NCBI GenBank assembly: GCA_014360495.1
Contig: JACIXR010000003.1
Coordinates: forward strand, 1 to 64,000
Source: a bacterium
Lineage (GTDB): Bacteria > Armatimonadota > JACIXR01
DNA length: 64,000 bases
Reading direction: 5' to 3'
Within the stretch, counting starts at the first letter, position 1. Each line of letters starts with the position of its first letter. The translations under genes were made by a program, and so were the position numbers. The notes below the pieces were generated by a model. The model was given only the letters and a program-made list of their open reading frames with translations. It searched no databases and was not told the origin of the DNA. Shown piece after piece: positions 1 to 64,000 of the stretch.

Positions 1-391
1 CTAAACATGATACAGCTGCCCCCAAGTTAAGAAGCTTATAGATAAAAGGTGGTATTGGGATACGCCCATAAGTATGAACGCTAGAGGCTGGGTTATTAGC
101 TACATAACGATATCCCTCCGAGGCATGAAGTTTCCCAAAATTTACGAGATCTTTCACGCCAAACCTTGCAATCATAGGATTATACCATCTCTGCGTTAAG
201 AGATACATTCCTGCATCTCCATCTCCATAATACCCGAGCTCGCCAAGAACGGGATTAGTGAGGGAAGTCAATCTTCCCAGAGCATCATAGCTATAACTTG
301 TCTGACCACCAAAATAGTCGGTCATTTGGGTTTTCCTACCAGCGCTATCCTAAACTTTATACCTGCCATTTGTCAAGACTCTTGGTGTCAT
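1..391 (-). pseudogene. RHS-repeat protein C-terminal fragment (orphan tip, partial at window edge)
   Basis: Read on the minus strand this stretch encodes YD-type RHS core sequence (SYSYDALGRLTSL, then a RYVANNP-type motif) and runs off the window start. Positions 160-350 match 1524-1714, inside the intact RHS gene, at an offset of 1364 bases with few differences, so it is a duplicated core-plus-tip. A TAG stop lies in frame at 350-352, where the other copy has a sense codon, and no start is visible, so this copy is probably not translated as it stands. Beyond the shared core the tip diverges from the neighbouring copy. That fits an orphan RHS tip cassette of the kind that recombines with a full gene (known for RHS/CDI loci; inference here). 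Confidence 0.75.
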
Positions 392-402
392 AGCTCTTTA
401 TT

Positions 403-1050
403 TTATGGCTTATGAAATAACCTTGTCCTTAGTGGCCAAATGCTAATTCCAATAGAAAAAAAGCTTATACTACCCCCTAATAAAAAACAGGCAATTGCTA
501 AAATATGGACCCATAATTCAGCGAGCGGCGAAGACGTAAAGAAAGCGAGATATAGAATGGCAGGGAATTGAAATAATGCAAATTTTAACATTGTCTTTAT
601 GAGATTGATTATCGCTTGCCTAGGTGTTGCTCCTGCTAATGAATCTGACAATTTATTCAGGGGTTGGTTTAAAGAAGTCACAAATTTTCTGATAGAAGAC
701 GCTGATATAAAAAGTGGAACTAGTGGGCTAGCGAATTCATTAAACCAGCCTTTCGGGAGTAGGAGTAATGCACCGTAGCCAATAGCAAATCCTATGCAAG
801 GAATAACATCAAAACAAGCTTCGTTTACTTGAGGAAATTTGGAGGAGAGGTACCCCCAAACATAGCTCACTGTCTCTATAAGTAGAAGCCCCCACGCTCC
901 GAAGAAAATAAAGGGCATTTGTTCCACTCTTAATCTCCAATAACCCCTGGATGTTCTCTCACAGCCGATAACCGCTGAAAGTGCGGCCACAACGAGAAGT
1001 ATTAACAAAGGTCCATATACGCTTGTAGGGACTAACATGGCCTTCAGCAC
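403..1050 (-). CDS. Membrane protein downstream of RHS gene (candidate immunity protein)
   Basis: A 215-residue hydrophobic protein that I do not recognise. Several membrane segments are visible: roughly residues 10-30, 45-65, 85-100, 150-172 and 180-205. The GTG start at 1050 lies three bases after the stop of the RHS gene (an in-frame ATG occurs four codons in), so the two are probably co-transcribed. In polymorphic-toxin loci the gene immediately after the RHS C-terminal domain usually encodes the immunity protein, and membrane immunity proteins are known. That role is inferred from position only. It could equally be an unrelated membrane protein carried with the cassette. Confidence 0.6.
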   Translation of the reverse strand: MLKAMLVPTSVYGPLLILLVVAALSAVIGCERTSRGYWRLRVEQMPFIFFGAWGLLLIETVSYVWGYLSSKFPQVNEACFDVIPCIGFAIGYGALLLLPKGWFNEFASPLVPLFISASSIRKFVTSLNQPLNKLSDSLAGATPRQAIINLIKTMLKFALFQFPAILYLAFFTSSPLAELWVHILAIACFLLGGSISFFSIGISIWPLRTRLFHKP

Positions 1051-1053
1051 TGC

Positions 1054-2229
1054 TCACAGCACCATCCCTTGATAGTTAAAACACTTCCCCGGTTTACGAA
1101 CTTTAGGAGGTCGTGGTGGCATAGGCACCACAATCGGTTTTGGGGAAGGTTTCACGGGTTTAATTAGTATCTCACCAAACTTTGCTAAGAACCAGACAGC
1201 ACAAGCAAAACAGGGTCCAGCTTTTACAGGGTCTTTCTTGAGGCATTTAAAAAATTCTTTTATACTCTCTGGTATATCCAGAAGATCACCGAGTTCCTCT
1301 TTCAAACAATGCTTGATGCAGTCTATTCGATGGAATATAGCACGCCGGCATCCTATTATGCAACCGGCAATAATGCCTAGCCCTTTCAAGTCTATTATGC
1401 CCCCGCATACTATGCAGGCTACAGCACCTATGCTGATTGTACCTTCAGGGTCAACCTGTGAAACAGGGTTGCTCAAGGCATAATTGTAGAAATTTAAATC
1501 CTCTGGGCGCGGGTCCCTCATGACAAACCTTCCAATCATAGGATTATACCATCTTTGAGTCAAAAGATACATTTCTGCATCTCCATCGCCATAATACCCG
1601 AGCTCGCCAAGAACGGGATTAGTGAGGGAAGTCAATCTTCCCAGAGCATCATAGCTATAACTTGTCTGACCGCCAAAATAGTCGGTCATTTGCACTCGCC
1701 TTCCCGCGCTATCATAAGTATAAGATATATATCTTCCGTTTGGCAAGGTCTTTCTCGTCAATCTTCCCGCCGAGTCGTATTGATATGTTATCGTGTTTCC
1801 CGCCCAAGTGATTGTGTAGTTTGGAGGGGTTCCCGTCCAGGTTAAATCGTATTCCGATGTCATCCTTCCCACTGCATCGTAGTTATAGCCCACCCCCGTT
1901 CCGTTATCGTAGAGCTTATGCATCAACCTTCCTACCGAATCGTAGAAGAAATATGTCTTCCATCCCCTTCCGTCGGTTTTGACCTTCAATTTCCCATCCG
2001 CCCAGTACTCATAGGATTCTGAGGTTCCATCGGCGTAGGAGATTTGGATGAGCCTATTGAGGGAATCGTAGGTATAGTTCGTTGCATTGCCATTGGCATC
2101 AATGACCTTCGTCAGATTGCCATTGGCATCAATGACCTTCGTCAGATTGCCATTGGCATCGTATTGATACTGGGTTATATTGTTCAAGGAATCCCTCACT
2201 TGGACCAACCTGCCTTGAAAACCATACAA
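1054..2229 (-). CDS. Short RHS/YD-repeat protein with variable cysteine-rich C-terminus
   Basis: A 391-residue protein. Residues 1-210 carry YD repeats (YQYDANGN, YTYDSLNRL, YSYDALGRL). Then comes the conserved RHS boundary RWYNPMIGRF...RDP and NYALSNPVSQVDPEG at about 225-263. The last ~125 residues form a variable tail with CxxC pairs and a hydrophobic stretch, ending in a proline-rich segment. RHS proteins are normally 1000 residues or more, so this one is short or 5'-truncated. The TTG start at 2229 has no ribosome site. A good AAGGAGG-ATG at 2264 is in another frame and closes after 22 codons, so the 5' end may be frame-broken. A 30-base tandem repeat inside it encodes DANGNLTKVI. Confidence 0.75.
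   Translation of the reverse strand: MYGFQGRLVQVRDSLNNITQYQYDANGNLTKVIDANGNLTKVIDANGNATNYTYDSLNRLIQISYADGTSESYEYWADGKLKVKTDGRGWKTYFFYDSVGRLMHKLYDNGTGVGYNYDAVGRMTSEYDLTWTGTPPNYTITWAGNTITYQYDSAGRLTRKTLPNGRYISYTYDSAGRRVQMTDYFGGQTSYSYDALGRLTSLTNPVLGELGYYGDGDAEMYLLTQRWYNPMIGRFVMRDPRPEDLNFYNYALSNPVSQVDPEGTISIGAVACIVCGGIIDLKGLGIIAGCIIGCRRAIFHRIDCIKHCLKEELGDLLDIPESIKEFFKCLKKDPVKAGPCFACAVWFLAKFGEILIKPVKPSPKPIVVPMPPRPPKVRKPGKCFNYQGMVL
2086..2160 (-). repeat. 30-base tandem repeat (2.5 copies) in RHS gene
   Basis: Identical 30-base units at 2086-2115 and 2116-2145 are followed by a half unit to 2160. Each encodes ten residues (DANGNLTKVI) of a YD repeat in frame, so copy-number change would leave the protein in frame. 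Confidence 0.9.
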
Positions 2230-2342
2230 ATGATATAATAATTTTGCCTATCTGTCAATATCATCTCGCCTCCTTTTGAAATGATTCCATTCATTGTATT
2301 CCATATATATATGTGTCTATTTTTGCGAATTTTGCTCGCTCA

Positions 2343-2960
2343 TTATTTCAAAAATTTGCGGAGCTGTCTTTTCACCTCGCAAAATCTTCTTCTAACCGTT
2401 CCCTCTGGGCATTGGAGGAAGTTCGCTATCTCCTTCCATAGATATCCCTGCGAACGATATAGGAAAAGCTCCCTCAAATCCTTGGGAAGTAGGGAGATAG
2501 CCCCCCTCAAGCTCTCCCTTTCATCCCACAAATCCTCTCCATCTTCCTCATCATCTCCATATTCATCCATAAACCCTCCATAAACCACATTCCTTACCCT
2601 TATAATTTTCTTCCTAATCCTCTTTCCTATAGCATAGATATATCTTCCCAAACTTCCTTCTCCCTTGTATTTCTCTATGCACTTGTAAAGCTCCCACTCT
2701 ATCTCCATCTCAAAATCCTCCCTATCCTCCGTAATCGCTCCATCCCCACTCAATAGCCTCTTCACTATTCCCCTTATTATCCTGAAACATCTATTATGGA
2801 TGTAATCCCAACCTTCCTTCTTCCCAAACCTTTCTATTAACCATTTTATGCAATGGTAATCCCATTTCCCCTCCTCCTTCCCCTCAAGCTCTTTCGCAAG
2901 CTCACCCGCTAAATCATCGCTCAAATCGTATTTCTCTTTGAGAAAATCATAAGCCCTCAT
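2343..2960 (-). CDS. RNA polymerase sigma factor, ECF-like
   Basis: A 205-residue sigma-70-family protein. Residues 85-135 look like a region-2 core (EDFEMEIEWELYKCIEKYKGE...GRYIYAIGKRIRK). Residues 155-205 form a region-4 helix-turn-helix (LPKDLRELFLYRSQGY, WKEIANFLQCPEGTVRRR) that would contact the -35 element. An extra helical N-terminus of about 60 residues and an acidic linker (about 130-145) separate it from standard ECF factors. The ATG at 2960 overlaps the end of the DsbD-like reading frame as ATGA, so it is the last gene of a coupled three-gene operon. No anti-sigma factor is recognised nearby. Confidence 0.85.
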   Translation of the reverse strand: MRAYDFLKEKYDLSDDLAGELAKELEGKEEGKWDYHCIKWLIERFGKKEGWDYIHNRCFRIIRGIVKRLLSGDGAITEDREDFEMEIEWELYKCIEKYKGEGSLGRYIYAIGKRIRKKIIRVRNVVYGGFMDEYGDDEEDGEDLWDERESLRGAISLLPKDLRELFLYRSQGYLWKEIANFLQCPEGTVRRRFCEVKRQLRKFLK

Positions 2961-3801
2961 AGAAATCCCTCCACCGTCCTAAAGAGAAATAAGAGAAGGG
3001 CTCTTGGACGGAGATAGCTTTCTGTCCAAATATAGACCAAGGTGGGGAAGTAGACCTGTCCCGTGCAGAAGAGCTCAACAAATGACACGAAAGCTCCCGC
3101 TAAAAAAAGAAAAGGATTGAGGAGCTCTGCCTCATCCTATTTAAAATTGGAAAGAGATAGCCGTCCGCTTTGCAGATTAATGGATGGCGGAGGGTGACTA
3201 AAAGGAAAAGGAGCATCAAGACAGCCATCAGGGGATTGAAGATGCTGGAGAGGAGGGAAATCGCATATATTCCCTTTACAATCTGGAGCAGTCCCATTCC
3301 CAGAAGGGCATAGGCGATGAAGGAGCCGAGTATATAGGATGAGCCAAGTGAGAGGATTCTCTTTCTTGATGCGGAAGCTAAGAGGGAAAAGAGGAGGGCG
3401 ATTATTGAGAATGCACAAGGGTCAATTCCGTCAAGAAAACCAGCCGAGAGAACAGCGAGGATGGAGAGGGAGGGAAGTGGTGGCTTTGCCACAGATATGG
3501 GAGGGGCTCTCTCCTTTTCCTTAAGGATTTCGGGAAGCCTCGCCTTTATATCCCTCAGGGTAGTTAGGCAATGATTTGAGATGAATAGGGCGAGCGTTCC
3601 TCCCCATTTATCCTCTGGGATTTTGTAAGCCTTGTAGAATTGGAGGAGCTTTCCTATGTTTGGGGGATTGGAGAGGTCGTATTTTAGAATTTTTATCTCT
3701 TTATTATTTAATTTGGAGAGGAATCTCAGAGCTTTTTGGCAGTCGTTGCAAGTTGGGCTGTAAAAGATGTGGATTGTGATTGTTAAGATGAGGATTTTCA
3801 T
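2957..3801 (-). pseudogene. Thioredoxin-like/CcdA-DsbD-like membrane protein, frame broken at a 7-T run
   Basis: Residues 1-100 resemble a thioredoxin/glutaredoxin fold with a CNDC redox pair (about residues 18-21). Then come CcdA/DsbD-type membrane helices with the GFLDGIDPCAFS motif (about 124-135). The frame stops with TAG at 3100-3102, directly after a run of seven T on the minus strand (3102-3108). Adding one T continues the protein through AGAFVSFVELFCTGQVYFP, a second DsbD/CcdA signature, to a TGA at 2957-2959 that overlaps the sigma factor start as ATGA. The restored product is 281 residues. The break is therefore an indel error, a phase-variable tract or a slippage site. As written the product has 233 residues and loses the last helices. 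It begins inside the end of the gene before it (ATGA at 3798-3801). Confidence 0.8.
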
Positions 3802-4628
3802 TTCACCCTTGCCCCCAGGATTATTATGTTTGGGTAGTTTCCCATATAGTTCTTAGCTACGATTTGTTTGCCATCGTAGAGAATGAGATATACCACATCG
3901 CCAATACCGACATTCCTTTTGCCAAAAAGGCTTACCGCTTTCCTATCTCCTGAAAGTATAAGATAGCCTGTTCCGAGATAGGAATCAGCATCCCTTCTTT
4001 CCCTTGCCCTTTGAGGATTTCTTCCCTCTTTATCGTTTATGAAGCTGACTATTAAGGGTCTTCCTGAATCCATTTCCCTCTTATAGAAATCAAATGCTTT
4101 GTCCTTTCCCTCCGATGAGAATAATTCCCTCACCTCTAAATTCCTGCCCTTATATTTTGCGAAGCCTTCCAAACCTTGCTTTATATCGTGGATGAGGGGC
4201 TTTCCGGGAAGATTGCAAAGGCATTTCTCTATGAAGACATTCAGGGAAGCTATGAAGGCTTTCTCTGGTTCGTTTCCCTTGAAGCCCAGCTTAGCCATCA
4301 TGATGGCGGAGGCGGTGGCGTGGCTGTTGAGGAAGAAGGAGAAGCGAGGAAAATCCTTTATTTTTGCGATTCCCTCAAGCGAGGGGAGGCTGAACTCTTC
4401 AATGCTCCCGTTCCCATCGCAGATTAAATAGCCTGTTTCCCTTTTATTTGAGAGGATGGGATATTTTAGGAGGGAGGATTTTACTTTCTCTGGCTTGCCT
4501 AAATATGTGTCTTTAGATGCGAGGTTCAGGGATTTTAGGGTCTGGAGGAAATCGGGAAGACTTGCTCCATAGAGGAACAATAGTCCTACGAGAGAGAGAA
4601 TGTAGTCCTTCAAAAACAACCTACCCAT
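3798..4628 (-). CDS. Putative secreted or membrane-anchored protein, possibly C39-peptidase-like fold
   Basis: About 276 residues with a hydrophobic N-terminal segment (IL-SLVGLLFLYG) that could be a signal or anchor. I chose the ATG at 4628 because AGGGTG precedes it by six bases; an ATG at 4649 would sit almost on the predicted transcription start. SHATASAIMMAKLGF near residue 102, followed later by a GRPLIVSF strand and GTGYLILSG, recalls the layout of C39-like papain-fold peptidases. The expected catalytic Cys and His are not evident, so it would be inactive if it belongs there. It is the first gene of the coupled operon with the thioredoxin/DsbD-like and sigma-factor genes. Function unknown. 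Confidence 0.6.
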   Translation of the reverse strand: MGRLFLKDYILSLVGLLFLYGASLPDFLQTLKSLNLASKDTYLGKPEKVKSSLLKYPILSNKRETGYLICDGNGSIEEFSLPSLEGIAKIKDFPRFSFFLNSHATASAIMMAKLGFKGNEPEKAFIASLNVFIEKCLCNLPGKPLIHDIKQGLEGFAKYKGRNLEVRELFSSEGKDKAFDFYKREMDSGRPLIVSFINDKEGRNPQRARERRDADSYLGTGYLILSGDRKAVSLFGKRNVGIGDVVYLILYDGKQIVAKNYMGNYPNIIILGARVK

Positions 4629-4645
4629 CGCTTTCACCCTTTTTA

Positions 4646-4674
4646 ACATTTTATATTATTTTGAAAAAGTATGC
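4646..4674 (-). promoter_or_regulatory. Candidate promoter for the sigma-factor operon
   Basis: On the minus strand TTGCAT is followed after 15 bases by TATAAA, about 20 bases upstream of the chosen ATG at 4628. The spacing is shorter than ideal, so support is modest. Confidence 0.35.
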
Positions 4675-4784
4675 AAGGGAAATTTTCGTTTAACTCTACA
4701 GTTTAACGATTAACGTTTAGGGGTGCAGAGGGGAAATTGATAAATGGAGAATCAAGAGGTGGCGATGTGTTTTCCTTTAGACTT

Positions 4785-4823
4785 AGGGCGGGGGTTCCTT
4801 CGGAACCCCCGCCCTGTTTTTTT
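4785..4823 (+). terminator. Strong intrinsic terminator hairpin
   Basis: A perfect 14-bp inverted repeat (AGGGCGGGGGTTCC with its complement) around a TTC loop is followed on the plus strand by TGTTTTTTT. It lies just after the tpiA stop on the minus strand, so it probably ends the gap-pgk-tpiA transcript even though the T-tract faces the other way. It may work in both directions. Confidence 0.75.
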
Positions 4824-5604
4824 ATCTGTATTTTATTATCTTTCCAAAGCTCTCCGCCTTCGCCGAAGCCCTCCCAACTAACGCTCCGTCTATCTCCTCC
4901 TTCTCCATAAAGCTCTTTATATTGCCAGGGTCCACACTCCCGCCATAAAGAATTCGCATCTCCTCAGCCTTATCCCCGAATAACTCCCTCACTTTATTCC
5001 TTATCAACCCAATTATCCTGTTCGCCTCGTCAGGGTCACAAAACTCTCCCGTCCCTATCGCCCAAACGGGCTCATAAGCTATAACTACCCCCTCTATATC
5101 TCCAACATTAGCGAGAGCTCTTTCCACTTGGTAGCTAACTACCTCATCCTGCCTTCCCGCTTTCCTCTCCGAAATCGTCTCGCCAACGCAGATTATCGGC
5201 TTCAATCCCACCTTTAAAGCTGCTAAAACCTTCAAATTCACCGTCTCATCGCTCTCGCTGAAATAGGAAAGGAACTCTTCTTTGACGCTGCCAACACCGA
5301 ACCTTCCCCTCGTCTCAGAATGCCCTATTATCACATATTCACAACCTAAATCCTTTAGACTCAGGGGAGAGACCTGGGAGGTGAAACCTCCCCTCTCCTC
5401 CCAGAAGACTCCCTGAGCACCCAGCTTAACATTCGTTCCCTCTATTGCCTTCCTAACTATCGGTAGGAAGGGGAATGGCGGGCAGAGAACGACTTCGCAA
5501 TCAGCATCTTTTGCCGCTTCCGCTATCCCCTTCGCTTCTTTTTCGCACTCCTCAGTTGTTACATTGTAAAGCTTCCAGTTACCTGCCATTAAATGTCTTC
5601 GCAT
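4822..5604 (-). CDS. tpiA: Triose-phosphate isomerase
   Basis: Interconverts dihydroxyacetone phosphate and glyceraldehyde 3-phosphate in glycolysis and gluconeogenesis (cytoplasmic TIM barrel). The 260-residue length is normal. The catalytic set is visible: N9/K11 in AGNWK, H95 in IIGHSETR and E178 in AYEPVWAIGTG, plus the phosphate-binding LYGGSV near 220. It is the last gene of gap-pgk-tpiA and starts ten bases after the pgk stop. Nothing is unusual except GGFTSQVSP, where many family members have GAFTGE. Identification is secure. Confidence 0.97.
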   Translation of the reverse strand: MRRHLMAGNWKLYNVTTEECEKEAKGIAEAAKDADCEVVLCPPFPFLPIVRKAIEGTNVKLGAQGVFWEERGGFTSQVSPLSLKDLGCEYVIIGHSETRGRFGVGSVKEEFLSYFSESDETVNLKVLAALKVGLKPIICVGETISERKAGRQDEVVSYQVERALANVGDIEGVVIAYEPVWAIGTGEFCDPDEANRIIGLIRNKVRELFGDKAEEMRILYGGSVDPGNIKSFMEKEEIDGALVGRASAKAESFGKIIKYR

Positions 5605-5613
5605 ATTTTCACC

Positions 5614-6789
5614 TCACTTATCCTGTAAGACGGCTACGCCGGGCAGTTCCTTCCCTTCTATGAACTCTAATGATGCACCTCCGCCCGTTGAGATATGGGA
5701 GATTTTGTCCGCATAGGAAAGTTCCTCCAGAGCGGCGGCTATATCACCACCTCCAACTATTGAGAGGGCGGGAGATTCCGCGACAGCCTTCGCTACTCCC
5801 TTTGTTCCCTCAGCGAATATCTCAATCTCGTAAATTCCCATCGGTCCATTCCAGAAAATCGTCTTTGCTTCCTTTATGTAGTTAGAGAAAGTCTCCACGC
5901 TTTTAGGTCCTATATCAACGCCAATCCAGTCGGGAGGAATGCTGTCAACTGGGACGACCTTGTAGGATGCATCGGGAGCGATTTTATCCGCAACGACCAC
6001 ATCCTCCGCCAAAACTATCTTATCACCAGCTTTTTCTAACACTTTTTTCGCATAATCAAGATGCTCAGCGTCAAGAAGGCTCTTGCCTATCTCGTAACCC
6101 TTAGCCTTGAGGAATGTGAAGAGCATCCCTCCACCGATTAGCAATTTATCGGCTTTATCCAGAAGATTGTCAATAACGCCGATTTTATCGCTTACCTTTG
6201 CTCCTCCTAATATCACCACGAATGGCTTATCTGGAGCGGATATTACCTTGCTCAGGAACTCCAATTCCTTCTTCATAAGGAATCCCGCAACGGCGGGAAG
6301 ATATTGAGCAACGCCTACTGTTGAAGCGTGGGCTCTATGGGCTGTCCCGAAGGCGTCGTTGACATAGATATCGGCGAGTTCAGCCAATTGGCGAGCGAAT
6401 TCGGGGTCGTTCTTCGTCTCTCCGTCGTAGAAGCGAACATTCTCCAACATTATTATGTCGCCAGGCTTCATCTTATCCACAGCTTCCTTGACCTCGGGAC
6501 CGACGCAGCTGTCCAGCTTGAGAACCGGTTTCCCCAAAATCTCGCTGAGGCGGCGAGCTACATTATCCATCTTTAAAGCGGGGTCGACACCCTTCGGACG
6601 CCCCAGATGGGAGACGAGGATGAGCTTCGCCCCTTTATCCAATAGATACTCTATTGTGGGGACAGCAGCCCTTATCCTCCTATCATCAAGAATTGAGCCG
6701 TCCTCAGCCAATGGGACATTGAAATCCACCCTCATCAAAACCCTTTTTCCCGCTACATCAATATCCTTTACGCTTTTCTTTTCCATCAA
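5614..6789 (-). CDS. pgk: Phosphoglycerate kinase
   Basis: Transfers phosphate from 1,3-bisphosphoglycerate to ADP. A full-length 391-residue PGK with the N-terminal RVDFNVPL (about 21) and SHLGRPKG (about 60), the hinge and nucleotide part with [11 protein letters not shown] (about 195), and the C-terminal GGGDIAAA phosphate-binding loop (about 347). Start ATG at 6789, with AGGAGGTG just upstream. It lies between gap and tpiA with 9-11 base gaps, so the three are one operon, the usual lower-glycolysis block of bacteria. Confidence 0.97.
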
Positions 6790-6800
6790 TAAAACACCTC

Positions 6801-7841
<1,041 letters not shown>

Positions 7842-7847
7842 TTATAA

Positions 7848-7876
7848 AAGATAACGCCCTTGGAAATAAAAGTCAA
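7848..7876 (-). promoter_or_regulatory. Sigma-70-type promoter for gap-pgk-tpiA
   Basis: Minus-strand TTGACT (7876-7871), 17-base spacer, TATCTT (7853-7848), about 34 bases upstream of the gap start and followed by AAAGGAGG. Confidence 0.75.
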
Positions 7877-7921
7877 GAAAAATCGGACAATTTAAGAATT
7901 GAACCCCTCTTGTCTCTAAAT

Positions 7922-7950
7922 TTGACATTTTAAATAGAAAAAATTAGATT
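7922..7950 (+). promoter_or_regulatory. Sigma-70-type promoter for thi operon, implying a near-leaderless mRNA
   Basis: TTGACA (7922-7927), 17-base spacer, TAGATT (7945-7950). Transcription would begin near 7957, only about six bases before the thiE ATG at 7963. No ribosome binding site and no TPP riboswitch fit in between. Confidence 0.75.
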
Positions 7951-7962
7951 TAATTTTTGCTA

Positions 7963-8943
7963 ATGAAAATCAAGGGTCTTTATGTAATACTGGAGAATTC
8001 CCTTTTCGCTGAGGAAGTCCTCCAAGGCGGATGCCGAATCATTCAGCTGAGGAATAAGAGAGCATCCACACTCCAGCTCTATGAGGAGGCTATGAAGCTC
8101 AGAGAGCTAACAAACAGATACAATGCCCTCCTCATCATCAATGATAGGATTGACATAGCCCTCTCTTGCGAAGCTGATGGGGTCCATTTGGGGAAGGAAG
8201 ATTTGCCCTTGCCTGTTGCGAGAAAGCTTATGGGGAAGAGGATAATCGGATTTTCTGTTGATAATCTTGAGGAAGCGTTGAAAGCACAAAGTGAAGGGGC
8301 GGATTATGTCTCGCTCGGACCAATCTTTCCCACGACAAGCAAAGCGGATGCTGGTCAGCCCGTTGGTTTGAAGGAATTGGCAAATGTTAGACATCGCATT
8401 CACATCCCGCTCGTTGCCATAGGTGGACTCAATAGATATAATTTAATTGAAGTAGTAAAGAATGGCGCTGACGCTGTGGCGGTCATCTCTGCTGTTTCCC
8501 AATCTCCTTCCCCCCGCCAAGCAGTTGAGGAGCTGATCAGCTTGTTTAATAAAGCAATGGAGGAATTCAGGATGAAGGTCAAAATAAAATTTGAGAAAAG
8601 CAAGATTGAGGTAGAGGGAGAGCTTTTTGACACCAAAATAGGGAGGGCGCTATTTGATGCCTTGCCCATTCGCTCTGAAATTGATAAATGGGGAAAAGAG
8701 ATTTACTTCTCAACGGGAGTTGAATGCCAGCCTGAGAATCTGCAGGAAAAGGTTGAATTGGGCGATATGGGATATTGGCCGCCAGAAAACGCATGGTGTA
8801 TATTCTTCGGTCCCACGCCCATAAGCAAGGAGGGAGAAATCATACCCGATAGCCCAGTTGAGGTGTTCGGGAAGGCAATCGGGGACCTTAAGCCCTTAAA
8901 TAAGGTGAAAAGAGGAGATACTGTGATAATAGAAAAGCTTTAA
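7963..8943 (+). CDS. thiE: Thiamine-phosphate synthase fused to a cyclophilin-like (TM1367-type) domain
   Basis: Residues 1-200 are a TIM-barrel thiamine-phosphate synthase, which joins HMP-PP and thiazole phosphate: QLRNK, NDRIDIAL with ADGVHLGKEDL, LGPIFPTTSKADAG, AIGGL and GADAVAVISA. From about 205 to 326 it continues without a stop into a domain resembling the small cyclophilin-like family (GRALFDALPI, YFSTGVECQPEN, GDMGYWPPENAWCIFFGPTP). GGAGG-N8-ATG lies at the junction (ATG 8572, same frame), so the second domain might also be made alone. I prefer ATG 7963 to the TTG at 7957. First gene of thiE-thiC-thiL. ThiE function is secure; the job of the fused domain is unknown. Confidence 0.9.
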   Translation: MKIKGLYVILENSLFAEEVLQGGCRIIQLRNKRASTLQLYEEAMKLRELTNRYNALLIINDRIDIALSCEADGVHLGKEDLPLPVARKLMGKRIIGFSVDNLEEALKAQSEGADYVSLGPIFPTTSKADAGQPVGLKELANVRHRIHIPLVAIGGLNRYNLIEVVKNGADAVAVISAVSQSPSPRQAVEELISLFNKAMEEFRMKVKIKFEKSKIEVEGELFDTKIGRALFDALPIRSEIDKWGKEIYFSTGVECQPENLQEKVELGDMGYWPPENAWCIFFGPTPISKEGEIIPDSPVEVFGKAIGDLKPLNKVKRGDTVIIEKL

Positions 8944-8965
8944 TTAATTCAAAGGAAGTGATATT

Positions 8966-10261
8966 ATGACGATACTTGAGAAGGCAAGAAAAGGAATTAT
9001 CACGGAAGAGATGATAGAGGTCGCCAAGGAGGAGGGCGTTGATGCGGAGCTAATCAGGGAAAAGATAGCGAGTGGGCGTCTGGTGATTCCCAGAAATGTC
9101 CTAAGAAAGGATTCTAAAATAGTTGGAATTGGAGAGGGAGTGAGGGTTAAGGTCAATGCGAATATCGGCACTTCTCCAGACATAGCGGATATTTCCCTTG
9201 AGGAAAAGAAGCTCCGCTCCGCTGTTGAGGCGGGAGCGGATACTGTAATGGACTTATCAACCGGTGGTGATTTGAAGGAGATAAGGAGGAGAATTATATC
9301 CAAATCCCCTATTCCTGTGGGGACCGTCCCCATATATGAGGCGGCGGTGGAGACAGCACGAAAAAAGGGAAACATATTTGATATGAGTGTTGATGATATT
9401 TTCAGGGTAGTGGAGGAGCAAGCGAAAGAGGGAGTTGACTTTATGACCATTCACGCAGGGATAACCCTTTCCACGATTGAAAGAGTTCGCCAGCAGGGGA
9501 GGACAACTGGAATAGTGAGCAGGGGTGGAGCCTTCCTTCTTTGTTGGATGTTGCAAAACAAAAGCGAAAACCCATTTTATGAGCATTTTGACGATTTATT
9601 GGATATCCTCCGCCAATACGATATCACAATCAGCATTGGTGATGCTCTGAGACCCGGCTCAATAGCGGATGCAGATGATAGAGCTCAATTTCAGGAAACG
9701 ATTATCCAGGGGGAATTGGTCAAGAGGTGTTGGGAAGCAGGAGTTCAGGCGATGGTAGAGGGTCCAGGGCATATCCCTCTTCACCTTGTTGAACCGACAG
9801 TAAAGATAACTAAACATCTCACCAACTATGCCCCCCTATACCTACTCGGTCCCTTGGTTGTTGATATCGCCGCTGGCTACGACCACATAGCCTCTGCTAT
9901 AGGCGCTGCTGTGGCTGCCCTCGCGGGAGCGGATTTCATCTGCTATGTGACCCCCTCAGAACACCTTGCCCTACCCACTCCTGAGGAGGTATACGAGGGA
10001 GTAGTCGCAGCGAGGATTGCCGCGAGCGCGGCTGACCTTGCGAGGGGGCTTCCTTCGGCGATACGGAGAAACGAGGAGATGTCAAAGGCTCGCTACAAAC
10101 TGGATTGGGCTAAGCAGCTTGAATACACGATAGATAAGAAGAAGGCGAAGGAGGTAAGGGAAAATCACGGGCTATCCTTCTCCGGTGCCTGCACGATGTG
10201 TGGCGAGTTCTGCGCCATGAAAACAGTGGAAGAATTTCTTAAATTGAGGGTAAATGAATAA
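8966..10261 (+). CDS. thiC: Phosphomethylpyrimidine synthase (HMP-P synthase), short form
   Basis: Radical-SAM rearrangement of aminoimidazole ribotide to hydroxymethylpyrimidine phosphate for thiamine. At 431 residues it is the short form lacking the extra N-terminal domain of proteobacterial ThiC. Conserved blocks include RVKVNANIGTS, GADTVMDLSTGGD, PVGTVPIYEA, MTIHAG, SRGGAF, GDALRPGS, MVEGPGHIPL and TPSEHLALP. The C-terminal cluster motif near 409 reads CTMCGEFC, that is C-x2-C-x3-C. ATG at 8966 follows AAAGGAAGTG. It follows thiE by 22 bases and overlaps thiL by eight. Confidence 0.97.
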   Translation: MTILEKARKGIITEEMIEVAKEEGVDAELIREKIASGRLVIPRNVLRKDSKIVGIGEGVRVKVNANIGTSPDIADISLEEKKLRSAVEAGADTVMDLSTGGDLKEIRRRIISKSPIPVGTVPIYEAAVETARKKGNIFDMSVDDIFRVVEEQAKEGVDFMTIHAGITLSTIERVRQQGRTTGIVSRGGAFLLCWMLQNKSENPFYEHFDDLLDILRQYDITISIGDALRPGSIADADDRAQFQETIIQGELVKRCWEAGVQAMVEGPGHIPLHLVEPTVKITKHLTNYAPLYLLGPLVVDIAAGYDHIASAIGAAVAALAGADFICYVTPSEHLALPTPEEVYEGVVAARIAASAADLARGLPSAIRRNEEMSKARYKLDWAKQLEYTIDKKKAKEVRENHGLSFSGACTMCGEFCAMKTVEEFLKLRVNE

Positions 10262-11219
10262 AAAAGAGCTCGGCGAAATCGGCGAGTTTAAGCTAATAGA
10301 GAAGATTAGAAAAAGGGCGCGAACAAGAGAAGGAGTTATTGTTGGGATTGGGGATGATTGCGCTGTTCTCAGGGTTGGCGATAACGCAAACCTCCTCCTC
10401 ACTTCCGATTTGCTCGTTGAGGGGGTTCATTTTTACCCGGATGTTAACCCTCGTTATTTAGGGTGGAAAGCCCTCGCAGTTTCCCTAAGCGATATATCCG
10501 CAATGGGAGGAAAACCCCTCTTTTCCCTCCTCTCCCTTTCCCTTCCCTCTCATTTAAGCGATAAATGGCTGAACGATTTCCTCTCGGGCTGGGAGGAACT
10601 GGCGGACATCTTTGAGGTCTCCCTCGTGGGAGGAGATATGAGCGAGGGGGAAAGAATAGCGATAGATTCCATTGTCTTGGGGGAAGCCAAATCGCCCATC
10701 TTGAGAAGCGGAGCAAAGGTGGGAGATAAGATATTCGTAACGGGTTATCTCGGCGATTCATCGGGTGGTCTCTTGAGCCTCCAAGGGGGATTGGATTTTC
10801 CTTCCCTCATAAATAAGCATAATAAACCCTTCCCACGTGTGATGGAAGGATTGGAGATTGGAAAAATCCCGGGAGTCCACTCAATGATTGATATATCAGA
10901 CGGATTGGCGAGCGACTTAAAACATATCTGTGAGGAGAGTGGAAAAGGCGCCCTAATTTTCGTAGAAAAAATCCCTCTTTCCCCACATTTGCTTTCCCTT
11001 TGCCAATCCCAAAACCTTTCCCCACTTGATTTCGCCCTTTTCGGCGGGGAGGACTACGAGCTCCTCTTCACAGGCGAAGCAGGGATAAAGGAAAAAATCA
11101 GCTTCCCAATTTACGAAATAGGGGAAATCATTGAGGAAAAGGGTATTTGGTTGGTGGAGGAAGGGAAAAGGAGGAAACTGGCAAGAGAAGGATTTGAACA
11201 TTTTCGGAAAAGGAGTTAA
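10254..11219 (+). CDS. thiL: Thiamine-monophosphate kinase
   Basis: Phosphorylates thiamine monophosphate to the diphosphate cofactor. 321 residues, AIR-synthase/PurM-like fold. GIGDDCAVL (about 26), TSDLLVEGVHF (about 44), GWKALAVSLSDISAMGG (about 64), VGGDMSEG (about 125), IDISDGLASDLKH (about 213) and GGEDYELL (about 265) are typical ATP/Mg-binding motifs. Its ATG sits inside the end of thiC (8-base overlap), so the two are translationally coupled, and the operon covers the pyrimidine and final joining/phosphorylation steps. Thiazole-branch genes are not in this window. Confidence 0.96.
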   Translation: MNKKELGEIGEFKLIEKIRKRARTREGVIVGIGDDCAVLRVGDNANLLLTSDLLVEGVHFYPDVNPRYLGWKALAVSLSDISAMGGKPLFSLLSLSLPSHLSDKWLNDFLSGWEELADIFEVSLVGGDMSEGERIAIDSIVLGEAKSPILRSGAKVGDKIFVTGYLGDSSGGLLSLQGGLDFPSLINKHNKPFPRVMEGLEIGKIPGVHSMIDISDGLASDLKHICEESGKGALIFVEKIPLSPHLLSLCQSQNLSPLDFALFGGEDYELLFTGEAGIKEKISFPIYEIGEIIEEKGIWLVEEGKRRKLAREGFEHFRKRS

Positions 11220-11230
11220 AATTCTAAAAT

Positions 11231-12334
11231 ATGTCAATACGAAGCCTGATTAAAAATGTTGAAGTTGTTGATGCCGAAGCTCCTCTTCCCACCCTTTTGG
11301 AGAAAATGGGAAGGGATAAAGCCCTGGGAGTATTGGAGGATGGGAGATTGGTCGGTTTGATTTTTGAGGAGAGGGTCGTTTCCCTCGTTAAACTATCGGA
11401 ACTTTCCCATCATTTAACCGCGAGGGATTTGATGATAACGGATATACCCATAATCAGGGAAGATACACCCATTGACTTTCTCGCTTATTTCTTAGATTCC
11501 CACCCATATCCCGCCGTGCCCGTTATTGGCATTGAGGGACGTTTCTTAGGCGTGATTTTCAAAAGGGATTTGATGAGGTATATACTTGGCTCGTTTAGAC
11601 CGCGCACCGTTGGGGGAATGGCAACCCCCTTGGGCGTCTACCTCACGACGGGAACCCTTAGGGCAGGTGCGAGCGATTTAGGGCTTTTCTTAACCGGCTC
11701 AGTATTCGCTGTCTTCATCTTAATCGCTATATACTTAACCGATGGCTTGGCGTATCTTGTTCAGCTCTACACTCCCCTACCCTTATATGCTATAAAAAAT
11801 TCTCCACCAATCGGCACTTTCAATCCATTTGATGTAATATATTATCTTATGGGAGCTTTCGAGCTCGGGCTTTTCCTTCTCTTTCTTCGCATTTCCCCCT
11901 TAGCAGCCTATCACGGAGCGGAACACAAGGTGGTAAATACAATTGAAGCGGGAGAGCCGTTGGAATTAGAAGTGGCCAGAAGGATGCCCAAGGAACATCC
12001 CCGCTGTGGAACCAATCTCGCCGTTTTCCTCCTTCTCACCTTTCTTATTTACGAAATCTTCCATAGCATACTCCTTGCGCTCGTCATCTCACTATTAAGT
12101 TGGCGGTATTTAGGGATGATTGTGCAGAAATATATCACCACAAAGGAACCTTCAGATAAATACCTCCTAAAAGCAATTGAGGCTGGTAGGGAATTACTAC
12201 AAAAGTTTAGAGAAGCTCCCTATAAGCCTCCCAGTGTTCTCCAAAGGATATTCAATATGGGCTTAATCCATATAATAGCCGGATATAGCACGGTTTTCAC
12301 GATATACCAATTGGTTCTCATTATGGTGAGGTGA
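11231..12334 (+). CDS. CBS-domain protein fused to DUF1385 membrane domain
   Basis: Residues 1-125 form a CBS pair (ALGVLEDGRLVGLIFEERVV; LTARDLMITDIPIIREDTPI; AVPVIGIEGRFLGVIFKRDL), a module that usually binds adenine nucleotides. Residues 130-365 match DUF1385: RTVGGMATPLGVY, membrane helices near 155-185 and 205-225, then AYHGAEHKVVNTIEAGEPL and EHPRCGTNLAVF with two more helices. The HGAEHK and HPRCGT motifs suggest a metal site, but the function of DUF1385 is unknown. It follows thiL by 11 bases and precedes argS by seven, so it belongs to the same transcript. The fusion suggests a nucleotide-sensing membrane protein (inference). Confidence 0.85.
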   Translation: MSIRSLIKNVEVVDAEAPLPTLLEKMGRDKALGVLEDGRLVGLIFEERVVSLVKLSELSHHLTARDLMITDIPIIREDTPIDFLAYFLDSHPYPAVPVIGIEGRFLGVIFKRDLMRYILGSFRPRTVGGMATPLGVYLTTGTLRAGASDLGLFLTGSVFAVFILIAIYLTDGLAYLVQLYTPLPLYAIKNSPPIGTFNPFDVIYYLMGAFELGLFLLFLRISPLAAYHGAEHKVVNTIEAGEPLELEVARRMPKEHPRCGTNLAVFLLLTFLIYEIFHSILLALVISLLSWRYLGMIVQKYITTKEPSDKYLLKAIEAGRELLQKFREAPYKPPSVLQRIFNMGLIHIIAGYSTVFTIYQLVLIMVR

Positions 12335-12341
12335 TGTTGAT

Positions 12342-13997
12342 ATGCTTATCAACAGTTTAAAGGAGATGTTGTTAAGGGCAATAGAGCGCTGGGGAAGGGT
12401 CCCCTTGGATAAGGTCCCTTCCTTTGAAATAATGGTTCCGCCGAGCGAGAAGTTGGGCGATTACGCAACAAACGCAGCCATATTATTGGGTAAATTATTG
12501 GAGGAAAAGCCGGAGAAAATAGCTGAAGAGCTAATCCCTTTTATGGAAAAAGAGGAAATAATAGAGAGATGTGATGTCGCAAAGGGAGGCTTTATGAACT
12601 TTTTCCTCAAGGGAAAGATACTGGAAAAAGTTGTGGGGACGGTTCTGAAAGAAGGGGATAGATTTGGATTCCCAGATATCGGGAAAGGAGAGAAAATACA
12701 AATTGAATTCGTGAGCGCGAATCCCACTGGTCCTTTGAGCGTTGCCCATGGAAGAGGAGCGGTGATTGGGGATGTTCTCTCAAATCTCTATTCCAAATTA
12801 GGATTTGATGTTACAAGGGAATTTTACATAAACGATTACGGCTCCCAAATAGATGCATTTGCAAAATCAATAGAGGCAAGATATTTCCAGCTCTTCGGAG
12901 AGGATTTACCAATTCCTCAGGATGGCTATAAGGGAGAATATGTGAGGGATTTAGCGGAGAAGATAAGAGAGGAGTTTGGGGATAGCCTTCTAACGCTTGG
13001 CGAAGAGAGAATGGATTTGTTTAAGACGAAGGGGGTGGAGTTGATGGTGGATAATCATAAGAAAACGCTCTCCCGTTTTGGCGTTAATTTCCACAGCTGG
13101 TTCAAGGAGAGTTCCCTTCATAAAAGTTCCAAAGTGAAAAAGGCGATTGATTTCTTAAGGGAAAAGGGGCTTCTCTACGAGATGGACGATGCTCTCTGGT
13201 TCCGTTCAACCCTTTTCGGAGATGACAAGGACAGGGTGCTTGTGCGCTCGGATGGAACTCCTACCTATTTCGCCTCGGATATAGCCTATCATTTGAATAA
13301 ACACGAAAGAGGCTTCTCCAAAGTCATTGATATCTGGGGACCTGACCATCATGGATATGTTGGGCGTATGCTTTCAGCTGCTAAGGCAATGGGATTTGGT
13401 GAGAATTGGTTGAGGATTTTGATTTTCCAAGTGGTTAGGTTGGTGAGGGAAGGAGAACTGATAATGATGTCTAAGAGAGAGGGAGAATTCGTAACGCTTG
13501 ACGAATTGATAGACGAGGTCGGAAAAGATGCAGCGAGGTTTTTCTATCTTCTTCGCACAATAGATTCGCCTCTGGACTTTGATATGACGCTTGCGGTGAA
13601 ACAAGCGCCCGAGAATCCCGTTTACTATGTCCAATATGCCCATACGAGAATAGTCAGCATTTTAAGGGAGGCGGAAAAAAGAGGATTGGAGTTATCTTCT
13701 CTTTCCACCTCCCATCTTGATTTGCTCAAAGAGGAAAGAGAACGAGCTTTGATTAAAAAGCTAGGCGAATTTCCCACCCTCATTCAGGCAACTTATTCCT
13801 CCCTTGAGCCCTATAATATCGTCCGCTATTCCCTTGAGCTGGCGAGGATATTCCATAACTTTTATGAAGCCCACAGGGTAATAGTTGCCGATGATAAAGA
13901 TTTAACTGAGGCACGCCTCAATCTTATGCTTGCAACCCTTCAGGTTTTGCGGAATTGTCTAAACATATTGGGAGTGGAAGCCCCGGAGAGAATGTAG
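12342..13997 (+). CDS. argS: Arginyl-tRNA synthetase
   Basis: Class I synthetase charging tRNA-Arg. 551 residues in the expected order: the N-terminal Add1 domain (about 1-105), the catalytic core opening with SANPTGPLSVAHGRGAVIGD (the HIGH-type signature is degenerate, SVAH), FYINDYGSQ, the MSKREGEF loop (KMSKS-equivalent, about 378), and the C-terminal helical anticodon-binding DALR domain with YVQYAHTRI. ATG at 12342 after AGGTGATGTTGAT. Last gene of the thi-CBS-argS plus-strand run; it converges with pyrF 20 bases on. Confidence 0.96.
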   Translation: MLINSLKEMLLRAIERWGRVPLDKVPSFEIMVPPSEKLGDYATNAAILLGKLLEEKPEKIAEELIPFMEKEEIIERCDVAKGGFMNFFLKGKILEKVVGTVLKEGDRFGFPDIGKGEKIQIEFVSANPTGPLSVAHGRGAVIGDVLSNLYSKLGFDVTREFYINDYGSQIDAFAKSIEARYFQLFGEDLPIPQDGYKGEYVRDLAEKIREEFGDSLLTLGEERMDLFKTKGVELMVDNHKKTLSRFGVNFHSWFKESSLHKSSKVKKAIDFLREKGLLYEMDDALWFRSTLFGDDKDRVLVRSDGTPTYFASDIAYHLNKHERGFSKVIDIWGPDHHGYVGRMLSAAKAMGFGENWLRILIFQVVRLVREGELIMMSKREGEFVTLDELIDEVGKDAARFFYLLRTIDSPLDFDMTLAVKQAPENPVYYVQYAHTRIVSILREAEKRGLELSSLSTSHLDLLKEERERALIKKLGEFPTLIQATYSSLEPYNIVRYSLELARIFHNFYEAHRVIVADDKDLTEARLNLMLATLQVLRNCLNILGVEAPERM

Positions 13998-14017
13998 TTT
14001 TTATTTAAGCAAACCCT

Positions 14018-14731
14018 TTAAATAGACCTTATCTCTTCCAATATTTTAAACAAGGTTTTACGGGGCGATTCCGCCCGTAGGATGGGACGACCGATGACGA
14101 GGTAATTAGCTCCTCTATCCAGCGCCCACTTAGGTGAGGCGAAGCGTCTATGGTCTTCCACCCCTTCCTCCCACCTGATGCCGGGACAAACAACGAGGAA
14201 ATCCTCGCCGCATTTCTCCCTCACCAATTCTATCTCCCTCGGTGAGCAAACAACTCCATCGCATCCACACTCCTTCGCTAAAGAAGCAAGATTGCCTACC
14301 ATCTCGTCAACTTCCAGGTCTATACCCATTTCCCTCAATCCCTCCCTATCCAAGCTCGTCAATATCGTAACCGCCAAAACCAAAGGCGGTTTAACGCCTA
14401 GCCTTTCCCCTTCTTCCTTCACCGCTTTAACTGTTTCCACCATCATCTCCCTACCGCCAAGGGAATGGATGTTGAACATCCAAACCCCGAGCGAAACACA
14501 AGCCTTAGCGGCTCGCGCTACCGTATTTGGTATATCGTGGAATTTCCCATCGTAAAATACCCTCCCTCCCCTCCTTCTTATCTCCTCAATAATCCTAAAA
14601 CCAGCAAAATGGATTAATTCCAAGCCGACCTTGAATCCTGCCACTAAATCCTTAAGCTCCTCCACATAGAGGATTGCCCTCTCCCTCTCAGAGAGGTCAA
14701 GCGCAACTATAATGGGACTCTCAAAACTCAA
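14018..14731 (-). CDS. pyrF: Orotidine 5'-phosphate decarboxylase
   Basis: Decarboxylates OMP to UMP, the last step of de novo pyrimidine synthesis. 237 residues; IIVALDLSERER at the N-terminus and the catalytic D-x-K-x-x-D tetrad in FYDGKFHDIPNTV (about 60-72). VCPGIRW and NYLVIGRPI near the C-terminus are the phosphate-binding loops. Start at 14731, overlapping the metK stop by four bases, so the two are coupled. The neighbour has no pathway link. Confidence 0.96.
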   Translation of the reverse strand: MSFESPIIVALDLSERERAILYVEELKDLVAGFKVGLELIHFAGFRIIEEIRRRGGRVFYDGKFHDIPNTVARAAKACVSLGVWMFNIHSLGGREMMVETVKAVKEEGERLGVKPPLVLAVTILTSLDREGLREMGIDLEVDEMVGNLASLAKECGCDGVVCSPREIELVREKCGEDFLVVCPGIRWEEGVEDHRRFASPKWALDRGANYLVIGRPILRAESPRKTLFKILEEIRSI

Positions 14732-15951
14732 AATACGGGAACCTCTCCCCTTAAAAAGCGCTCGGTTAGATTTCTGAGATTTTCCGCAGAAAGATGGAGC
14801 TTTGCGATTTCCTCAATCTCCTCTTCCGCCTTGTTAGTGGTGAAATCGTTTCCGGGAATGAGCTGAATGCTGATGCTTTGGGGATTGGTTATGGGTGTCC
14901 CTATTTGGCTCAAAATCTTGACCGTAACTTCTTTCACGCCTCTAACCTTTGCTTTAATATCCTTTGCCATTTCCCAAGCTATTATATTGTAAAGTTTGCC
15001 CACATGATTAACGGGATTCTTTCCCGCTGCTGCTTCCATAGACATCGGTCTTCCCGGGGTAATCAAGCCGTTTACCCTGTTTCCTCTTCCCGCCGAGCCA
15101 TCGTCTCCCTGCTCCGCTGATAATCCGGTTACCGTGAGGTAAATGTGCTCCACATCGTCAGATGATTTTGGCTTATCCGCTGTGTTGATGTGAATCTCCA
15201 GTTCCCTTCTCGTAAATCTCTTTAGATGCTCCTTCAATTCGTTTGTGATTTCCTTTTTAAGGGTTAAATAATGGTCAAGGTCATTAACGAATTTTGAAAC
15301 GAATGCACAGGCAATAGTTAGGGTTATCTTATCACCTTCTCTCAAACCCATCACCTTTATATCTTCCCCAGTTTCTGGATGCCTCTCCTTAAACTCCTGA
15401 CTGTTCATATAGCGCTCAGCTTCCAAGACAACCTGCTCGGTTTCAGATAGGGGCGCATGTCCCACTCCAAACGATGTGTCATTAGCCTCGGGAATTTCTT
15501 CTTGCAATGTCCTCTGGAGATTGGAAGCTCCCTGCCCTATTCGGGAATCTATTATCACATCCTTGTGAAGATTTAAATTCCTACAGATGGAGGAAAGATA
15601 GTCTCTCGTTGCGCGAAGGGCGATGGTATGAACAGGAAAATGGTCAATACGATTTTCCGTTTGAACAATGGATGTAGCCCTTCCTGAAAGAAGTATATAT
15701 ATCGGTCTCAGCATCTCCCCTCCACCGTAGCGAGGAGATGATTGCCCACCCACTATCTGCACCTTATCCGTGTTGTGATGCAAAATGACCCCGTAACGAG
15801 ATTTATATTCTCTTGACAAAGCCCTTGATACTGCCTCGGCAATCCCATCCGCCAGGCTATCTGGGTGTCCCAAGCCCTTGCGTTCAACGATTTCCCGAGC
15901 CTGTTCCTCAACGCTCGGCTGTTCCAATATCTCGAGGTTTAACTTGTTCAT
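14728..15951 (-). CDS. metK: S-adenosylmethionine synthetase, archaeal type
   Basis: Makes SAM from ATP and methionine. 407 residues of the archaeal MAT family, only distantly related to ordinary bacterial Met[20 protein letters not shown] (about 23-41), [59 protein letters not shown] and [20 protein letters not shown] are typical of that group. ATG at 15951 follows AAGGAGGTG. The promoter at 16039-16067 lies next to the stop of the upstream oxidoreductase gene. Cooperates with MetH/MetF, encoded about 3 kb away. Use of the archaeal form in an otherwise bacterial gene set suggests old gene transfer (inference). Confidence 0.95.
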
Positions 15952-16038
15952 CTCGTGAACACCTCCTTATCTAAATTTTTAATTAAAAGAAAAAAATCGC
16001 TGCCCCCTTTTCTCATCACCCTTTCAAAACTTTAAAAA

Positions 16039-16067
16039 TATTTAACAAGAAAAAAGGCGTTTGTCAA
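16039..16067 (-). promoter_or_regulatory. Sigma-70-type promoter for metK-pyrF
   Basis: Minus-strand TTGACA (16067-16062), 17-base spacer, TAAATA (16044-16039), leaving an untranslated leader of about 80 bases. I see no SAM-riboswitch core in that leader. Confidence 0.75.
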
Positions 16068-16079
16068 CCTCAATTATAA

Positions 16080-17111
16080 CTAAATTTTCTTGAAAATTTC
16101 CTCCGCCAAAAGGATATCCTTCATACTATCCTCTCCTGAGGAAAGGGGAATTCTTCTTTCCCTAACACATGCTACGAAATGCTCCGCTTGTTTTTTGAAG
16201 CCCCAACCCCAGGGAGCAATGGGTTCCCATATTTGGGGTTCCGCTCCCGTTTTATAAACAGTAATCCTTGCCGGAACATTTTTGAGAAGAGGCGGCGGAG
16301 TCTCTACTTTAATCCAACCTTTTTGGAAGTAAATCGTTAAATCCTCGTCCCAGCGATGGGCGGGAAGCCTCCCATATTCAAGGGAGCAAAGCAAATTCTC
16401 TCTGCTCAAAATGGCGAGAAGCTGGGAACCCTTAAGAACCGCGCCTTCAACTTTCCAGCTTCCAGGGAGAAGGAAGCGGAGAAGATTGGTGTTATGGGAA
16501 GCCACATTGATGAATTCGTCATACATCGGCAAAAGTTCCGGCGGCACCTCGTCAGACCTCCTCTCCGGAAGCGGTGGATAGGGCTCATCCGTGGCTATTG
16601 GTAAGCCTACATTGCATACCCAATCTCCACCGAAGATATGAACTCTCACGAAGGTCGGTTCCCCAAGCTCGCCTGAGGAGAGAAAGTCATCAATAATTTT
16701 GCGGGCAAGTTGAACCCCTGGGTCATACCTCTTCATATATCCAATCATCAAAATGCGTCCCTTTCTCCTACTTACCTCCACCATAGCCTTTGCCTGCTGG
16801 GAGTTAAAAGCCATAGGTTTCTCCACCATAACATCCTTTCCCTTTTCCAAAAGATATGTAGCAATATCGGGATTTAGGAGGTAAGGAAGAAGGGCAACGA
16901 CAGCTTCCACTTCCTCATCCTCTGCGAGTTCCTTATGGGAGGAATAGCGTTTCGGGATGCGATATTTATCCGCAACCTTCTCGCGAAGCATAGGGCGGAG
17001 CTCGGCTATGGCGGCAACTTCGCACTCATCTATTTCCGTGAAGGAAGGAAGATGCGCCATTTGACTCATAAAGCCTGCTCCAACGAAACCAATCTTCACC
17101 TTTTCAGCCAT
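16080..17111 (-). CDS. Gfo/Idh/MocA-family NAD(P)-dependent oxidoreductase
   Basis: 343 residues. The N-terminal Rossmann fold has GFVGAGFMSQMAHLPSF (about 8-24), and the EKPMAFN motif near 97 carries the conserved lysine. The C-terminal half is the beta-sheet substrate domain. Such enzymes oxidise or reduce sugars, inositols or related polyols; the substrate cannot be read here. ATG at 17111 with GGAGGAGAG upstream. It follows an exported protein gene by 21 bases and may share its transcript. The promoter of metK starts at its stop codon. Confidence 0.85.
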   Translation of the reverse strand: MAEKVKIGFVGAGFMSQMAHLPSFTEIDECEVAAIAELRPMLREKVADKYRIPKRYSSHKELAEDEEVEAVVALLPYLLNPDIATYLLEKGKDVMVEKPMAFNSQQAKAMVEVSRRKGRILMIGYMKRYDPGVQLARKIIDDFLSSGELGEPTFVRVHIFGGDWVCNVGLPIATDEPYPPLPERRSDEVPPELLPMYDEFINVASHNTNLLRFLLPGSWKVEGAVLKGSQLLAILSRENLLCSLEYGRLPAHRWDEDLTIYFQKGWIKVETPPPLLKNVPARITVYKTGAEPQIWEPIAPWGWGFKKQAEHFVACVRERRIPLSSGEDSMKDILLAEEIFKKI

Positions 17112-17132
17112 TTAAGAGCTCTCCTCCTTTCT

Positions 17133-18473
17133 TTAAAGTTTAAAGTTTTCTTCATTATCAACATAGATTACCTCCTTTTGGGAGGCGAGGATATCGCCGT
17201 TGATATCCTTAGCTATGACCTCTATTATATGCTCCCCATCCATTAACTCACTTGTATCTATGCTGAAAACAAATGGAGGAAAATTCTTTATCCCTCGCAA
17301 TCTGCCATCAATCCTTAACTCTACGATACTCGCTCCTTCTCCCTTAATCCTTACATCAATATCCAACTTTCCCCTCACGATTTTATCCCTCATCGTTATG
17401 ATTCCCCGCAACACCTCCTTTATTTTAAACTTCAAATCTCCCTGAGGAAAGGAAATCCTTATGAGCTTTATAACATCATTTTTATTTTTTTCTTTTGACT
17501 GTTTTGATAAATAGGACGAAATATCGTCAATCTTTCCCTTGAGATTTGGTATTTCCTCCCATTTCATCCCATCCCCACTGACATCAACTTTGAAACCCTG
17601 CCCTTTCCAATCCCAAAGCCCTATCGCGCCATCAAATAGGGGATAACTTCCCGGCGAAGAGGAAACTATGAGATACGGTGGTGAAGTTGAAACATAACTT
17701 GGCAATTCTTCATAGAGGGGGACTATCTGAAATCCACCGGAAAGAGTGTAATCAAACTTGCTCGCGCCCCCGGGAACCGTTGATACTGTTAGCGCACCTG
17801 GATGAACGGTGTTCAGTTTCCCTATGCCAGTGAATTCCGTTCCATCAAAACGACCGATACCAGTTATCGCCTTCCTAACTTGTGCTATAACTTCCCTTCT
17901 GCCTTCTTTAAAAAGATATACATTACCTCCCTCTTTATTTTCAAATACTATCCATCTTGGCAACTCCTTTTCCTCAACTAAGATTACGAACTCCTCTCCT
18001 TCTCCAATCTTATAGGAAGGTGGAAGCTCGTATAACTTATCATCTCTATTTAAGAATACCTTGCTACTCACGGTAGGTGAGAGGTCCTTGAAAATGGAAG
18101 TTCCTGCCTTTATATCAGTCAAAATCCCAGCTTGCCCCGTGATTTGCCCCCCAAACCCATTTGGTATCTCCTCCATCTCCTTCGCGAGAATGGAAAAGAT
18201 GGAACGAGGTTCCCCGATTTTGATGTGTATAGCGTAAGAGGAAACCGCCACCACTGTTCCCAACTTCCCAAATTTGCAAGCGGTAAAGCCGTTTTCCTCT
18301 ACTCCCTTACCCGCTCTTAGAACACTCCCCACTATCACCCAGCTTTTCCCCTCGTCTATGCTAACCTTTATCTCTCCATTGTCTATATTTTGTATGGATA
18401 CGCGAAAAAGTTCACCAGCGAACAATTGAATTGAAAGTATGAAGCAAAAGAGAAGATATCTAATACTTCTCAT
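17133..18473 (-). CDS. Exported protein of unknown function with C-terminal Ig-like domain
   Basis: 446 residues opening with a signal peptide (RYLLFCFILSIQLFAG). The body is beta-rich with no family I can name; a glycine-rich patch near 212-250 reads ITGIGRFDGTEFTG and later VSTVPGGASKFDYTLSGGF. The last ~75 residues look like an Ig-type beta sandwich (VELRIDGRLRG, FSIDTSELMDGEHIIEV), common in carbohydrate-active or surface proteins. Its start lies 14 bases inside the end of metF, so it is co-transcribed with metH-metF, although no methionine-related role is evident. Confidence 0.75.
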   Translation of the reverse strand: MRSIRYLLFCFILSIQLFAGELFRVSIQNIDNGEIKVSIDEGKSWVIVGSVLRAGKGVEENGFTACKFGKLGTVVAVSSYAIHIKIGEPRSIFSILAKEMEEIPNGFGGQITGQAGILTDIKAGTSIFKDLSPTVSSKVFLNRDDKLYELPPSYKIGEGEEFVILVEEKELPRWIVFENKEGGNVYLFKEGRREVIAQVRKAITGIGRFDGTEFTGIGKLNTVHPGALTVSTVPGGASKFDYTLSGGFQIVPLYEELPSYVSTSPPYLIVSSSPGSYPLFDGAIGLWDWKGQGFKVDVSGDGMKWEEIPNLKGKIDDISSYLSKQSKEKNKNDVIKLIRISFPQGDLKFKIKEVLRGIITMRDKIVRGKLDIDVRIKGEGASIVELRIDGRLRGIKNFPPFVFSIDTSELMDGEHIIEVIAKDINGDILASQKEVIYVDNEENFKL

Positions 18474-19329
18474 TTAACACCTCCAAAAAATCCCTCGTAA
18501 GGGAAAAATCGTTGCCCGTCATAAGCATCACCCCTTTCCCTTCCCTGAGAAGCTCCTCTGCTATTTCGCGGGCAATTTTTATCCCCTCTTCTCTTTGTTC
18601 TTCTGCTTTTGCCATCCTTTCCATCACATCGTCGGGGACGAAGACTCCGGGAACCTCGTTGCGTAGGAAATTAGCGATTCTAAAGCTTTTTAAAATCCAT
18701 ATGCCTCCGATGATATATATATTTGAAGGCAGTCGAGATGTAAACTCGCGAAATTTCTCAAGGGAAAATATCGGCTGGGAAACGAGAAAATCAACGCCAA
18801 GGGAGATTTTTCTCTTCGTTTTCTCCATCTCTTTCTCTTCCGCGGAAAAGGGATTGAAGCCCGCTCCGATGAATAAGTCCAACCTCTCTCCCAATTCCCT
18901 CCCCGATAAATCAAATCCTTCACGCATTCTATTTGCGATGCTAATCAATCCCTCCGATGTCACATCGTAAACTGCCTTAGCCGATGGGTAATCTCCCACA
19001 GAGGGTGGGTCTCCCGTAAGAAGGAGGAAGTTCTTAATTCCCAGAGCATAAGCTCCCAAGAGCTCCGATTGAAGGGCAATGATGTTCTTATCCCGGCAGG
19101 TGATATGTAATATAACATCCTTCCCGGTTCTTTCCTGGATGATGTGTCCAAATGCCAAAGGGTCCATACGTGCCCTCCCTCTAGGATTTTCCGGTATGGA
19201 AATCGCATCCAATCGCTCAAGCAACGGTTTCAACTCTTCTATTATCTCCTCTATGTTCACCCCTTTGGGTGGAGACACCTCCAAAATCATAGCTCCACTG
19301 GAGCTTGACAACTTATCCTTCAGACTCAT
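18460..19329 (-). CDS. metF: 5,10-methylenetetrahydrofolate reductase
   Basis: Makes 5-methyl-THF for methionine synthesis. About 289 residues from the ATG at 19329, which overlaps the metH stop as ATGA and has AGGAG six bases upstream; an upstream in-frame ATG at 19365 would lie inside metH. TIM-barrel motifs: ILEVSPPKG (about 17), ISIPENPRGRARMDP, HITCRDKN, LLLTGDPPS, GAGFNPF, FLVSQPIF and GGIW. Operon with metH upstream and the exported protein downstream. Confidence 0.93.
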   Translation of the reverse strand: MSLKDKLSSSSGAMILEVSPPKGVNIEEIIEELKPLLERLDAISIPENPRGRARMDPLAFGHIIQERTGKDVILHITCRDKNIIALQSELLGAYALGIKNFLLLTGDPPSVGDYPSAKAVYDVTSEGLISIANRMREGFDLSGRELGERLDLFIGAGFNPFSAEEKEMEKTKRKISLGVDFLVSQPIFSLEKFREFTSRLPSNIYIIGGIWILKSFRIANFLRNEVPGVFVPDDVMERMAKAEEQREEGIKIAREIAEELLREGKGVMLMTGNDFSLTRDFLEVLNEKY

Positions 19330-21056
19330 TTCTTGCTCCTGAATGCGGAGATGTAGTTTAGGCAAAACCCGTCATAGCCGAGAAGGGCACAGCTTGCCAG
19401 ATAAGCGTTCCTAACTTCCTCGCTCAAAGGGTCCATTATCACAGCTGATAGTCCGTAAGACATCGCCATTGCGAGAAAGGAGGCGTTCAGAAGCGCTCTG
19501 CGAGGCAACCCATATGAGACATTGCTCAACCCAATAACCACGGGAACACCTATTTTCTCCCTTATCAATTTTATTGAATTGAGAATTTCCAGAATATGTT
19601 CTTGGGAAGTGGCGCAGGATAAAACCGCCGGGTCTATAAGGAGGGAATTCTCTAAATTATATCTTTTTGCTTCCTCCCATAATTCCCTCGCCAAAGCCAA
19701 TCTGTCCTCCGCTTTCAATGGCACCCTCCTCTCTCTCATAGTCAAACCGATTGCGAGAGCTCCGTATTTCTTAGCCAAGGGAAGCATTCGTCTTGCCGAT
19801 GCCTCGTCCGCTGTAAAGGAATTCAAGATTGGCTTCCCTTCCGCCGTTGCTAACCCTTCCTCCATAAGCTCCTCATTTAGTGTATCAATCGCAACCGGTA
19901 CATCCACGACCTCGCTTACTCTGAGCAAAACATTCCTCATCAGCTCAGGGCTTGTATGAGGTAGTTCAATGTTCACATCAAGGATTTTTGCTCCTGACTC
20001 AACCTGTTTCCTCGCCTCTTCCCTCAAAATCTGCATTCTTCCTGAGCTTATGTCTTCTTGCAAGGCTGGCCTATTGAAGGTGTTGATTCTCTCACCTATT
20101 ATAACCGGAGCGCCCTCCCCTACGGAAACTATTTTCCCCTTACTTGCCACCCTGGGAGGAAAGGAATAGATTTTCCTCTGAACCCTCTTGCCTTTTGCCA
20201 CCTTGCTTAGCGCCTTTATATGCTCGGGAGTCGTCCCACAGCATCCGCCGATTAGCTTCGCTCCTTTCTTTAACGCCTCATCGGCAAACCTTTCAAAATA
20301 TCGAGGGGAAGAAGGAAAGATAGTCCTTCCCTCATAATAGCTCGGGAAACCAGCGTTGGGAAGGGCGGAAAGAGGAAGGCTTGTGGATTTGGACATCTCG
20401 TCCAATGCCTCCAAAATCCCCTCGGGACCACTTCCACAATTCGCCCCTACAACATCCACTCCTAAACCTTCCATTACAACTGCAAGCGAGGAAGGGGTAA
20501 CTCCCATGGAGGTTCTTCCTTCCTGGGAAAATGACATTTGAGCGATAATCGGGAGAGAAGAATCCACTTCCTTCACCGCTAATACCGCTGTTTTCAGCTC
20601 CAGAAGACTGTGAAATGTCTCAAGGATTATGAGGTCAACCCCTCCCTCAATAAGATAGCTCGCTTGTTCCCGGAAGATTTCCCTTGCTTCTCCCATCTTC
20701 AGCTCTCCAAATGGTTCCAAAAGTTTATCAAGTGGACCAATAGAACCAGCCACCATAACTTTGCCTTCACTTGCCCTTCTTGCGATTTCAACCCCCTTCA
20801 TATTGATTTCTCCAACTTTATCTTTCAATCCATGCTTCCCAAGCTTTAAACGGTTAGCCCCAAAGGTGTTTGTCTCAATTACCTCCGCTCCTGCCGAGAT
20901 ATATTGTCTATGTATATCCTCAACGAGCTTAGGATTTGATAGGTTTACTTCCTCAACTGGACCCCCCAAGGGAACACCCAGTGAATAAAGAAGTGTCCCC
21001 ATAGCCCCATCGCAGACTATAACCTCTTCTTCCATTAATCTTTTTCTGAAGTCCAT
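19326..21056 (-). CDS. metH: Methionine synthase, two-domain form (homocysteine and methyl-THF modules only)
   Basis: About 576 residues from the ATG at 21056 (AAGGAGG five bases upstream). Residues 1-300 are the homocysteine methyltransferase barrel: CDGAMGTLLYSLG, ETNTFGANR, and zinc ligands in GANCGSGP (about 205) and IGGCCGTTPEH (about 270-280). Residues 310-576 are the pterin-binding barrel: IGERINTFN, LDVNIELPHTSPE, PILNSFTADEA, GLSNVSYGLP and the MDPLSEEVRNAYLA end. The cobalamin-binding and SAM-reactivation domains of full MetH are absent, so a separate corrinoid protein must serve it if it is B12-dependent. metF is coupled directly behind. Confidence 0.92.
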   Translation of the reverse strand: MDFRKRLMEEEVIVCDGAMGTLLYSLGVPLGGPVEEVNLSNPKLVEDIHRQYISAGAEVIETNTFGANRLKLGKHGLKDKVGEINMKGVEIARRASEGKVMVAGSIGPLDKLLEPFGELKMGEAREIFREQASYLIEGGVDLIILETFHSLLELKTAVLAVKEVDSSLPIIAQMSFSQEGRTSMGVTPSSLAVVMEGLGVDVVGANCGSGPEGILEALDEMSKSTSLPLSALPNAGFPSYYEGRTIFPSSPRYFERFADEALKKGAKLIGGCCGTTPEHIKALSKVAKGKRVQRKIYSFPPRVASKGKIVSVGEGAPVIIGERINTFNRPALQEDISSGRMQILREEARKQVESGAKILDVNIELPHTSPELMRNVLLRVSEVVDVPVAIDTLNEELMEEGLATAEGKPILNSFTADEASARRMLPLAKKYGALAIGLTMRERRVPLKAEDRLALARELWEEAKRYNLENSLLIDPAVLSCATSQEHILEILNSIKLIREKIGVPVVIGLSNVSYGLPRRALLNASFLAMAMSYGLSAVIMDPLSEEVRNAYLASCALLGYDGFCLNYISAFRSKK

Positions 21057-21084
21057 AGAAGCCTCCTTAAAGAAGAAATTTTCC

Positions 21085-21112
21085 TTGAAAGTCCTGGAAA
21101 ATAAATTATATT
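21085..21112 (+). promoter_or_regulatory. Promoter for the TudS-like gene, implying a leaderless mRNA
   Basis: TTGAAA (21085-21090), 16-base spacer, TATATT (21107-21112). Transcription would begin at about 21119-21121, at the ATG itself. On the other strand TATAAT (21110-21105) could serve metH, so the two divergent -10 elements overlap. Confidence 0.6.
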
Positions 21113-21120
21113 TAAAAAAT

Positions 21121-21579
21121 ATGCTTAGAAGCAAACGAATTATAGTAGTTCATCATTGCCTTCTTAACCAGAACGCCAGAGCGAAAGGTTTAGCTAAAAG
21201 CAAGGGAGTTATTGAGAAGATATTTGAGAAGTATAAAGATAGGGGAATATATCAAATCCCCTGCCCTGAGCTTCGCTTCCTTGGCGCTGAGAGGAAGCCG
21301 CTGACAAAAACAGATTATGATGTTCCCGCCTTTAGGGATATATGCAGGAAGATAGCCAACGAAGTAGCGGAAGATTTGAAGAGATTCGTGGAAGCAGGAT
21401 ATGAGATTGAAGCGATTTTGGGAGTTGAAGGTTCGCCTTCTTGTGGCGTAACATCAACCCATATAACCCAAGATGACGAAGAACGAGAAGTTGAAGGTGA
21501 GGGGATTTTGGTTGAGGAGATGGAGACGGCGTTGAAGGGAATAGGAATAAAGGTAGATTATCTCGGAATAAAAATCTGA
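21121..21579 (+). CDS. TudS/DUF523-related putative desulfidase
   Basis: About 152 residues from the ATG at 21121. It carries HHCLLNQNARA (about 11-21), IPCPELRFLGAERKP (about 48-62) and LGVEGSPSCGVTSTH (about 104-118). These three cysteine motifs mark the DUF523/TudS superfamily, whose characterised member (2-thiouracil desulfidase) uses three cysteines to hold a 4Fe-4S cluster that removes sulphur. The substrate here is unknown. Close to the -10, no ribosome site. Followed 6 bases later by the PHP gene. Confidence 0.75.
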   Translation: MLRSKRIIVVHHCLLNQNARAKGLAKSKGVIEKIFEKYKDRGIYQIPCPELRFLGAERKPLTKTDYDVPAFRDICRKIANEVAEDLKRFVEAGYEIEAILGVEGSPSCGVTSTHITQDDEEREVEGEGILVEEMETALKGIGIKVDYLGIKI

Positions 21580-21585
21580 AAGGAG

Positions 21586-22467
21586 ATGATGCTACGAATG
21601 GAACGGAAAGAGTTGAAGAAAAGATTTTTCAAAGGAGGATTGCATATTCATTCAACATTATCCGATGGGAGGAAATCTCCAGAGGAAGTTGTTGAATGGT
21701 ATAAAAATCACGGATACGACTTCATCTTTATAACTGACCATAACAAGGTAACGGATTTTTCCCACTTGAGCAGTGAGGATTTTCTCGTTTTAAATGGAGG
21801 GGAGTTCACAGCCGGGAGAACAGACTTGAACGAACCTTTGCACTTTGTAGGGTTAAACCTCCCCGTCGGTTTTTCTCCCTCGGGAAAGGATTCACCTCAA
21901 AAACTTATTGACGAAATGAGGGAAGCCGGCGGAGAGGTGATACTCGCCCATCCCTATTGGTCGGGACTTTACTGGCAGGATATCTATCCATTGGAGGGTA
22001 TATTAGGAATAGAGATATTCAACTTCGGCTGTGAAGTGGAGGTAAGGAAGGGATATTCCCTCGTTCATTGGGATGATTTGTTGAATAGAGGAAAAAGACT
22101 CTATGGTTTTGCGGTAGATGATTCCCACTGGAGGATTGAGGATGCGGGTGGAGGGTGGATAGAGGTGGAAGCGGATAAACTTGAAAAAGATAGCATTATG
22201 GAAGCAATAAGGAAAGGGGCTTTTTATGCCTCAAGCGGTCCCCGCATCCTTGAGATTAAAATAAGCGATTCACTTATTGAAATTGAAACAACTCCTGTTA
22301 TCTCCGCTTGCCTCTTATCGTTTCACCATTTGGGCTATTGTTTGTGTTCAAAAAATGGCTATTCTACACACTTTCAATTTGAAGCAAAGCATTTTAACAG
22401 GTTTCTTAGATTTGAATGCGAGGATGAAAATCATAGGAAAGCTTGGTCCAATCCCATTTATATTTAA
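21586..22467 (+). CDS. PHP-domain metal-dependent phosphoesterase-like protein
   Basis: 293 residues (several starts possible; ATGs at 21586, 21589 and 21598 follow AAAGGAG). Residues 15-60 hold GLHIHSTLSDG and FIFITDHNKVTD, the metal-binding His/Asp of the PHP fold; EVILAHPYW (about 118) and FAVDDSHW (about 180) complete the site. Such proteins hydrolyse phosphoesters, but the substrate is not deducible. The C-terminal ~70 residues look like a small beta domain. Probably co-transcribed with the TudS-like gene. Confidence 0.85.
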   Translation: MMLRMERKELKKRFFKGGLHIHSTLSDGRKSPEEVVEWYKNHGYDFIFITDHNKVTDFSHLSSEDFLVLNGGEFTAGRTDLNEPLHFVGLNLPVGFSPSGKDSPQKLIDEMREAGGEVILAHPYWSGLYWQDIYPLEGILGIEIFNFGCEVEVRKGYSLVHWDDLLNRGKRLYGFAVDDSHWRIEDAGGGWIEVEADKLEKDSIMEAIRKGAFYASSGPRILEIKISDSLIEIETTPVISACLLSFHHLGYCLCSKNGYSTHFQFEAKHFNRFLRFECEDENHRKAWSNPIYI

Positions 22468-22630
22468 TTTTCAAGGCTTTCGTTAGCTTGGCAAATAAAA
22501 TAATCTCTCGCTCTTCATAGCTAAAGCAAAAGGTAAGGGAAAGGAGTTTTATAATGAATCGGATGTATATCGGGTTACTTAATAAATTTTACAACAAGTC
22601 CAAGGAAATCAATTTTTATTTTGAAATTTT

Positions 22631-22659
22631 TTGATTTAACAGGTTAAAATCGTTATAAT
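22631..22659 (+). promoter_or_regulatory. Sigma-70-type promoter for PEP carboxykinase gene
   Basis: TTGATT (22631-22636), 17-base spacer, consensus TATAAT (22654-22659), followed by AAAGGAG before the TTG start at 22686. Confidence 0.8.
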
Positions 22660-22685
22660 TGTTTATCGGAAAGGAGTGATCTGCC

Positions 22686-24329
22686 TTGGAATTAGCGGAA
22701 TTTAAGGAATTTCTTAAGCGGCTTGACGACTTGCCCAATGTCCAACCTCTTTCCGGCGAGCCGTTGAAGCAAAAAGCGAGAGCGGCAGGACATGAAACCC
22801 CCTTCGGCGTTCGCTTTATGACTGATGTCCGCAACAGGAGTGCTCGCCTTACTGTCTGTATAGGAAGCGATAAAGTGCAAACAAAAAATCCCAACCCAGA
22901 CCAGAAACGCATCATCATGGAACTTCCAAAGACATTGGAGTTGGTGAAGAAATATATTGAGGCAGGCACTCCGATGGTTTCCCTAACAAAAAGAATGGCT
23001 GACAATTCCTATTATACACCCACCTGCAAACTTTATGTCTCCACCCAACGGGGAAGCAATATAAGATTAGCTTATATGCTTGATATTCTCCTTTTCGACC
23101 CCGACCCTCGCTATGAAAGCGACACAACCTTAACGATGATTAACATCCCCGAGTGGCAAGAGAAAGACAGACAGATTCTCGTCTTCCCTGAGGAAGGACT
23201 AACCATTGTTTTGGGAACCGATTATTTCGGCGAGGTTAAGAAGGGCTTCCTGCGGATGGCAATGTGGTTTGCAAAGCAGAGAGGTTGGCTTGGCGTGCAC
23301 GCTGGTTCAAAGCTCGTTTATGCGAGGTCACAAGTAGATGGAAAACTTAGGTTATATGGAATGCTTCCCTTCGGTTTAAGCGGAACGGGAAAGACAATTC
23401 ATACCTGCCACGACCATGGCTTAAATGAGGAAGGGGAAAAGACTTTAATAGTTCAAGACGATTTCGTTATGCTTCCCCTTAAGAAGCAGGGACCAATTTT
23501 GGGAACAGAAAACGCCTTCTTCCTCAAAACGGAGAATCTTGATGAACCAGCTCAAGCTTTCTTGAAAGAGGCAATGAAAAGCAGAAATTCCGCTATGGAG
23601 AATGTCTTCGTGAGCTGGGATGGGAGAGTTGATTTCAGCAATCATATTTTAACGAGCAATGGAAGGGTCGTCCTCCCAAGAGATGACCTCAAACCGAGGG
23701 TTAGCGATGACATCAATCTGCCGCCGATTGAAGAACTTGATAAGCTTATCCTTTTCATCATCACTCGCAGAAACACGGTTATCCCCATCGCAGCTAAATT
23801 AACGCCTGAGCAAGGGGCGGCTGCCTTCGTATTAGGGGAAAGCATAGAGACAACCGCTGGCGACCCACGCAGGGCGGGTGAATCCATAAGGGTATTAGGG
23901 ACGAATCCCTTCATCGTGGGAGACGAGGCGGAGGAGGGAAATCTTTTTTATCAATTCATAAAAGATTATGAGAATAAGGTTGAGTGTTATCTCATTAACA
24001 CGGGTAGAATAGGTCAGCTCCTCGCCGAGGACGAGGAAGGCAGAAAGATAATAGTGCAGGAGGGAAGAGATATAACGATAGAGGATACAGCCCTGATAAC
24101 AAGGGCAATCTTCCGAGAAACAATTAAATGGGAAAAAGAGCCTTATTTCGGCTATTATGTTCCCGTTGAGGTAGAAGGTATGGATATAAACGAATTCGAC
24201 CCTAGACGCTATTATACAAACGAGCAGATGGAAAATTTCGTCAATACGCTGAAAAAGGAACGCAGGGAGTATATTGAGCGTTATCCCAAGCTCGCTGAGG
24301 AAATCGTGCGAGCGATTAATAGTGATTAG
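22686..24329 (+). CDS. Phosphoenolpyruvate carboxykinase, ATP type (divergent)
   Basis: Converts oxaloacetate and ATP to PEP for gluconeogenesis. 547 residues. The P-loop FGLSGTGKT (about 226-234) is the PckA-type kinase signature, followed by VQDDFVML (about 257), the metal-binding Asp pair. GTP-type enzymes instead have an S/A-C-GKTN loop, which is absent. The N-terminus (RLDDLPNVQPLSGEP) and overall sequence are far from E. coli PckA. TTG start with AAGGAG nine bases upstream. It fits with the gap-pgk-tpiA operon for growth on non-sugar carbon (inference). Confidence 0.88.
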   Translation: MELAEFKEFLKRLDDLPNVQPLSGEPLKQKARAAGHETPFGVRFMTDVRNRSARLTVCIGSDKVQTKNPNPDQKRIIMELPKTLELVKKYIEAGTPMVSLTKRMADNSYYTPTCKLYVSTQRGSNIRLAYMLDILLFDPDPRYESDTTLTMINIPEWQEKDRQILVFPEEGLTIVLGTDYFGEVKKGFLRMAMWFAKQRGWLGVHAGSKLVYARSQVDGKLRLYGMLPFGLSGTGKTIHTCHDHGLNEEGEKTLIVQDDFVMLPLKKQGPILGTENAFFLKTENLDEPAQAFLKEAMKSRNSAMENVFVSWDGRVDFSNHILTSNGRVVLPRDDLKPRVSDDINLPPIEELDKLILFIITRRNTVIPIAAKLTPEQGAAAFVLGESIETTAGDPRRAGESIRVLGTNPFIVGDEAEEGNLFYQFIKDYENKVECYLINTGRIGQLLAEDEEGRKIIVQEGRDITIEDTALITRAIFRETIKWEKEPYFGYYVPVEVEGMDINEFDPRRYYTNEQMENFVNTLKKERREYIERYPKLAEEIVRAINSD

Positions 24330-24345
24330 GTTATAGGAGGTAAAA

Positions 24346-25308
24346 ATGCTTTATAGAAGATTAGGAGATTCCGATTTAGAGGTTTCTGTTATCGGCTTGG
24401 GAACCTGGGTAATGGGTGGAGTATGGTGGGCGGAACCGGAAGACGAACAATCAATAGAGGCTATAAAAGTCTCAATAGAAGGTGGCGTAAATCTCATTGA
24501 CACAGCCCCCGCTTATGGCTATGGAAGAGCGGAAAGAGTCGTTGGCAAGGCAATTAAAGGAGTTAGAGATAAAGTGATAGTAGCGACTAAATGCGGGCTT
24601 GCCTGGGATGAGAAGGGTAACATATTTCATAATTTGAAAAGGGAAAGCCTCTTAAAAGAAATAGACGCTAGTCTGGAGAGGCTCGGGGTTGAGGTAATAG
24701 ATTTATATCAAGTCCATTGGCCTGACCCTAACACTCCTATACAGGAGACATTTGAAACTTTGGAGGAAATAAGACAAACGGGCAAAATACGCTACATAGG
24801 CGTTAGCAACTATAATGTTGAACAGATGGAAGAGGCAAGGAAATATGCGAAGATAGTTTCCCTTCAACCTCCATATAGCCTTTTCAATAGACAGATAGAA
24901 AAGGAGATTCTCCCCTACTGTCGTGAAAACAACATCGGCATCCTCGCCTATAGCCCAATGGAAAGAGGCATCCTAACCGGTAAATTCCATCTTGGGGGAA
25001 TAGAACCTCCCGATGACTTACGAAGGAACCACCCCACCCTCGCCCCAGAGGCATTTGAACCAACTAAACGATGCCTCTTGAGATTGAAGGAGATAGCAGA
25101 CGAAAAGGGATGCACCCTTGGCGCACTGGCAGTGGCTTGGGTCATCCATCAGGATGGGGTTACAACCGCCCTCGTCGGGGCGAGAAATCCCAGGCAGGCA
25201 AAAGAGAATTTGCAATCTGCTGAGGTAAAGCTTTCCCAAAAGGATTTGGATAAAATAGAGGAAATAATCAACGATTGGGAAGAGGAGTTGCGTAAAGCAA
25301 GGATTTAA
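24346..25308 (+). CDS. Aldo/keto reductase
   Basis: 320-residue NADP(H)-dependent TIM-barrel oxidoreductase. The catalytic tetrad is visible as D52 in LIDTAPAYGYG, Y57 just after it, K in VIVATKCGL (about 84) and H in LYQVHWPDP (about 124). SNYNVEQM and the C-terminal GARNPRQAKEN bind the cofactor. Most like the general stress/YajO-type group; substrate unknown. GGAGGT before ATG 24346, 16 bases after the PEPCK stop. Confidence 0.92.
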   Translation: MLYRRLGDSDLEVSVIGLGTWVMGGVWWAEPEDEQSIEAIKVSIEGGVNLIDTAPAYGYGRAERVVGKAIKGVRDKVIVATKCGLAWDEKGNIFHNLKRESLLKEIDASLERLGVEVIDLYQVHWPDPNTPIQETFETLEEIRQTGKIRYIGVSNYNVEQMEEARKYAKIVSLQPPYSLFNRQIEKEILPYCRENNIGILAYSPMERGILTGKFHLGGIEPPDDLRRNHPTLAPEAFEPTKRCLLRLKEIADEKGCTLGALAVAWVIHQDGVTTALVGARNPRQAKENLQSAEVKLSQKDLDKIEEIINDWEEELRKARI

Positions 25309-25321
25309 TGTCATTTATTTA

Positions 25322-26401
25322 ATGACATCCAAGGAAAGGGTCTTATCTGCAATTGAACATCGCCTGACGAAGGGACGCCCTCCTTTCACATTCTCCGCTA
25401 TGCCAGAGCTCTATGAACGTCTTAAACAGGACCTCAAGCTGGACGACGCGGGAATGAGAGAGAAATTCGGTGGGGATATTGTCTGGGTAGGACCTTTCCC
25501 TAAGAGACAAGCATCCACCATCGCCTACGCTGACCCCACTATTGAGATAACTTCAGAAGGATATTATAAAGATATCTGGGGCGTGGATTTCCGCCTTGTA
25601 GAATACGGAAATGGCAGATATGTGGATTTGGTTCGTAATCCATTAAGGAATGCCTCTGGCCTTGAGGATTTAGAGAATTATCCTTATTGGCCTTCTCCTG
25701 ATTTGTGGGATTATTCCACGATAAAATCTCAATGCGAAGCGAATTTAGATTACGCGACAATCGGTCATAGCAGGGGATTCTTTGAGATAAGCTGGTTCCT
25801 AAGAGGAATGGATAACTTCCTCAGCGACCTCATCCTAAATCCTTCCTTTGCCTGTGCACTTATGGATAGGGTGTTGGATTATCTCTTGGAGAGGATGGAA
25901 AGGGTGCTATCCTCAGCTAATGGACTGCTTACTATGTTTGAGATAAATGATGATGTTGGAGGACAAAACTCCTTACTCATGAATCCCGAAATGTGGCGAA
26001 AATATATCAAGCCTCGCCTGAGAAAACAGGTTGAAGTCTGTAAAAAACACGGAGTTAAAGTCCAATATCATTCTTGTGGAAGCGTCAGGGCAATTATCCC
26101 TGATTTGATAGAGATAGGCATTGATGTCCTCAACCCCGTTCAGCCTAAAGCAAGGGGGATGGACCCATTTGAATTGAAAAGGGAATTCGGCAAATACATA
26201 ACGCTTCACGGCGGAGTTGATGAACAAGAGCTTCTACCCAGGGGAAAACCGATAGAGGTAAGGGATTATGTTAAGAGGTTGATAGAAGTGGTGGGTAAAG
26301 ATGGCGGTTTGATAGTCGCTCCTTGCCATACTCTTCAACCGGATACCCCAACCGAGAATGTCCTTGCCCTTTACGAGCCGGTCTGGGAACTTGAAGATTA
26401 A
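25322..26401 (+). CDS. Uroporphyrinogen decarboxylase (UroD/MtaA) family protein
   Basis: 359 residues. The fold includes RVLSAIEHR at the N-terminus, a central GHSRGFFEISWFLRG, MNPEMWRKYIKPR, QYHSCGSVRAIIPDLIEIG (about 243-261) and LHGGVDEQELLP. HSCG and the pattern PxxWxKYIxP are typical of the catabolic UroD-like branch (MtaA/CmuA relatives) rather than the haem enzyme HemE, which needs an N-terminal arginine-rich motif not seen here. Such proteins often move methyl groups to corrinoid partners. No corrinoid protein is next to it. Weak ribosome site (ATTTA before the ATG). Confidence 0.8.
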   Translation: MTSKERVLSAIEHRLTKGRPPFTFSAMPELYERLKQDLKLDDAGMREKFGGDIVWVGPFPKRQASTIAYADPTIEITSEGYYKDIWGVDFRLVEYGNGRYVDLVRNPLRNASGLEDLENYPYWPSPDLWDYSTIKSQCEANLDYATIGHSRGFFEISWFLRGMDNFLSDLILNPSFACALMDRVLDYLLERMERVLSSANGLLTMFEINDDVGGQNSLLMNPEMWRKYIKPRLRKQVEVCKKHGVKVQYHSCGSVRAIIPDLIEIGIDVLNPVQPKARGMDPFELKREFGKYITLHGGVDEQELLPRGKPIEVRDYVKRLIEVVGKDGGLIVAPCHTLQPDTPTENVLALYEPVWELED

Positions 26402-26416
26402 ATAAAAATACAAATA

Positions 26417-26446
26417 TTGACAAATCTCTCCCTCCGCTTTTAACAT
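26417..26446 (+). promoter_or_regulatory. Candidate promoter for the MBL-fold gene
   Basis: TTGACA (26417-26422), 18-base spacer, TAACAT (26441-26446), 28 bases before the ATG. Confidence 0.5.
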
Positions 26447-26473
26447 TAAAAAACTTAATAAGGAGGGAAATCT

Positions 26474-28081
26474 ATGCCTAAGCTAACAATCCTTGATGGG
26501 GCACGGACAATAGGAGGCTCAAAGATACATTTACAAACGAAAGATGCGGGGATTCTCCTGGATTTCGGGATGAATTACAAGAGATGGGGAAAGTATTATG
26601 AGGAATTTCTTAAACCTCGCTACGCAAGGGGAATCAACGACCTCCTCGTCTTGGGGCTTCTTCCGCCTCTAAAAGGAGTATATAGAGACGATGTTTTCCC
26701 TGGCGACTTTAATAAAGATTCCATTTTGAATATAGAGCTTCCAGTTGATGCGGTTTTCCTCACCCACGCGCACAAAGACCACTGCCAACATATCGGTTTT
26801 CTACGAGAAGATATTCCCATTTATTGCTCACCTTTGACCGCAATGATTATGAAGGCTATGCAGGATACAAGCCGTTCGCGTTTGTTTGAGGAAATGGTGT
26901 ATGTAACAAAAAAGAAATACTATGAAGAGGGCGGAATGTTGGATGATAGAATTTTAGTTACAGGAAGAGAAAAAGAGGAAAGCAAAAAGATAGGCAAAAG
27001 GTGCTTCGTCTTTGACGAAATAACCCCGGCAATGAAAACCTTCTGGCGCTACTCGCCTTACGGTAAAAACACGCTATTTGAGATGCCCCCCTTATCCACA
27101 GCTGGTGATGTGATAAATAGTATCAAATTCCGCTATTTTCCCGTGGACCATTCAATCCCAGGGGCTACTGCTTTTGCCTTGCTAACTGATTCCGGCTGGA
27201 TTGTCTATACTGGAGACCTTCGCCTTCACGGGAAGAAAGGATGCATGACGAAAAAGTTCATTGAAAAAGCCAGCTCTCTCCAACCCCTTGCCCTAATCAT
27301 AGAGGGGACTCATCTGGGAGAGAATGTACCAAAGCGAACGAGCGAGGAAGAGGTCTATAGCAAATGTCTTGAAGTGGTTAAGGATGCCAAAGGAAAACTT
27401 GTCGTAGCCGACTTCGCGCCACGAGATATTGAGCGGCTCCTCTCTTTCTTGGACATAGCGAAGGAGACAAACCGCAAGCTCTGTGTTCTCACTAACGATA
27501 TCTACCTCCTTGAAGTATTTGATAGCGTTGAAGGAACGAATTATCTTCAAGAAAAAAACCTGGCTATTTTTGAGAAACTAAAAGATAGAAGGGATAACTG
27601 GGAGAAGAAGCTAAAGGAAAGACACGCTGAAAAATTTGTCAAACAAAGCGAGATAAGGGAAAACCCTGGAGACTATATCCTTTGCTTGAGCTTCTTTGAT
27701 ATCATTCATATGACGGATATCGTTTGCGAAGATGGTGGGATTTACATCTACTCCTCAAGCGAGGCGTATAATGAAGAACAAGAAATAGATTTCGTCCGAT
27801 TAAAAAATTGGTTGGAATTCCTCAATCTCCAACCAAAAGGGTTTACTGTTGATGAATCTTCTGGAAAACCCACATTCCCTGAAGGCTATCACTCATCAGG
27901 ACACGCAACGAAAGACGATTTGTTTGAGATCGTTGATAAAATGCGACCGAGATATCTAATCCCCGTTCACACAGAGCTTAAAAACGCGTTTGAGGAACTA
28001 AAAGACCTCGTTAAGCACATCATTTGGGATGATGTCAAATTCTCAGATTTGGAGGTGAGATTCTATGAGAAAAATTATTAA
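26474..28081 (+). CDS. RNase J-like metallo-beta-lactamase/beta-CASP protein
   Basis: 535 residues. The metal-binding motif FLTHAHKDHCQHIG (about 95-108) sits in a metallo-beta-lactamase fold; VDHSIPGATAFAL and YTGDLRLHG supply further ligands. After a beta-CASP-like insert (SFLDIAKETNRKLCVLTND) it closes with HSSGHATKDDLFEIV and LIPVHTE (about 475-505), as in RNase J and related exonucleases. Substrate (RNA or other) unproven. AAGGAGGG before ATG 26474. Its last 17 bases overlap the next gene. Confidence 0.85.
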   Translation: MPKLTILDGARTIGGSKIHLQTKDAGILLDFGMNYKRWGKYYEEFLKPRYARGINDLLVLGLLPPLKGVYRDDVFPGDFNKDSILNIELPVDAVFLTHAHKDHCQHIGFLREDIPIYCSPLTAMIMKAMQDTSRSRLFEEMVYVTKKKYYEEGGMLDDRILVTGREKEESKKIGKRCFVFDEITPAMKTFWRYSPYGKNTLFEMPPLSTAGDVINSIKFRYFPVDHSIPGATAFALLTDSGWIVYTGDLRLHGKKGCMTKKFIEKASSLQPLALIIEGTHLGENVPKRTSEEEVYSKCLEVVKDAKGKLVVADFAPRDIERLLSFLDIAKETNRKLCVLTNDIYLLEVFDSVEGTNYLQEKNLAIFEKLKDRRDNWEKKLKERHAEKFVKQSEIRENPGDYILCLSFFDIIHMTDIVCEDGGIYIYSSSEAYNEEQEIDFVRLKNWLEFLNLQPKGFTVDESSGKPTFPEGYHSSGHATKDDLFEIVDKMRPRYLIPVHTELKNAFEELKDLVKHIIWDDVKFSDLEVRFYEKNY

Positions 28082-29948
28082 CCAGTTTATGTTTTTCCTT
28101 CTTTTCTCCGCCACTTTTTCGCTGGGAGCGGTTTATTTCGTTGACTGCCAAAATCCCAATGCTTCCGATGACAATCCCGGCACCCCTCAGCTTCCTTTTA
28201 AAACAATTGATAAAGCCGCCCAGATAGTGGAGCCAGGGGATATAGTCGTAGTTAAACCGGGAATTTACAGGGAACATATAAAGCTGAGAAAAAGCGGAAA
28301 GCCTGGCGCTCCCATAACTTTCCTCGCCGACCCTCCCCATTCTGTTATCATAACCGGAGCGGATATATTTAAGGACTGGCAAAAAGTCGAGGGTGAGGAA
28401 CCAATTTATTCCATCAAATGGACACATCGTTTCATCATTAATGTCCGTCCAGATGGCTCCCTTGTTGAACATCACCCAGACGATGAGGAGCACAAGCTCT
28501 GGGGAAGGGCGGAATTGGTCGTAGTAGATGGAAAGCTTTGCCTCCCCGCTCTCACCCTTGATGATTTGCGGGAAGCCTGGCACCTCCATAGCTCCTCTCT
28601 TAAAGAAAATAAACCCTCCCCGGTGCTTCAACCACCGCTTCCCAATTTAGGAGGACCTTTTGGTGGGATGTTCTGTGCCGATACTAAGAATCAAATCCTT
28701 TATCTTTGGCTTTCCGATGGTTCCGACCCCAATCTCCATCAAGTGGAATGCGCTACGAGAGGAGAGCTATTCGGGCTCAGTCCCTGGGAGAATCCCCAAG
28801 GTGTTCAATTCGTTCAAGTGCGTGGTTTTGTATTCCGCCACTCAGCCACATTTCCTCAAAGAGCTGCAGTGTGGCTATTAGGGAGTGATAATCTCCTTGA
28901 AGATTGCATTATTGAGGAGATGGCGGGAGGCGGCGTTGCAGTGAATGGGGTTATGAGGAAATGTATCATCAGGAGGTGCGGACATACGGGCGGAGGGGCA
29001 ATAGGGGAAAATTTCCTAAATGAGGATTGTATTTGGGAGGGGAACAGTTGGAAACCGATAAATAGGGGTTGGGATGCGGGAGGATTCAAATTAGCACAGG
29101 CAAAAAATGGATTCTTCACAAGATGCGTTTTCAGAAGGAACGGAGGTCCGGGCTTGTGGTTTGATATTGATGTTAGGGATGTGGTTGTTAAAAACTGCCG
29201 GTTTGAGGAGAACGAACATATGGGATTTTTCATAGAGATAAGCAGAAATATAACAGTGCTTGATAGTTTATTTTTAAGAAATGGAGTGGGAGTTGTGGGC
29301 AGGGTGGAATGGCCTGATTGGGGGATAGCTGGCTTGACGATTGCGGAAAGCGAGAATTGTATCGTGGTTCGCAATACATTTTACGAAAACAAAGATGGAA
29401 TAGCCCTTAGGGAGCAGGGACCTCGCCACTTGCAAACGGAAGACGGAGAGATTGCCTTTCATAATAAAGGACATATGATTTTAAGGAATGTCATTACGAG
29501 AAATAGAGGATATCAGCTTGCATTATGGTATGATAATCCCTTTTTTGGCTGGCATCCTGCGGAAAAGGAAAAATTCAAGGAGGAATCAGCCTATGAGAAG
29601 TGGGTAAAAGATAATCCCCAGCTCGTCTATGACCCATTAAAGGTTGAAATGCTTATAGATTACAACCTTTACTTCGCCCAGGGGAAAGAGAAGCTATTTC
29701 TCTATGGCGTTCCCTGGCGTCCCAAATCGGAGGAAATTGGAGATATTGAACTTTGGCAGAAAAAGACCGGTTTTGATGCTCATAGCATCTTCGCGGAGCC
29801 AAAGTTTGTTAACCCAGAAGCCAACGATTTCCGCTTTCAACAAGATAGCCCTGCGAATTTCCTCCAAGCAGGCTGCCGACATCCAGTTCCCAATAAAGGC
29901 AACAAGCAAGTGGGAAAGGCTTCCAAGGAAGATATTAATGGCAAATAG
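28065..29948 (+). CDS. Exported right-handed beta-helix protein (possible polysaccharide-active enzyme)
   Basis: 627 residues. A signal peptide (FMFFLLFSATFSLGA) is followed by the DUF1565-like opening YFVDCQNPNASDDNPGTPQLP...KTIDKAAQIVEPGD. Then come turns of a parallel beta-helix (NCRFEENEHMGFFIEIS, DSLFLRNGVGVVG, NTFYENKDGIALREQG). That architecture occurs in pectate-lyase-like enzymes and GH141-type glycosidases; no catalytic residues can be assigned. It runs tail-to-tail into the large glycosidase gene with a 14-base overlap, and both are exported, so a shared role in plant or cell-wall polysaccharide use is plausible (inference). Confidence 0.8.
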   Translation: MRKIINQFMFFLLFSATFSLGAVYFVDCQNPNASDDNPGTPQLPFKTIDKAAQIVEPGDIVVVKPGIYREHIKLRKSGKPGAPITFLADPPHSVIITGADIFKDWQKVEGEEPIYSIKWTHRFIINVRPDGSLVEHHPDDEEHKLWGRAELVVVDGKLCLPALTLDDLREAWHLHSSSLKENKPSPVLQPPLPNLGGPFGGMFCADTKNQILYLWLSDGSDPNLHQVECATRGELFGLSPWENPQGVQFVQVRGFVFRHSATFPQRAAVWLLGSDNLLEDCIIEEMAGGGVAVNGVMRKCIIRRCGHTGGGAIGENFLNEDCIWEGNSWKPINRGWDAGGFKLAQAKNGFFTRCVFRRNGGPGLWFDIDVRDVVVKNCRFEENEHMGFFIEISRNITVLDSLFLRNGVGVVGRVEWPDWGIAGLTIAESENCIVVRNTFYENKDGIALREQGPRHLQTEDGEIAFHNKGHMILRNVITRNRGYQLALWYDNPFFGWHPAEKEKFKEESAYEKWVKDNPQLVYDPLKVEMLIDYNLYFAQGKEKLFLYGVPWRPKSEEIGDIELWQKKTGFDAHSIFAEPKFVNPEANDFRFQQDSPANFLQAGCRHPVPNKGNKQVGKASKEDINGK

Positions 29949-32900
29949 ATAGCTTAACGGGACCTAAAAGACCGGATGGTTGAAGGGGGTCGTCCTTTTT
30001 CCATAGCCTCCAAGTTGTGAAGGTGAAGCGTCCAGTGGGGCTTTTCCTCCCCTGCAATAACCAATCAGGCCAGCGGACAAGAGTTCCATTGGGATAACGC
30101 TCTGAATCCTCGGGTAGAAATTCGTCCCCAATCATCCTATTAACCCAAAGATTCGTAACTTTCACCAAAAGCTCGTTTTCACCCGCTCTAATTGCCTCTG
30201 TAACATCTACCTCATATGGCACCTTCCAAAGAGTTCCAAGATATCTTCCGTTCAGCATTACCTCGGCTATCACTTCCACATCTCCTAAATTCAAGATGTA
30301 TCTTTTGTCTTTCCTGTAAAGATTCTGAGGAAGGGAAAACGCCTTTTTATAAATCGCTGTGCCAGAAAAGTATTTTATCCCTTCATCGCTATGCTGATGC
30401 CAGGATATCAATTTGGGGAATACCACTCTCTGCAGTGCTCCCCATCCCTTCGGGAAACGAACCTCCCATTCCCCTTCTATCTTAACCTCTTTTTCCAGTG
30501 CAAGCTTCCTTTTAACCTCAAGAGATAGCCATCTTGACCTTGAACTAGTTTTGGGGAAAACGACGAAAACCGACTCTAATGGTTTGAGATAAAGGGAAAC
30601 TATGGTACCCTCTTTTGTTTCTTTGAATTTTTCCGGTCGCATAATCTTTCCGCTTTCCGGCAACCAAATCTCGGGTAATCTTCCTTTGACGCGGAAAGAA
30701 CAATTTATCTGAGCCTCCTGGGGTTCTTGATTGGCTACGAAATAAACCTCCGCATCTGGCAAGCTTCTATGAATATAGCGGATGCTCCCTGGTGTCCCTC
30801 TCGGCTCATAGGAAAAATCGGGAGGAATCCCCATATTCCTTAAAAGTTGACAAATTTCCTCTATATCATAATAAATAGGGGGAGAACCGATATTCCCCCA
30901 AGGACCAACGCCGTAAGGACCCAACTCCTTAGCGTGAACCCACACATCGGAGATAGCAGATTCCCAACTTCCATCGGAAACGACATATTTTACTTCCCCG
31001 TCCTTATAGTTGATCAAAAGAGCACATATCAATCCAGCCGGATTGGGTATATCGCCGCCGTTGCGAGCAGAAACGAGGATTTCATTTTTCCCTTCTTTGA
31101 GAAAGCGTTTGACATCAAAATCGTAAATCTCCTCCCACCTGTTTCCCTCACCGACCAATTTCCCGTTTATATAACATTTGAATTCGTTATCGGCTGTAAT
31201 AGTTAATAGCGCTGATTCCATTGGTTTGTTTTCAACTTCAAAGCTCTTGCGGAATAAACGAGTTATATTTTGAGGGACAGCTTGCAAGGGATTGCCTTCC
31301 GGATACCAAATCCATTTCGCCATTTCTATTAATGGAGATAGCCCTTTACCCTCGCCAAGTGAGAAATTTCCGCCCCAAATTATCTTACCCCTTCCATATT
31401 TCCTCATCGTCAACTTTCTGGGAGCAATATCGCTACCCCAAATTTCCCTTATAAGCCGGGAAATCTCCTTATCGCATCTGGGATAATTCCCAAGGCTTGG
31501 CGAGCTAATTGGCGGCGCTCCTATTACAGTTGCCCCCTCCTTTATCAATTCCCCTATTTTCCTCAAAAGTTGCGGCGTCATCCTTGGATAGCGGGGAAGT
31601 ACGAGCACCTTGTAGTTCATCCCATCGGGAAGATAAATCTTACCATCCTTCACTTTCATTTTATAAATCACATCTGATGAGCAGAAATCGAAGTTGTAAC
31701 CGGGGCGCTCAAATGGTCTACCCGGCGAGGTCAACTTCGGAAGAATTGCTTGACCACCGAGCGATTGAGGAGCCCCCTCTGGAACGAGGAGGCATATATC
31801 AGCAACGAAGAGCCCTTGCTGAAGGAGGTATTGACAACGGGCGAGGTAATCGTGCCAAGCCCTTGACTGTTCCCACCAAGTTTGGGTTCTCTCGTAATGT
31901 AATCCCCAAGGACCCATTGACATTCCGGGTTTCACATCAAGCCAAGGTTGAAGAGCATAGCGATGAACAACGAACCTATTTATCCCCTCGCAAAAAGCCC
32001 AATCCGCTAAATCCTTGATGTTTCCCGGATAGCCCAGCCATCTCTCGCCTGCATCCGCCGTGAAAGCTTCAGCTCCTATCACTCTTTTTCCGTGAGTATG
32101 CCCGGCGGATGCCATCTCAGTGCAACTTGGACTCGCTCCGTATTTTCCCCAAGACCAAAATTCCCCCATCGGCTCATCCGCTTGTCCTCCATAGGCGAAC
32201 TCATCCGTTAAAGAAGTAGTATATCCCTCTATGGAGAGGCGAAGCCCGTATCTGTTCGCCAGTTCACGCATTCCACCAGCGTAGTTTTCAAGTAAGAGCT
32301 CGGAGATAGTCCTGCGGAAATCCCAGAGAAACCTCTCGGAGACTTCTCTGTTTTCAACAACCAAGCCGATTAGAGCAGGAAGATATGGTAAGAGGTCATA
32401 ACCGCGCCTCTTCAGAAATTCTTCCCTCATCCTCGGTGTCCAATTCTGTTCCCCTACTTCCCAGCTATCTATATGCGTGGCTACAAAGCTTTTTCCTGCG
32501 GGCGGTCTCACATCGTCAATTAGCTTTTTGATAAAGGAATTGAAGTGAAACTCAACAGCCTCTCTGCTGAGCTTGTCGCACTCTAATCCCCGTCCCGAGG
32601 TGGGAGAAGGTGCGTTTTGAGCTCCAGTAGGAGTATATCCAAAGCGAATAATCCTCCATTTCCCTTCCGGAACATCCCAACTCAGTTCTCCGTTAGAGGT
32701 CATCTTAGCGCTGAGGTCTATGACCTTGTTCAAAGGAATCGCTTGACCAGTATCTGGAAGGCGAGAAGGTAAGATGAAGGGTTGGGGATAAAATGTGAAA
32801 GACGCCTTCCCTTCCCAATTCGGGATGACGGCTTGGTTTGGATAATCTGGAATAGCCAAAACGGCGATATCTCGGTAGAAATCCAGATTTGTTGGAGGTT

Positions 32901-33366
32901 GAGGGAGTTGAATCTTAGTTGATTTTGGTCCCTCAACTTTTATTTCACTCCAAGTAAGCCTTTGCATTGCCAGCTCAGGAGGAATCCATGGACCACCACT
33001 ACCAGTCCAACCAGCATCGTTATTCATATTAACTTTTAAACCTAATCTATCAGCTTCTTTGACGACGAATTTAAACAGTTCCCGCCATTCTTCACTGGCG
33101 AAAGAAATCGGACCCGGAGGAGTTCCCTGGTCAACTTCCATTATCAAAACCCCTCCGATGCCTGCCCTCTTCATTGCCTCAAGGTCAGCGGTTATGCCCT
33201 CTTTTGTTATGTAGCCATTGAGCCAAAACCAATAAACCCATGGCTTCGCCCAATTAGGCGGATTGCGGAAGCCCTTCTCCAGCTGGGAAATTCCCAAGCA
33301 CTGTGGGAGGGAACTTAAAATCAAAACGAGGATAAGCAAAGTTATGTTGTTGTTTATTTTACGCAT
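29935..33366 (-). CDS. Large exported glycoside hydrolase, GH106-like (alpha-L-rhamnosidase family)
   Basis: About 1143 residues from the ATG at 33366 (AAAGG eight bases upstream; GTG/ATG alternatives lie 6-9 bases before). Signal peptide KINNNITLLILVLILSS. The N-terminal catalytic part has RNPPNWAKPWVYWFWLNG, GGVLIMEVDQG and MNNDAGWTGSGGPWI, typical of GH106/DUF-type rhamnosidases. HIDSWEVGEQNW near 300 supplies conserved acids. The central part is a barrel plus a beta-galactosidase-like fold. The C-terminal ~150 residues are a GH2-type sugar-binding jelly roll (MLNGRYLGTLWKVPYEVDVT). Substrate inferred from family resemblance only. Confidence 0.85.
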   Translation of the reverse strand: MRKINNNITLLILVLILSSLPQCLGISQLEKGFRNPPNWAKPWVYWFWLNGYITKEGITADLEAMKRAGIGGVLIMEVDQGTPPGPISFASEEWRELFKFVVKEADRLGLKVNMNNDAGWTGSGGPWIPPELAMQRLTWSEIKVEGPKSTKIQLPQPPTNLDFYRDIAVLAIPDYPNQAVIPNWEGKASFTFYPQPFILPSRLPDTGQAIPLNKVIDLSAKMTSNGELSWDVPEGKWRIIRFGYTPTGAQNAPSPTSGRGLECDKLSREAVEFHFNSFIKKLIDDVRPPAGKSFVATHIDSWEVGEQNWTPRMREEFLKRRGYDLLPYLPALIGLVVENREVSERFLWDFRRTISELLLENYAGGMRELANRYGLRLSIEGYTTSLTDEFAYGGQADEPMGEFWSWGKYGASPSCTEMASAGHTHGKRVIGAEAFTADAGERWLGYPGNIKDLADWAFCEGINRFVVHRYALQPWLDVKPGMSMGPWGLHYERTQTWWEQSRAWHDYLARCQYLLQQGLFVADICLLVPEGAPQSLGGQAILPKLTSPGRPFERPGYNFDFCSSDVIYKMKVKDGKIYLPDGMNYKVLVLPRYPRMTPQLLRKIGELIKEGATVIGAPPISSPSLGNYPRCDKEISRLIREIWGSDIAPRKLTMRKYGRGKIIWGGNFSLGEGKGLSPLIEMAKWIWYPEGNPLQAVPQNITRLFRKSFEVENKPMESALLTITADNEFKCYINGKLVGEGNRWEEIYDFDVKRFLKEGKNEILVSARNGGDIPNPAGLICALLINYKDGEVKYVVSDGSWESAISDVWVHAKELGPYGVGPWGNIGSPPIYYDIEEICQLLRNMGIPPDFSYEPRGTPGSIRYIHRSLPDAEVYFVANQEPQEAQINCSFRVKGRLPEIWLPESGKIMRPEKFKETKEGTIVSLYLKPLESVFVVFPKTSSRSRWLSLEVKRKLALEKEVKIEGEWEVRFPKGWGALQRVVFPKLISWHQHSDEGIKYFSGTAIYKKAFSLPQNLYRKDKRYILNLGDVEVIAEVMLNGRYLGTLWKVPYEVDVTEAIRAGENELLVKVTNLWVNRMIGDEFLPEDSERYPNGTLVRWPDWLLQGRKSPTGRFTFTTWRLWKKDDPLQPSGLLGPVKLSICH

Positions 33367-33480
33367 ATTCATCACCTTTTGGTTACTTGATCTATTTTTG
33401 GATATTATAAATCAGCGATATTTCCATCGCCATTTAAATTTAACATATTTGAAATTTCCCCTTCAGTCTAAAAATTTTTA

Positions 33481-33509
33481 TTGACAGGATTTTCATTTTG
33501 TTTTAAAAT
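33481..33509 (+). promoter_or_regulatory. Sigma-70-type promoter for the CBS-pair gene
   Basis: TTGACA (33481-33486), 17-base spacer, TAAAAT (33504-33509), followed by AAAGGAGGTG before the ATG. Confidence 0.85.
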
Positions 33510-33542
33510 TTAAATACCTTAAAAAAGAAAGGAGGTGGAATA

Positions 33543-33902
33543 ATGAAGACAGCGAAGGATATTATGACGAAGGAAGTCATCACAGTGAAGCCGTCAACGA
33601 CGAGGGATGAATTGGCGAAGATTCTGGCGCGGAACAAGATAAGCGGGGTTCCGGTATTAGACGAGGAAGGTTGCTGCGTAATAGGCGTTGTCACGGAGGC
33701 TGACCTTCTCCAAAAGCCTGGGCAAACTGTGGGAGAACTGATGACGAAGGAGGTCATCTCCGTTTGTGAGGACACGCCCGTAGAAGAGGTAGCTAAGATA
33801 CTCGCCGAGAAGGGAATAAAGCGCGTTCCCGTCCTCAAAGAAGGGAAGCTCGTGGGAATAGTGAGCAGAGCGGACATCGTTAAGGCATTCGCGGGAGATT
33901 AA
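33543..33902 (+). CDS. Small stand-alone CBS-domain pair protein
   Basis: 119 residues that are almost entirely a Bateman module: DIMTKEVITVKPSTTRDELAKIL, SGVPVLDEEGCCVIGVVTEADLL, ELMTKEVISVCEDTPVEEVAKIL and RVPVLKEGKLVGIVSRADIV. Each half carries the usual S/T-x-x-D nucleotide-contact motif. Stand-alone CBS pairs bind AMP/ATP/SAM-like ligands and regulate partners that cannot be identified here. It is a single-gene unit with a strong promoter, strong ribosome site and strong terminator, so probably well expressed. Confidence 0.92.
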   Translation: MKTAKDIMTKEVITVKPSTTRDELAKILARNKISGVPVLDEEGCCVIGVVTEADLLQKPGQTVGELMTKEVISVCEDTPVEEVAKILAEKGIKRVPVLKEGKLVGIVSRADIVKAFAGD

Positions 33903-33916
33903 GAAGAGAAGAAGAG

Positions 33917-33957
33917 GAGTGCGTCGCAGGGCGGTTGCCCTGCGACGCACTCTTTTA
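33917..33957 (+). terminator. Intrinsic terminator after CBS gene
   Basis: A 16-bp GC-rich perfect stem (GAGTGCGTCGCAGGGC with its complement) around GGTT, then TTTTAT. It overlaps the last codons of ruvX on the other strand and lies between two convergent genes. Confidence 0.9.
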
Positions 33958-34368
33958 TATCCTCTCCCTATCTAAAAAAACCTGAAGAAGCAAGACAGCC
34001 GCTATCTTGTCAGCTTCCCCTTTTCTTCTTCTCCCCTTCCCTAACCCCAACACCTTTTCCGCCTCCTTCGTCGTTAATCGCTCATCTACCTCCTCAACGA
34101 GAAATCCCCTTTCTCTTAACCTCTCAGCAATCCTAATTGCAAGCTCTGTAGAGGGAGTAATATTGCCTTTCAAGGAATATGGCATCCCAACCACAATCTC
34201 CTTTACCCCTTCCCTCACCGCCACCTCCCCTATCTTCTCCACAGCAACTTCCTCTCCTTCAACCTCTAAAAACCCCAAGGGAAATGCAAGGCGCCTGCCT
34301 TCGTCGCTTACCGCTAAGCCAATCCTCCTCTTTCCAACATCTATAGCTAACACCTTCCCTTTTTTCAT
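33955..34368 (-). CDS. ruvX: Putative Holliday junction resolvase / pre-16S rRNA nuclease (YqgF family)
   Basis: 137 residues, RNase H-like fold. LAIDVGKRRIGLAVSD (about 7-22) carries the first catalytic Asp, VVGMPYSLKG (about 59) the middle strand, and EVDERLTTKEAE (about 93) the acidic Glu and Thr. AAVLLLQVFLD closes the fold. E. coli YqgF trims pre-16S rRNA; resolvase activity is suggested for others. Start ATG at 34368 overlaps the upstream stop by four bases. ruvX behind alaS is a common bacterial arrangement. Confidence 0.93.
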   Translation of the reverse strand: MKKGKVLAIDVGKRRIGLAVSDEGRRLAFPLGFLEVEGEEVAVEKIGEVAVREGVKEIVVGMPYSLKGNITPSTELAIRIAERLRERGFLVEEVDERLTTKEAEKVLGLGKGRRRKGEADKIAAVLLLQVFLDRERI

Positions 34369-36389
34369 TTCATACTCCCCTCTAATACAAAAATAGCCAG
34401 AAGATAGAGAAAGGCTAAGAGAATAAGAATTGCCCCTGTATCGTTGATTATAAAGGCGAAGAAAAGAGCAAGAAAAGTGGGAGGGTATAAATCAGCTATT
34501 TCCCTTTCCAATCTTATGCCCCTCAACAGAGCAAGAAGAAAAAGTCCGCATAATACCAACACGCCCGCCTTCCAACCACTCTCAGAAACTATGCTGAAAT
34601 TGAGGAGCAGTTTGTTGTGTAAAAGAAGAAAACTTTGATAAGCGTCTTTTATCACAAGACGAGCAAATTGCCCGATATGGGAGCCTCCAATCAAAGCTAT
34701 TACACTCAAAGGTATTGTTAAAGCTAAAAGGACAGTGAAAGAAATGAAAAGCCCCCTTTTCCCTTCCCTATAATAGGAGACCAACAGGAAAAGTAAGAAA
34801 AGAGAAAGGGAAACACCAAGATTTGACCCCCAAAAAGGGAGAAGAACACAAAGGGCGGAAAACAAGATTCCAGCTTTAAGGAAAAATTCCCTTTGGGAAA
34901 GAAAGAAGATGGCAAAAGGGAGGGTGGCGATGAGAATCCCCCCATACTCATTCCCAATCCCATAGAATCGGCACCCTCCTAAGGAATATACATTGAGAGG
35001 CGAGTGAAGGGAAAGTTTCCCGCCGGTGAGGGCATCTAAAATTATCAACCCGGTTAAGAAGATAATTATGGAGCGGAATAAAGGAAACTTTGCTTTGAGG
35101 GAGATAAACCAGAGTAGAAAAAAGAGGGAAATAGTGAGGAGGATGGGAATGATAATATAGGATGAAAGATGAGAAGGCGAGAAGAGAGAGATGAGTAGAA
35201 GAGAAGAAGGGAATAGGAGAGAAAAGAGAAAAGGATATTTAGTGATGCGAAAGATAGTTAGGAAAAAGCCGATAAGGTAGAGAGACAGAAAGACCCCGAG
35301 AAGTATGGGCTGGGAAGCTCCCTCAAGGGTGGATGACAAAAAAAGGTTTGCGAGTTCCTGTAAATTTCCTTCTGCTGATTCAATCGGCTTTCCGTGCATA
35401 GAAGAGGGAATTACGAGATTAAAAAAGGAAAGGACAGTGGGAGCTATATCCTGGAGTGAAACGAGCCCTTTCCAGCGAGTTGAGGGAGAAACAAGTAGTT
35501 TTCCCCTTTGCCCCTCGTTCAAAATGGCAATAGTTGATAAACGGTCAGGTTCCCCCTTTTTAGTCCCTATCAAGGATAGGAAAACGAAAAGGTCCCCTTT
35601 TTCATAGATTCGCAAAGCTTCGTTTAAAAGCTCGTCTATTCTTCTCAAGCAATCCTTTCGCCAAATTTCATATGCTTGAGGGGAAAGGAATTCCTCATAT
35701 TGGACAAACCTGCCCATTTCCCCGCTATCTATCACTATAAAAGATGCGTTTTTTGCCCTATTTAATTCAAGCCTGAATTTCTCAATATCCATCGTTTTCC
35801 CTGCAACAGATAAAGGCTCCTTCTTCAGCAAATCGCTTCCCACATCGCCTATATCAACGATTCCATTTTCATCGCAAGCGACAAGAACTGCCAATCTTCT
35901 AGGCTTTAGCCCATCAGAATTTCCCACAATCGCCGTTTTATAACCCGCTCCTCTCAATATTGAGCCTAAGAGACCTACGGTTGCACCGCTTTGCCTTTCC
36001 TCGTTATACATCTTTATCGCCTGCATCGCTACTTGCACAACTCCATTATCTGGCGGCATTATTCCTGTTCTCGTATAAAAAAGATACTTCGCCTTTACAC
36101 CCTCTACCTCTTCATCAACATTAAAACCAAGTGGAACTTGGGAAGTTTTAATTAAAGGATAATTCCCTGCGGAGATTCCACTTATTATAACTTCCAATCT
36201 ACTCCTTCTCCTTCTCGTAAGCAAACCCCAACTCGCCTTCTCTTTAAGAAAGGAAAAAGCAGGATAATTTAGCTGGTATATCTCAGAGAAATCAATGTCC
36301 TCTGTGATGAAAATTATTGTCTTTTTCTGAGGAAATGAAAGTATGCAGAGAAGGCTAAGGAATAGCGCTCTCCACCAATTGGAGGGCAA
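34365..36389 (-). CDS. Membrane protein with alkaline-phosphatase-like N-terminal domain
   Basis: 674 residues. After a short hydrophobic leader (ALFLSLLCILSF), residues 25-340 resemble an alkaline phosphatase-superfamily domain (TIIFITEDIDF; YPAFSFLKEKASWGLL; FIVIDSGEMGRF; APTVLSFF), but the metal ligands are not clearly conserved. Residues 350-670 are about ten or more membrane helices. I do not recognise the family beyond this. It begins 35 bases inside alaS and ends in ruvX by ATGA overlap, so it is a fixed member of this operon; a role in envelope sugar or lipid chemistry is only a guess. Confidence 0.7.
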   Translation of the reverse strand: MPSNWWRALFLSLLCILSFPQKKTIIFITEDIDFSEIYQLNYPAFSFLKEKASWGLLTRRRRSRLEVIISGISAGNYPLIKTSQVPLGFNVDEEVEGVKAKYLFYTRTGIMPPDNGVVQVAMQAIKMYNEERQSGATVGLLGSILRGAGYKTAIVGNSDGLKPRRLAVLVACDENGIVDIGDVGSDLLKKEPLSVAGKTMDIEKFRLELNRAKNASFIVIDSGEMGRFVQYEEFLSPQAYEIWRKDCLRRIDELLNEALRIYEKGDLFVFLSLIGTKKGEPDRLSTIAILNEGQRGKLLVSPSTRWKGLVSLQDIAPTVLSFFNLVIPSSMHGKPIESAEGNLQELANLFLSSTLEGASQPILLGVFLSLYLIGFFLTIFRITKYPFLFSLLFPSSLLLISLFSPSHLSSYIIIPILLTISLFFLLWFISLKAKFPLFRSIIIFLTGLIILDALTGGKLSLHSPLNVYSLGGCRFYGIGNEYGGILIATLPFAIFFLSQREFFLKAGILFSALCVLLPFWGSNLGVSLSLFLLFLLVSYYREGKRGLFISFTVLLALTIPLSVIALIGGSHIGQFARLVIKDAYQSFLLLHNKLLLNFSIVSESGWKAGVLVLCGLFLLALLRGIRLEREIADLYPPTFLALFFAFIINDTGAILILLAFLYLLAIFVLEGSMK

Positions 36390-38943
36390 AACTCAAAGCC
36401 TCCTCTAATCTCTCGGGGTTTTTACCTCCAGCTTGAGCAAATAGGGGGCTACCTCCACCGCCACCACTAACGACTTTCGCCACTTCACGGACCAATTTAT
36501 CAGCACCCAACCCCTTCTCTACAATATCTTTAGAAACCTTGCAGATAAATACCGCTCGCTCATTCACTTCGCTCCCCAGGAGAACAATCCCACTTCCCAT
36601 TCGTTCAAGAAGGGAGTCAGCCAATCCCTTTAAGCCCTCTATTCCTACTCCATCCACCTTCTCAGCGACGACATTTACTCCCTTTATCTCCTTCGCCCTG
36701 GAAAGGAAACCCTCAACCTCTTGAACAGCTAATTTCCTCTCCAACTCCTTCTTTTCCTCCTCCAAAGCTCTCAGTCTCTCAAGGAGATTCTCCACCCTTT
36801 GAGGCAACTCCCAAACCCCACCCTGTAAGAGCCAAGCCCCTTTCTTAAGGGTTGCCTCAAGGCGACGAACATAATGCAAAGCGGGCATCCCGCAAACAGC
36901 TTCAATCCTCCGCAATCCCGCACCTATTGAGCTTTCCTCCAGGATTTTGAAGAAGCCGATTTCTCCCGTTGACGAAGCATGGCATCCAGCACAAAGCTCT
37001 ATGCTGTAATCCCCTATCTTAACGACTCTCACTACCTCTCCATACTTTTCCCCGAATAGAGCTACTGCCCCCATATTCAATGCTTCCCTAAAGGGATGCC
37101 AAGAGGTTTCAACTTTTATATTCTCTACTATCTTCTCGTTTACCATTTCCTCTACCCTTTGAATTTCCTCATCGCTTAAAGCTTTTGTCCAGGAAAAATC
37201 AAACCTCAACCTATCAGGCGCGACATATGAACCAGCCTGACTGACGAAGGGACCGAGAACCCGCTTAAGGGCGGCATGAAGGAGATGGGTTGCTGTATGA
37301 TGCCTCTGAATTGATTTTCTTCTTTCCCCATCAACTATCGCTTTAACTTTATCCCCCACCCTTATTTTCCCCTTTACATCGCATTTATGAAAAATAAGCG
37401 AGCCATATTTTTGCACATCCTTAACTCTTACCTCCCCTTCCGGAGAACGAATATAACCTGTATCAGCAACTTCCCCTCCGGCCTCAGCGTAAAAGGGAGT
37501 TCTATCAAGCAATATCTCTCCCTCCTCGTCCTCCAACTCCTCCACCTTTTTTCCCTCCCTCAGAAGGGCTAGCACTTCCCCTTCACCCTCAAGGGTCTCA
37601 TAACCTATGAACTCTGTTGGAGAAAGCTTCTGGGTCAAGGCTGAATAGATTGGAGGCAATTTTTCCTCCTCAAGAGCCAGGCGAGCCCTTTCCCTCTGCC
37701 TTTCCATTGAGGAATGAAATCCCTCTATATCGACCTCAACCCCTCTTTCCTTAGCAAGTTCTAAGGTGAGCTCAAGTGGGAAACCGTATGTATCGTAGAG
37801 ACGGAAGACATCCTCTCCGCTTAGGAATTTTGAGGATTTGGTCATCTCCTCAAAGAGGATAAGACCAGAATCAAGGGTGCGCTGGAACCTTTCTTCCTCT
37901 CTTCTAATCTCCTCAAGGATGAAATCCTGATAATTCTCAAGGAAGGGATAACCCGCTCTCATTACCTTAATGACAACGGGCACTAAGCGATGAAGGAACA
38001 ATCTTGGTAGACCGGAAATTATTCCCTGCACCTCCGCTCTCCTAAGTAGACGCCTCAATATATAACCTCTTCCCTCGTTTGAGGGGAGAACTCCATCAGC
38101 TATGAGGAAAACACCCGCTCTTATGTGGTCGGCTATTATCCTTTTCCGCGCTATTGGGACGTCCTCCTCTGCCATCTCGCCGATGTAATTCAGAATCGGT
38201 TGAAATACATCCGCATCAAAGCAGTTCTTACCACCTTGAACGGCGGCAGCTAGGCGCTCCAATCCCATTCCAGTGTCTATGTTTTTCGTCGGGAGGGGAT
38301 GGAGATTTCCTTCTTCATCCTGATAAAACTCTGTGAAGACATGGTTCCAGAGCTCAATAAAGCGGTCGCAATCACATCCAGGCTTGCAATTGGGCGAGCC
38401 ACAGCTTAATTCCTCACCGAAGTCATAATAAACCTCCGAACAAGGTCCACAGGCTCCCGTGACCCCCACTGGACCCCAGAAATTATCCTCTTTACCGAGC
38501 CGTACCAATCTTTCAGGCGGTAGCCCAATTTCCTCAAGCCATATCCTCTCTGCTTCCTCATCTCCCTCGTAAACGGAAGCCCAAAGCCTTTCCTTGGGCA
38601 ATTTAACCACATCAACAAGGAATTCCCATCCCCATAGGAGGCTCTCTCTCTTGTAGTAGTCGCCGAAGGAAAAGTTGCCCAGCATTTCAAAGAATGTCAA
38701 GTGGCGCGTGGTAAAGCCAACCTTTTCGATATCGTTTGTCCGAACACATCTCTGACAGGTGGCAACCCTCCTATATTCCGGCTTTTCTCTTCCTTCAATT
38801 ATTGCCCGGAAGGGAACGACTCCCGCTCCAGTCAATAAGAGGGAGGGGTCCGTTGGAACGAGGGGGATGCCGGGCAAAATCTTGTGCCCCCTCTTCTCAA
38901 AAAATTCAAGGAATAATGAACGTAATTCGTCGCTTGTCATCAT
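36355..38943 (-). CDS. alaS: Alanyl-tRNA synthetase
   Basis: Class II synthetase for tRNA-Ala. 862 residues, normal length. The catalytic domain has LLTGAGVVPFR, RHLTFFEMLGNFSFGDYYK (motif 2) and GMGLERLAA (motif 3). The editing domain carries zinc ligands HTATHLLH (about 570) and CAGCHASSTGEIG (about 672). The C-terminal part has a coiled coil (about 725-760) and the glycine-rich VSGGGGGSPLFAQAGG of C-Ala. ATG at 38943 or 38940, one base after the kinase stop. It clears mischarged Ser and Gly. Confidence 0.97.
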   Translation of the reverse strand: MMTSDELRSLFLEFFEKRGHKILPGIPLVPTDPSLLLTGAGVVPFRAIIEGREKPEYRRVATCQRCVRTNDIEKVGFTTRHLTFFEMLGNFSFGDYYKRESLLWGWEFLVDVVKLPKERLWASVYEGDEEAERIWLEEIGLPPERLVRLGKEDNFWGPVGVTGACGPCSEVYYDFGEELSCGSPNCKPGCDCDRFIELWNHVFTEFYQDEEGNLHPLPTKNIDTGMGLERLAAAVQGGKNCFDADVFQPILNYIGEMAEEDVPIARKRIIADHIRAGVFLIADGVLPSNEGRGYILRRLLRRAEVQGIISGLPRLFLHRLVPVVIKVMRAGYPFLENYQDFILEEIRREEERFQRTLDSGLILFEEMTKSSKFLSGEDVFRLYDTYGFPLELTLELAKERGVEVDIEGFHSSMERQRERARLALEEEKLPPIYSALTQKLSPTEFIGYETLEGEGEVLALLREGKKVEELEDEEGEILLDRTPFYAEAGGEVADTGYIRSPEGEVRVKDVQKYGSLIFHKCDVKGKIRVGDKVKAIVDGERRKSIQRHHTATHLLHAALKRVLGPFVSQAGSYVAPDRLRFDFSWTKALSDEEIQRVEEMVNEKIVENIKVETSWHPFREALNMGAVALFGEKYGEVVRVVKIGDYSIELCAGCHASSTGEIGFFKILEESSIGAGLRRIEAVCGMPALHYVRRLEATLKKGAWLLQGGVWELPQRVENLLERLRALEEEKKELERKLAVQEVEGFLSRAKEIKGVNVVAEKVDGVGIEGLKGLADSLLERMGSGIVLLGSEVNERAVFICKVSKDIVEKGLGADKLVREVAKVVSGGGGGSPLFAQAGGKNPERLEEALSFALQLVESAIP

Positions 38944-38944
38944 T

Positions 38945-39913
38945 CTAACCCAAATCCACGCTTTCCTTCGCTAAGGGGGTTGATTCCATAAAATTGAGGG
39001 TTTCCTCAAGGCTCCGGACGCCTGTCGTTGCCCCAATTGCCGTTACGCAGAGAGCTCCCACCGCGTTTGCAAATTTTGCCGTCATCTCCAAATCCCAACC
39101 CTTTAAGAGTCCAGTTATAAATCCAGCAGCGAAGGCATCGCCTGCGCCCACCGCATCCACTGGCATGACCTCAAATCTTGGCATGTATATTTCCTCATTT
39201 TTTGTCCTAACATAAGAACCCTTACTGCCCATCTTCAAGACGACCATTCCCACTCCTTTATCAAGGAAAACCTTGGCTATCTCCCTTGGCTTTTCCTTCC
39301 CTGTTATCATTCGTGCTTCCTCTATGGAAGGAATGATCAAGTCAAGATGAGGGAGGACAGGCTCAAGAAGGCTCATCCACCTGCCTTGGGAATCCCAAAC
39401 TGTATCAAGCGAGACAAATGCGCCGAATTCCTTTGCTTTCTTCAGCACTCTTGCACAAGGTTCGCCATCAAGAGATGATAAGACGAAATATCCCGCATAG
39501 TGAACAATACGACTTCCCTCTAAAACTGATTCATCAATATCCTCTTCACGGAAATTCGCGTTAGCTCCAATATAATGGATAAATGAACGCTCTCCATCGG
39601 GATGGACAAAGACTTGCGTAGCTGAAGTCAAAGCTTTGTCGTCCCGCTTAATCCACTTTATATCAACCCCGTGCTTTTTCAAACTATCAATGACGAAATC
39701 TCCGAATGCATCCTTGCCTACCTTTCCAACTGCTGCTGTATCTACTCCGATTTTGGCGAGTGAAACAGCCGTGTTTGAAGCACATCCTCCAGTATGAAGC
39801 TCTATTGTATCAACGAGAACCAATCTGCCCTTCTCGGGATATTGGCTAACGGGCTTAGCGACGATATCGGCGACGAGGATGCCTATGCAGACTACCTCAG
39901 GCATTTCGGACAC
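38945..39913 (-). CDS. PfkB-family carbohydrate kinase (ribokinase-like)
   Basis: 322 residues. ATP-dependent sugar or nucleoside kinase: the N-terminal GILVADIVAKP, substrate-binding GGCASNTAVSLAKIG (about 44-58), DTAAVGKVGKDAFGD, and the catalytic PVDAVGAGDAFAAGF (about 249-263) with the base Asp and anion hole. Substrate (ribose, adenosine, fructose, other) cannot be fixed. It starts after GGAGGTGTCCGAA at 39913 and abuts alaS with a one-base gap, downstream of frr. Confidence 0.92.
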   Translation of the reverse strand: MSEMPEVVCIGILVADIVAKPVSQYPEKGRLVLVDTIELHTGGCASNTAVSLAKIGVDTAAVGKVGKDAFGDFVIDSLKKHGVDIKWIKRDDKALTSATQVFVHPDGERSFIHYIGANANFREEDIDESVLEGSRIVHYAGYFVLSSLDGEPCARVLKKAKEFGAFVSLDTVWDSQGRWMSLLEPVLPHLDLIIPSIEEARMITGKEKPREIAKVFLDKGVGMVVLKMGSKGSYVRTKNEEIYMPRFEVMPVDAVGAGDAFAAGFITGLLKGWDLEMTAKFANAVGALCVTAIGATTGVRSLEETLNFMESTPLAKESVDLG

Positions 39914-39967
39914 CTCCTTATAGTGGCTGACTACGTCTCATAGGGCAATAGTATAAAATTTTCAATC

Positions 39968-40531
39968 CTAAATCTCTAATATTTCCTTTTCCTTTGCCTT
40001 TTGTGCCTCGTTTAATAGCTCAATATATTTGTCAGTTAACTTTTGTATTCGTTCCTTTGCCCGAAAAACCTCGTCCTCAGAAGCTTCTCCTTTGTCCTTC
40101 AACTCCTCCAATTCCTCATTAGCCATCCTTCTTACATTCCTTATCGCCACTTTACCTTCCTCAATTCTTTTAGCCACGAGCTTGAGTATATCCTTTCTTC
40201 TTTCCTCACTCAATGGTGGGAAGGGAAGCTTTATAACATTTCCATCGTTAGACGGCATTAATCCAAGAGGGGATTTGAGAATCGCTTTCTCAATAGCTGA
40301 GATGGTTGATTTATCCCAGGGGGAAATCAGAAGAAGGCGAGGCTCAGGCACGCTTATAGCGGCTAATTCTTGTATTGTATATTTCCCACCATAGACATCC
40401 ACTTCTATCTTTTCAACAAGGGCGGGACTCGCTCTCCCCGTCCTTATCCCTGCGAGGTCGGAGACGGTAGCCTCAAGGGCTTTCTTCATCCTCTCTTCGC
40501 ACTGCTTCTCTATCTCCTCTATCTTCTTCAT
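39968..40531 (-). CDS. frr: Ribosome recycling factor
   Basis: 187 residues from the ATG at 40531 (AGGAGG eight bases upstream; the TTG two codons earlier is too close). Splits post-termination 70S ribosomes with EF-G. Conserved DLAGIRTGRASPALVEKIEVDVYG, ISVPEPRLLLISPWDKS, PLGLMPSNDGNVIKLPFPPL and the long C-terminal helices. Its start lies within the end of pyrH (59-base overlap). Standard rpsB-tsf-pyrH-frr order. Confidence 0.97.
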   Translation of the reverse strand: MKKIEEIEKQCEERMKKALEATVSDLAGIRTGRASPALVEKIEVDVYGGKYTIQELAAISVPEPRLLLISPWDKSTISAIEKAILKSPLGLMPSNDGNVIKLPFPPLSEERRKDILKLVAKRIEEGKVAIRNVRRMANEELEELKDKGEASEDEVFRAKERIQKLTDKYIELLNEAQKAKEKEILEI

Positions 40532-41252
40532 ACACAATCCCTCCTACGAAAGTTCCTATATCCTCGCCAAGGGCTGCTTTTGTTATATTTCCCCTCACTC
40601 TCATATTGAAAACGACGATTGGTATGTTGACCTGCTGGCTCATCATAACCGCTGTATAATCCATTATGCGCAAACCCCTCTTTACCATTTCAAGGTAATT
40701 GAGTTTCTTAAAGAGGCGAGCGTCTGGCTTGAGGCGAGGGTCTTCCTCATAAACTCCGTCCACATTGGTGGCTTTAAGGAGAACCTCAGCTTTTACCTCC
40801 GCAGCCCTTAGCGCCGCTGCGGTATCCGTGGAAAGGAAAGGGTTTCCTGTCCCCGCTGCAAATATCACTACCCTACCCCTCTCCATATGGGCGATAGCTC
40901 GCCTTCTAATGAAAGGCTCTGCAACCTCCCGCATCTCTATTGCGGTTTGCACCCTTGTAGGAACACCTTTCTTCTCCAATGCATCCTGTAAAGCAAGAGC
41001 ATTTATCACTGTTGCCAGCATCCCCATATAATCGCCCGTCGCTCTATCCATCCCCATCTCCTCTACCTCCGCTCCCCTCACTATATTGCCTCCTCCCGTT
41101 ATGATTGATATCTCCACCCCCTTCTCCCACACCTCCTTAATTTCCTCAGCTATCCTGTCTATCTCCTCCAAATCCAGTCCAAAACCCTTTTTACCAGCGA
41201 AAGCCTCGCCAGATAACTTCAGCACCACCCTTTTCCATTTCGGTCTACCCAT
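40473..41252 (-). CDS. pyrH: UMP kinase
   Basis: Phosphorylates UMP to UDP. 259 residues, amino-acid-kinase fold: VVLKLSGEAFAG, ITGGGNIVRGAE (about 52), GDYMGMLATVINALALQDAL, VIFAAGTGNPFLSTDTAAALRA (about 129) and LLKATNVDGVYEEDPRL. The last ~20 residues (EDRGDREAVRREDEESP) are a charged extension that overlaps the frr start region. It starts on the base after the end of tsf. Confidence 0.97.
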   Translation of the reverse strand: MGRPKWKRVVLKLSGEAFAGKKGFGLDLEEIDRIAEEIKEVWEKGVEISIITGGGNIVRGAEVEEMGMDRATGDYMGMLATVINALALQDALEKKGVPTRVQTAIEMREVAEPFIRRRAIAHMERGRVVIFAAGTGNPFLSTDTAAALRAAEVKAEVLLKATNVDGVYEEDPRLKPDARLFKKLNYLEMVKRGLRIMDYTAVMMSQQVNIPIVVFNMRVRGNITKAALGEDIGTFVGGIVYEEDRGDREAVRREDEESP

Positions 41253-41849
41253 CTAACCCTCCCCGATCTCGTAACGAGTAAATCTTCCCACCGCTATCTT
41301 CTCGCCTATCTTCCCCATCGCTTCCGCGATTACATCCTTTACCTTCTTCTCTTCGTCCTTTATGAACGGTTGCTCCAAAAGGCATACATTGGCGAAGAAG
41401 TTCTCCAATCTTCCCTCCACCATCTTCTCAACCGCCTTGGGTGGTTTGCCCTGGCTCTCCGCCCATTTCTGAAGCACTTCTTTCTCCTGCTCCAAAACCT
41501 CGGGGGGAACATCTTCCCTGCTTATGTAGGTGGGAGCCATAGCAGCCACCTGCATAGCTAAATCGTGAGCAAGCTGTTTGAACTCGTCTGTCCTCGCGAC
41601 GAAATCCGTCTCACAATTCAACTCCAAGAGAACACCCACTTTCCCACTATGATGGATATAAGATACGATAATGCCCTCCCTTGCCTCTTTCCCGCTCCTC
41701 TTTGTAGCTACAGCTATCCCCTTCTCCCTGAGTACATTCATCGCCTGTTGAATATCACCACCCGTCTTCTCCAATGCCTTCTTACAATCCATAAGCGGTG
41801 CGCCTGTCAACTTCCTTAATTCCTTAACCAATTCAGCACTTATAGGCAT
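41253..41849 (-). CDS. tsf: Translation elongation factor Ts
   Basis: Recycles EF-Tu by GDP/GTP exchange. 198 residues, the short form seen in many thermophiles. UBA-like N-terminus (ELRKLTGAPLMDCKKALE), then the core TDFVAR (about 82) and LAMQVAAMAPTYISREDVP, with C-terminal VGRFTRYEIGEG. ATG at 41849 after AAAAGGAGTG; 18 bases behind rpsB. Confidence 0.97.
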   Translation of the reverse strand: MPISAELVKELRKLTGAPLMDCKKALEKTGGDIQQAMNVLREKGIAVATKRSGKEAREGIIVSYIHHSGKVGVLLELNCETDFVARTDEFKQLAHDLAMQVAAMAPTYISREDVPPEVLEQEKEVLQKWAESQGKPPKAVEKMVEGRLENFFANVCLLEQPFIKDEEKKVKDVIAEAMGKIGEKIAVGRFTRYEIGEG

Positions 41850-41867
41850 AAATTATCACTCCTTTTC

Positions 41868-42695
41868 TTATCTATCTATCTCTTCTTCCATTACCTCTAT
41901 TTCTCTAAAATCCTCATCAGACATCATTGCCCTTTGGAGCAGCTCTCTTCTCTCCCCTTCAGTTTCCTCCTCTACCTCCGGCTTTTTCTCCACCACAATT
42001 GCCCCTTGCTCGAGGAGTTCCTTCGCCTCCAGAATCGCTTCCGACAGCTTATCCGCGACGAGTTTTATAGACCTTATCGCGTCATCGTTTCCCGGAATGG
42101 GATAATCAACTTGCGTAGGGTCGCAATTCGTGTCAACGAGGGCAATCACAGGGATATCTAACCTTTTTGCCTCCCTTAAAGCCGTCTCCTCCTTGCGGAT
42201 ATCAATGATGAAAACCGCACCGGGCAACTCCTTCATATTTCTTATCCCGCTTAGGTTTCTCCTCGCATTTTCCAGTTGCTTACGGAGAAGTTTTGCCTCC
42301 CTCTTGGGGAGCTTTTCAAATTCTCCTTCCGCTTCCATTTTCTCCAACTTCTCCAACCGCTTTACCCCTCCCATAATCACGGAGAAATTTGTAAGCGTTC
42401 CACCCATCCACCTCTCAACAACATATGGCATCCCACAACGCTCCGCTGCCTCCCTTATCGGCTCCTGTGCTTGCTTCTTAGTTCCAACAAAGAGAATTTC
42501 CTTTCCTGAAAGGACTACCTGCTTGGCAAAATCGCAGGCTTTCTCCAAGAGCTCTATCGTTTGTTGGAGGTCTATTATGTGGATGCCATTTTTACCTCCA
42601 TAGATATACTTAGCCATTTTGGGGTGCCATCTGCTCGTCTGATGCCCAAAATGCACCCCTGCTTCCAAAAGCTCCTTCATGGTAACGACGGGCAA
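41868..42695 (-). CDS. rpsB: Ribosomal protein S2
   Basis: 275 residues from a TTG at 42695, which lies eight bases after AAAAGGAGG and gives the usual M[18 protein letters not shown] N-terminus; an upstream TTG (42704) abuts the ribosome site. Conserved [56 protein letters not shown] and [20 protein letters not shown]. An acidic C-terminal tail (about 238-275, [12 protein letters not shown]) extends beyond many S2 proteins. First gene of the rpsB-tsf-pyrH-frr operon. Confidence 0.96.
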
Positions 42696-42704
42696 ATATA
42701 TCAA

Positions 42705-42801
42705 CCTCCTTTTGGGTTTTTATTCCTCCTCTCCTTCATTTCCTCACAAACCCTCACAAGAGGGCACCCAGAGGAATCCGGAGAGTGTGTTTTCCAATTT
42801 A
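42705..42801 (-). promoter_or_regulatory. Candidate S2 (rpsB) autoregulatory mRNA leader
   Basis: About 95 bases of leader lie between the promoter and the rpsB ribosome site. They contain compact inverted repeats, such as CCCTC-TTGT-GAGGG and CCGGA-TTCC-TCTGG on the minus strand, with a GGGTGCCC element between. This resembles the structured leaders of S2 operons in other bacteria, where S2 represses its own synthesis. Identity with a named Rfam family is not shown. Confidence 0.4.
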
Positions 42802-42831
42802 ATTTTAACTCAACTTGTTTGGAATGTCCAA
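42802..42831 (-). promoter_or_regulatory. Candidate promoter for rpsB operon
   Basis: Minus-strand TTGGAC (42831-42826), 18-base spacer, TAAAAT (42807-42802). From here to the divergent promoter at 43020 I see nothing else in the intergenic stretch. Confidence 0.5.
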
Positions 42832-43019
42832 AAAATTATTAAATAATTTTTCCCTACAATCCATAAACTTGCAACTGCTAATTCCATTCTCAAATCTCCC
42901 TCCAAGGGAAACAGGGATATAAAGGACTCTCATCCACAACCTCAGCCTCCAGTTCAACTCTGCCTTTTTCCTCTTCCTCCGATAAAGGAAAAAGGGGGGT
43001 CTCCTTAGGATTGGAAAAC

Positions 43020-43047
43020 TTGACTATCGCCTTTTAAATGATATACT
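43020..43047 (+). promoter_or_regulatory. Sigma-70-type promoter for the 43090-45349 operon
   Basis: TTGACT (43020-43025), 16-base spacer, TATACT (43042-43047), about 40 bases upstream of the small cysteine-rich ORF. Confidence 0.7.
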
Positions 43048-43089
43048 ATTTTTTAAATTTATAAATTTCAGAGGAAAGGAGCAAAGGTC

Positions 43090-43257
43090 ATGGACAAGGA
43101 CGTTGATATCCTGAAGGAGATTTGCGGGCATTGCCGCCATTTCTGCCCCAGCCAAATATATCGCTCTCTTGGTTATTGTAGAATGCATAACGGGAGGGCA
43201 GGGAAATACCTCCTCCCGGCAGAAGGACAAATCTGCGAGAAATTTTCCCCTCGCTGA
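43090..43257 (+). CDS. Small cysteine/histidine-rich protein (55 aa), unknown
   Basis: ATG at 43090 follows AGGAAAGGAGCAAAGGTC, and the frame runs 55 codons to TGA at 43255-43257, six bases before galT. The product has CGHCRHFCP (about 14-22), then YCRMH (about 32-36) and a final C near 50. Five Cys and several His in this spacing suggest a zinc knuckle or a small Fe-S/metal site. I know no matching family. Promoter, ribosome site and coupling to galT make it a credible gene. Confidence 0.6.
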   Translation: MDKDVDILKEICGHCRHFCPSQIYRSLGYCRMHNGRAGKYLLPAEGQICEKFSPR

Positions 43258-43263
43258 GAATCT

Positions 43264-44265
43264 ATGCCCCAGCTGAGAAAAGACCCTATTACCTTTGAAT
43301 GGGTCATTATCGCAGGGGAAAGAAGAGAACGCCCCCACGAGTTTTCCAAGACCTGGGATAACGGCGAATTTCCAGCTTATGACCCCAAATGTCCCTTCTG
43401 CCCGGGAAACGAACATCTAACACCACCGGAAATTTTTGCAATAAGGAATGGACAAGAGTCACCTACATGGCTAGTTCGTGTTGTCCCAAACAAGTTTCCC
43501 GCCCTGCGAATAGAGGGAAACACTGAAAGGCTTGGTAAGGGTATGTTTGATTATATGGATGGAGTGGGAGCCCACGAAGTTATAATTGAGACCCCTATTC
43601 ACAATGCCCGCTTCTCAACCCTCCCAGGGGAACAGGTAAAGAGGGTGCTTTTAGCCTATAGAGAACGCATTTTAGATTTGAAAAACGACATTCGTTTCGT
43701 TTATATCCTCGTATTCAGAAATGAAGGCAAGGAGGCAGGAGCCTCTCTTCGCCACCCTCATTCTCAATTAATCGCGTTGCCTTTCATTCCTCATGAGGTT
43801 GTTTTAGAGATAGAGGGGATGAAACGCTATCATTCCTTCCGTGAAAGATGCCCATTTTGCGATATGGTTAAGGAAGAGCTATCCTTTGGAGAAAGAGTGG
43901 TAGGGGAGAGCGATAATTTTCTCGCCGTTGAACCCTTTGCCTCAAAATATCCCTTCGAAACCCTCATTCTACCAAAGCGACATCATCCCTCGTTCGCAGA
44001 TGAAACGGAGCAAATGCTTGAGGAATTTGCCTTTTTCTTAAGGGATATAATTCATCGGCTAGATAAAGCACTTAAAAATCCTCCTTATAATTTCACTCTC
44101 CACAACATTCCCCTTCGCAACTGCAACTACGATGGATTTCATTGGCATTTGGAGATAATCCCACGCATTAGCACTCCTGCAGGATTCGAATTAGGGAGCG
44201 GAATTTATATTAACACTGTTCCCCCAGAGGACGCCGCGAAGATTTTAAGAGAAGTAAGTAATTAA
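43264..44265 (+). CDS. galT: Galactose-1-phosphate uridylyltransferase family protein (copy 1)
   Basis: 333 residues, HIT superfamily. Moves a nucleotidyl group between a sugar phosphate and a nucleotide sugar (UDP-glucose in true GalT; some relatives are ADP-glucose phosphorylases). Zinc-type CPFCPGNEHLTPPEIF (about 39-54), VVPNKFPAL, HEVIIETPIHN, the catalytic LRHPHSQLIALP (about 161-172), CPFCDM, and HWHLEIIPRIS closing the nucleotide site. Pairs with the paralogue at 59086-60099. Its ATG is 6 bases after the small cysteine-rich ORF and has no ribosome site of its own, so it is probably translated by coupling. Confidence 0.88.
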   Translation: MPQLRKDPITFEWVIIAGERRERPHEFSKTWDNGEFPAYDPKCPFCPGNEHLTPPEIFAIRNGQESPTWLVRVVPNKFPALRIEGNTERLGKGMFDYMDGVGAHEVIIETPIHNARFSTLPGEQVKRVLLAYRERILDLKNDIRFVYILVFRNEGKEAGASLRHPHSQLIALPFIPHEVVLEIEGMKRYHSFRERCPFCDMVKEELSFGERVVGESDNFLAVEPFASKYPFETLILPKRHHPSFADETEQMLEEFAFFLRDIIHRLDKALKNPPYNFTLHNIPLRNCNYDGFHWHLEIIPRISTPAGFELGSGIYINTVPPEDAAKILREVSN

Positions 44266-44287
44266 AATTGTAAAGGAGGTATCCAAG

Positions 44288-45349
44288 ATGGAAAAAAGGA
44301 GACTGGGAAACACTGATATGGAAGTAACGATAGTTAGCTTCGGAGGAATACCCATAATCACGAGAGATTATGAGCTGTCCGTGAAAACTGTTAGAAGAGC
44401 TTACGAATTGGGGATTAACTTTTACGACACCGCTCGTGCCTATAACACGAGCGAGGAGAAAATAGGCGATGCTCTAAAGGATGTTCGGGATAAGGTTTTC
44501 TACGCCACCAAAACTCACCTTCGCACCAAGCAAGAGGCGGAGAGACATATACAGGAAAGCCTGAAAAATCTTCGCACCTCCTATATTGACCTCTATCAAA
44601 TCCATAGCGTGGATGACATTCATACCCTTGATAGAGTGATGTCTAAGGACGGTGCTCTTCCCGCATTAGAGGAAGCACAAAGAAAAGGATATATAAGGTA
44701 CATAGGAATAACTGGGCATAGGGCAGAGGTTCTCATAGAGGCGATAAATCGTTATCCTTTTGCAACGATTATGTCTCCCCTGAATTTCCTTGAGCAAAGT
44801 CATGCTGCCAACCTCCTCCCCCTTTGCAGGGAAAGGAATATCGGTTTTATAGTTATGAAGCCATTTGCTGGAGGCTCCTTGGTAACGGGTGATAAGGATG
44901 TCCAGGCGCTCGTAGGGGCGAAAAGCTCCGCAGAGATGGCAATGCTCTCCGTGAAATTTGCACTTTCCTTCCCTGGGGTTTCCTGCGTGATTCCCGGGCT
45001 TGGAAATCCTCAAGAGGTTGAGGAAGCAGTCAGAGCTGGAGAGGAATTCGGAGCTTTAAGGGAAGAAGAAAAGAAAATTTTTGAGAGGTTGAAGTCAATC
45101 CTCGTTGAACCATTCTGCCGTGGCTGTGGCTACTGCCTGCCTTGTCCTCAGAATATAGATATACCCTCAATCTTAAAGGCTCTACTTTACGCTGAGCGGT
45201 TTAATCTTATGGAAAGGGCAAAGAATATGTACGCTCAGCAAGCAGTCAAAGCCGATTCATGTGTTGAATGCGGAGTATGTGAGGAACGTTGTCCCTATAA
45301 ACTCCCTATCAGGGAAATGCTTAAATCCGCAAGGTCGCTTCTTCCGTAA
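44288..45349 (+). CDS. Aldo/keto reductase with C-terminal 4Fe-4S ferredoxin-like domain
   Basis: 353 residues. Residues 1-270 are an aldo/keto reductase barrel (INFYDTARAYNTSEEKIG, FYATKTHLR, LYQIHSVDD, GITGHRAE). After that come CRGCGYCLPCPQNIDIP (about 278-294) and SCVECGVCEERCPYKLPI (about 324-341). The second motif is a classical 4Fe-4S site (C-x2-C-x2-C-x3-CP); the first is a looser version. Such fusions are common in anaerobes and may pass electrons between a flavin-free barrel and Fe-S partners. AAAGGAGGT before ATG. Substrate unknown. Confidence 0.9.
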   Translation: MEKRRLGNTDMEVTIVSFGGIPIITRDYELSVKTVRRAYELGINFYDTARAYNTSEEKIGDALKDVRDKVFYATKTHLRTKQEAERHIQESLKNLRTSYIDLYQIHSVDDIHTLDRVMSKDGALPALEEAQRKGYIRYIGITGHRAEVLIEAINRYPFATIMSPLNFLEQSHAANLLPLCRERNIGFIVMKPFAGGSLVTGDKDVQALVGAKSSAEMAMLSVKFALSFPGVSCVIPGLGNPQEVEEAVRAGEEFGALREEEKKIFERLKSILVEPFCRGCGYCLPCPQNIDIPSILKALLYAERFNLMERAKNMYAQQAVKADSCVECGVCEERCPYKLPIREMLKSARSLLP

Positions 45350-45438
45350 AATTAATAATATTGAAAAGCACCGTCTACAGTATGTCTGGTCCCAAGAAAA
45401 GTTCCATACATTTGGGAATGATATGATTTATTTTGGAA

Positions 45439-45724
45439 ATGCCTACGCGTTTTATCACAGTTTTTGAAGATGATGGTTTAGGAAATGTTCTCAAGCTCAT
45501 CTGGACTGTGGATGTCCAAAAAGCGGAAGAGTTCAAACAAACTTATAATCCAAGCTGTGATATTATATTAATACAAATCAATTGGGAGTAGAAAGCACCG
45601 CTTGAACTTCTTGCCCACGACCCTCAAACGAAAAAAAATTTCAATCCACTGGCAAAAATCTGACATAAAGTTTAACCCATATAAAAGATGGCTTGAATTA
45701 TGGGAGGAAGACAATGAGACATAG
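45439..45724 (+). pseudogene. Decayed reading frame upstream of methyltransferase remnant (possible partner gene)
   Basis: An ATG at 45439 opens a coherent 50-residue stretch (ITVFEDDGLGNVLKLIW, KAEEFKQTYNPSCDII) that stops at TAG 45589-45591. Read through the stop, the frame continues as APLELLAHDPQTKK. After an 8-A run near 45630 another frame continues as SDIKFNPYKRWLELWEED to TAG 45722-45724, overlapping the methyltransferase start. That pattern suggests one gene broken by a stop and an indel. Given its place ahead of a DNA methyltransferase remnant, a restriction-type partner is possible but unproven. 45350-45438 shows nothing definite. Confidence 0.4.
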
Positions 45725-46315
45725 TAGGAGGAAAAGAACCAAGACAAGCCCTTTTGGCTCACCTGGTAGGATAAATCACGATTCCACTCCTTTCTATTCA
45801 AGTAGGCTATATGAAGGACTTCCTAAAGAAGAAAAAATCACATATGTAGAAAATCCTATTCCACCAAATCTTTTGGACCAGATTTTCTTTAAAACAAGTG
45901 AGAACATGTCTGGCTGTCAGCAAAAAATCCCACCTTAAGAGATATCCACGAATATATCCTCATCTTTTCTAAGGGTACGTTCACGCGAAAGACACCTACA
46001 AATAGGAAGAGCACTAATGCAAGGGAAGAATTTTTGGAGTTTACTAAGAGCGTTTGGAGATTTCCTGCTGAACCAGCAGGGAAAATTGGACACCCTGCTC
46101 CCTTTCCCATAGAGCTTCCCTATAGATTGATTCAACTCTACACCTTTGAGGGCGAGATTATCTTAGACCCCTTTATGGGGAGCGGTCAAACAGCTATAGC
46201 AGCTTTAAAGAGCGGTAGGCACTTCGTCGGTTACGAGATAGAGGAGGAATATGTAAGGCTGGCTGAGAGAAGGATTAGAGAGTTCTTGGCTAAGCAAAAA
46301 CCAGCCCTATTCTAA
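45714..46315 (+). pseudogene. DNA methyltransferase (N4/N6, beta-type), internally deleted
   Basis: ATG 45714 follows GGAGGAAG. The first 64 codons (FGSPGRINHDSTPFYSSR, VENPIPPNLLDQIFF, SENM) look like the start of a beta-class DNA methyltransferase. At about 45905-45915 the sequence jumps to WLSAKNPTLRDIHEYILIF in another frame, then FTKSVWRFPAEPAGKIG and the SAM-binding DPFMGSGQTAIAAL (about 46167-46208), and ends at 46315. Of the usual order (IV, then I at the C-terminus), the catalytic (S/D)PPY motif and roughly a hundred residues are missing, and the frame is lost at the joint. Non-functional. Confidence 0.75.
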
Positions 46316-46322
46316 TCCATCG

Positions 46323-47420
46323 TCACTGCACGGTTATAAGTGAGGCGCTCCTTACTTTTCTCGGCTTTGTTTCCTTTCTTTGTGGTGGCTGAGGTGGCGC
46401 TTTCCTTTCTGGAGCTGGTTCATCTAATGGTATGCCATCCAGAGCCGGCTGAAGGTTTTTTACATCTAATCCGAATCTCTTAAGGATTGTGGGAGCGATA
46501 TCAGCTCTATCTCCATTTCTAATAATGTTCTTATCGTTGGTTGCCAAGAAGATATAAGGAGCATAGCTATGGGTTGTTTTCCCCTCATCGAAACCGTGGT
46601 CAGCGGTTACATAGATTAAAGTTTGCTCATAGATTCCCAATTTCTTCAATTTCTCCATAATTTGCCCCAACCATAAGTCGCAGGATTTTATTGCATCGCT
46701 ATATTCTTGTGAATTCTCCCCATATTTATGTCCCGCTGAATCAGGGTCAGCGAAATGGATGAAGAAAAAGAATCTCTCTTGGGCGTGTTTTTCTATCTCC
46801 TCAAGAGCCCTTTTCCCAACATTTGCGTTTACTCCAAGACCATTGATAAATAAGTCCATAACCTTGCTTGCATTGAACCAAGGCTTAGCAGGAATTACAA
46901 CGAACTTCCTTCCATTTTCCTCTATTATTTCTCCTTTCTCAGGTCCGCGCTTCCCAAGCTCTTTTGCCTTTTGTTTTTGGTTTAGCCACCTCTCATAGGG
47001 TATTCTTCTTTCGGGGTCGTTATCAACGTTTCCCTTTTTACCGATTATCGCCGCAGTATAGATGTTTGAGGGACCAAAGAATTTTTCCAATCTCTCAAAA
47101 ACTGATAATCCCTCCGGGATTGCCTGATAACGTGCATTGCTGTAAACTCCAGTTTTTTCCGGGGCATAGCCTGTCAAGATTTGCGTCCATCCCGCCTTAG
47201 TATCCGTAGCTCCCGTGGTCACATCTATATCAATTAATTTCCCTTCCTTGATGAGCTTAGCGAGATTTGGGAGCTGGTTTTGTGAGAGCATCTCCTTAAG
47301 GTGGTTTCTTTGAACACCATCCCAGCCAATGAGGATTACGCTGAGAGGTTTAGCCGAGGAAATTACCGAAAGCGTCAAACAGAGGGTTAGAAGGAAAAGT
47401 TTCCAATTCCTCATAGACAA
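46323..47420 (-). CDS. Exported type I phosphodiesterase/nucleotide pyrophosphatase-like protein
   Basis: 365 residues, alkaline phosphatase superfamily, with a signal peptide (KLFLLTLCLTLSVISSA). Metal-binding motifs: ILIGWDGVQRNH (about 31), TTGATDTKAGWTQILTG with the nucleophile Thr, HFADPDSAGHKYG (about 217), and VTADHGFDEGKTTHSYAP (about 265). Such enzymes cleave phosphodiesters or pyrophosphates outside the cytoplasm. The proline/lysine-rich C-terminus (PQPPQRKETKPRKV) is low complexity. Monocistronic by appearance. Confidence 0.88.
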   Translation of the reverse strand: MSMRNWKLFLLTLCLTLSVISSAKPLSVILIGWDGVQRNHLKEMLSQNQLPNLAKLIKEGKLIDIDVTTGATDTKAGWTQILTGYAPEKTGVYSNARYQAIPEGLSVFERLEKFFGPSNIYTAAIIGKKGNVDNDPERRIPYERWLNQKQKAKELGKRGPEKGEIIEENGRKFVVIPAKPWFNASKVMDLFINGLGVNANVGKRALEEIEKHAQERFFFFIHFADPDSAGHKYGENSQEYSDAIKSCDLWLGQIMEKLKKLGIYEQTLIYVTADHGFDEGKTTHSYAPYIFLATNDKNIIRNGDRADIAPTILKRFGLDVKNLQPALDGIPLDEPAPERKAPPQPPQRKETKPRKVRSASLITVQ

Positions 47421-47493
47421 TCACCTCCATAAATATAGACGAAAATCAAAAATCCAAAGTTCTAATAAAAATTGTTTGACTCATAGCTAAAAT

Positions 47494-47526
47494 AAAATCC
47501 CCTTCCCTTGATGGGAAGGGGATTTT
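47494..47526 (-). terminator. Intrinsic terminator of the ABC/TPR operon
   Basis: A perfect 14-bp stem (AAAATCCCCTTCCC and complement) around a 5-base loop. On the minus strand it is followed by ATTTTAG-type T-rich sequence, 40 bases past the TPR gene stop. Confidence 0.75.
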
Positions 47527-47565
47527 ATTCACTGGGATTCACTTTGGCTTTTTAAACCTTTGTCT

Positions 47566-48744
47566 TTATTTAACTTCCTTTATTAGAGCAGTTTGCTGAC
47601 CGGCTATATCCTCCAAAGTTAATATTGTGGATTTCTCTATCTTCTTTTTAAGAGGGGAGGAGTGGACAAGCACAACATCTCCCCCTGCCATGCCCTCCCC
47701 TAACCAGCCTAAAACATCCTGCACAACAACTGGTTGGGTTTGGGGGAGCAAGGAAATAGTCAATATGAATCGGTCGCCCTTGAGTGGATATTTCAAAGCA
47801 TCGGAGAGGTCTATATCGGTCTTCATTTCTCCTTTCCTAACCTGTGGCCAAACATCTATATATTCGGTCACATTCATCAGCTGCCAACCGAGGGATTTTT
47901 TCTTTCTCTCAGCGATATCCGCGTCCACAAGAGAAACACGGATTCGGGAAAGCTCTGGGAGATTCGTCTTAGCTCGCACTTGTAATATTCGTGGGGACAC
48001 GCGATAAACTTGATAGGATAAATAATAAGGCTTCGGTCTCTTCGCTAATGCTGCTCTATCAACCTTTCTGATAATACACATATTATAGTTATGAATTGCC
48101 ACATCCCTGTTGAATATAGCTTCAAAATTGTTGGGGTTCCTTTCTACCTCCTTCTTTCCTTCCTCTATTAAGCTCTTCCAAACCTTTATTGCCTCGTCAA
48201 TCTTGCCCGCCCTCTCATAGGAATGAGCCAACATCCTTCTCACTTGAGGAGGTGATTTCAAAGCGGCTGCTTTCCTATACCACTCTATAGCCTTATCGTA
48301 ATCTTTAACCTTATCGTAATAAAGCCAACCCATATCTGCATAAAGCTCGTATTTATCGGGATTGTTCTTGATTCCTTCCTTCAAGAATTCCTCAGCTGAG
48401 GGAATCAATCGCCAATCCTCGGAGTTCCAAGCGAGCTGCCAGGCGCCTGAGCTATAAGCCTCAATAAAATGGGGGTCTAACCAGGTTATAATCCTTATGA
48501 GAGGAGGAATTTTCTCATGTTCTCCGCTATGGAAATAATCCTCAATTTTCAACCATAACAGCCCAGCGGCAACCTCCCTCAAGCCCATTAGAGCTGTTGC
48601 CAATACCTCTCTTGAAATATAGCCAAAAGAAGCTGTCCCGCCGGGTTTATAATGCTGGCGATAAACATCTATCCTCGTCTGAAGAATTATTATGAAGATG
48701 ATACAAAGAACAAGCAGTATTATTCTTTTTGCCGTCCCGCTCAT
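47566..48744 (-). CDS. Membrane-anchored TPR-repeat protein
   Basis: About 392 residues from the ATG at 48744 (a further in-frame ATG at 48807 would lie in the permease gene). One N-terminal membrane anchor (IILLVLCIIFIIILQ). TPR units run from about 65 to 225, including WRLIPSAEEFLKEGIKNNPDKYELYAD, DYDKAIEWYRKAAAL and YERAGKIDEAIKVWKSL. After them comes a beta-rich C-terminal domain of no known family. Encoded after an ABC ATPase and permease, with which it probably forms one unit; this triad is repeatedly seen in some uncultured and Armatimonadota-type genomes (from memory, unverified). Confidence 0.8.
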   Translation of the reverse strand: MSGTAKRIILLVLCIIFIIILQTRIDVYRQHYKPGGTASFGYISREVLATALMGLREVAAGLLWLKIEDYFHSGEHEKIPPLIRIITWLDPHFIEAYSSGAWQLAWNSEDWRLIPSAEEFLKEGIKNNPDKYELYADMGWLYYDKVKDYDKAIEWYRKAAALKSPPQVRRMLAHSYERAGKIDEAIKVWKSLIEEGKKEVERNPNNFEAIFNRDVAIHNYNMCIIRKVDRAALAKRPKPYYLSYQVYRVSPRILQVRAKTNLPELSRIRVSLVDADIAERKKKSLGWQLMNVTEYIDVWPQVRKGEMKTDIDLSDALKYPLKGDRFILTISLLPQTQPVVVQDVLGWLGEGMAGGDVVLVHSSPLKKKIEKSTILTLEDIAGQQTALIKEVK

Positions 48745-48752
48745 TTTTTTTC

Positions 48753-49553
48753 TTAAACCTCTTTTCCAGCGAAAATCCAAGTGGAAAGGAGCATAAGGAC
48801 GAGGCAATAGGCAAGGGAATAAGCTATAGCCATCAAAACATAGTAGGCTTCTCCTGCGGGGATGTAGCCGTGTATGACGGAGTTGTATATGCTGGCGTTT
48901 CCAAAGTTGGGAACGATTAGATGGAGAGCTTTCAGGACGACGCTAGTGAGGGGATTATGGCTGAGCTTTATTATATCCGCTACATAATCTGATAGGGAAC
49001 CTATGACGAAAACGAATGCGGAAAGGGTGATGCTGATGTTCGTAGTTGAGAAGATAGAGAAAAGAATCGCGAACGCGGAGAGGATGAGCAAGTAGAAGAA
49101 AAGCAAGAGGGTCGCCTCCAATATCCTTGAGTTGGTTACGAGGGCTTTAAAGAATCCCTCCGCTCTCGCGCTCCCCTTGCTCATGACCACAATCAATAGA
49201 GCTATCGCCATCAGCATCATATTCATAAAAAGGACAAGAGCAACTCCAATAAATTTCCCAACCACAAACTGCCATCTCTCAATCGGCTTGGAAAGAACTG
49301 TGTGCAGAGTCCTTCTCTCTATCTCCGTGGGAATTAATCCTGCGGTTATGATGAGAGCTATGAGAACACCAAAGAGATAAATGATTCCAAGTCCGATTGA
49401 CTTTATGAGAACCAACTCTTCAGATGGGGAAAAATAGGAGAAGATAAAGGATAAACCAATTATCAAAAGAGCGATGCCAAAGAAGACCCACATTATCTTC
49501 TTCTGCATTGATTCCTTGAAAGTAGCTTTTGCTATACTCCAAATAACCGACAT
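48753..49553 (-). CDS. ABC-2 type transporter permease
   Basis: 266 residues with about six membrane helices (near 25-45, 50-70, 100-125, 140-170, 175-195 and 235-258). The conserved ITAGLIPTEIERRTLHTVLSKPIERWQFVVGKF (about 65-97) is the ABC-2 coupling region. Start at 49553, next to the ATPase stop. Substrate unknown. Operon: ATPase, permease, TPR protein. Confidence 0.88.
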   Translation of the reverse strand: MSVIWSIAKATFKESMQKKIMWVFFGIALLIIGLSFIFSYFSPSEELVLIKSIGLGIIYLFGVLIALIITAGLIPTEIERRTLHTVLSKPIERWQFVVGKFIGVALVLFMNMMLMAIALLIVVMSKGSARAEGFFKALVTNSRILEATLLLFFYLLILSAFAILFSIFSTTNISITLSAFVFVIGSLSDYVADIIKLSHNPLTSVVLKALHLIVPNFGNASIYNSVIHGYIPAGEAYYVLMAIAYSLAYCLVLMLLSTWIFAGKEV

Positions 49554-50474
49554 TTAGCCCGCCTCCTTTACTATTTCCACAAATAGTTCCTCCAAGGAGC
49601 GCCTTAACGGCACTACGGAAAGGACCTTGCCTCCATTATTGCGCACAAAATCTATTATCTCCTGCGCCTTCTCGTCTCCATCAGCGTATAGAAGGTAATC
49701 ATTGTCCTTCTTGTAAACCCTTGATGCTACCTTCTCTATCTGCTCAACCTTTTGAGGTTCCAATCCTTCAACAGTTATCTCCATCTCCCCTACCCTCAAA
49801 AGCTCCTCCAATCTACCTAATTTCACAAGTTTCCCTTTATTCATTATCCCCACCCTATCGCACACCATCTCAACATCGGAAAGCTGGTGAGAGCATAGCA
49901 GGATTGTTTTCTCCTTTTCCTTTAAACGGATGAAAAGCTCCCTCACTTCCTTGTGAGCTATCGGGTCTAGCCCAGAGGTCGGCTCGTCCAATATCAAAAG
50001 CTCAGGGTCGTTAAGCAGAGCTTGCGCTATTCCTATCCTCTGCAACATGCCCCTTGAATATCCCCTTAATTCCTTCTTCCTATGCTCACTTAACCCAACA
50101 AGCTCCAAAAGTTCATCCACCTTATCCCTTAAAGCTTTTCCTTTCAACCCGAAAAGGCTACCATAAAAAAACAGCAAATCCTCACCCGTCATAAAATCAT
50201 AGAAATAGGGGTTCTCCGGCATATAACTTATTTTCTCCCTTGTTTTCTTATCCCCTATGGGATTGCCTAAAACCCACGCCCGTCCAGAGGTCGGGAAAAT
50301 AAGCCCTAAAAGCATCTTGATAGTTGTGGTTTTCCCCGCTCCATTCGGTCCGAGAAATCCAAATATCTCTCCCCTCTCCACTACTAAATCAAGGTGATCA
50401 ACTGCGGTGACCTCTTGACGCCGCAAGGGGTCATAAAAGTGCTTCGTCAAACCTTCTGTCTTTACTGCTTCCAA
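49554..50474 (-). CDS. ABC transporter ATP-binding protein
   Basis: About 306 residues from the TTG at 50474; a GTG at 50486 abuts the GGAGG. Walker A GPNGAGKTT (about 46), Q-loop region SYMPENPYFYD, signature RGYSRGMLQRIGIAQAL (about 142), Walker B LLILDEPTSGLDP (about 162), H-loop CSHQL. The C-terminal ~90 residues form the extra domain typical of ABC-2 family ATPases. Works with the permease directly downstream. Confidence 0.95.
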   Translation of the reverse strand: MEAVKTEGLTKHFYDPLRRQEVTAVDHLDLVVERGEIFGFLGPNGAGKTTTIKMLLGLIFPTSGRAWVLGNPIGDKKTREKISYMPENPYFYDFMTGEDLLFFYGSLFGLKGKALRDKVDELLELVGLSEHRKKELRGYSRGMLQRIGIAQALLNDPELLILDEPTSGLDPIAHKEVRELFIRLKEKEKTILLCSHQLSDVEMVCDRVGIMNKGKLVKLGRLEELLRVGEMEITVEGLEPQKVEQIEKVASRVYKKDNDYLLYADGDEKAQEIIDFVRNNGGKVLSVVPLRRSLEELFVEIVKEAG

Positions 50475-50510
50475 ATTTTTTGACACCTCCTTTTTTAGGC
50501 TGTAAAATAT

Positions 50511-50538
50511 ATTATAACAACATAAAGTTCCTTGTCAA
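50511..50538 (-). promoter_or_regulatory. Sigma-70-type promoter for the ABC/TPR operon
   Basis: Minus-strand TTGACA (50538-50533), 16-base spacer, consensus TATAAT (50516-50511). It sits between the divergent aspartate aminotransferase and ATPase genes. Confidence 0.85.
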
Positions 50539-50568
50539 TATTTCATTCCTAAAGAGAGGTGAACCCAC

Positions 50569-51738
50569 TTGCAAATCTCCCCTAAGGCAAGAGCTATCGC
50601 TCCATCTCCTACACTTTCCCTCACCGCCAAGGTGAAGGAATTGAGAAAAAAGGGAATGAGAATCATAAGCTTCACCGCCGGCGAACCGGATTTCGATACT
50701 CCATCGCCAGTAAAAGAAGCAGCTAAAAAGGCTCTTGATGAGGGATTCACGAAATATACGCCAACAACGGGAATAGAGGAGCTAAAGGAAATGATAGTCA
50801 AGAAGCTGAAGGAAGACAACGGACTGGATTACGATAAAAAGGAGGTCATCGTTTCTCCTGGGGCAAAGTTCGTCATTTTCAACGCCCTTTTCGCCCTTTT
50901 AGATGAAGGTGATGAGGTCTTGCTTCCTTCCCCTTATTGGGTTTCCTATCCCGAACAAATAAGAATGGCGGGAGGTAAACCCGTTATTCTGGAAACTAAA
51001 GAGGAAAATGGCTTCAAAATGCGTGTAGAAGAACTTGAGAGGGCAAAGACCAATAGAACTCGTGTCCTAATTCTCAACTCTCCCTCCAATCCCACAGGAG
51101 CAGTTTATGAAAAAGATGAACTATCGCAAATAGCGAAATGGTGTATAGAAAACGATGTTTTCGTGATATCGGATGAGATATATGAGAAATTGGTTTACGA
51201 TACCGAGCATATAAGCATAGCCACATTTCCTGGTATGAAAGAGAGGACCCTTGTCGTTAATGGGATGTCAAAAACCTATTCCATGACTGGCTGGAGGATA
51301 GGATATGGAGCTGGACCGAAAGAGCTAATTGAAGCTATGGGTAGAATCCAAGACCACACGACTTCAAATCCGACCTCCTTTGCCCAGATAGGAGCACTCA
51401 AGGCTTTGGATTTGGTGGAAGAAGTGGAGGAAATGGTGTCTGCGTTTAAGAGGAGGAGGGAGATTCTCCTGGAAGAAATAAGCAAAATTCCCAATGTTTC
51501 ATGCATGCCACCCAAGGGCGCCTTTTACGCGTTCCCAAATGTTTCCTATTATATGGAAAAGATGGGAGCAAGCTCAACAGATGAATTAGCCTCGTATCTA
51601 TTGGAAAAAGTTGGCGTGGCTGTCGTTCCAGGAGAAGGTTTTGGAGCGAGTGGTTATGTGAGGCTCTCCTTCGCCGTCTCGGAAGAGGATATTAAGGAAG
51701 GATTGGCAAAAATCAAAGACGCCTTCCTTTCAATATGA
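50569..51738 (+). CDS. Aspartate aminotransferase (PLP-dependent, class I)
   Basis: 389 residues; transfers the amino group between aspartate and 2-oxoglutarate, or a related pair. FTAGEPDFDTP, VSPGAKFVIFNALF, NSPSNPTGAVY (about 164), ISDEIYEKLVYD and the PLP-binding NGMSKTYSMTGWRIGY (Lys about 233) are the class I/Igamma signatures. The C-terminal VRLSFAVSEEDI holds the carboxylate-binding Arg. TTG start with GAGGTGA nine bases upstream. In the same direction as the synthase and dehydratase genes, so it may serve an amino-acid biosynthetic pathway. Confidence 0.92.
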   Translation: MQISPKARAIAPSPTLSLTAKVKELRKKGMRIISFTAGEPDFDTPSPVKEAAKKALDEGFTKYTPTTGIEELKEMIVKKLKEDNGLDYDKKEVIVSPGAKFVIFNALFALLDEGDEVLLPSPYWVSYPEQIRMAGGKPVILETKEENGFKMRVEELERAKTNRTRVLILNSPSNPTGAVYEKDELSQIAKWCIENDVFVISDEIYEKLVYDTEHISIATFPGMKERTLVVNGMSKTYSMTGWRIGYGAGPKELIEAMGRIQDHTTSNPTSFAQIGALKALDLVEEVEEMVSAFKRRREILLEEISKIPNVSCMPPKGAFYAFPNVSYYMEKMGASSTDELASYLLEKVGVAVVPGEGFGASGYVRLSFAVSEEDIKEGLAKIKDAFLSI

Positions 51739-51805
51739 TTTTTGCCATAAGGAATAAAAACTTGTATAAATTATTAATATTAAATTTGAAAGGAGGTTTA
51801 AAGCT

Positions 51806-52978
51806 TTGGCTCAATTGTCAGAGAGGGTTAAGATAAACGATTGCACACTGAGAGAAGGAGAACAAACATATGGTGTCGTCTTCTCAAACAGGGAGAAGAT
51901 ACGAATTGCCCGCTACCTTGACGAAATCGGGGTAGATATGATAGAGGTAGGTTTCCCCGATGAACCAGGCTACGAGAGAGAATATATAAAGGAATTGGTG
52001 GAGGAAAAAAGGAAGGGGAGAATAAAAGCCCTGCTTATGGGATGGCATAGACCTATAGTAGATGAAATAAAGTCTTCCGTTGAACTTGGACTTGATGCAG
52101 TGGCTATTTCTATCTCAACATCTGACATTATGATTGAAACGAAATTGAGGAAATCCCGCGAGTGGGTTATAGATGTAACAACGAAGGCAATTGAGTTTGC
52201 TAAAAGTCAGGGGTTTTATGTTTCCTGCAACGCTGAGGATGCCTCCCGCACGGACGAGGAATTCCTTCTTCAATTCGTCCGCTCAGCGAGAGACGCTGGC
52301 GCTGATAGAATAAGATTCTGCGATACTTTGGGCTGCCTACATCCCTTCAGGACAAAAGAACTCATTGCTATGATTATGAACGAGGGGATAGATGTGGAAA
52401 TGCATTGCCACAACGATTTAGGGATGGCAACCGCTAATACCTTAGCGGGTGTCAAGGCGGCGGAGGATTTCCCCGAGAGAAATATATGGTTGGGCGTAAC
52501 CATCAACGGTTTGGGAGAACGGGCAGGAAACGCTCCCTTAGAGGAAGTGATAATGGCTCTCAAGATTGCCTTTGGTATGGAATTAGGGTTTAGGACTTCC
52601 CTTCTAAAGGAGGCTTGCGAATATGTAGCGCTTGCCTCTGGACGTTATATCCCCCCTTGGAAGCCAATAGTCGGCGAAAACCTCTTCCGCCATGCATCCG
52701 GAATTCATGCCGATGGGGTTATTAAGAATCCTCGCAATTACGAGATAATCCTTCCCGGTGAAACCGGCGAGTTTGAAAGAAAGATAGGTATATCCAAGCA
52801 CTCCGGCATCGCCGCTGTTAAATATAAATATTCCCTATTGGGCATCCATCTATCGGATGAGGAAGCGAGAGCTCTCCTCACAATTCTGAGAAAGGAAACT
52901 GTTCAATTGAAGAGAATGCCACTTGATAAGGAACTCATTGAAATCTACGAGGAATTCAAAGAAGGGAAGCTGAAATAG
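51806..52978 (+). CDS. Homocitrate/2-isopropylmalate synthase family protein
   Basis: 390 residues, DRE-TIM barrel. DCTLREGEQTYGVVF (about 12-26) with the metal Asp and catalytic Arg, FCDTLGCLHP, VEMHCHNDLGMATANTLAGVKA (about 197-218) with the H-x-H metal ligands, and VTINGLGERAGNAPLEEV. The C-terminal part has FRHASGIHADGV. Condenses acetyl-CoA with an oxo acid. Homocitrate synthase, citramalate or isopropylmalate synthase are all possible; the short form without a full LeuA regulatory domain suggests homocitrate synthase. AAGGAGG-N9-TTG start. Followed by a LeuC-like gene. Confidence 0.85.
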   Translation: MAQLSERVKINDCTLREGEQTYGVVFSNREKIRIARYLDEIGVDMIEVGFPDEPGYEREYIKELVEEKRKGRIKALLMGWHRPIVDEIKSSVELGLDAVAISISTSDIMIETKLRKSREWVIDVTTKAIEFAKSQGFYVSCNAEDASRTDEEFLLQFVRSARDAGADRIRFCDTLGCLHPFRTKELIAMIMNEGIDVEMHCHNDLGMATANTLAGVKAAEDFPERNIWLGVTINGLGERAGNAPLEEVIMALKIAFGMELGFRTSLLKEACEYVALASGRYIPPWKPIVGENLFRHASGIHADGVIKNPRNYEIILPGETGEFERKIGISKHSGIAAVKYKYSLLGIHLSDEEARALLTILRKETVQLKRMPLDKELIEIYEEFKEGKLK

Positions 52979-52984
52979 ACGCCC

Positions 52985-54232
52985 ATGGGTAAAACTATAA
53001 CTGAGAAGATACTTTCCCGTAAAAGCGGGCGCGATGTATCAGCTGGCGATGTCATCCTTGCTGAGGTGGATTTCTGCTTCGGTCAAGACGGCACCTCCGC
53101 CCTCATCATAGACGAACTAAACAAATTGGGCGGATTGCATAACCCCCAAAAGTTCGCTATGTTCATAGACCACAATGCACCGCCTCCGCTGGCTTCTGTC
53201 GCCAATATCCATCAGAAGATGCGGAATTTCGCGAAAAAACATAACTGCCTTCTGTTTGAGCCTGGCGAGGGAATCAGCCATCAATTGGTTCCTGAAAAGG
53301 GCTTTGTTCTCCCCGGAGAACTTGTTTTAGGAGCCGATTCCCACACCTGCACCTATGGCGCCCTCGGTGCTCTCTCAACAGGGGTAGGCTCAACAGACCT
53401 CGCTGCCGCCGCTTTCAGTGGGAAGCTCTGGTTCAAGGTCCCCCAAACGATTAAAATCATCTTGAAAGGAAATCCTCCACCCACAACCCAACCAAAAGAC
53501 CTGGTCTTATATCTCATCGGACAGATGGGAGCCGACGGAGCCACCTATAAATCAGTTGAGCTCTATGGGGATGTGATTAAGGATATTGATATGGACGGAC
53601 GTTTTACTATCTGCAATATGGGAGTGGAAATGGGAGCAAAATTTATGATTATACCACCGGATGAGCAAACGATAGAATGGGCTAAACAACATAGTTCTCG
53701 TCCCTTCACACCCGTTTGGGCTGATGAAGACGCAATCTACGAGGAAATAAGGGAATTTGATATTTCCTCGCTTACACCCGTGGTTGCTAAGCCTCATAGA
53801 GTTGATAATGTGGTGCCCGTTGAGGAAGTAGAGGGTTTGGAGATTCAAGAAGTTCTCATAGGGACTTGCACCAACGGTCGTCTATCCGACCTCCGCTCCG
53901 CAGCACAGATTCTCAAGAACAGGAAAGTTCATCAGGATGTTCGCCTACTAATAGTTCCCGCTTCAAGAAGCATATTGCAGGAAACAATAAAAGAAGGTTT
54001 GGTGGAGATTTTCCTTTCCGCTGGCGCGATTGTTTTGCCGCCTGGCTGCGGTCCGTGTGTGGGGACCCATCAAGGTATCCCCGCCGATGGAGAAAGGGTC
54101 TTGTCCACTGCGAATAGAAATTTCAAGGGAAGGATGGGAAACCCTAACGCTGAAATATACCTTGCCTCGCCCTTAACCTGCGCCGCCTCCGCGGTAGAGG
54201 GAAAAATCACCGACCCTCGTAAATATTTGTAG
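52985..54232 (+). CDS. 3-Isopropylmalate dehydratase/homoaconitase large subunit
   Basis: 415 residues, aconitase superfamily, LeuC-type. It isomerises a 2-alkylmalate via a 4Fe-4S cluster. FIDHNAPPP (about 60), GADSHTCTYGALGALSTGVGSTD, IGTCTNGRLSDLRSA (Cys about 297) and LPPGCGPCVGTHQG (two Cys about 355-358) supply substrate and cluster ligands. The small subunit (LeuD) and the matching dehydrogenase are not adjacent, since the next gene is convergent. With the synthase it could act in leucine, lysine (aminoadipate) or coenzyme B-like chain extension. Confidence 0.9.
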   Translation: MGKTITEKILSRKSGRDVSAGDVILAEVDFCFGQDGTSALIIDELNKLGGLHNPQKFAMFIDHNAPPPLASVANIHQKMRNFAKKHNCLLFEPGEGISHQLVPEKGFVLPGELVLGADSHTCTYGALGALSTGVGSTDLAAAAFSGKLWFKVPQTIKIILKGNPPPTTQPKDLVLYLIGQMGADGATYKSVELYGDVIKDIDMDGRFTICNMGVEMGAKFMIIPPDEQTIEWAKQHSSRPFTPVWADEDAIYEEIREFDISSLTPVVAKPHRVDNVVPVEEVEGLEIQEVLIGTCTNGRLSDLRSAAQILKNRKVHQDVRLLIVPASRSILQETIKEGLVEIFLSAGAIVLPPGCGPCVGTHQGIPADGERVLSTANRNFKGRMGNPNAEIYLASPLTCAASAVEGKITDPRKYL

Positions 54233-54233
54233 T

Positions 54234-55397
54234 TTAGCAATCTTTCATAGATTTTAAGCGAGCAAGGACACGAGAGCGAATCTCCTCAGGTGAGCAAAGC
54301 TCTCTTACCAATTTCCCCTCTTTCAAAAGAGGCTTAAGAAGGGGTTCCATCTCCTTTTGACAGCAAATTGGAGAGGGACTATCAAACCTTGTGATTTTCC
54401 TATTTCCGCATTCCTTGCAAGCCCACACCTGCTTCTTCCCCGCCAATTTCCCCCTCTTGGCAAATGGCTTTCCCTCCACCTCAACTATATCCATAGCGAA
54501 GTTTATTGTGGGAGCATTGCTTATCGCCGTCCCCACTCCAAAGGCATCCACCAACTCCTTCGTCTCTTCAATCTCCCTCTCGTCTACGCCTCCCGAGAGG
54601 TAAATCTTAACATAATCGTACCCCCTTAAATCCAACTCCCAACGAACCTCCTTAAGTATTTCCTTTATGTTGCCCCTTCTTGACTCGGGTGTATCCAATC
54701 TAACCCCATACAATCTCTTTCCAAGCGCCTCCGCAGCCGCTATCGCTTCCTGCTTCTCATCATAAAGTGTATCAACCAAGCATACTCGTTTTACATCCTC
54801 TGGCATAACCTCATCAAATGCAAGAAAGGCTTTGACGGGCTCTCCAATTATCAAAATAAGGCTATGAGGCATAGTACCAGAGGGTTTTAGCCCCAACATT
54901 TGGGCTGATTTTATCACTGATATCCCATCGCAACCACCGATGTATGCCGCCCTATCAATCATAGGGGCAAGAGAAGGATGCATTCTCCTCGCTCCAAAGC
55001 TGAGTATGAGTCTATCGCCAGCCGCTTTCTTGCAACGCGCGGACTTCGTCGCCACACCTGAAGCTTGGCAAAGCATTCCTAACACAGGGGTCTCGTAATG
55101 CCCGAATTGCGTGTATTCACCTTCTAAGAACATCACTGGTTCCCCGCCCTTGAATACTTCCCCTTCCTCCATAGACCAAACATCCACCGGGATGCCCTCC
55201 AGAAGACGAGCTACCTCTTCCACTCCCACCAAAAGCGCCCATTCATATCCATCAGGCAAACTATTCGCTTTTACCTCCATCACAACCCTCTTTTTTATCC
55301 CCTTTGCCCGCAAAATCTCTATTGTCCGGGCAAAATATACATCCGTGACTTCGCCGTTCCTTATCTCCTCGTCTGTTGCGGTATGGAAAAGCTTCAT
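54234..55397 (-). CDS. pncB: Nicotinate phosphoribosyltransferase
   Basis: Makes nicotinate mononucleotide from nicotinate and PRPP in NAD salvage. 387 residues. SFGARRMHPSLAPMIDRAA (about 129), PSGTMPHSLIL (about 172) with the phosphate-binding loop, VRLDTPESRRGNI (about 231), YVKIYLSGGVDEREI and DAFGVGTAI. A C-terminal treble-clef-like zinc site reads CKECGNRK...PICCQKE (about 331-352). Its start lies one base after the pncA stop. Archaeal/thermophile short form. Confidence 0.93.
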   Translation of the reverse strand: MKLFHTATDEEIRNGEVTDVYFARTIEILRAKGIKKRVVMEVKANSLPDGYEWALLVGVEEVARLLEGIPVDVWSMEEGEVFKGGEPVMFLEGEYTQFGHYETPVLGMLCQASGVATKSARCKKAAGDRLILSFGARRMHPSLAPMIDRAAYIGGCDGISVIKSAQMLGLKPSGTMPHSLILIIGEPVKAFLAFDEVMPEDVKRVCLVDTLYDEKQEAIAAAEALGKRLYGVRLDTPESRRGNIKEILKEVRWELDLRGYDYVKIYLSGGVDEREIEETKELVDAFGVGTAISNAPTINFAMDIVEVEGKPFAKRGKLAGKKQVWACKECGNRKITRFDSPSPICCQKEMEPLLKPLLKEGKLVRELCSPEEIRSRVLARLKSMKDC

Positions 55398-55398
55398 C

Positions 55399-55920
55399 TT
55401 ATTCTTCCACCTCCACTCCGAAAGCCTTCTTCATAAGATTGAGAGCATTTTTGTGGTCAGAAGGGGTTAGTGCAGCCGTTGCTTCCTCTGAAACGAATAT
55501 CTTGAATCCACGATAATAAGCATCTGCACAGGTAAAAAGCACACAGATGTCCGTGAGACAACCTGTGAGATGGAGTTCCTCTATACCTTTTTCCCTTAAT
55601 AAAAGCTCTAAGTCAGTGGCATAAAAGCCAGAATATCTTCTCTTTTTCACTATGTAATCTCCATCTTTGGGTTTCAATTCCTCTACTACATCAGCTCCCC
55701 AGCTTCCCTCTACGCAGTGGGGCGGGAAAGTCTCAAATTCCTTATCGTCTGGGCGGTGAGCATCGCATATATAGATAACCAATGTATTTGCCTCCCTCGC
55801 CTTTTCTATTTTCTCCTTTACGCGAGGGATGATATCCCGCACGGAGGAAGCATAAAGCACGCCCGAGGGATGGGCAAAATCGTTTAGCATATCTATAACC
55901 AACAAAGCGCTTTTAGCCAT
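55399..55920 (-). CDS. pncA: Nicotinamidase (isochorismatase family)
   Basis: Hydrolyses nicotinamide to nicotinate. 173 residues. The Asp nucleophile helper is in LLVIDMLNDF (D10), metal ligands in CDAHRPDD and FPPHCVEGSWG, Lys in IVKKRRYSGF, and the catalytic Cys in LTGCLTDICV (about 130). That Asp-Lys-Cys triad with the metal histidines favours nicotinamidase over plain isochorismatase. It lies directly upstream of pncB, so nicotinamide to nicotinate to NaMN is one operon. Confidence 0.92.
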   Translation of the reverse strand: MAKSALLVIDMLNDFAHPSGVLYASSVRDIIPRVKEKIEKAREANTLVIYICDAHRPDDKEFETFPPHCVEGSWGADVVEELKPKDGDYIVKKRRYSGFYATDLELLLREKGIEELHLTGCLTDICVLFTCADAYYRGFKIFVSEEATAALTPSDHKNALNLMKKAFGVEVEE

Positions 55921-55942
55921 AATTTTTCACTCCTTTCCCATT

Positions 55943-56947
55943 TTAACCTTTCGCCTGCATAAATTTTAACAATTCTTCAGTTGAACCTGCAACTATGAGG
56001 ATGTCGTTTGCCTCAACTTTTGTGGAAGGTTGTGGATTCCAAATGACATTGTCATCTTTTGCCTTCTTCAAACCTATCACCTCAACATCTTTCCCACAGA
56101 CCTTTTTAATTTCGCTAATTGTCTTTCCTATACATGATGACGAAGGGAAGACTTCTATTCTCTCAAGGAGGATTCTCACATTTGGGCCGATTGATATATC
56201 CATTGTTCCCTCTATTGAGGGATTGAGAGCTAGGCGTGCCATATGCCTTCCTGCGGTTGAGTGCAAGCTCACGACTTTATTAACTCCGATTTTGATGAAC
56301 TTTTCCTCTGCCTCCTCGTGCTCCACTCGGGAAACTATGTATAGGTTTGGATTCATTAAGCGAGCAGTGAGGATGGCGTAAAGATTAAGAGCGTCGGAAG
56401 GAAGACAAGCTATCATTCCTTTTGCTCTCTCTACTCCCGCCAATCTCAGTACTTCCTCATCGGTTGCATCCCCTTGAATCGCCAAGTAACCAAGCGAACG
56501 AGCTAAAGAGATAGATTCTGAGGAGGTATCTATGACGACGAAGGTGATACCGGCTCTTGCTAATTCCTCCGCCGCGTGGCTACCTACTCTACCAAAACCG
56601 CAGATGATGTAATGGTTTCTGAGTTCCATCAATTGTCTAAACCACCTCCTTCTTCTAATGCTTCCATATAATTCGCCCTCAATCGTGAATTGAATAAGGA
56701 GAGTGGCGAAATAAAATATCGCCCCCATACCACTGAATATTAAGAAAACAGTAAAAGCCCTGCCCAAACCGGATAGAGGAGCAACTTCCTTATATCCTAC
56801 GGTTGTTATGGTTATAACAGTCATATAAAAGGCATCCCCAATACCCCATCCTTCTATGAAATGATATCCAAGCGTACCTATCAAAAGGACAAACAGTACC
56901 AAAGATAAGCTTCTAAAGAGATGCTTTCTCTCGTATACATCCATCAA
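55943..56947 (-). CDS. Potassium channel protein with RCK (TrkA-N/C) domains
   Basis: 334 residues. Two membrane helices (about 12-30 and 65-90) flank the pore loop with the selectivity filter TTVGYKE (about 46-52). Residues 112-230 are an RCK_N Rossmann fold (YIICGFGRVGSHAAEELAR), and 240-334 an RCK_C domain. Conducts K+ gated by a cytoplasmic nucleotide or ion ligand. The filter has K where TVGYGD is usual; this TVGYKE form occurs elsewhere. GATGTATACGA-type weak start; the two Met codons 56947/56944 are equally possible. It heads the NAD salvage genes. Confidence 0.9.
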   Translation of the reverse strand: MMDVYERKHLFRSLSLVLFVLLIGTLGYHFIEGWGIGDAFYMTVITITTVGYKEVAPLSGLGRAFTVFLIFSGMGAIFYFATLLIQFTIEGELYGSIRRRRWFRQLMELRNHYIICGFGRVGSHAAEELARAGITFVVIDTSSESISLARSLGYLAIQGDATDEEVLRLAGVERAKGMIACLPSDALNLYAILTARLMNPNLYIVSRVEHEEAEEKFIKIGVNKVVSLHSTAGRHMARLALNPSIEGTMDISIGPNVRILLERIEVFPSSSCIGKTISEIKKVCGKDVEVIGLKKAKDDNVIWNPQPSTKVEANDILIVAGSTEELLKFMQAKG

Positions 56948-57069
56948 GTTAAATTATAACACCATTCGTATGCTTCTGTGAAAATATAAAACCAATGCAA
57001 CTAAAATTACGCTTGACTTTATTAGCACTGTCAACAATAATACTATTAAGTTTTAGGAGGTGTTATTTG

Positions 57070-58164
57070 ATGAAGAAGCTTATTTTATCTATCTTATTAT
57101 TTTTGGTTCTTGGCGGAGCGTTCGCTGTTGAGCCTTATAGAATATCGCCATCGGATGTGATAGACATCACTGTTTTGGGTGAACCTGACCTCTCCAAGCA
57201 AGTTGTCGTCCCTCCAGACGGGAAGATAACCTATCCCCTTATTGGTGAAATAGATGTTATTGGTCTAACAACTCAGGAGCTTGCTAATAAGTTGAGGGAG
57301 AGGCTTAAGGAATTCATCAAGGAGCCAAATGTCGCTGTTTCAATCGTCAAATTCAGCTTCAATAAATTCTATGTATTAGGGGAGGTAGCTAAGCCAGGGG
57401 AATATGACCTAGTGCCCGGCATAGGTTTGAGAGAAGCAATAGCCTTAGCTGGCGGATTGAAACCCGAGGCCGACACGAGTTCCCTCATCCTCTTAAATAA
57501 GGAAGGCAAAAAGGAAATAATAAATTTTGACGAAATTTTAATGGGTGGGGAAGACATGAAGCTTAACCCGGGAGATACCATTATAGTGCCCACGGCAGTT
57601 GTATCGGTTATTGGAGAGGTAAGGCTACCGGGGCAGGTTACCCTCTTTAAGGGAGCTAAACTTATGGAGATAATAGCAAAGTGTGGAGGACTCACGGAAA
57701 ACGCCGACATCTCAAATATATCAATTACAAGGGCGGGAAAGACGATATATATTGACCTCTCAAATCTAAAGTCGTCAAAGACCGATGAACTAACGCTTCA
57801 ACCTGGCGATGTAATCTATGTCCCAAGGGGGAATATAAAGGTGGTCGTGATGGGTGAAGTGGGAAAACCGGGAATTTACACCATTTCCCAGGTGAATGCA
57901 CATCTCCTTGATGTCCTTGCACTCGCAGGTGGTTTGAGGTCAACAGCAGAGGAAAGGGCAATCACGATAACCCGTCAAAAAGAAGAAGGGAACGAGAAGA
58001 TAACCATAGACCTACGCCGAGCGTCCAGAGGGGACCCATCTCAAAACATTGAGCTGAAAAATAACGATATAGTTTTCGTTCCAGCAAAGAAGCAGATAGA
58101 GTGGTCTAAATATCTTCCTATTTTCTCAATCCTTTATTACATCACCTACATCACCAAGCGTTGA
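57070..58164 (+). CDS. Polysaccharide export protein with SLBB domains (Wza-like)
   Basis: About 364 residues from the ATG at 57070 (AGGAGG eight bases upstream; an earlier in-frame ATG lacks a ribosome site). Signal peptide MKKLILSILLFLVLGGAFA. The PES domain is YRISPSDVIDITVLGEPDLS...VPPDGKITYPLIGEI (about 22-60). Three or so SLBB units follow (YVLGEVAKPGEYDL, VIGEVRLPGQVTLF, VVMGEVGKPGIYTI). A C-terminal hydrophobic end (FSILYYITYIT) may anchor it. Exports capsule/exopolysaccharide across the outer envelope. Next gene is the CpsB-type phosphatase (4-base overlap). Confidence 0.9.
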   Translation: MKKLILSILLFLVLGGAFAVEPYRISPSDVIDITVLGEPDLSKQVVVPPDGKITYPLIGEIDVIGLTTQELANKLRERLKEFIKEPNVAVSIVKFSFNKFYVLGEVAKPGEYDLVPGIGLREAIALAGGLKPEADTSSLILLNKEGKKEIINFDEILMGGEDMKLNPGDTIIVPTAVVSVIGEVRLPGQVTLFKGAKLMEIIAKCGGLTENADISNISITRAGKTIYIDLSNLKSSKTDELTLQPGDVIYVPRGNIKVVVMGEVGKPGIYTISQVNAHLLDVLALAGGLRSTAEERAITITRQKEEGNEKITIDLRRASRGDPSQNIELKNNDIVFVPAKKQIEWSKYLPIFSILYYITYITKR

Positions 58165-58856
58165 AAAAAGAAGGAATAATAGATATTCATTGCCATATCC
58201 TACCCGCTTTGGATGATGGAGCTCCTTCCTTGGAAGAAGCTAAAACAATGCTTGAGGAAGCGGAGAAAATCGGGATTAGGGAGATAGTTGCTACTCCTCA
58301 TCTAAAATGGGAAGACCGGATATTAACCATAGAAGAAATAGAGCATACCATCGGTCTCCTACCCAATTTCATCAAGATGTACCCAGGCTCCGAAATACCC
58401 CTTCTTGAAGCGCCTCAATTACTTGAAGATGGGAAGATAATTTCAACTGGCAAAATCGTTCTTCTTGACACTCCTCCAATAGGAGGATTGCTGGGATTGG
58501 AACAACTTGTTTTTAAATTAGCCTTGAAACGGCTCAGAGCCGTAATAGCCCATCCCGAAAGAAATCCCTCTTTTGTAAAAGACAGAATAAGGTTAGAACA
58601 TTTGAAAAATATGGGTGCTTTATTTCAAATAAACGCGAGTTCTCTTGTGGGCATTCAAGGAAGAGAAATAACAAGGTCAGCGGAACAACTGATAGAATGG
58701 GGTTTGGCTGACATCCTCGCCAGTGACGCCCACAATCCCGAGGCTTACCAATATTTCAAGGAAGCTATATCGCTTATCGCTAAGCGCTGGGGTAATGAGC
58801 TTGCAGAGGCAATGACGAGAACTAATATTGAACCTCTCCTAAGGAAGGAGGCATAG
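58161..58856 (+). CDS. PHP-type tyrosine-protein phosphatase (CpsB/YwqE-like)
   Basis: 231 residues. IDIHCHILPALDDGAPS (about 7-23), IVATPHL (about 48), HPERNP (about 126) and SDAHNP (about 190) are the metal ligands of the CpsB/Wzb-alternative phosphatases that dephosphorylate the tyrosine kinase controlling capsule assembly. TTG start overlaps the export-gene stop. No Wzc/CpsD kinase gene is nearby, but the SLBB-CpsB pairing supports polysaccharide regulation. Confidence 0.88.
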   Translation: MKKEGIIDIHCHILPALDDGAPSLEEAKTMLEEAEKIGIREIVATPHLKWEDRILTIEEIEHTIGLLPNFIKMYPGSEIPLLEAPQLLEDGKIISTGKIVLLDTPPIGGLLGLEQLVFKLALKRLRAVIAHPERNPSFVKDRIRLEHLKNMGALFQINASSLVGIQGREITRSAEQLIEWGLADILASDAHNPEAYQYFKEAISLIAKRWGNELAEAMTRTNIEPLLRKEA

Positions 58857-58859
58857 AAG

Positions 58860-59039
58860 TTGGAAGAACAAGGAACGGAAAAGAAAGAAGAGGGGAAAGT
58901 TGTTATTAGGAAGAAAAGGAGGAAGAAAAAACATAGAAGGAGTTTTCTTTCTATGCTCAAGAGAGGGGTAATTTGGGGAATCTCTATCGGTATCGCTTTA
59001 CTATCAATTCTTTTTGCAATACTCACCTTAAAATGGTAG
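58860..59039 (+). CDS. Small basic single-pass membrane protein (59 aa), unknown
   Basis: TTG at 58860 follows GGAGG by eight bases, just after the phosphatase stop. Sixty codons to TAG 59037-59039. Residues 1-35 are highly charged (EEQGTEKKEEG, then RKKRRKKKHRR), and 38-57 form one membrane helix (VIWGISIGIALLSILFAILT). It probably sits with its basic tail in the cytoplasm. No family recognised. The position suggests a small accessory to polysaccharide export. Confidence 0.65.
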   Translation: MEEQGTEKKEEGKVVIRKKRRKKKHRRSFLSMLKRGVIWGISIGIALLSILFAILTLKW

Positions 59040-59042
59040 AAA

Positions 59043-59080
59043 GGATGGCGAGGGGTCGCCGAAGGGACCCCTCGCCATCC
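59043..59080 (+). terminator. Hairpin between convergent transcripts
   Basis: A perfect 15-bp stem (GGATGGCGAGGGGTC with its complement) with an 8-base loop. T-tracts are short on both strands (CTTT after it on the minus strand), so it is probably a shared terminator of the polysaccharide operon and galT copy 2. Confidence 0.6.
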
Positions 59081-59085
59081 ACACT

Positions 59086-60099
59086 TCAAATCTTTATGTA
59101 CCCCCGGAGGTACTCAGCGGCTTCCTCGGGGAAAGTCGTGTTGATGTATATCCCCGTTCCCAATTCAAATCCTGCCTGAACTGTGATGCGAGGAAGCACC
59201 TCTATATGCCAATGATAGTAATCCTCACAGGAATCCCGCAGAGGAGCAGAGTGAATAAGAAAGTTGTAATGGGGGTCGTTAAGCCCTTCATAAAAAGCTT
59301 TAAATAAATTCTCTAAGACCAATGCTAAATCCTTTTCCTCCTCCCTATTTATGAAATCAAAAGAAGGTCTATGCGTTTTCGGGACTACCCAGACTTCAAA
59401 GGGCATCCGAGAGGCGAAGGGAGCAAAGACAACATAATGCTCCGTTTCCAAAACCAATCGCTTTCCTTCTTCTAACTCCCTTCTTGTGACATCGCAATAA
59501 GCGCAACGAAGCCTGTCATCGTAATATCTCCTCGCTTCCTCAACCTCTGTTCTTATCTGCTCGGGAACTATTGGAGTGGCTATTATTTGGGAATGGGGAT
59601 GAATTATAGACGTTCCCGCTCTTTCTCCGTGATTTCTAAATATGCAGATGTATTTTACTCTCTTGTCCTCTCGCAAGGAGCGATATCTCTCTAAAAAGCA
59701 GAAAATAACATCCTCCATCTGCCTTACTCCCATATTTCCCCATGTATGGTTATGAATGGGCGATTCTATGACTACCTCATGCCTCCCCCTTCCCGTTAAC
59801 CAAACAAAAGGGTCTTTTTCCTCTATTTGAACTGGCTCTTCACTCGGACTTAATGCAGGGTATTTGTTGGGTATAACTCTCGTCCTCCAGCCTTTCTCAT
59901 CCTTTAACGAGAAGATTTCTGGCGGCGTCTGAGCCTCGTTCCCGGGACAAAATGGACAACTGGCATCCCATTCCGGTAGCTCAAACTTCTCCCCTTCCTC
60001 CTTTCCCCAACTATGGGGACGCTTGGCTCGTTGGGGTGAAATTATCACCCAACGCTTAGTGCAGGGTTCCTGTCTTAATTCAGGGCTTTTCTTCTTCAA
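59086..60099 (-). CDS. galT: Galactose-1-phosphate uridylyltransferase family protein (copy 2)
   Basis: 337 residues, same family as the gene at 43264. CPFCPGNEAQTPPEIFSL (about 48-65), VIPNKYPAL, HEVVIESPIHNH, IIHPHSQIIATPIVP (about 165-179) with the nucleophile His, CAYCDVTRRE, and HWHIEVLPRITVQAGFELG. It overlaps the YjbH-like gene by four bases. Nucleotide-sugar exchange here could feed exopolysaccharide synthesis next door (inference). Confidence 0.88.
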   Translation of the reverse strand: MKKKSPELRQEPCTKRWVIISPQRAKRPHSWGKEEGEKFELPEWDASCPFCPGNEAQTPPEIFSLKDEKGWRTRVIPNKYPALSPSEEPVQIEEKDPFVWLTGRGRHEVVIESPIHNHTWGNMGVRQMEDVIFCFLERYRSLREDKRVKYICIFRNHGERAGTSIIHPHSQIIATPIVPEQIRTEVEEARRYYDDRLRCAYCDVTRRELEEGKRLVLETEHYVVFAPFASRMPFEVWVVPKTHRPSFDFINREEEKDLALVLENLFKAFYEGLNDPHYNFLIHSAPLRDSCEDYYHWHIEVLPRITVQAGFELGTGIYINTTFPEEAAEYLRGYIKI

Positions 60100-60731
60100 A
60101 ACGCCTTGCTGAAGGACACCCCCAATCCAAATTTATCAAAATCAAAGACAGCGCCCGTTATCGCCAATTGGTCGTTTATTATAATTCTTCCACCAATATT
60201 AAAGTCCCTTGTATCATATTCTCCAATTATACGAAGTGAGGGACCCAACACGAACTCTATCCCAGCAAATATCCCGTCCATTCCTCCCCCAGCTATCCCT
60301 ATATGCCCTATCGTTTCAAACACTCTCCTCTTCTTCACCTCAAATGCCCCCGTGAGAGTGCGGGAGGCAACTACATATACAGTCGTTTCCGTCTCTTTTG
60401 TTATATCTATTGCTCCCACTGATAGGGCAGCTTTTCCTTTGCTCTCCGGGAAAATTTGATATTTTCCCGAGATTATCGTCTCCTTCTCCCCATTCTCCGG
60501 TGCCAGTTTCAGCAAGCTCAATTCTATATTGCCGGTTGAACCATAGCTGAAACAGTATCTATCCGGGAAAACCTCGTCCAGCTCCACGCTATAAGCTCCT
60601 GCTGACCAGGTATTCGGAGCAAGGACCTCAGCAGTTGGGGTATAAAAAAGCCCCGTATAACCGTTGAAGGAGGGATGGGCAAAGGCTACACCAACAACAA
60701 AGAGAACCAAGAGAAGCAAAAGCTTCTTCAA
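60096..60731 (-). CDS. YjbH-like exported protein
   Basis: About 211 residues from a TTG at 60731 (GGAGGTG six bases upstream). Signal peptide KKLLLLLVLFVVGVAFA, then PSFNGYTGLFYTPTAEVLAPNTWSAG (about 20-45), typical of the YjbH exopolysaccharide-associated outer-membrane beta-barrel proteins. The rest is alternating beta strands (GIAGGGMDGIFAGIEF, LGVSFSKAF at the end). Full YjbH is longer, so this is a short form. Coupled to galT copy 2. Confidence 0.7.
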   Translation of the reverse strand: MKKLLLLLVLFVVGVAFAHPSFNGYTGLFYTPTAEVLAPNTWSAGAYSVELDEVFPDRYCFSYGSTGNIELSLLKLAPENGEKETIISGKYQIFPESKGKAALSVGAIDITKETETTVYVVASRTLTGAFEVKKRRVFETIGHIGIAGGGMDGIFAGIEFVLGPSLRIIGEYDTRDFNIGGRIIINDQLAITGAVFDFDKFGLGVSFSKAF

Positions 60732-60751
60732 ATTTATCACCTCCATCTTAA

Positions 60752-60780
60752 ATTATAGGATGGAATAAAACATATGTAAA
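60752..60780 (-). promoter_or_regulatory. Sigma-70-type promoter for YjbH-like/galT operon
   Basis: Minus-strand TTTACA (60780-60775), 17-base spacer, consensus TATAAT (60757-60752), followed by GGAGGTGAT. Confidence 0.85.
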
Positions 60781-60826
60781 GGAAAATTTTAATTTTTTGT
60801 AAAATTATCAAAGCTGCTCCCGATGT

Positions 60827-62068
60827 TTACTCGTTTAGAAGTTTTAAAAGTTCTTCTATGGAGCTGAAAAGGCTTGCGCCATTTTTGAGAATAGATTCCA
60901 CCTTTTTCTTTGCCTCTCCACCCGTAAAATCTCTTTCTTCTATGTCATTTCCGGCGATTAATACCCTTTTCCCCTCTTTTTGCGCCACCTCTGCGAGCTC
61001 CAAGTTTTTCAAATTACCCATTCCGAAGGGCAAGGGGGCTATTATCACCGCCTCCGCCTCCTTAACTAATTCCATTGCCCTCGCAAACGCCTCATCGGAT
61101 ATGGGAGCAAATGGCGCCTCTTCAACACATTCTATATACAATCCCTCGGCTGTTTCGTAATCGCTATCCCCTACATTAACAACCCCCAAACTGAGGGAAT
61201 ATCCTTCACCAACCAATCTCTCCATAATCTCCCTCCCACTTCCCCCTCCTGCTATTAGATGAATTCTCTTACCGGTAGTAGGACGTTTATGAACTATACT
61301 TATATAAGGACGAGAACTCAGGGGGTTGTTCCTAACCATCGCGTGGATGTTGAAAACTTTTTTCATGTTCTCCTGCGTTATCACATCCCCTGGCTCCCCG
61401 AAAGCGAATATCTTCCCATCTTTCATTAAAAGCAACCTATCAGAGAAATATGAAGCTAAGTTGACATCATGGAGGACGCAGATTATAGACAAACCCTTTT
61501 CTTCTTTCAACTTTTTGAGGAGGAAAAGGATTTCCAGTTGGTGCGATAGGTCTAAATGGACGATTGGTTCGTCCAGGAGAAGGAGGCAAGGCTGCTGAGC
61601 TAAGGCTCTGGCTATGAGAACCTTCTGCCTTTCCCCACCGCTAAGCTCTCCCAACTTCCGCTCGGAAAATTCCTTCATCCCCACCATATCAAGACATTCT
61701 TCCACAATTTCCTCGTCAACTTTCCTCGGTCCCAATAGAAGGGAGAAGTAAGGAGCCCTTCCCAGCATAACCATTTCCTTAACGGTGAGATACTCAACCA
61801 AAGGCTCGTTTTGGGGAAGAACAGCTATTTTCTTTGCCCTTTCTTTAGGAGGGATTTTGTTGACGCTTATTCCTTCAAATAAAACTTCCCCTTCGCTTGG
61901 CTGGAGAGCTCCCGAGATAATGCGAATGAGGGTGGTTTTACCTGCCCCATTAGGACCTAAGAGTCCTAAGATTTCCCCTCTATCAACCTCAAAAGAGATA
62001 TCCTTTAAAGTTTCCCTTTGATTGTATGAGAAGGAAACGTTAACGACTTTTAAAATTTCCTTGTTCAT
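60827..62068 (-). CDS. BtuD/FecE-type ABC ATPase with extra C-terminal domain
   Basis: 413 residues. Residues 1-260 are a metal-chelate/B12-importer ATPase: GPNGAGKTT (about 39), PQNEP Q-loop, LSGGERQKVLIARALAQQP (about 142), LLLLDEP Walker B, VLHDVNLA H-loop. Residues 265-413 are an added domain (IHLIAGGGSGREIMERL, VIIAPLPFGMGNLKNLELAE) also seen on some archaeal and thermophile B12 ATPases; it looks like a Rossmann-type fold with unknown role. It follows the BtuF-like gene by 110 bases, and both lie behind a B12 riboswitch. No permease gene is present. Confidence 0.88.
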   Translation of the reverse strand: MNKEILKVVNVSFSYNQRETLKDISFEVDRGEILGLLGPNGAGKTTLIRIISGALQPSEGEVLFEGISVNKIPPKERAKKIAVLPQNEPLVEYLTVKEMVMLGRAPYFSLLLGPRKVDEEIVEECLDMVGMKEFSERKLGELSGGERQKVLIARALAQQPCLLLLDEPIVHLDLSHQLEILFLLKKLKEEKGLSIICVLHDVNLASYFSDRLLLMKDGKIFAFGEPGDVITQENMKKVFNIHAMVRNNPLSSRPYISIVHKRPTTGKRIHLIAGGGSGREIMERLVGEGYSLSLGVVNVGDSDYETAEGLYIECVEEAPFAPISDEAFARAMELVKEAEAVIIAPLPFGMGNLKNLELAEVAQKEGKRVLIAGNDIEERDFTGGEAKKKVESILKNGASLFSSIEELLKLLNE

Positions 62069-62178
62069 TTAATATTATTTTAGCGAGATTATGAGATAAC
62101 CTCAATTTAAGTTCCCTCATATAGATTTTCCCCGAGAAAATCCTCTCGTATTCCGATGGAAGCTATTTTAAATCAATC

Positions 62179-63078
62179 TCATCTCTTTTGATAAAGCAAC
62201 CTGTGTAGAATCTCAACAGCTTGAATTAGCCGAGGTCCAGGGCGGTCTATTATATCCGCATCTATCGCATAGACCCTTCCTTCCCTCACTGCCTTCAATT
62301 TGTCCCAATTAGCCCTTCTTTTTACTTCGCTCAGGGGGTTTTGAACTTTTGTCATATGAGCTAATATAATTACATCGGGCTGCCTTTCAATTAATGTCTC
62401 AAGGCTTATCTGAGGATAAGCAACCTTCCCATCCATTATATTCCTGCCACCTGCAAGCTCTATAACCTCATCTCCGATGCTTTCCTTCCCAAAAACTATC
62501 AAGGGATTATACCAAAGCTCAATCACGACCTTGGGACGCCTTTCATAGGGAATTTTCGCCACCTCCTTCCTAATCTTCTCCAACCTCCCCATCAAATTCA
62601 TTACAACCCTGTTAGCCTCTTTGCTTCCCGTTAGCTCACCTAACTTCTTCATTCCCTTGAGAACATCGCTTACGCTTTTAGGGTTAAGCGCGAAGACGGG
62701 ATAGCCCATTTTCTCCAACCTCTCAAGAAGAACAAGGGGATTGCCCCTCATTGCGACGATGAGGTCAGGCTTTAACTTTACGATATTCTCCAAGCTTGGA
62801 TTGATAAATCCTCCAACTTTTGGAATATTTTTCGTTAAGGATGGATAATTGCAGTATGTGGTAACTCCCACTACTTTATTGCCCACACCTATCGCGAAGA
62901 GCATCTCCGTAGTGGCAGGTGCAAGGGAGACTATTCTATTTGGTGCCTTCTTTAAAACAATTAATTTGCCTCTATCATCCCTCGCTTTATAGTCAGCAAG
63001 GGATAGGTGAAGGGAAAGGGATATCAGGAGAATTTTAATGATTGAGTTTCCTATCAATGCCTTTAATCCTCTCATCAC
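62179..63078 (-). CDS. BtuF-like ABC transporter substrate-binding protein
   Basis: 299 residues. N-terminal signal (IKILLISLSLHLSLA), then APNRIVSLAPATTEMLFAIGVGNKVVGVT (about 44-72) and YCNYP, the classic B12/siderophore-binder opening. Mid region VGGFINPSLENIVKLKPDLIV and a long connecting helix typical of cluster A-II binders. C-terminal VYAIDADIIDRPGPRLIQAVEIL. Cobalamin is likely because of the upstream riboswitch. It follows the prepilin gene by 17 bases. Confidence 0.88.
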   Translation of the reverse strand: MMRGLKALIGNSIIKILLISLSLHLSLADYKARDDRGKLIVLKKAPNRIVSLAPATTEMLFAIGVGNKVVGVTTYCNYPSLTKNIPKVGGFINPSLENIVKLKPDLIVAMRGNPLVLLERLEKMGYPVFALNPKSVSDVLKGMKKLGELTGSKEANRVVMNLMGRLEKIRKEVAKIPYERRPKVVIELWYNPLIVFGKESIGDEVIELAGGRNIMDGKVAYPQISLETLIERQPDVIILAHMTKVQNPLSEVKRRANWDKLKAVREGRVYAIDADIIDRPGPRLIQAVEILHRLLYQKR

Positions 63079-63095
63079 GGGCGTGCGGGATTAGT

Positions 63096-63809
63096 TCACT
63101 TGAGGAATAGGCTATCGTCTTCGCAGGGTTCTCCCAGGAAGTTGGAATTGAAATCGGGGTCCTTTAAGACGGGCTTAAGAGCCTTGATATGACCATCGCA
63201 GAAGGCGACATTGGCTGTTTCGTTGTGGCGAAAGTGCATATCATACCAACCCCAGGTCTGGCTCGGAGGAGTGATAGCAACGCTCTCCATCAAGCCTTCT
63301 CCCATCCAGTTTTTAACTGCGGAATCAGCAAAGCAGATTGTCTCAGCAGGATGGGAAAGCTCCGAATCGGAGGCGGGGATTGGCACCCACCAGAGATTTG
63401 GGTCGGGTCTGCCACCTATGTAAAACCAATTGTAGCCGTAACCCCATCCTCCTGTAGCTGGGTTGGGGGATGTCGCTGACCAGGTGGGGCAGGTCCTGAT
63501 GTCCTTGTTTTTAAGATAGGGATAGATGAGCCCACGAGTGAGGTCTACTGTCCCGTCGTTTCTTCTATAGCCGTACCAGTAGTAGGAACCGCCTCCATCG
63601 CTTCCAGCCCAGAAGGGTGGGAATTTACCGTCCCAATCTTGGACATACATCAGGGTAGCAGTGATTAATTGCTTCAAATTGCTCTGGCAAGATGCTTTTC
63701 TCGCCATTTCCCGTGCTCTCGCAAAAACGGGAAAGAGAATTGCTGCCAGGATAGCGATTATCGCTATCACCACCAGCAATTCAATCAATGTAAAACCTCT
63801 TTTTTTCAT
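63096..63809 (-). CDS. Type IV prepilin-like protein (N-methylation motif, H-x9-DG type)
   Basis: 237 residues. [19 protein letters not shown] is a classical class III prepilin leader cleaved after G5, followed by [28 protein letters not shown] as the hydrophobic N-terminal helix. The C-terminus [20 protein letters not shown] is the H-x9-DG motif common in Planctomycetes/Armatimonadota-style pseudopilins. Ribosome site AAGGAGGTG. It is the first gene after the cobalamin riboswitch and terminators, which is odd for a pilin. Confidence 0.93.
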
Positions 63810-63826
63810 AAAAACACCTCCTTCTT

Positions 63827-63859
63827 AAAAAATTAACCCATCGTGCTCCGCACGATGGG
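63827..63859 (-). terminator. Riboswitch-linked terminator 2
   Basis: Minus strand: a 10-bp stem (CCCATCGTGC/GCACGATGGG) with a 3-base loop, then TTAATTTTTT. It lies between the riboswitch and the prepilin start, so it could be the expression platform. Confidence 0.8.
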
Positions 63860-63872
63860 CAGGGGATAAAGG

Positions 63873-63909
63873 AAAAAGCCTCCCGCACGCCCGCGATGCG
63901 GAGGTAGGC
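63873..63909 (-). terminator. Riboswitch-linked terminator 1
   Basis: Minus strand: GCCTACCTCCGCA pairs with TGCGGGAGGC (a small bulge) around a 9-base loop, followed by TTTTT. Together with the second hairpin 15 bases on, this makes two tandem terminator-like hairpins. Confidence 0.6.
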
Positions 63910-63910
63910 T

Positions 63911-64000
63911 TAAAGGGAGTGAATCGGTCTTCCGGCTTCCGGCTTGAGCCTACTCCCTGCGCCTTCCCAGGACTTAAAGTCCCAGTGGCATAATGCAGGT
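63911..64000 (-). promoter_or_regulatory. Cobalamin riboswitch (partial at window edge)
   Basis: On the minus strand the core reads GCCACTG, a GGACTTTAAGTCC hairpin, TGGGAAGGC, then GCAGGGAGTAGG and AGCCGGAAGCCGGAAGACC. These are the conserved aptamer core and B12 box of AdoCbl-type riboswitches. The 5' part (P1/P2 side) lies outside the window. It controls the prepilin, BtuF-like and BtuD-like genes downstream, through the two terminator hairpins (inferred). Confidence 0.88.

Follow-up and report, generated by a model that had tools for sequence, protein, structure and literature searches.

The locus described here resembles a gene in ordinary decay more than an on/off switch. Our preferred explanation, to which we assign a probability of roughly 0.78, is that a dispensable gene for a thioredoxin and CcdA/DsbD-like protein is eroding and lost one T (T8 to T7) by replication slippage. 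A first-pass annotation had proposed phase variation, ribosomal or transcriptional slippage, or an assembly error; its recognition of one gene broken at a T run stands, while its list of causes omitted the best-supported one, ordinary gene decay. The homopolymer frame break could be sorted out without reads from what was observed directly, namely an intact relative, two lesions of which one was hidden, past constraint on both halves of the gene, and contig-end overlaps showing a short-read assembly. The window, that is to say the whole stretch of DNA analysed, comprises 64 kb at the start of a 269-kb contig, in a genome of 2.55 Mb on 18 contigs.

Genes on the minus strand follow one another in the order 283-aa protein (4649-3798), broken gene (from 3801), ECF-type sigma factor (2960-2343) and Rhs/YD-repeat gene (2229-1054). 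The upstream neighbour (3798..4649), intact and belonging to no Pfam family, overlaps the start of the broken gene and was recognized as conserved by comparison with two loci of a related genome, MAG-56, to both of which it is 61-65% identical with a dN/dS of 0.23-0.24. The upstream fragment of the broken gene (3100..3801, minus strand, 233 aa), defined by its ORF, profile matches and alignment with relatives, consists of an N-terminal thioredoxin/glutaredoxin-like domain with a CxxC motif followed by TM1-TM3 of a CcdA/DsbD-like membrane domain carrying a DGIDPCAF motif. Its C-terminus reads ...SSSILFFF, with TAG placed immediately after the seven-T run at 3102..3108 (A7 on the plus strand). 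The downstream fragment (2957..3109, minus strand, 50 aa) lies in another frame and translates as LFLAGAFVSFVELFCTGQVYFPTLVYIWTESYLRPRALLLFLFRTVEGFL-stop; it holds TM4 with a second motif, VELFCTGQVYFPT, then a short tail up to TGA, and a profile of its relatives matches it at E 1.1e-16. This TGA (2957-2959) and the ATG of the sigma factor (2960) overlap as ATGA. The sigma factor itself (2343..2960, minus strand, 205 aa) is of the sigma-70 family, ECF type, and is intact (TIGR02937, E 9.7e-13, above the cut-off).

Among the collections searched, a close relative of the gene is present in only one other species, MAG-56 (JACIXQ01) of the same genus, at two loci, L013 and L014. Inspection of L013 reveals a continuous 339-aa ORF that carries both halves without a T run and does not stop at the window's break. 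The sequence at the tract site is CTCTTTTTCCTCACC, whose in-frame length corresponds to eight T in the window, so that the window's T run is one base short; L013 has CTTTTTCCTC where the window has the T run, and L014 is deleted there. The annotated break at seven T, with the frame restored by one T, therefore agrees with the relative, as does the reading of the other frame through the second motif to a stop overlapping the sigma-factor start: the end of the L013 ORF overlaps its own sigma factor in the same ATGA arrangement.

To judge from the codons that follow the tract, both halves belonged to a single coding sequence through most of the period after the lineages parted, until recently. 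With the frame restored, 28 of these 32 codons specify the same residue as L013, and the 29 nucleotide differences between the two are distributed as 6, 1 and 22 over codon positions 1, 2 and 3. When the same 29 differences were placed at random in 20,000 trials, identical residues averaged 14.5 and reached a maximum of 23. The 5' part of the broken gene gives a dN/dS of about 0.12 against the relative, where dS is near saturation and the ratio rough; dS near or at saturation makes all dN/dS ratios given here rough, and the codon-position test is the firmer of the two. The good conservation of the 3' codons past the break reflects either a recent break or the low power of such a test for relaxed constraint.

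The intact relative also has protein features that the window copy can be measured against. In a model of the L013 protein, made with a ten-row alignment and scoring a mean pLDDT of 77, a thioredoxin-like domain is accompanied by six long helices spanning residues 122-149, 154-185, 189-218, 237-268, 276-300 and 303-338. C137 and C254, which occupy nearly invariant alignment columns, lie in TM1 and TM4 of the model and form a paired-cysteine arrangement; both sites are encoded in the window, but in different frames. This recalls CcdA, whose six helices form two inverted repeats and whose active cysteines sit on TM1 and TM4 (PMC7329351). With carriers of the CcdA/DsbD type, L013 shares a cysteine motif in TM1, another in TM4, a six-helix domain and an adjoining thioredoxin-like domain. 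It differs in that the thioredoxin-like domain is N-terminal and on the same chain, and in that the DsbD_TM match falls under the curated cut-off: the window's 233-aa fragment scores 17.5 bits (E 0.0026) against a cut-off of 27.1, its Glutaredoxin match (E 0.0095) is likewise under the Pfam cut-off, and a Pfam DsbD_TM search of the L013 protein returned no match. In a fold search of the PDB with the intact protein, hits were confined to the thioredoxin-like domain and none reached E <= 0.001, and a sequence search of solved structures gave weak thioredoxin and unrelated matches only. The broken gene is one for a membrane protein with a thioredoxin domain and a CcdA/DsbD-like part that probably moves electrons. 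The family is a thioredoxin-like and CcdA-like fusion, little described, that overlaps translationally with a sigma factor ahead of Rhs or other secreted-protein genes.

A second lesion accompanies the frameshift, and neither is found in the intact L013. Alignment of the window with L013 shows 150 bp missing near the 3' end, where YIWTESYLRPRALLLFLF is joined directly to RTVEGFL (junction at 2978..2998, minus strand); the flanks are rich in T and C, which leaves the exact breakpoint ambiguous. The loss amounts to 50 codons and, by the helix positions of the L013 model, to most of TM5 and TM6. Because this region is kept in all eight longer relatives compared (L013 and seven more distant ones from the same phylum), it represents a deletion in the window rather than an insertion in L013. 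The extended protein of the first-pass annotation thus continues past the break as described, yet it is not full length, being 50 codons short of L013 in the TM5-TM6 region, a loss that had been missed. Three helices are encoded in the first frame of the window copy and four with the frame restored, short of the six of the carriers: out of frame past TM3 and with the DNA for TM5-TM6 gone, the gene would yield on frame restoration a four-helix protein, not a complete carrier.

Apart from L013, other copies in the genus have fared no better, and the fusion family appears to have been lost repeatedly. In L014, the other MAG-56 locus, 185 bp have been deleted independently, beginning at the same pyrimidine tract in the alignment; TM4-TM5 are gone, and in the shifted frame the ORF continues into the sigma factor. 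In a third genome of the genus (G001), homology and family-profile searches found no copy of the gene, and in the window's own genome no second intact copy was found elsewhere by protein search, Pfam DsbD_TM or family profile. The gene is best regarded as dispensable, given the deletion or absence of other copies in the genus; together, the second lesion, the lesions of the paralogue, the absence from the third genome and the truncated Rhs neighbour argue for gene loss. That neighbour (1054..2229, minus strand; RHS_repeat, E 2.1e-44) is a remnant: alignment with L013 shows about 2.1 kb to be missing from the 5' part.

The following course of events is consistent with these observations. One base would have been lost by replication slippage in the T tract (T8 to T7), shifting the frame such that translation ends after TM3; the gene has also lost the 150 bp for TM5-TM6, whether before or after the frameshift. 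Loss of function of a gene that already was, or now became, dispensable would be the likely outcome. The sigma factor behind it can probably still start translation on its own, because its gene is undamaged and comes with a ribosome-binding site of its own: a GGAGGG Shine-Dalgarno-like site lies 6 nt upstream, with a predicted duplex of -9.8 kcal/mol versus -6.4 in L013 and L014. From this site the sigma factor would continue to be translated despite the broken gene ahead of it. Two observations count against decay. The 3' fragment carries no further decay beyond the two lesions, such that the frameshift must be recent or a product must still be made at some level; and the 150-bp deletion preserves the reading frame (chance 1 in 3), so that for a while a shortened protein may have been tolerated. 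A limit on the reading as decay is the breadth of the comparison, in that the gene is found in a single species besides the window's own among the searched collections.

We weighed several rival explanations against erosion of the gene. An assembly or sequencing error, with a genome that truly has eight T, would agree with the deduced ancestral length and with the constraint on the 3' fragment, but the assembly itself makes it improbable. At six pairs of contig ends, exactly 125 bp are identical, in the same outward orientation. In de Bruijn graph assembly, nodes overlap by k-1 (PMC5368935), and fixed 125-bp overlaps, left where repeats stay unresolved, mark a short-read assembly of this kind. 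As one instance, window positions 1-125 match the end of contig 9 base for base inside Rhs-related sequence, and the window begins at a repeat junction. Short reads seldom confuse T7 with T8, and a homopolymer miscount is accordingly unlikely; the 150-bp deletion would in any case still stand. Slippage of RNA polymerase or of the ribosome at T7-TAG, which would restore the frame in part of the products and supply a small amount of extended protein, is somewhat less improbable, though we still consider it unlikely. E. coli RNA polymerase slips on T runs of at least seven, and in T7 reporters insertion brought back about 5% of in-frame expression (PMC6260861). The codon constraint kept in the 3' fragment is also as expected, and UUU ahead of UAG could re-pair after a -1 slip. 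Seven T is, however, the shortest run for which slippage of E. coli RNA polymerase is reported (PMC6260861) and lies at the lower limit of efficiency; the tract is missing in L013 and deleted in L014, RNA folding downstream of the tract is ordinary (z -0.31 to -0.63) with no stimulatory structure standing out, and the product would be without TM5-TM6. Programmed frameshifting in particular would involve a conserved break and slippery tract, and L013 reads through in a single ORF that has no such tract. Homopolymer-frameshifted genes in Blochmannia are otherwise intact, and slippage has been proposed to correct them (PMC3017870); the window gene shares with them a one-base loss in poly-T within a gene otherwise under past constraint, and differs in its shorter tract of seven, its second independent deletion and its genome of ~45% GC versus that of an AT-rich endosymbiont. 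A trace of extended product (about 5% read-through) is possible, as for any such tract, and would be an incidental, four-helix one.

The switch raised by the first-pass annotation is not supported. In it, T7 (off) and T8 (on) would interconvert by replication slippage and so switch a redox protein, possibly affecting the sigma factor behind. The break is indeed a one-base step within a homopolymer, as in the phase-variable loci of Neisseria meningitidis, where a single-base step likewise changes the reading frame and tracts of at least eight are predominantly variable (PMC5084427). The window tract, in contrast, is only seven long, is known in one length, and is not conserved as a phase-variable repeat would be, being missing in L013 and deleted in L014; its in-frame state is not full length, since the on state would still be without TM5-TM6. 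The window contains many tracts of this length (11 runs of seven T and 2 of eight, none longer), and 330 of 5,000 codon-order shuffles of the broken ORF (6.6%) contain a T run of at least seven. Neighbouring genes have decayed too, related loci have deletions instead, and no recoding signal stands out, all of which render phase variation highly improbable. A truncated 233-aa protein, with a thioredoxin-like domain and three helices, could alternatively be a functional new form, in keeping with the intact 5' ORF at its dN/dS of about 0.12 and with the homology of the L014 copy, which likewise ends after TM3. Such a form would be without the second conserved cysteine motif (TM4) needed for CcdA-type transfer (PMC7329351), and the measured constraint mostly predates the break; we regard it as improbable, slightly more so than an assembly error. 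We give equally little credence as to phase variation to the notion of T7-TAG as a leaky translational brake, by which mostly the three-helix thioredoxin-domain protein would be made with a few percent extended to the sigma start; if it held, slippage would set both the form of the redox protein and its coupling to the sigma factor.

The two MAG-56 loci (L013:2378-4320 and L014:5150-6905) share ~95% identity over the stretch between the upstream gene and about sigma codon 40, the L014 deletion excepted. Past that point there is a sharp divergence of the sigma bodies and of the genes downstream, a pattern suggestive of one module copied ahead of different sigma factors. Positions 5962-7440 of L014 form a single 492-aa ORF in which the thioredoxin-like domain and three helices are joined to a complete sigma factor via the 185-bp deletion; this could encode a sigma factor tethered to the membrane, or the gene could be decaying while translation of the sigma factor begins at an ATG of its own. 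On the 3' side of the diverged sigma factor, L014:7516-10329 holds a cysteine-rich secreted-looking peptide, a 328-aa protein of no Pfam family, and a protein with Peptidase_C39 and DUF1573.

In the window's genome, the junction between sigma and Rhs genes, with the sigma gene internally deleted, recurs at three other places. Four dispersed units of an Rhs fragment and a sigma-gene tail are 91-97% identical (window 2161-2433 and 2724-2815; C3:189605-189813; C9:129279-129579; C11:55706-56026), and the three outside the window share the internal sigma deletion (residues about 80-177). Farther along, window positions 45349-46315 contain the remnant of a DNA methyltransferase; a 93-aa piece at 46034-46315 matches N6_N4_Mtase (E 1.9e-25), and in the preceding stretch stops interrupt each of the three forward frames.
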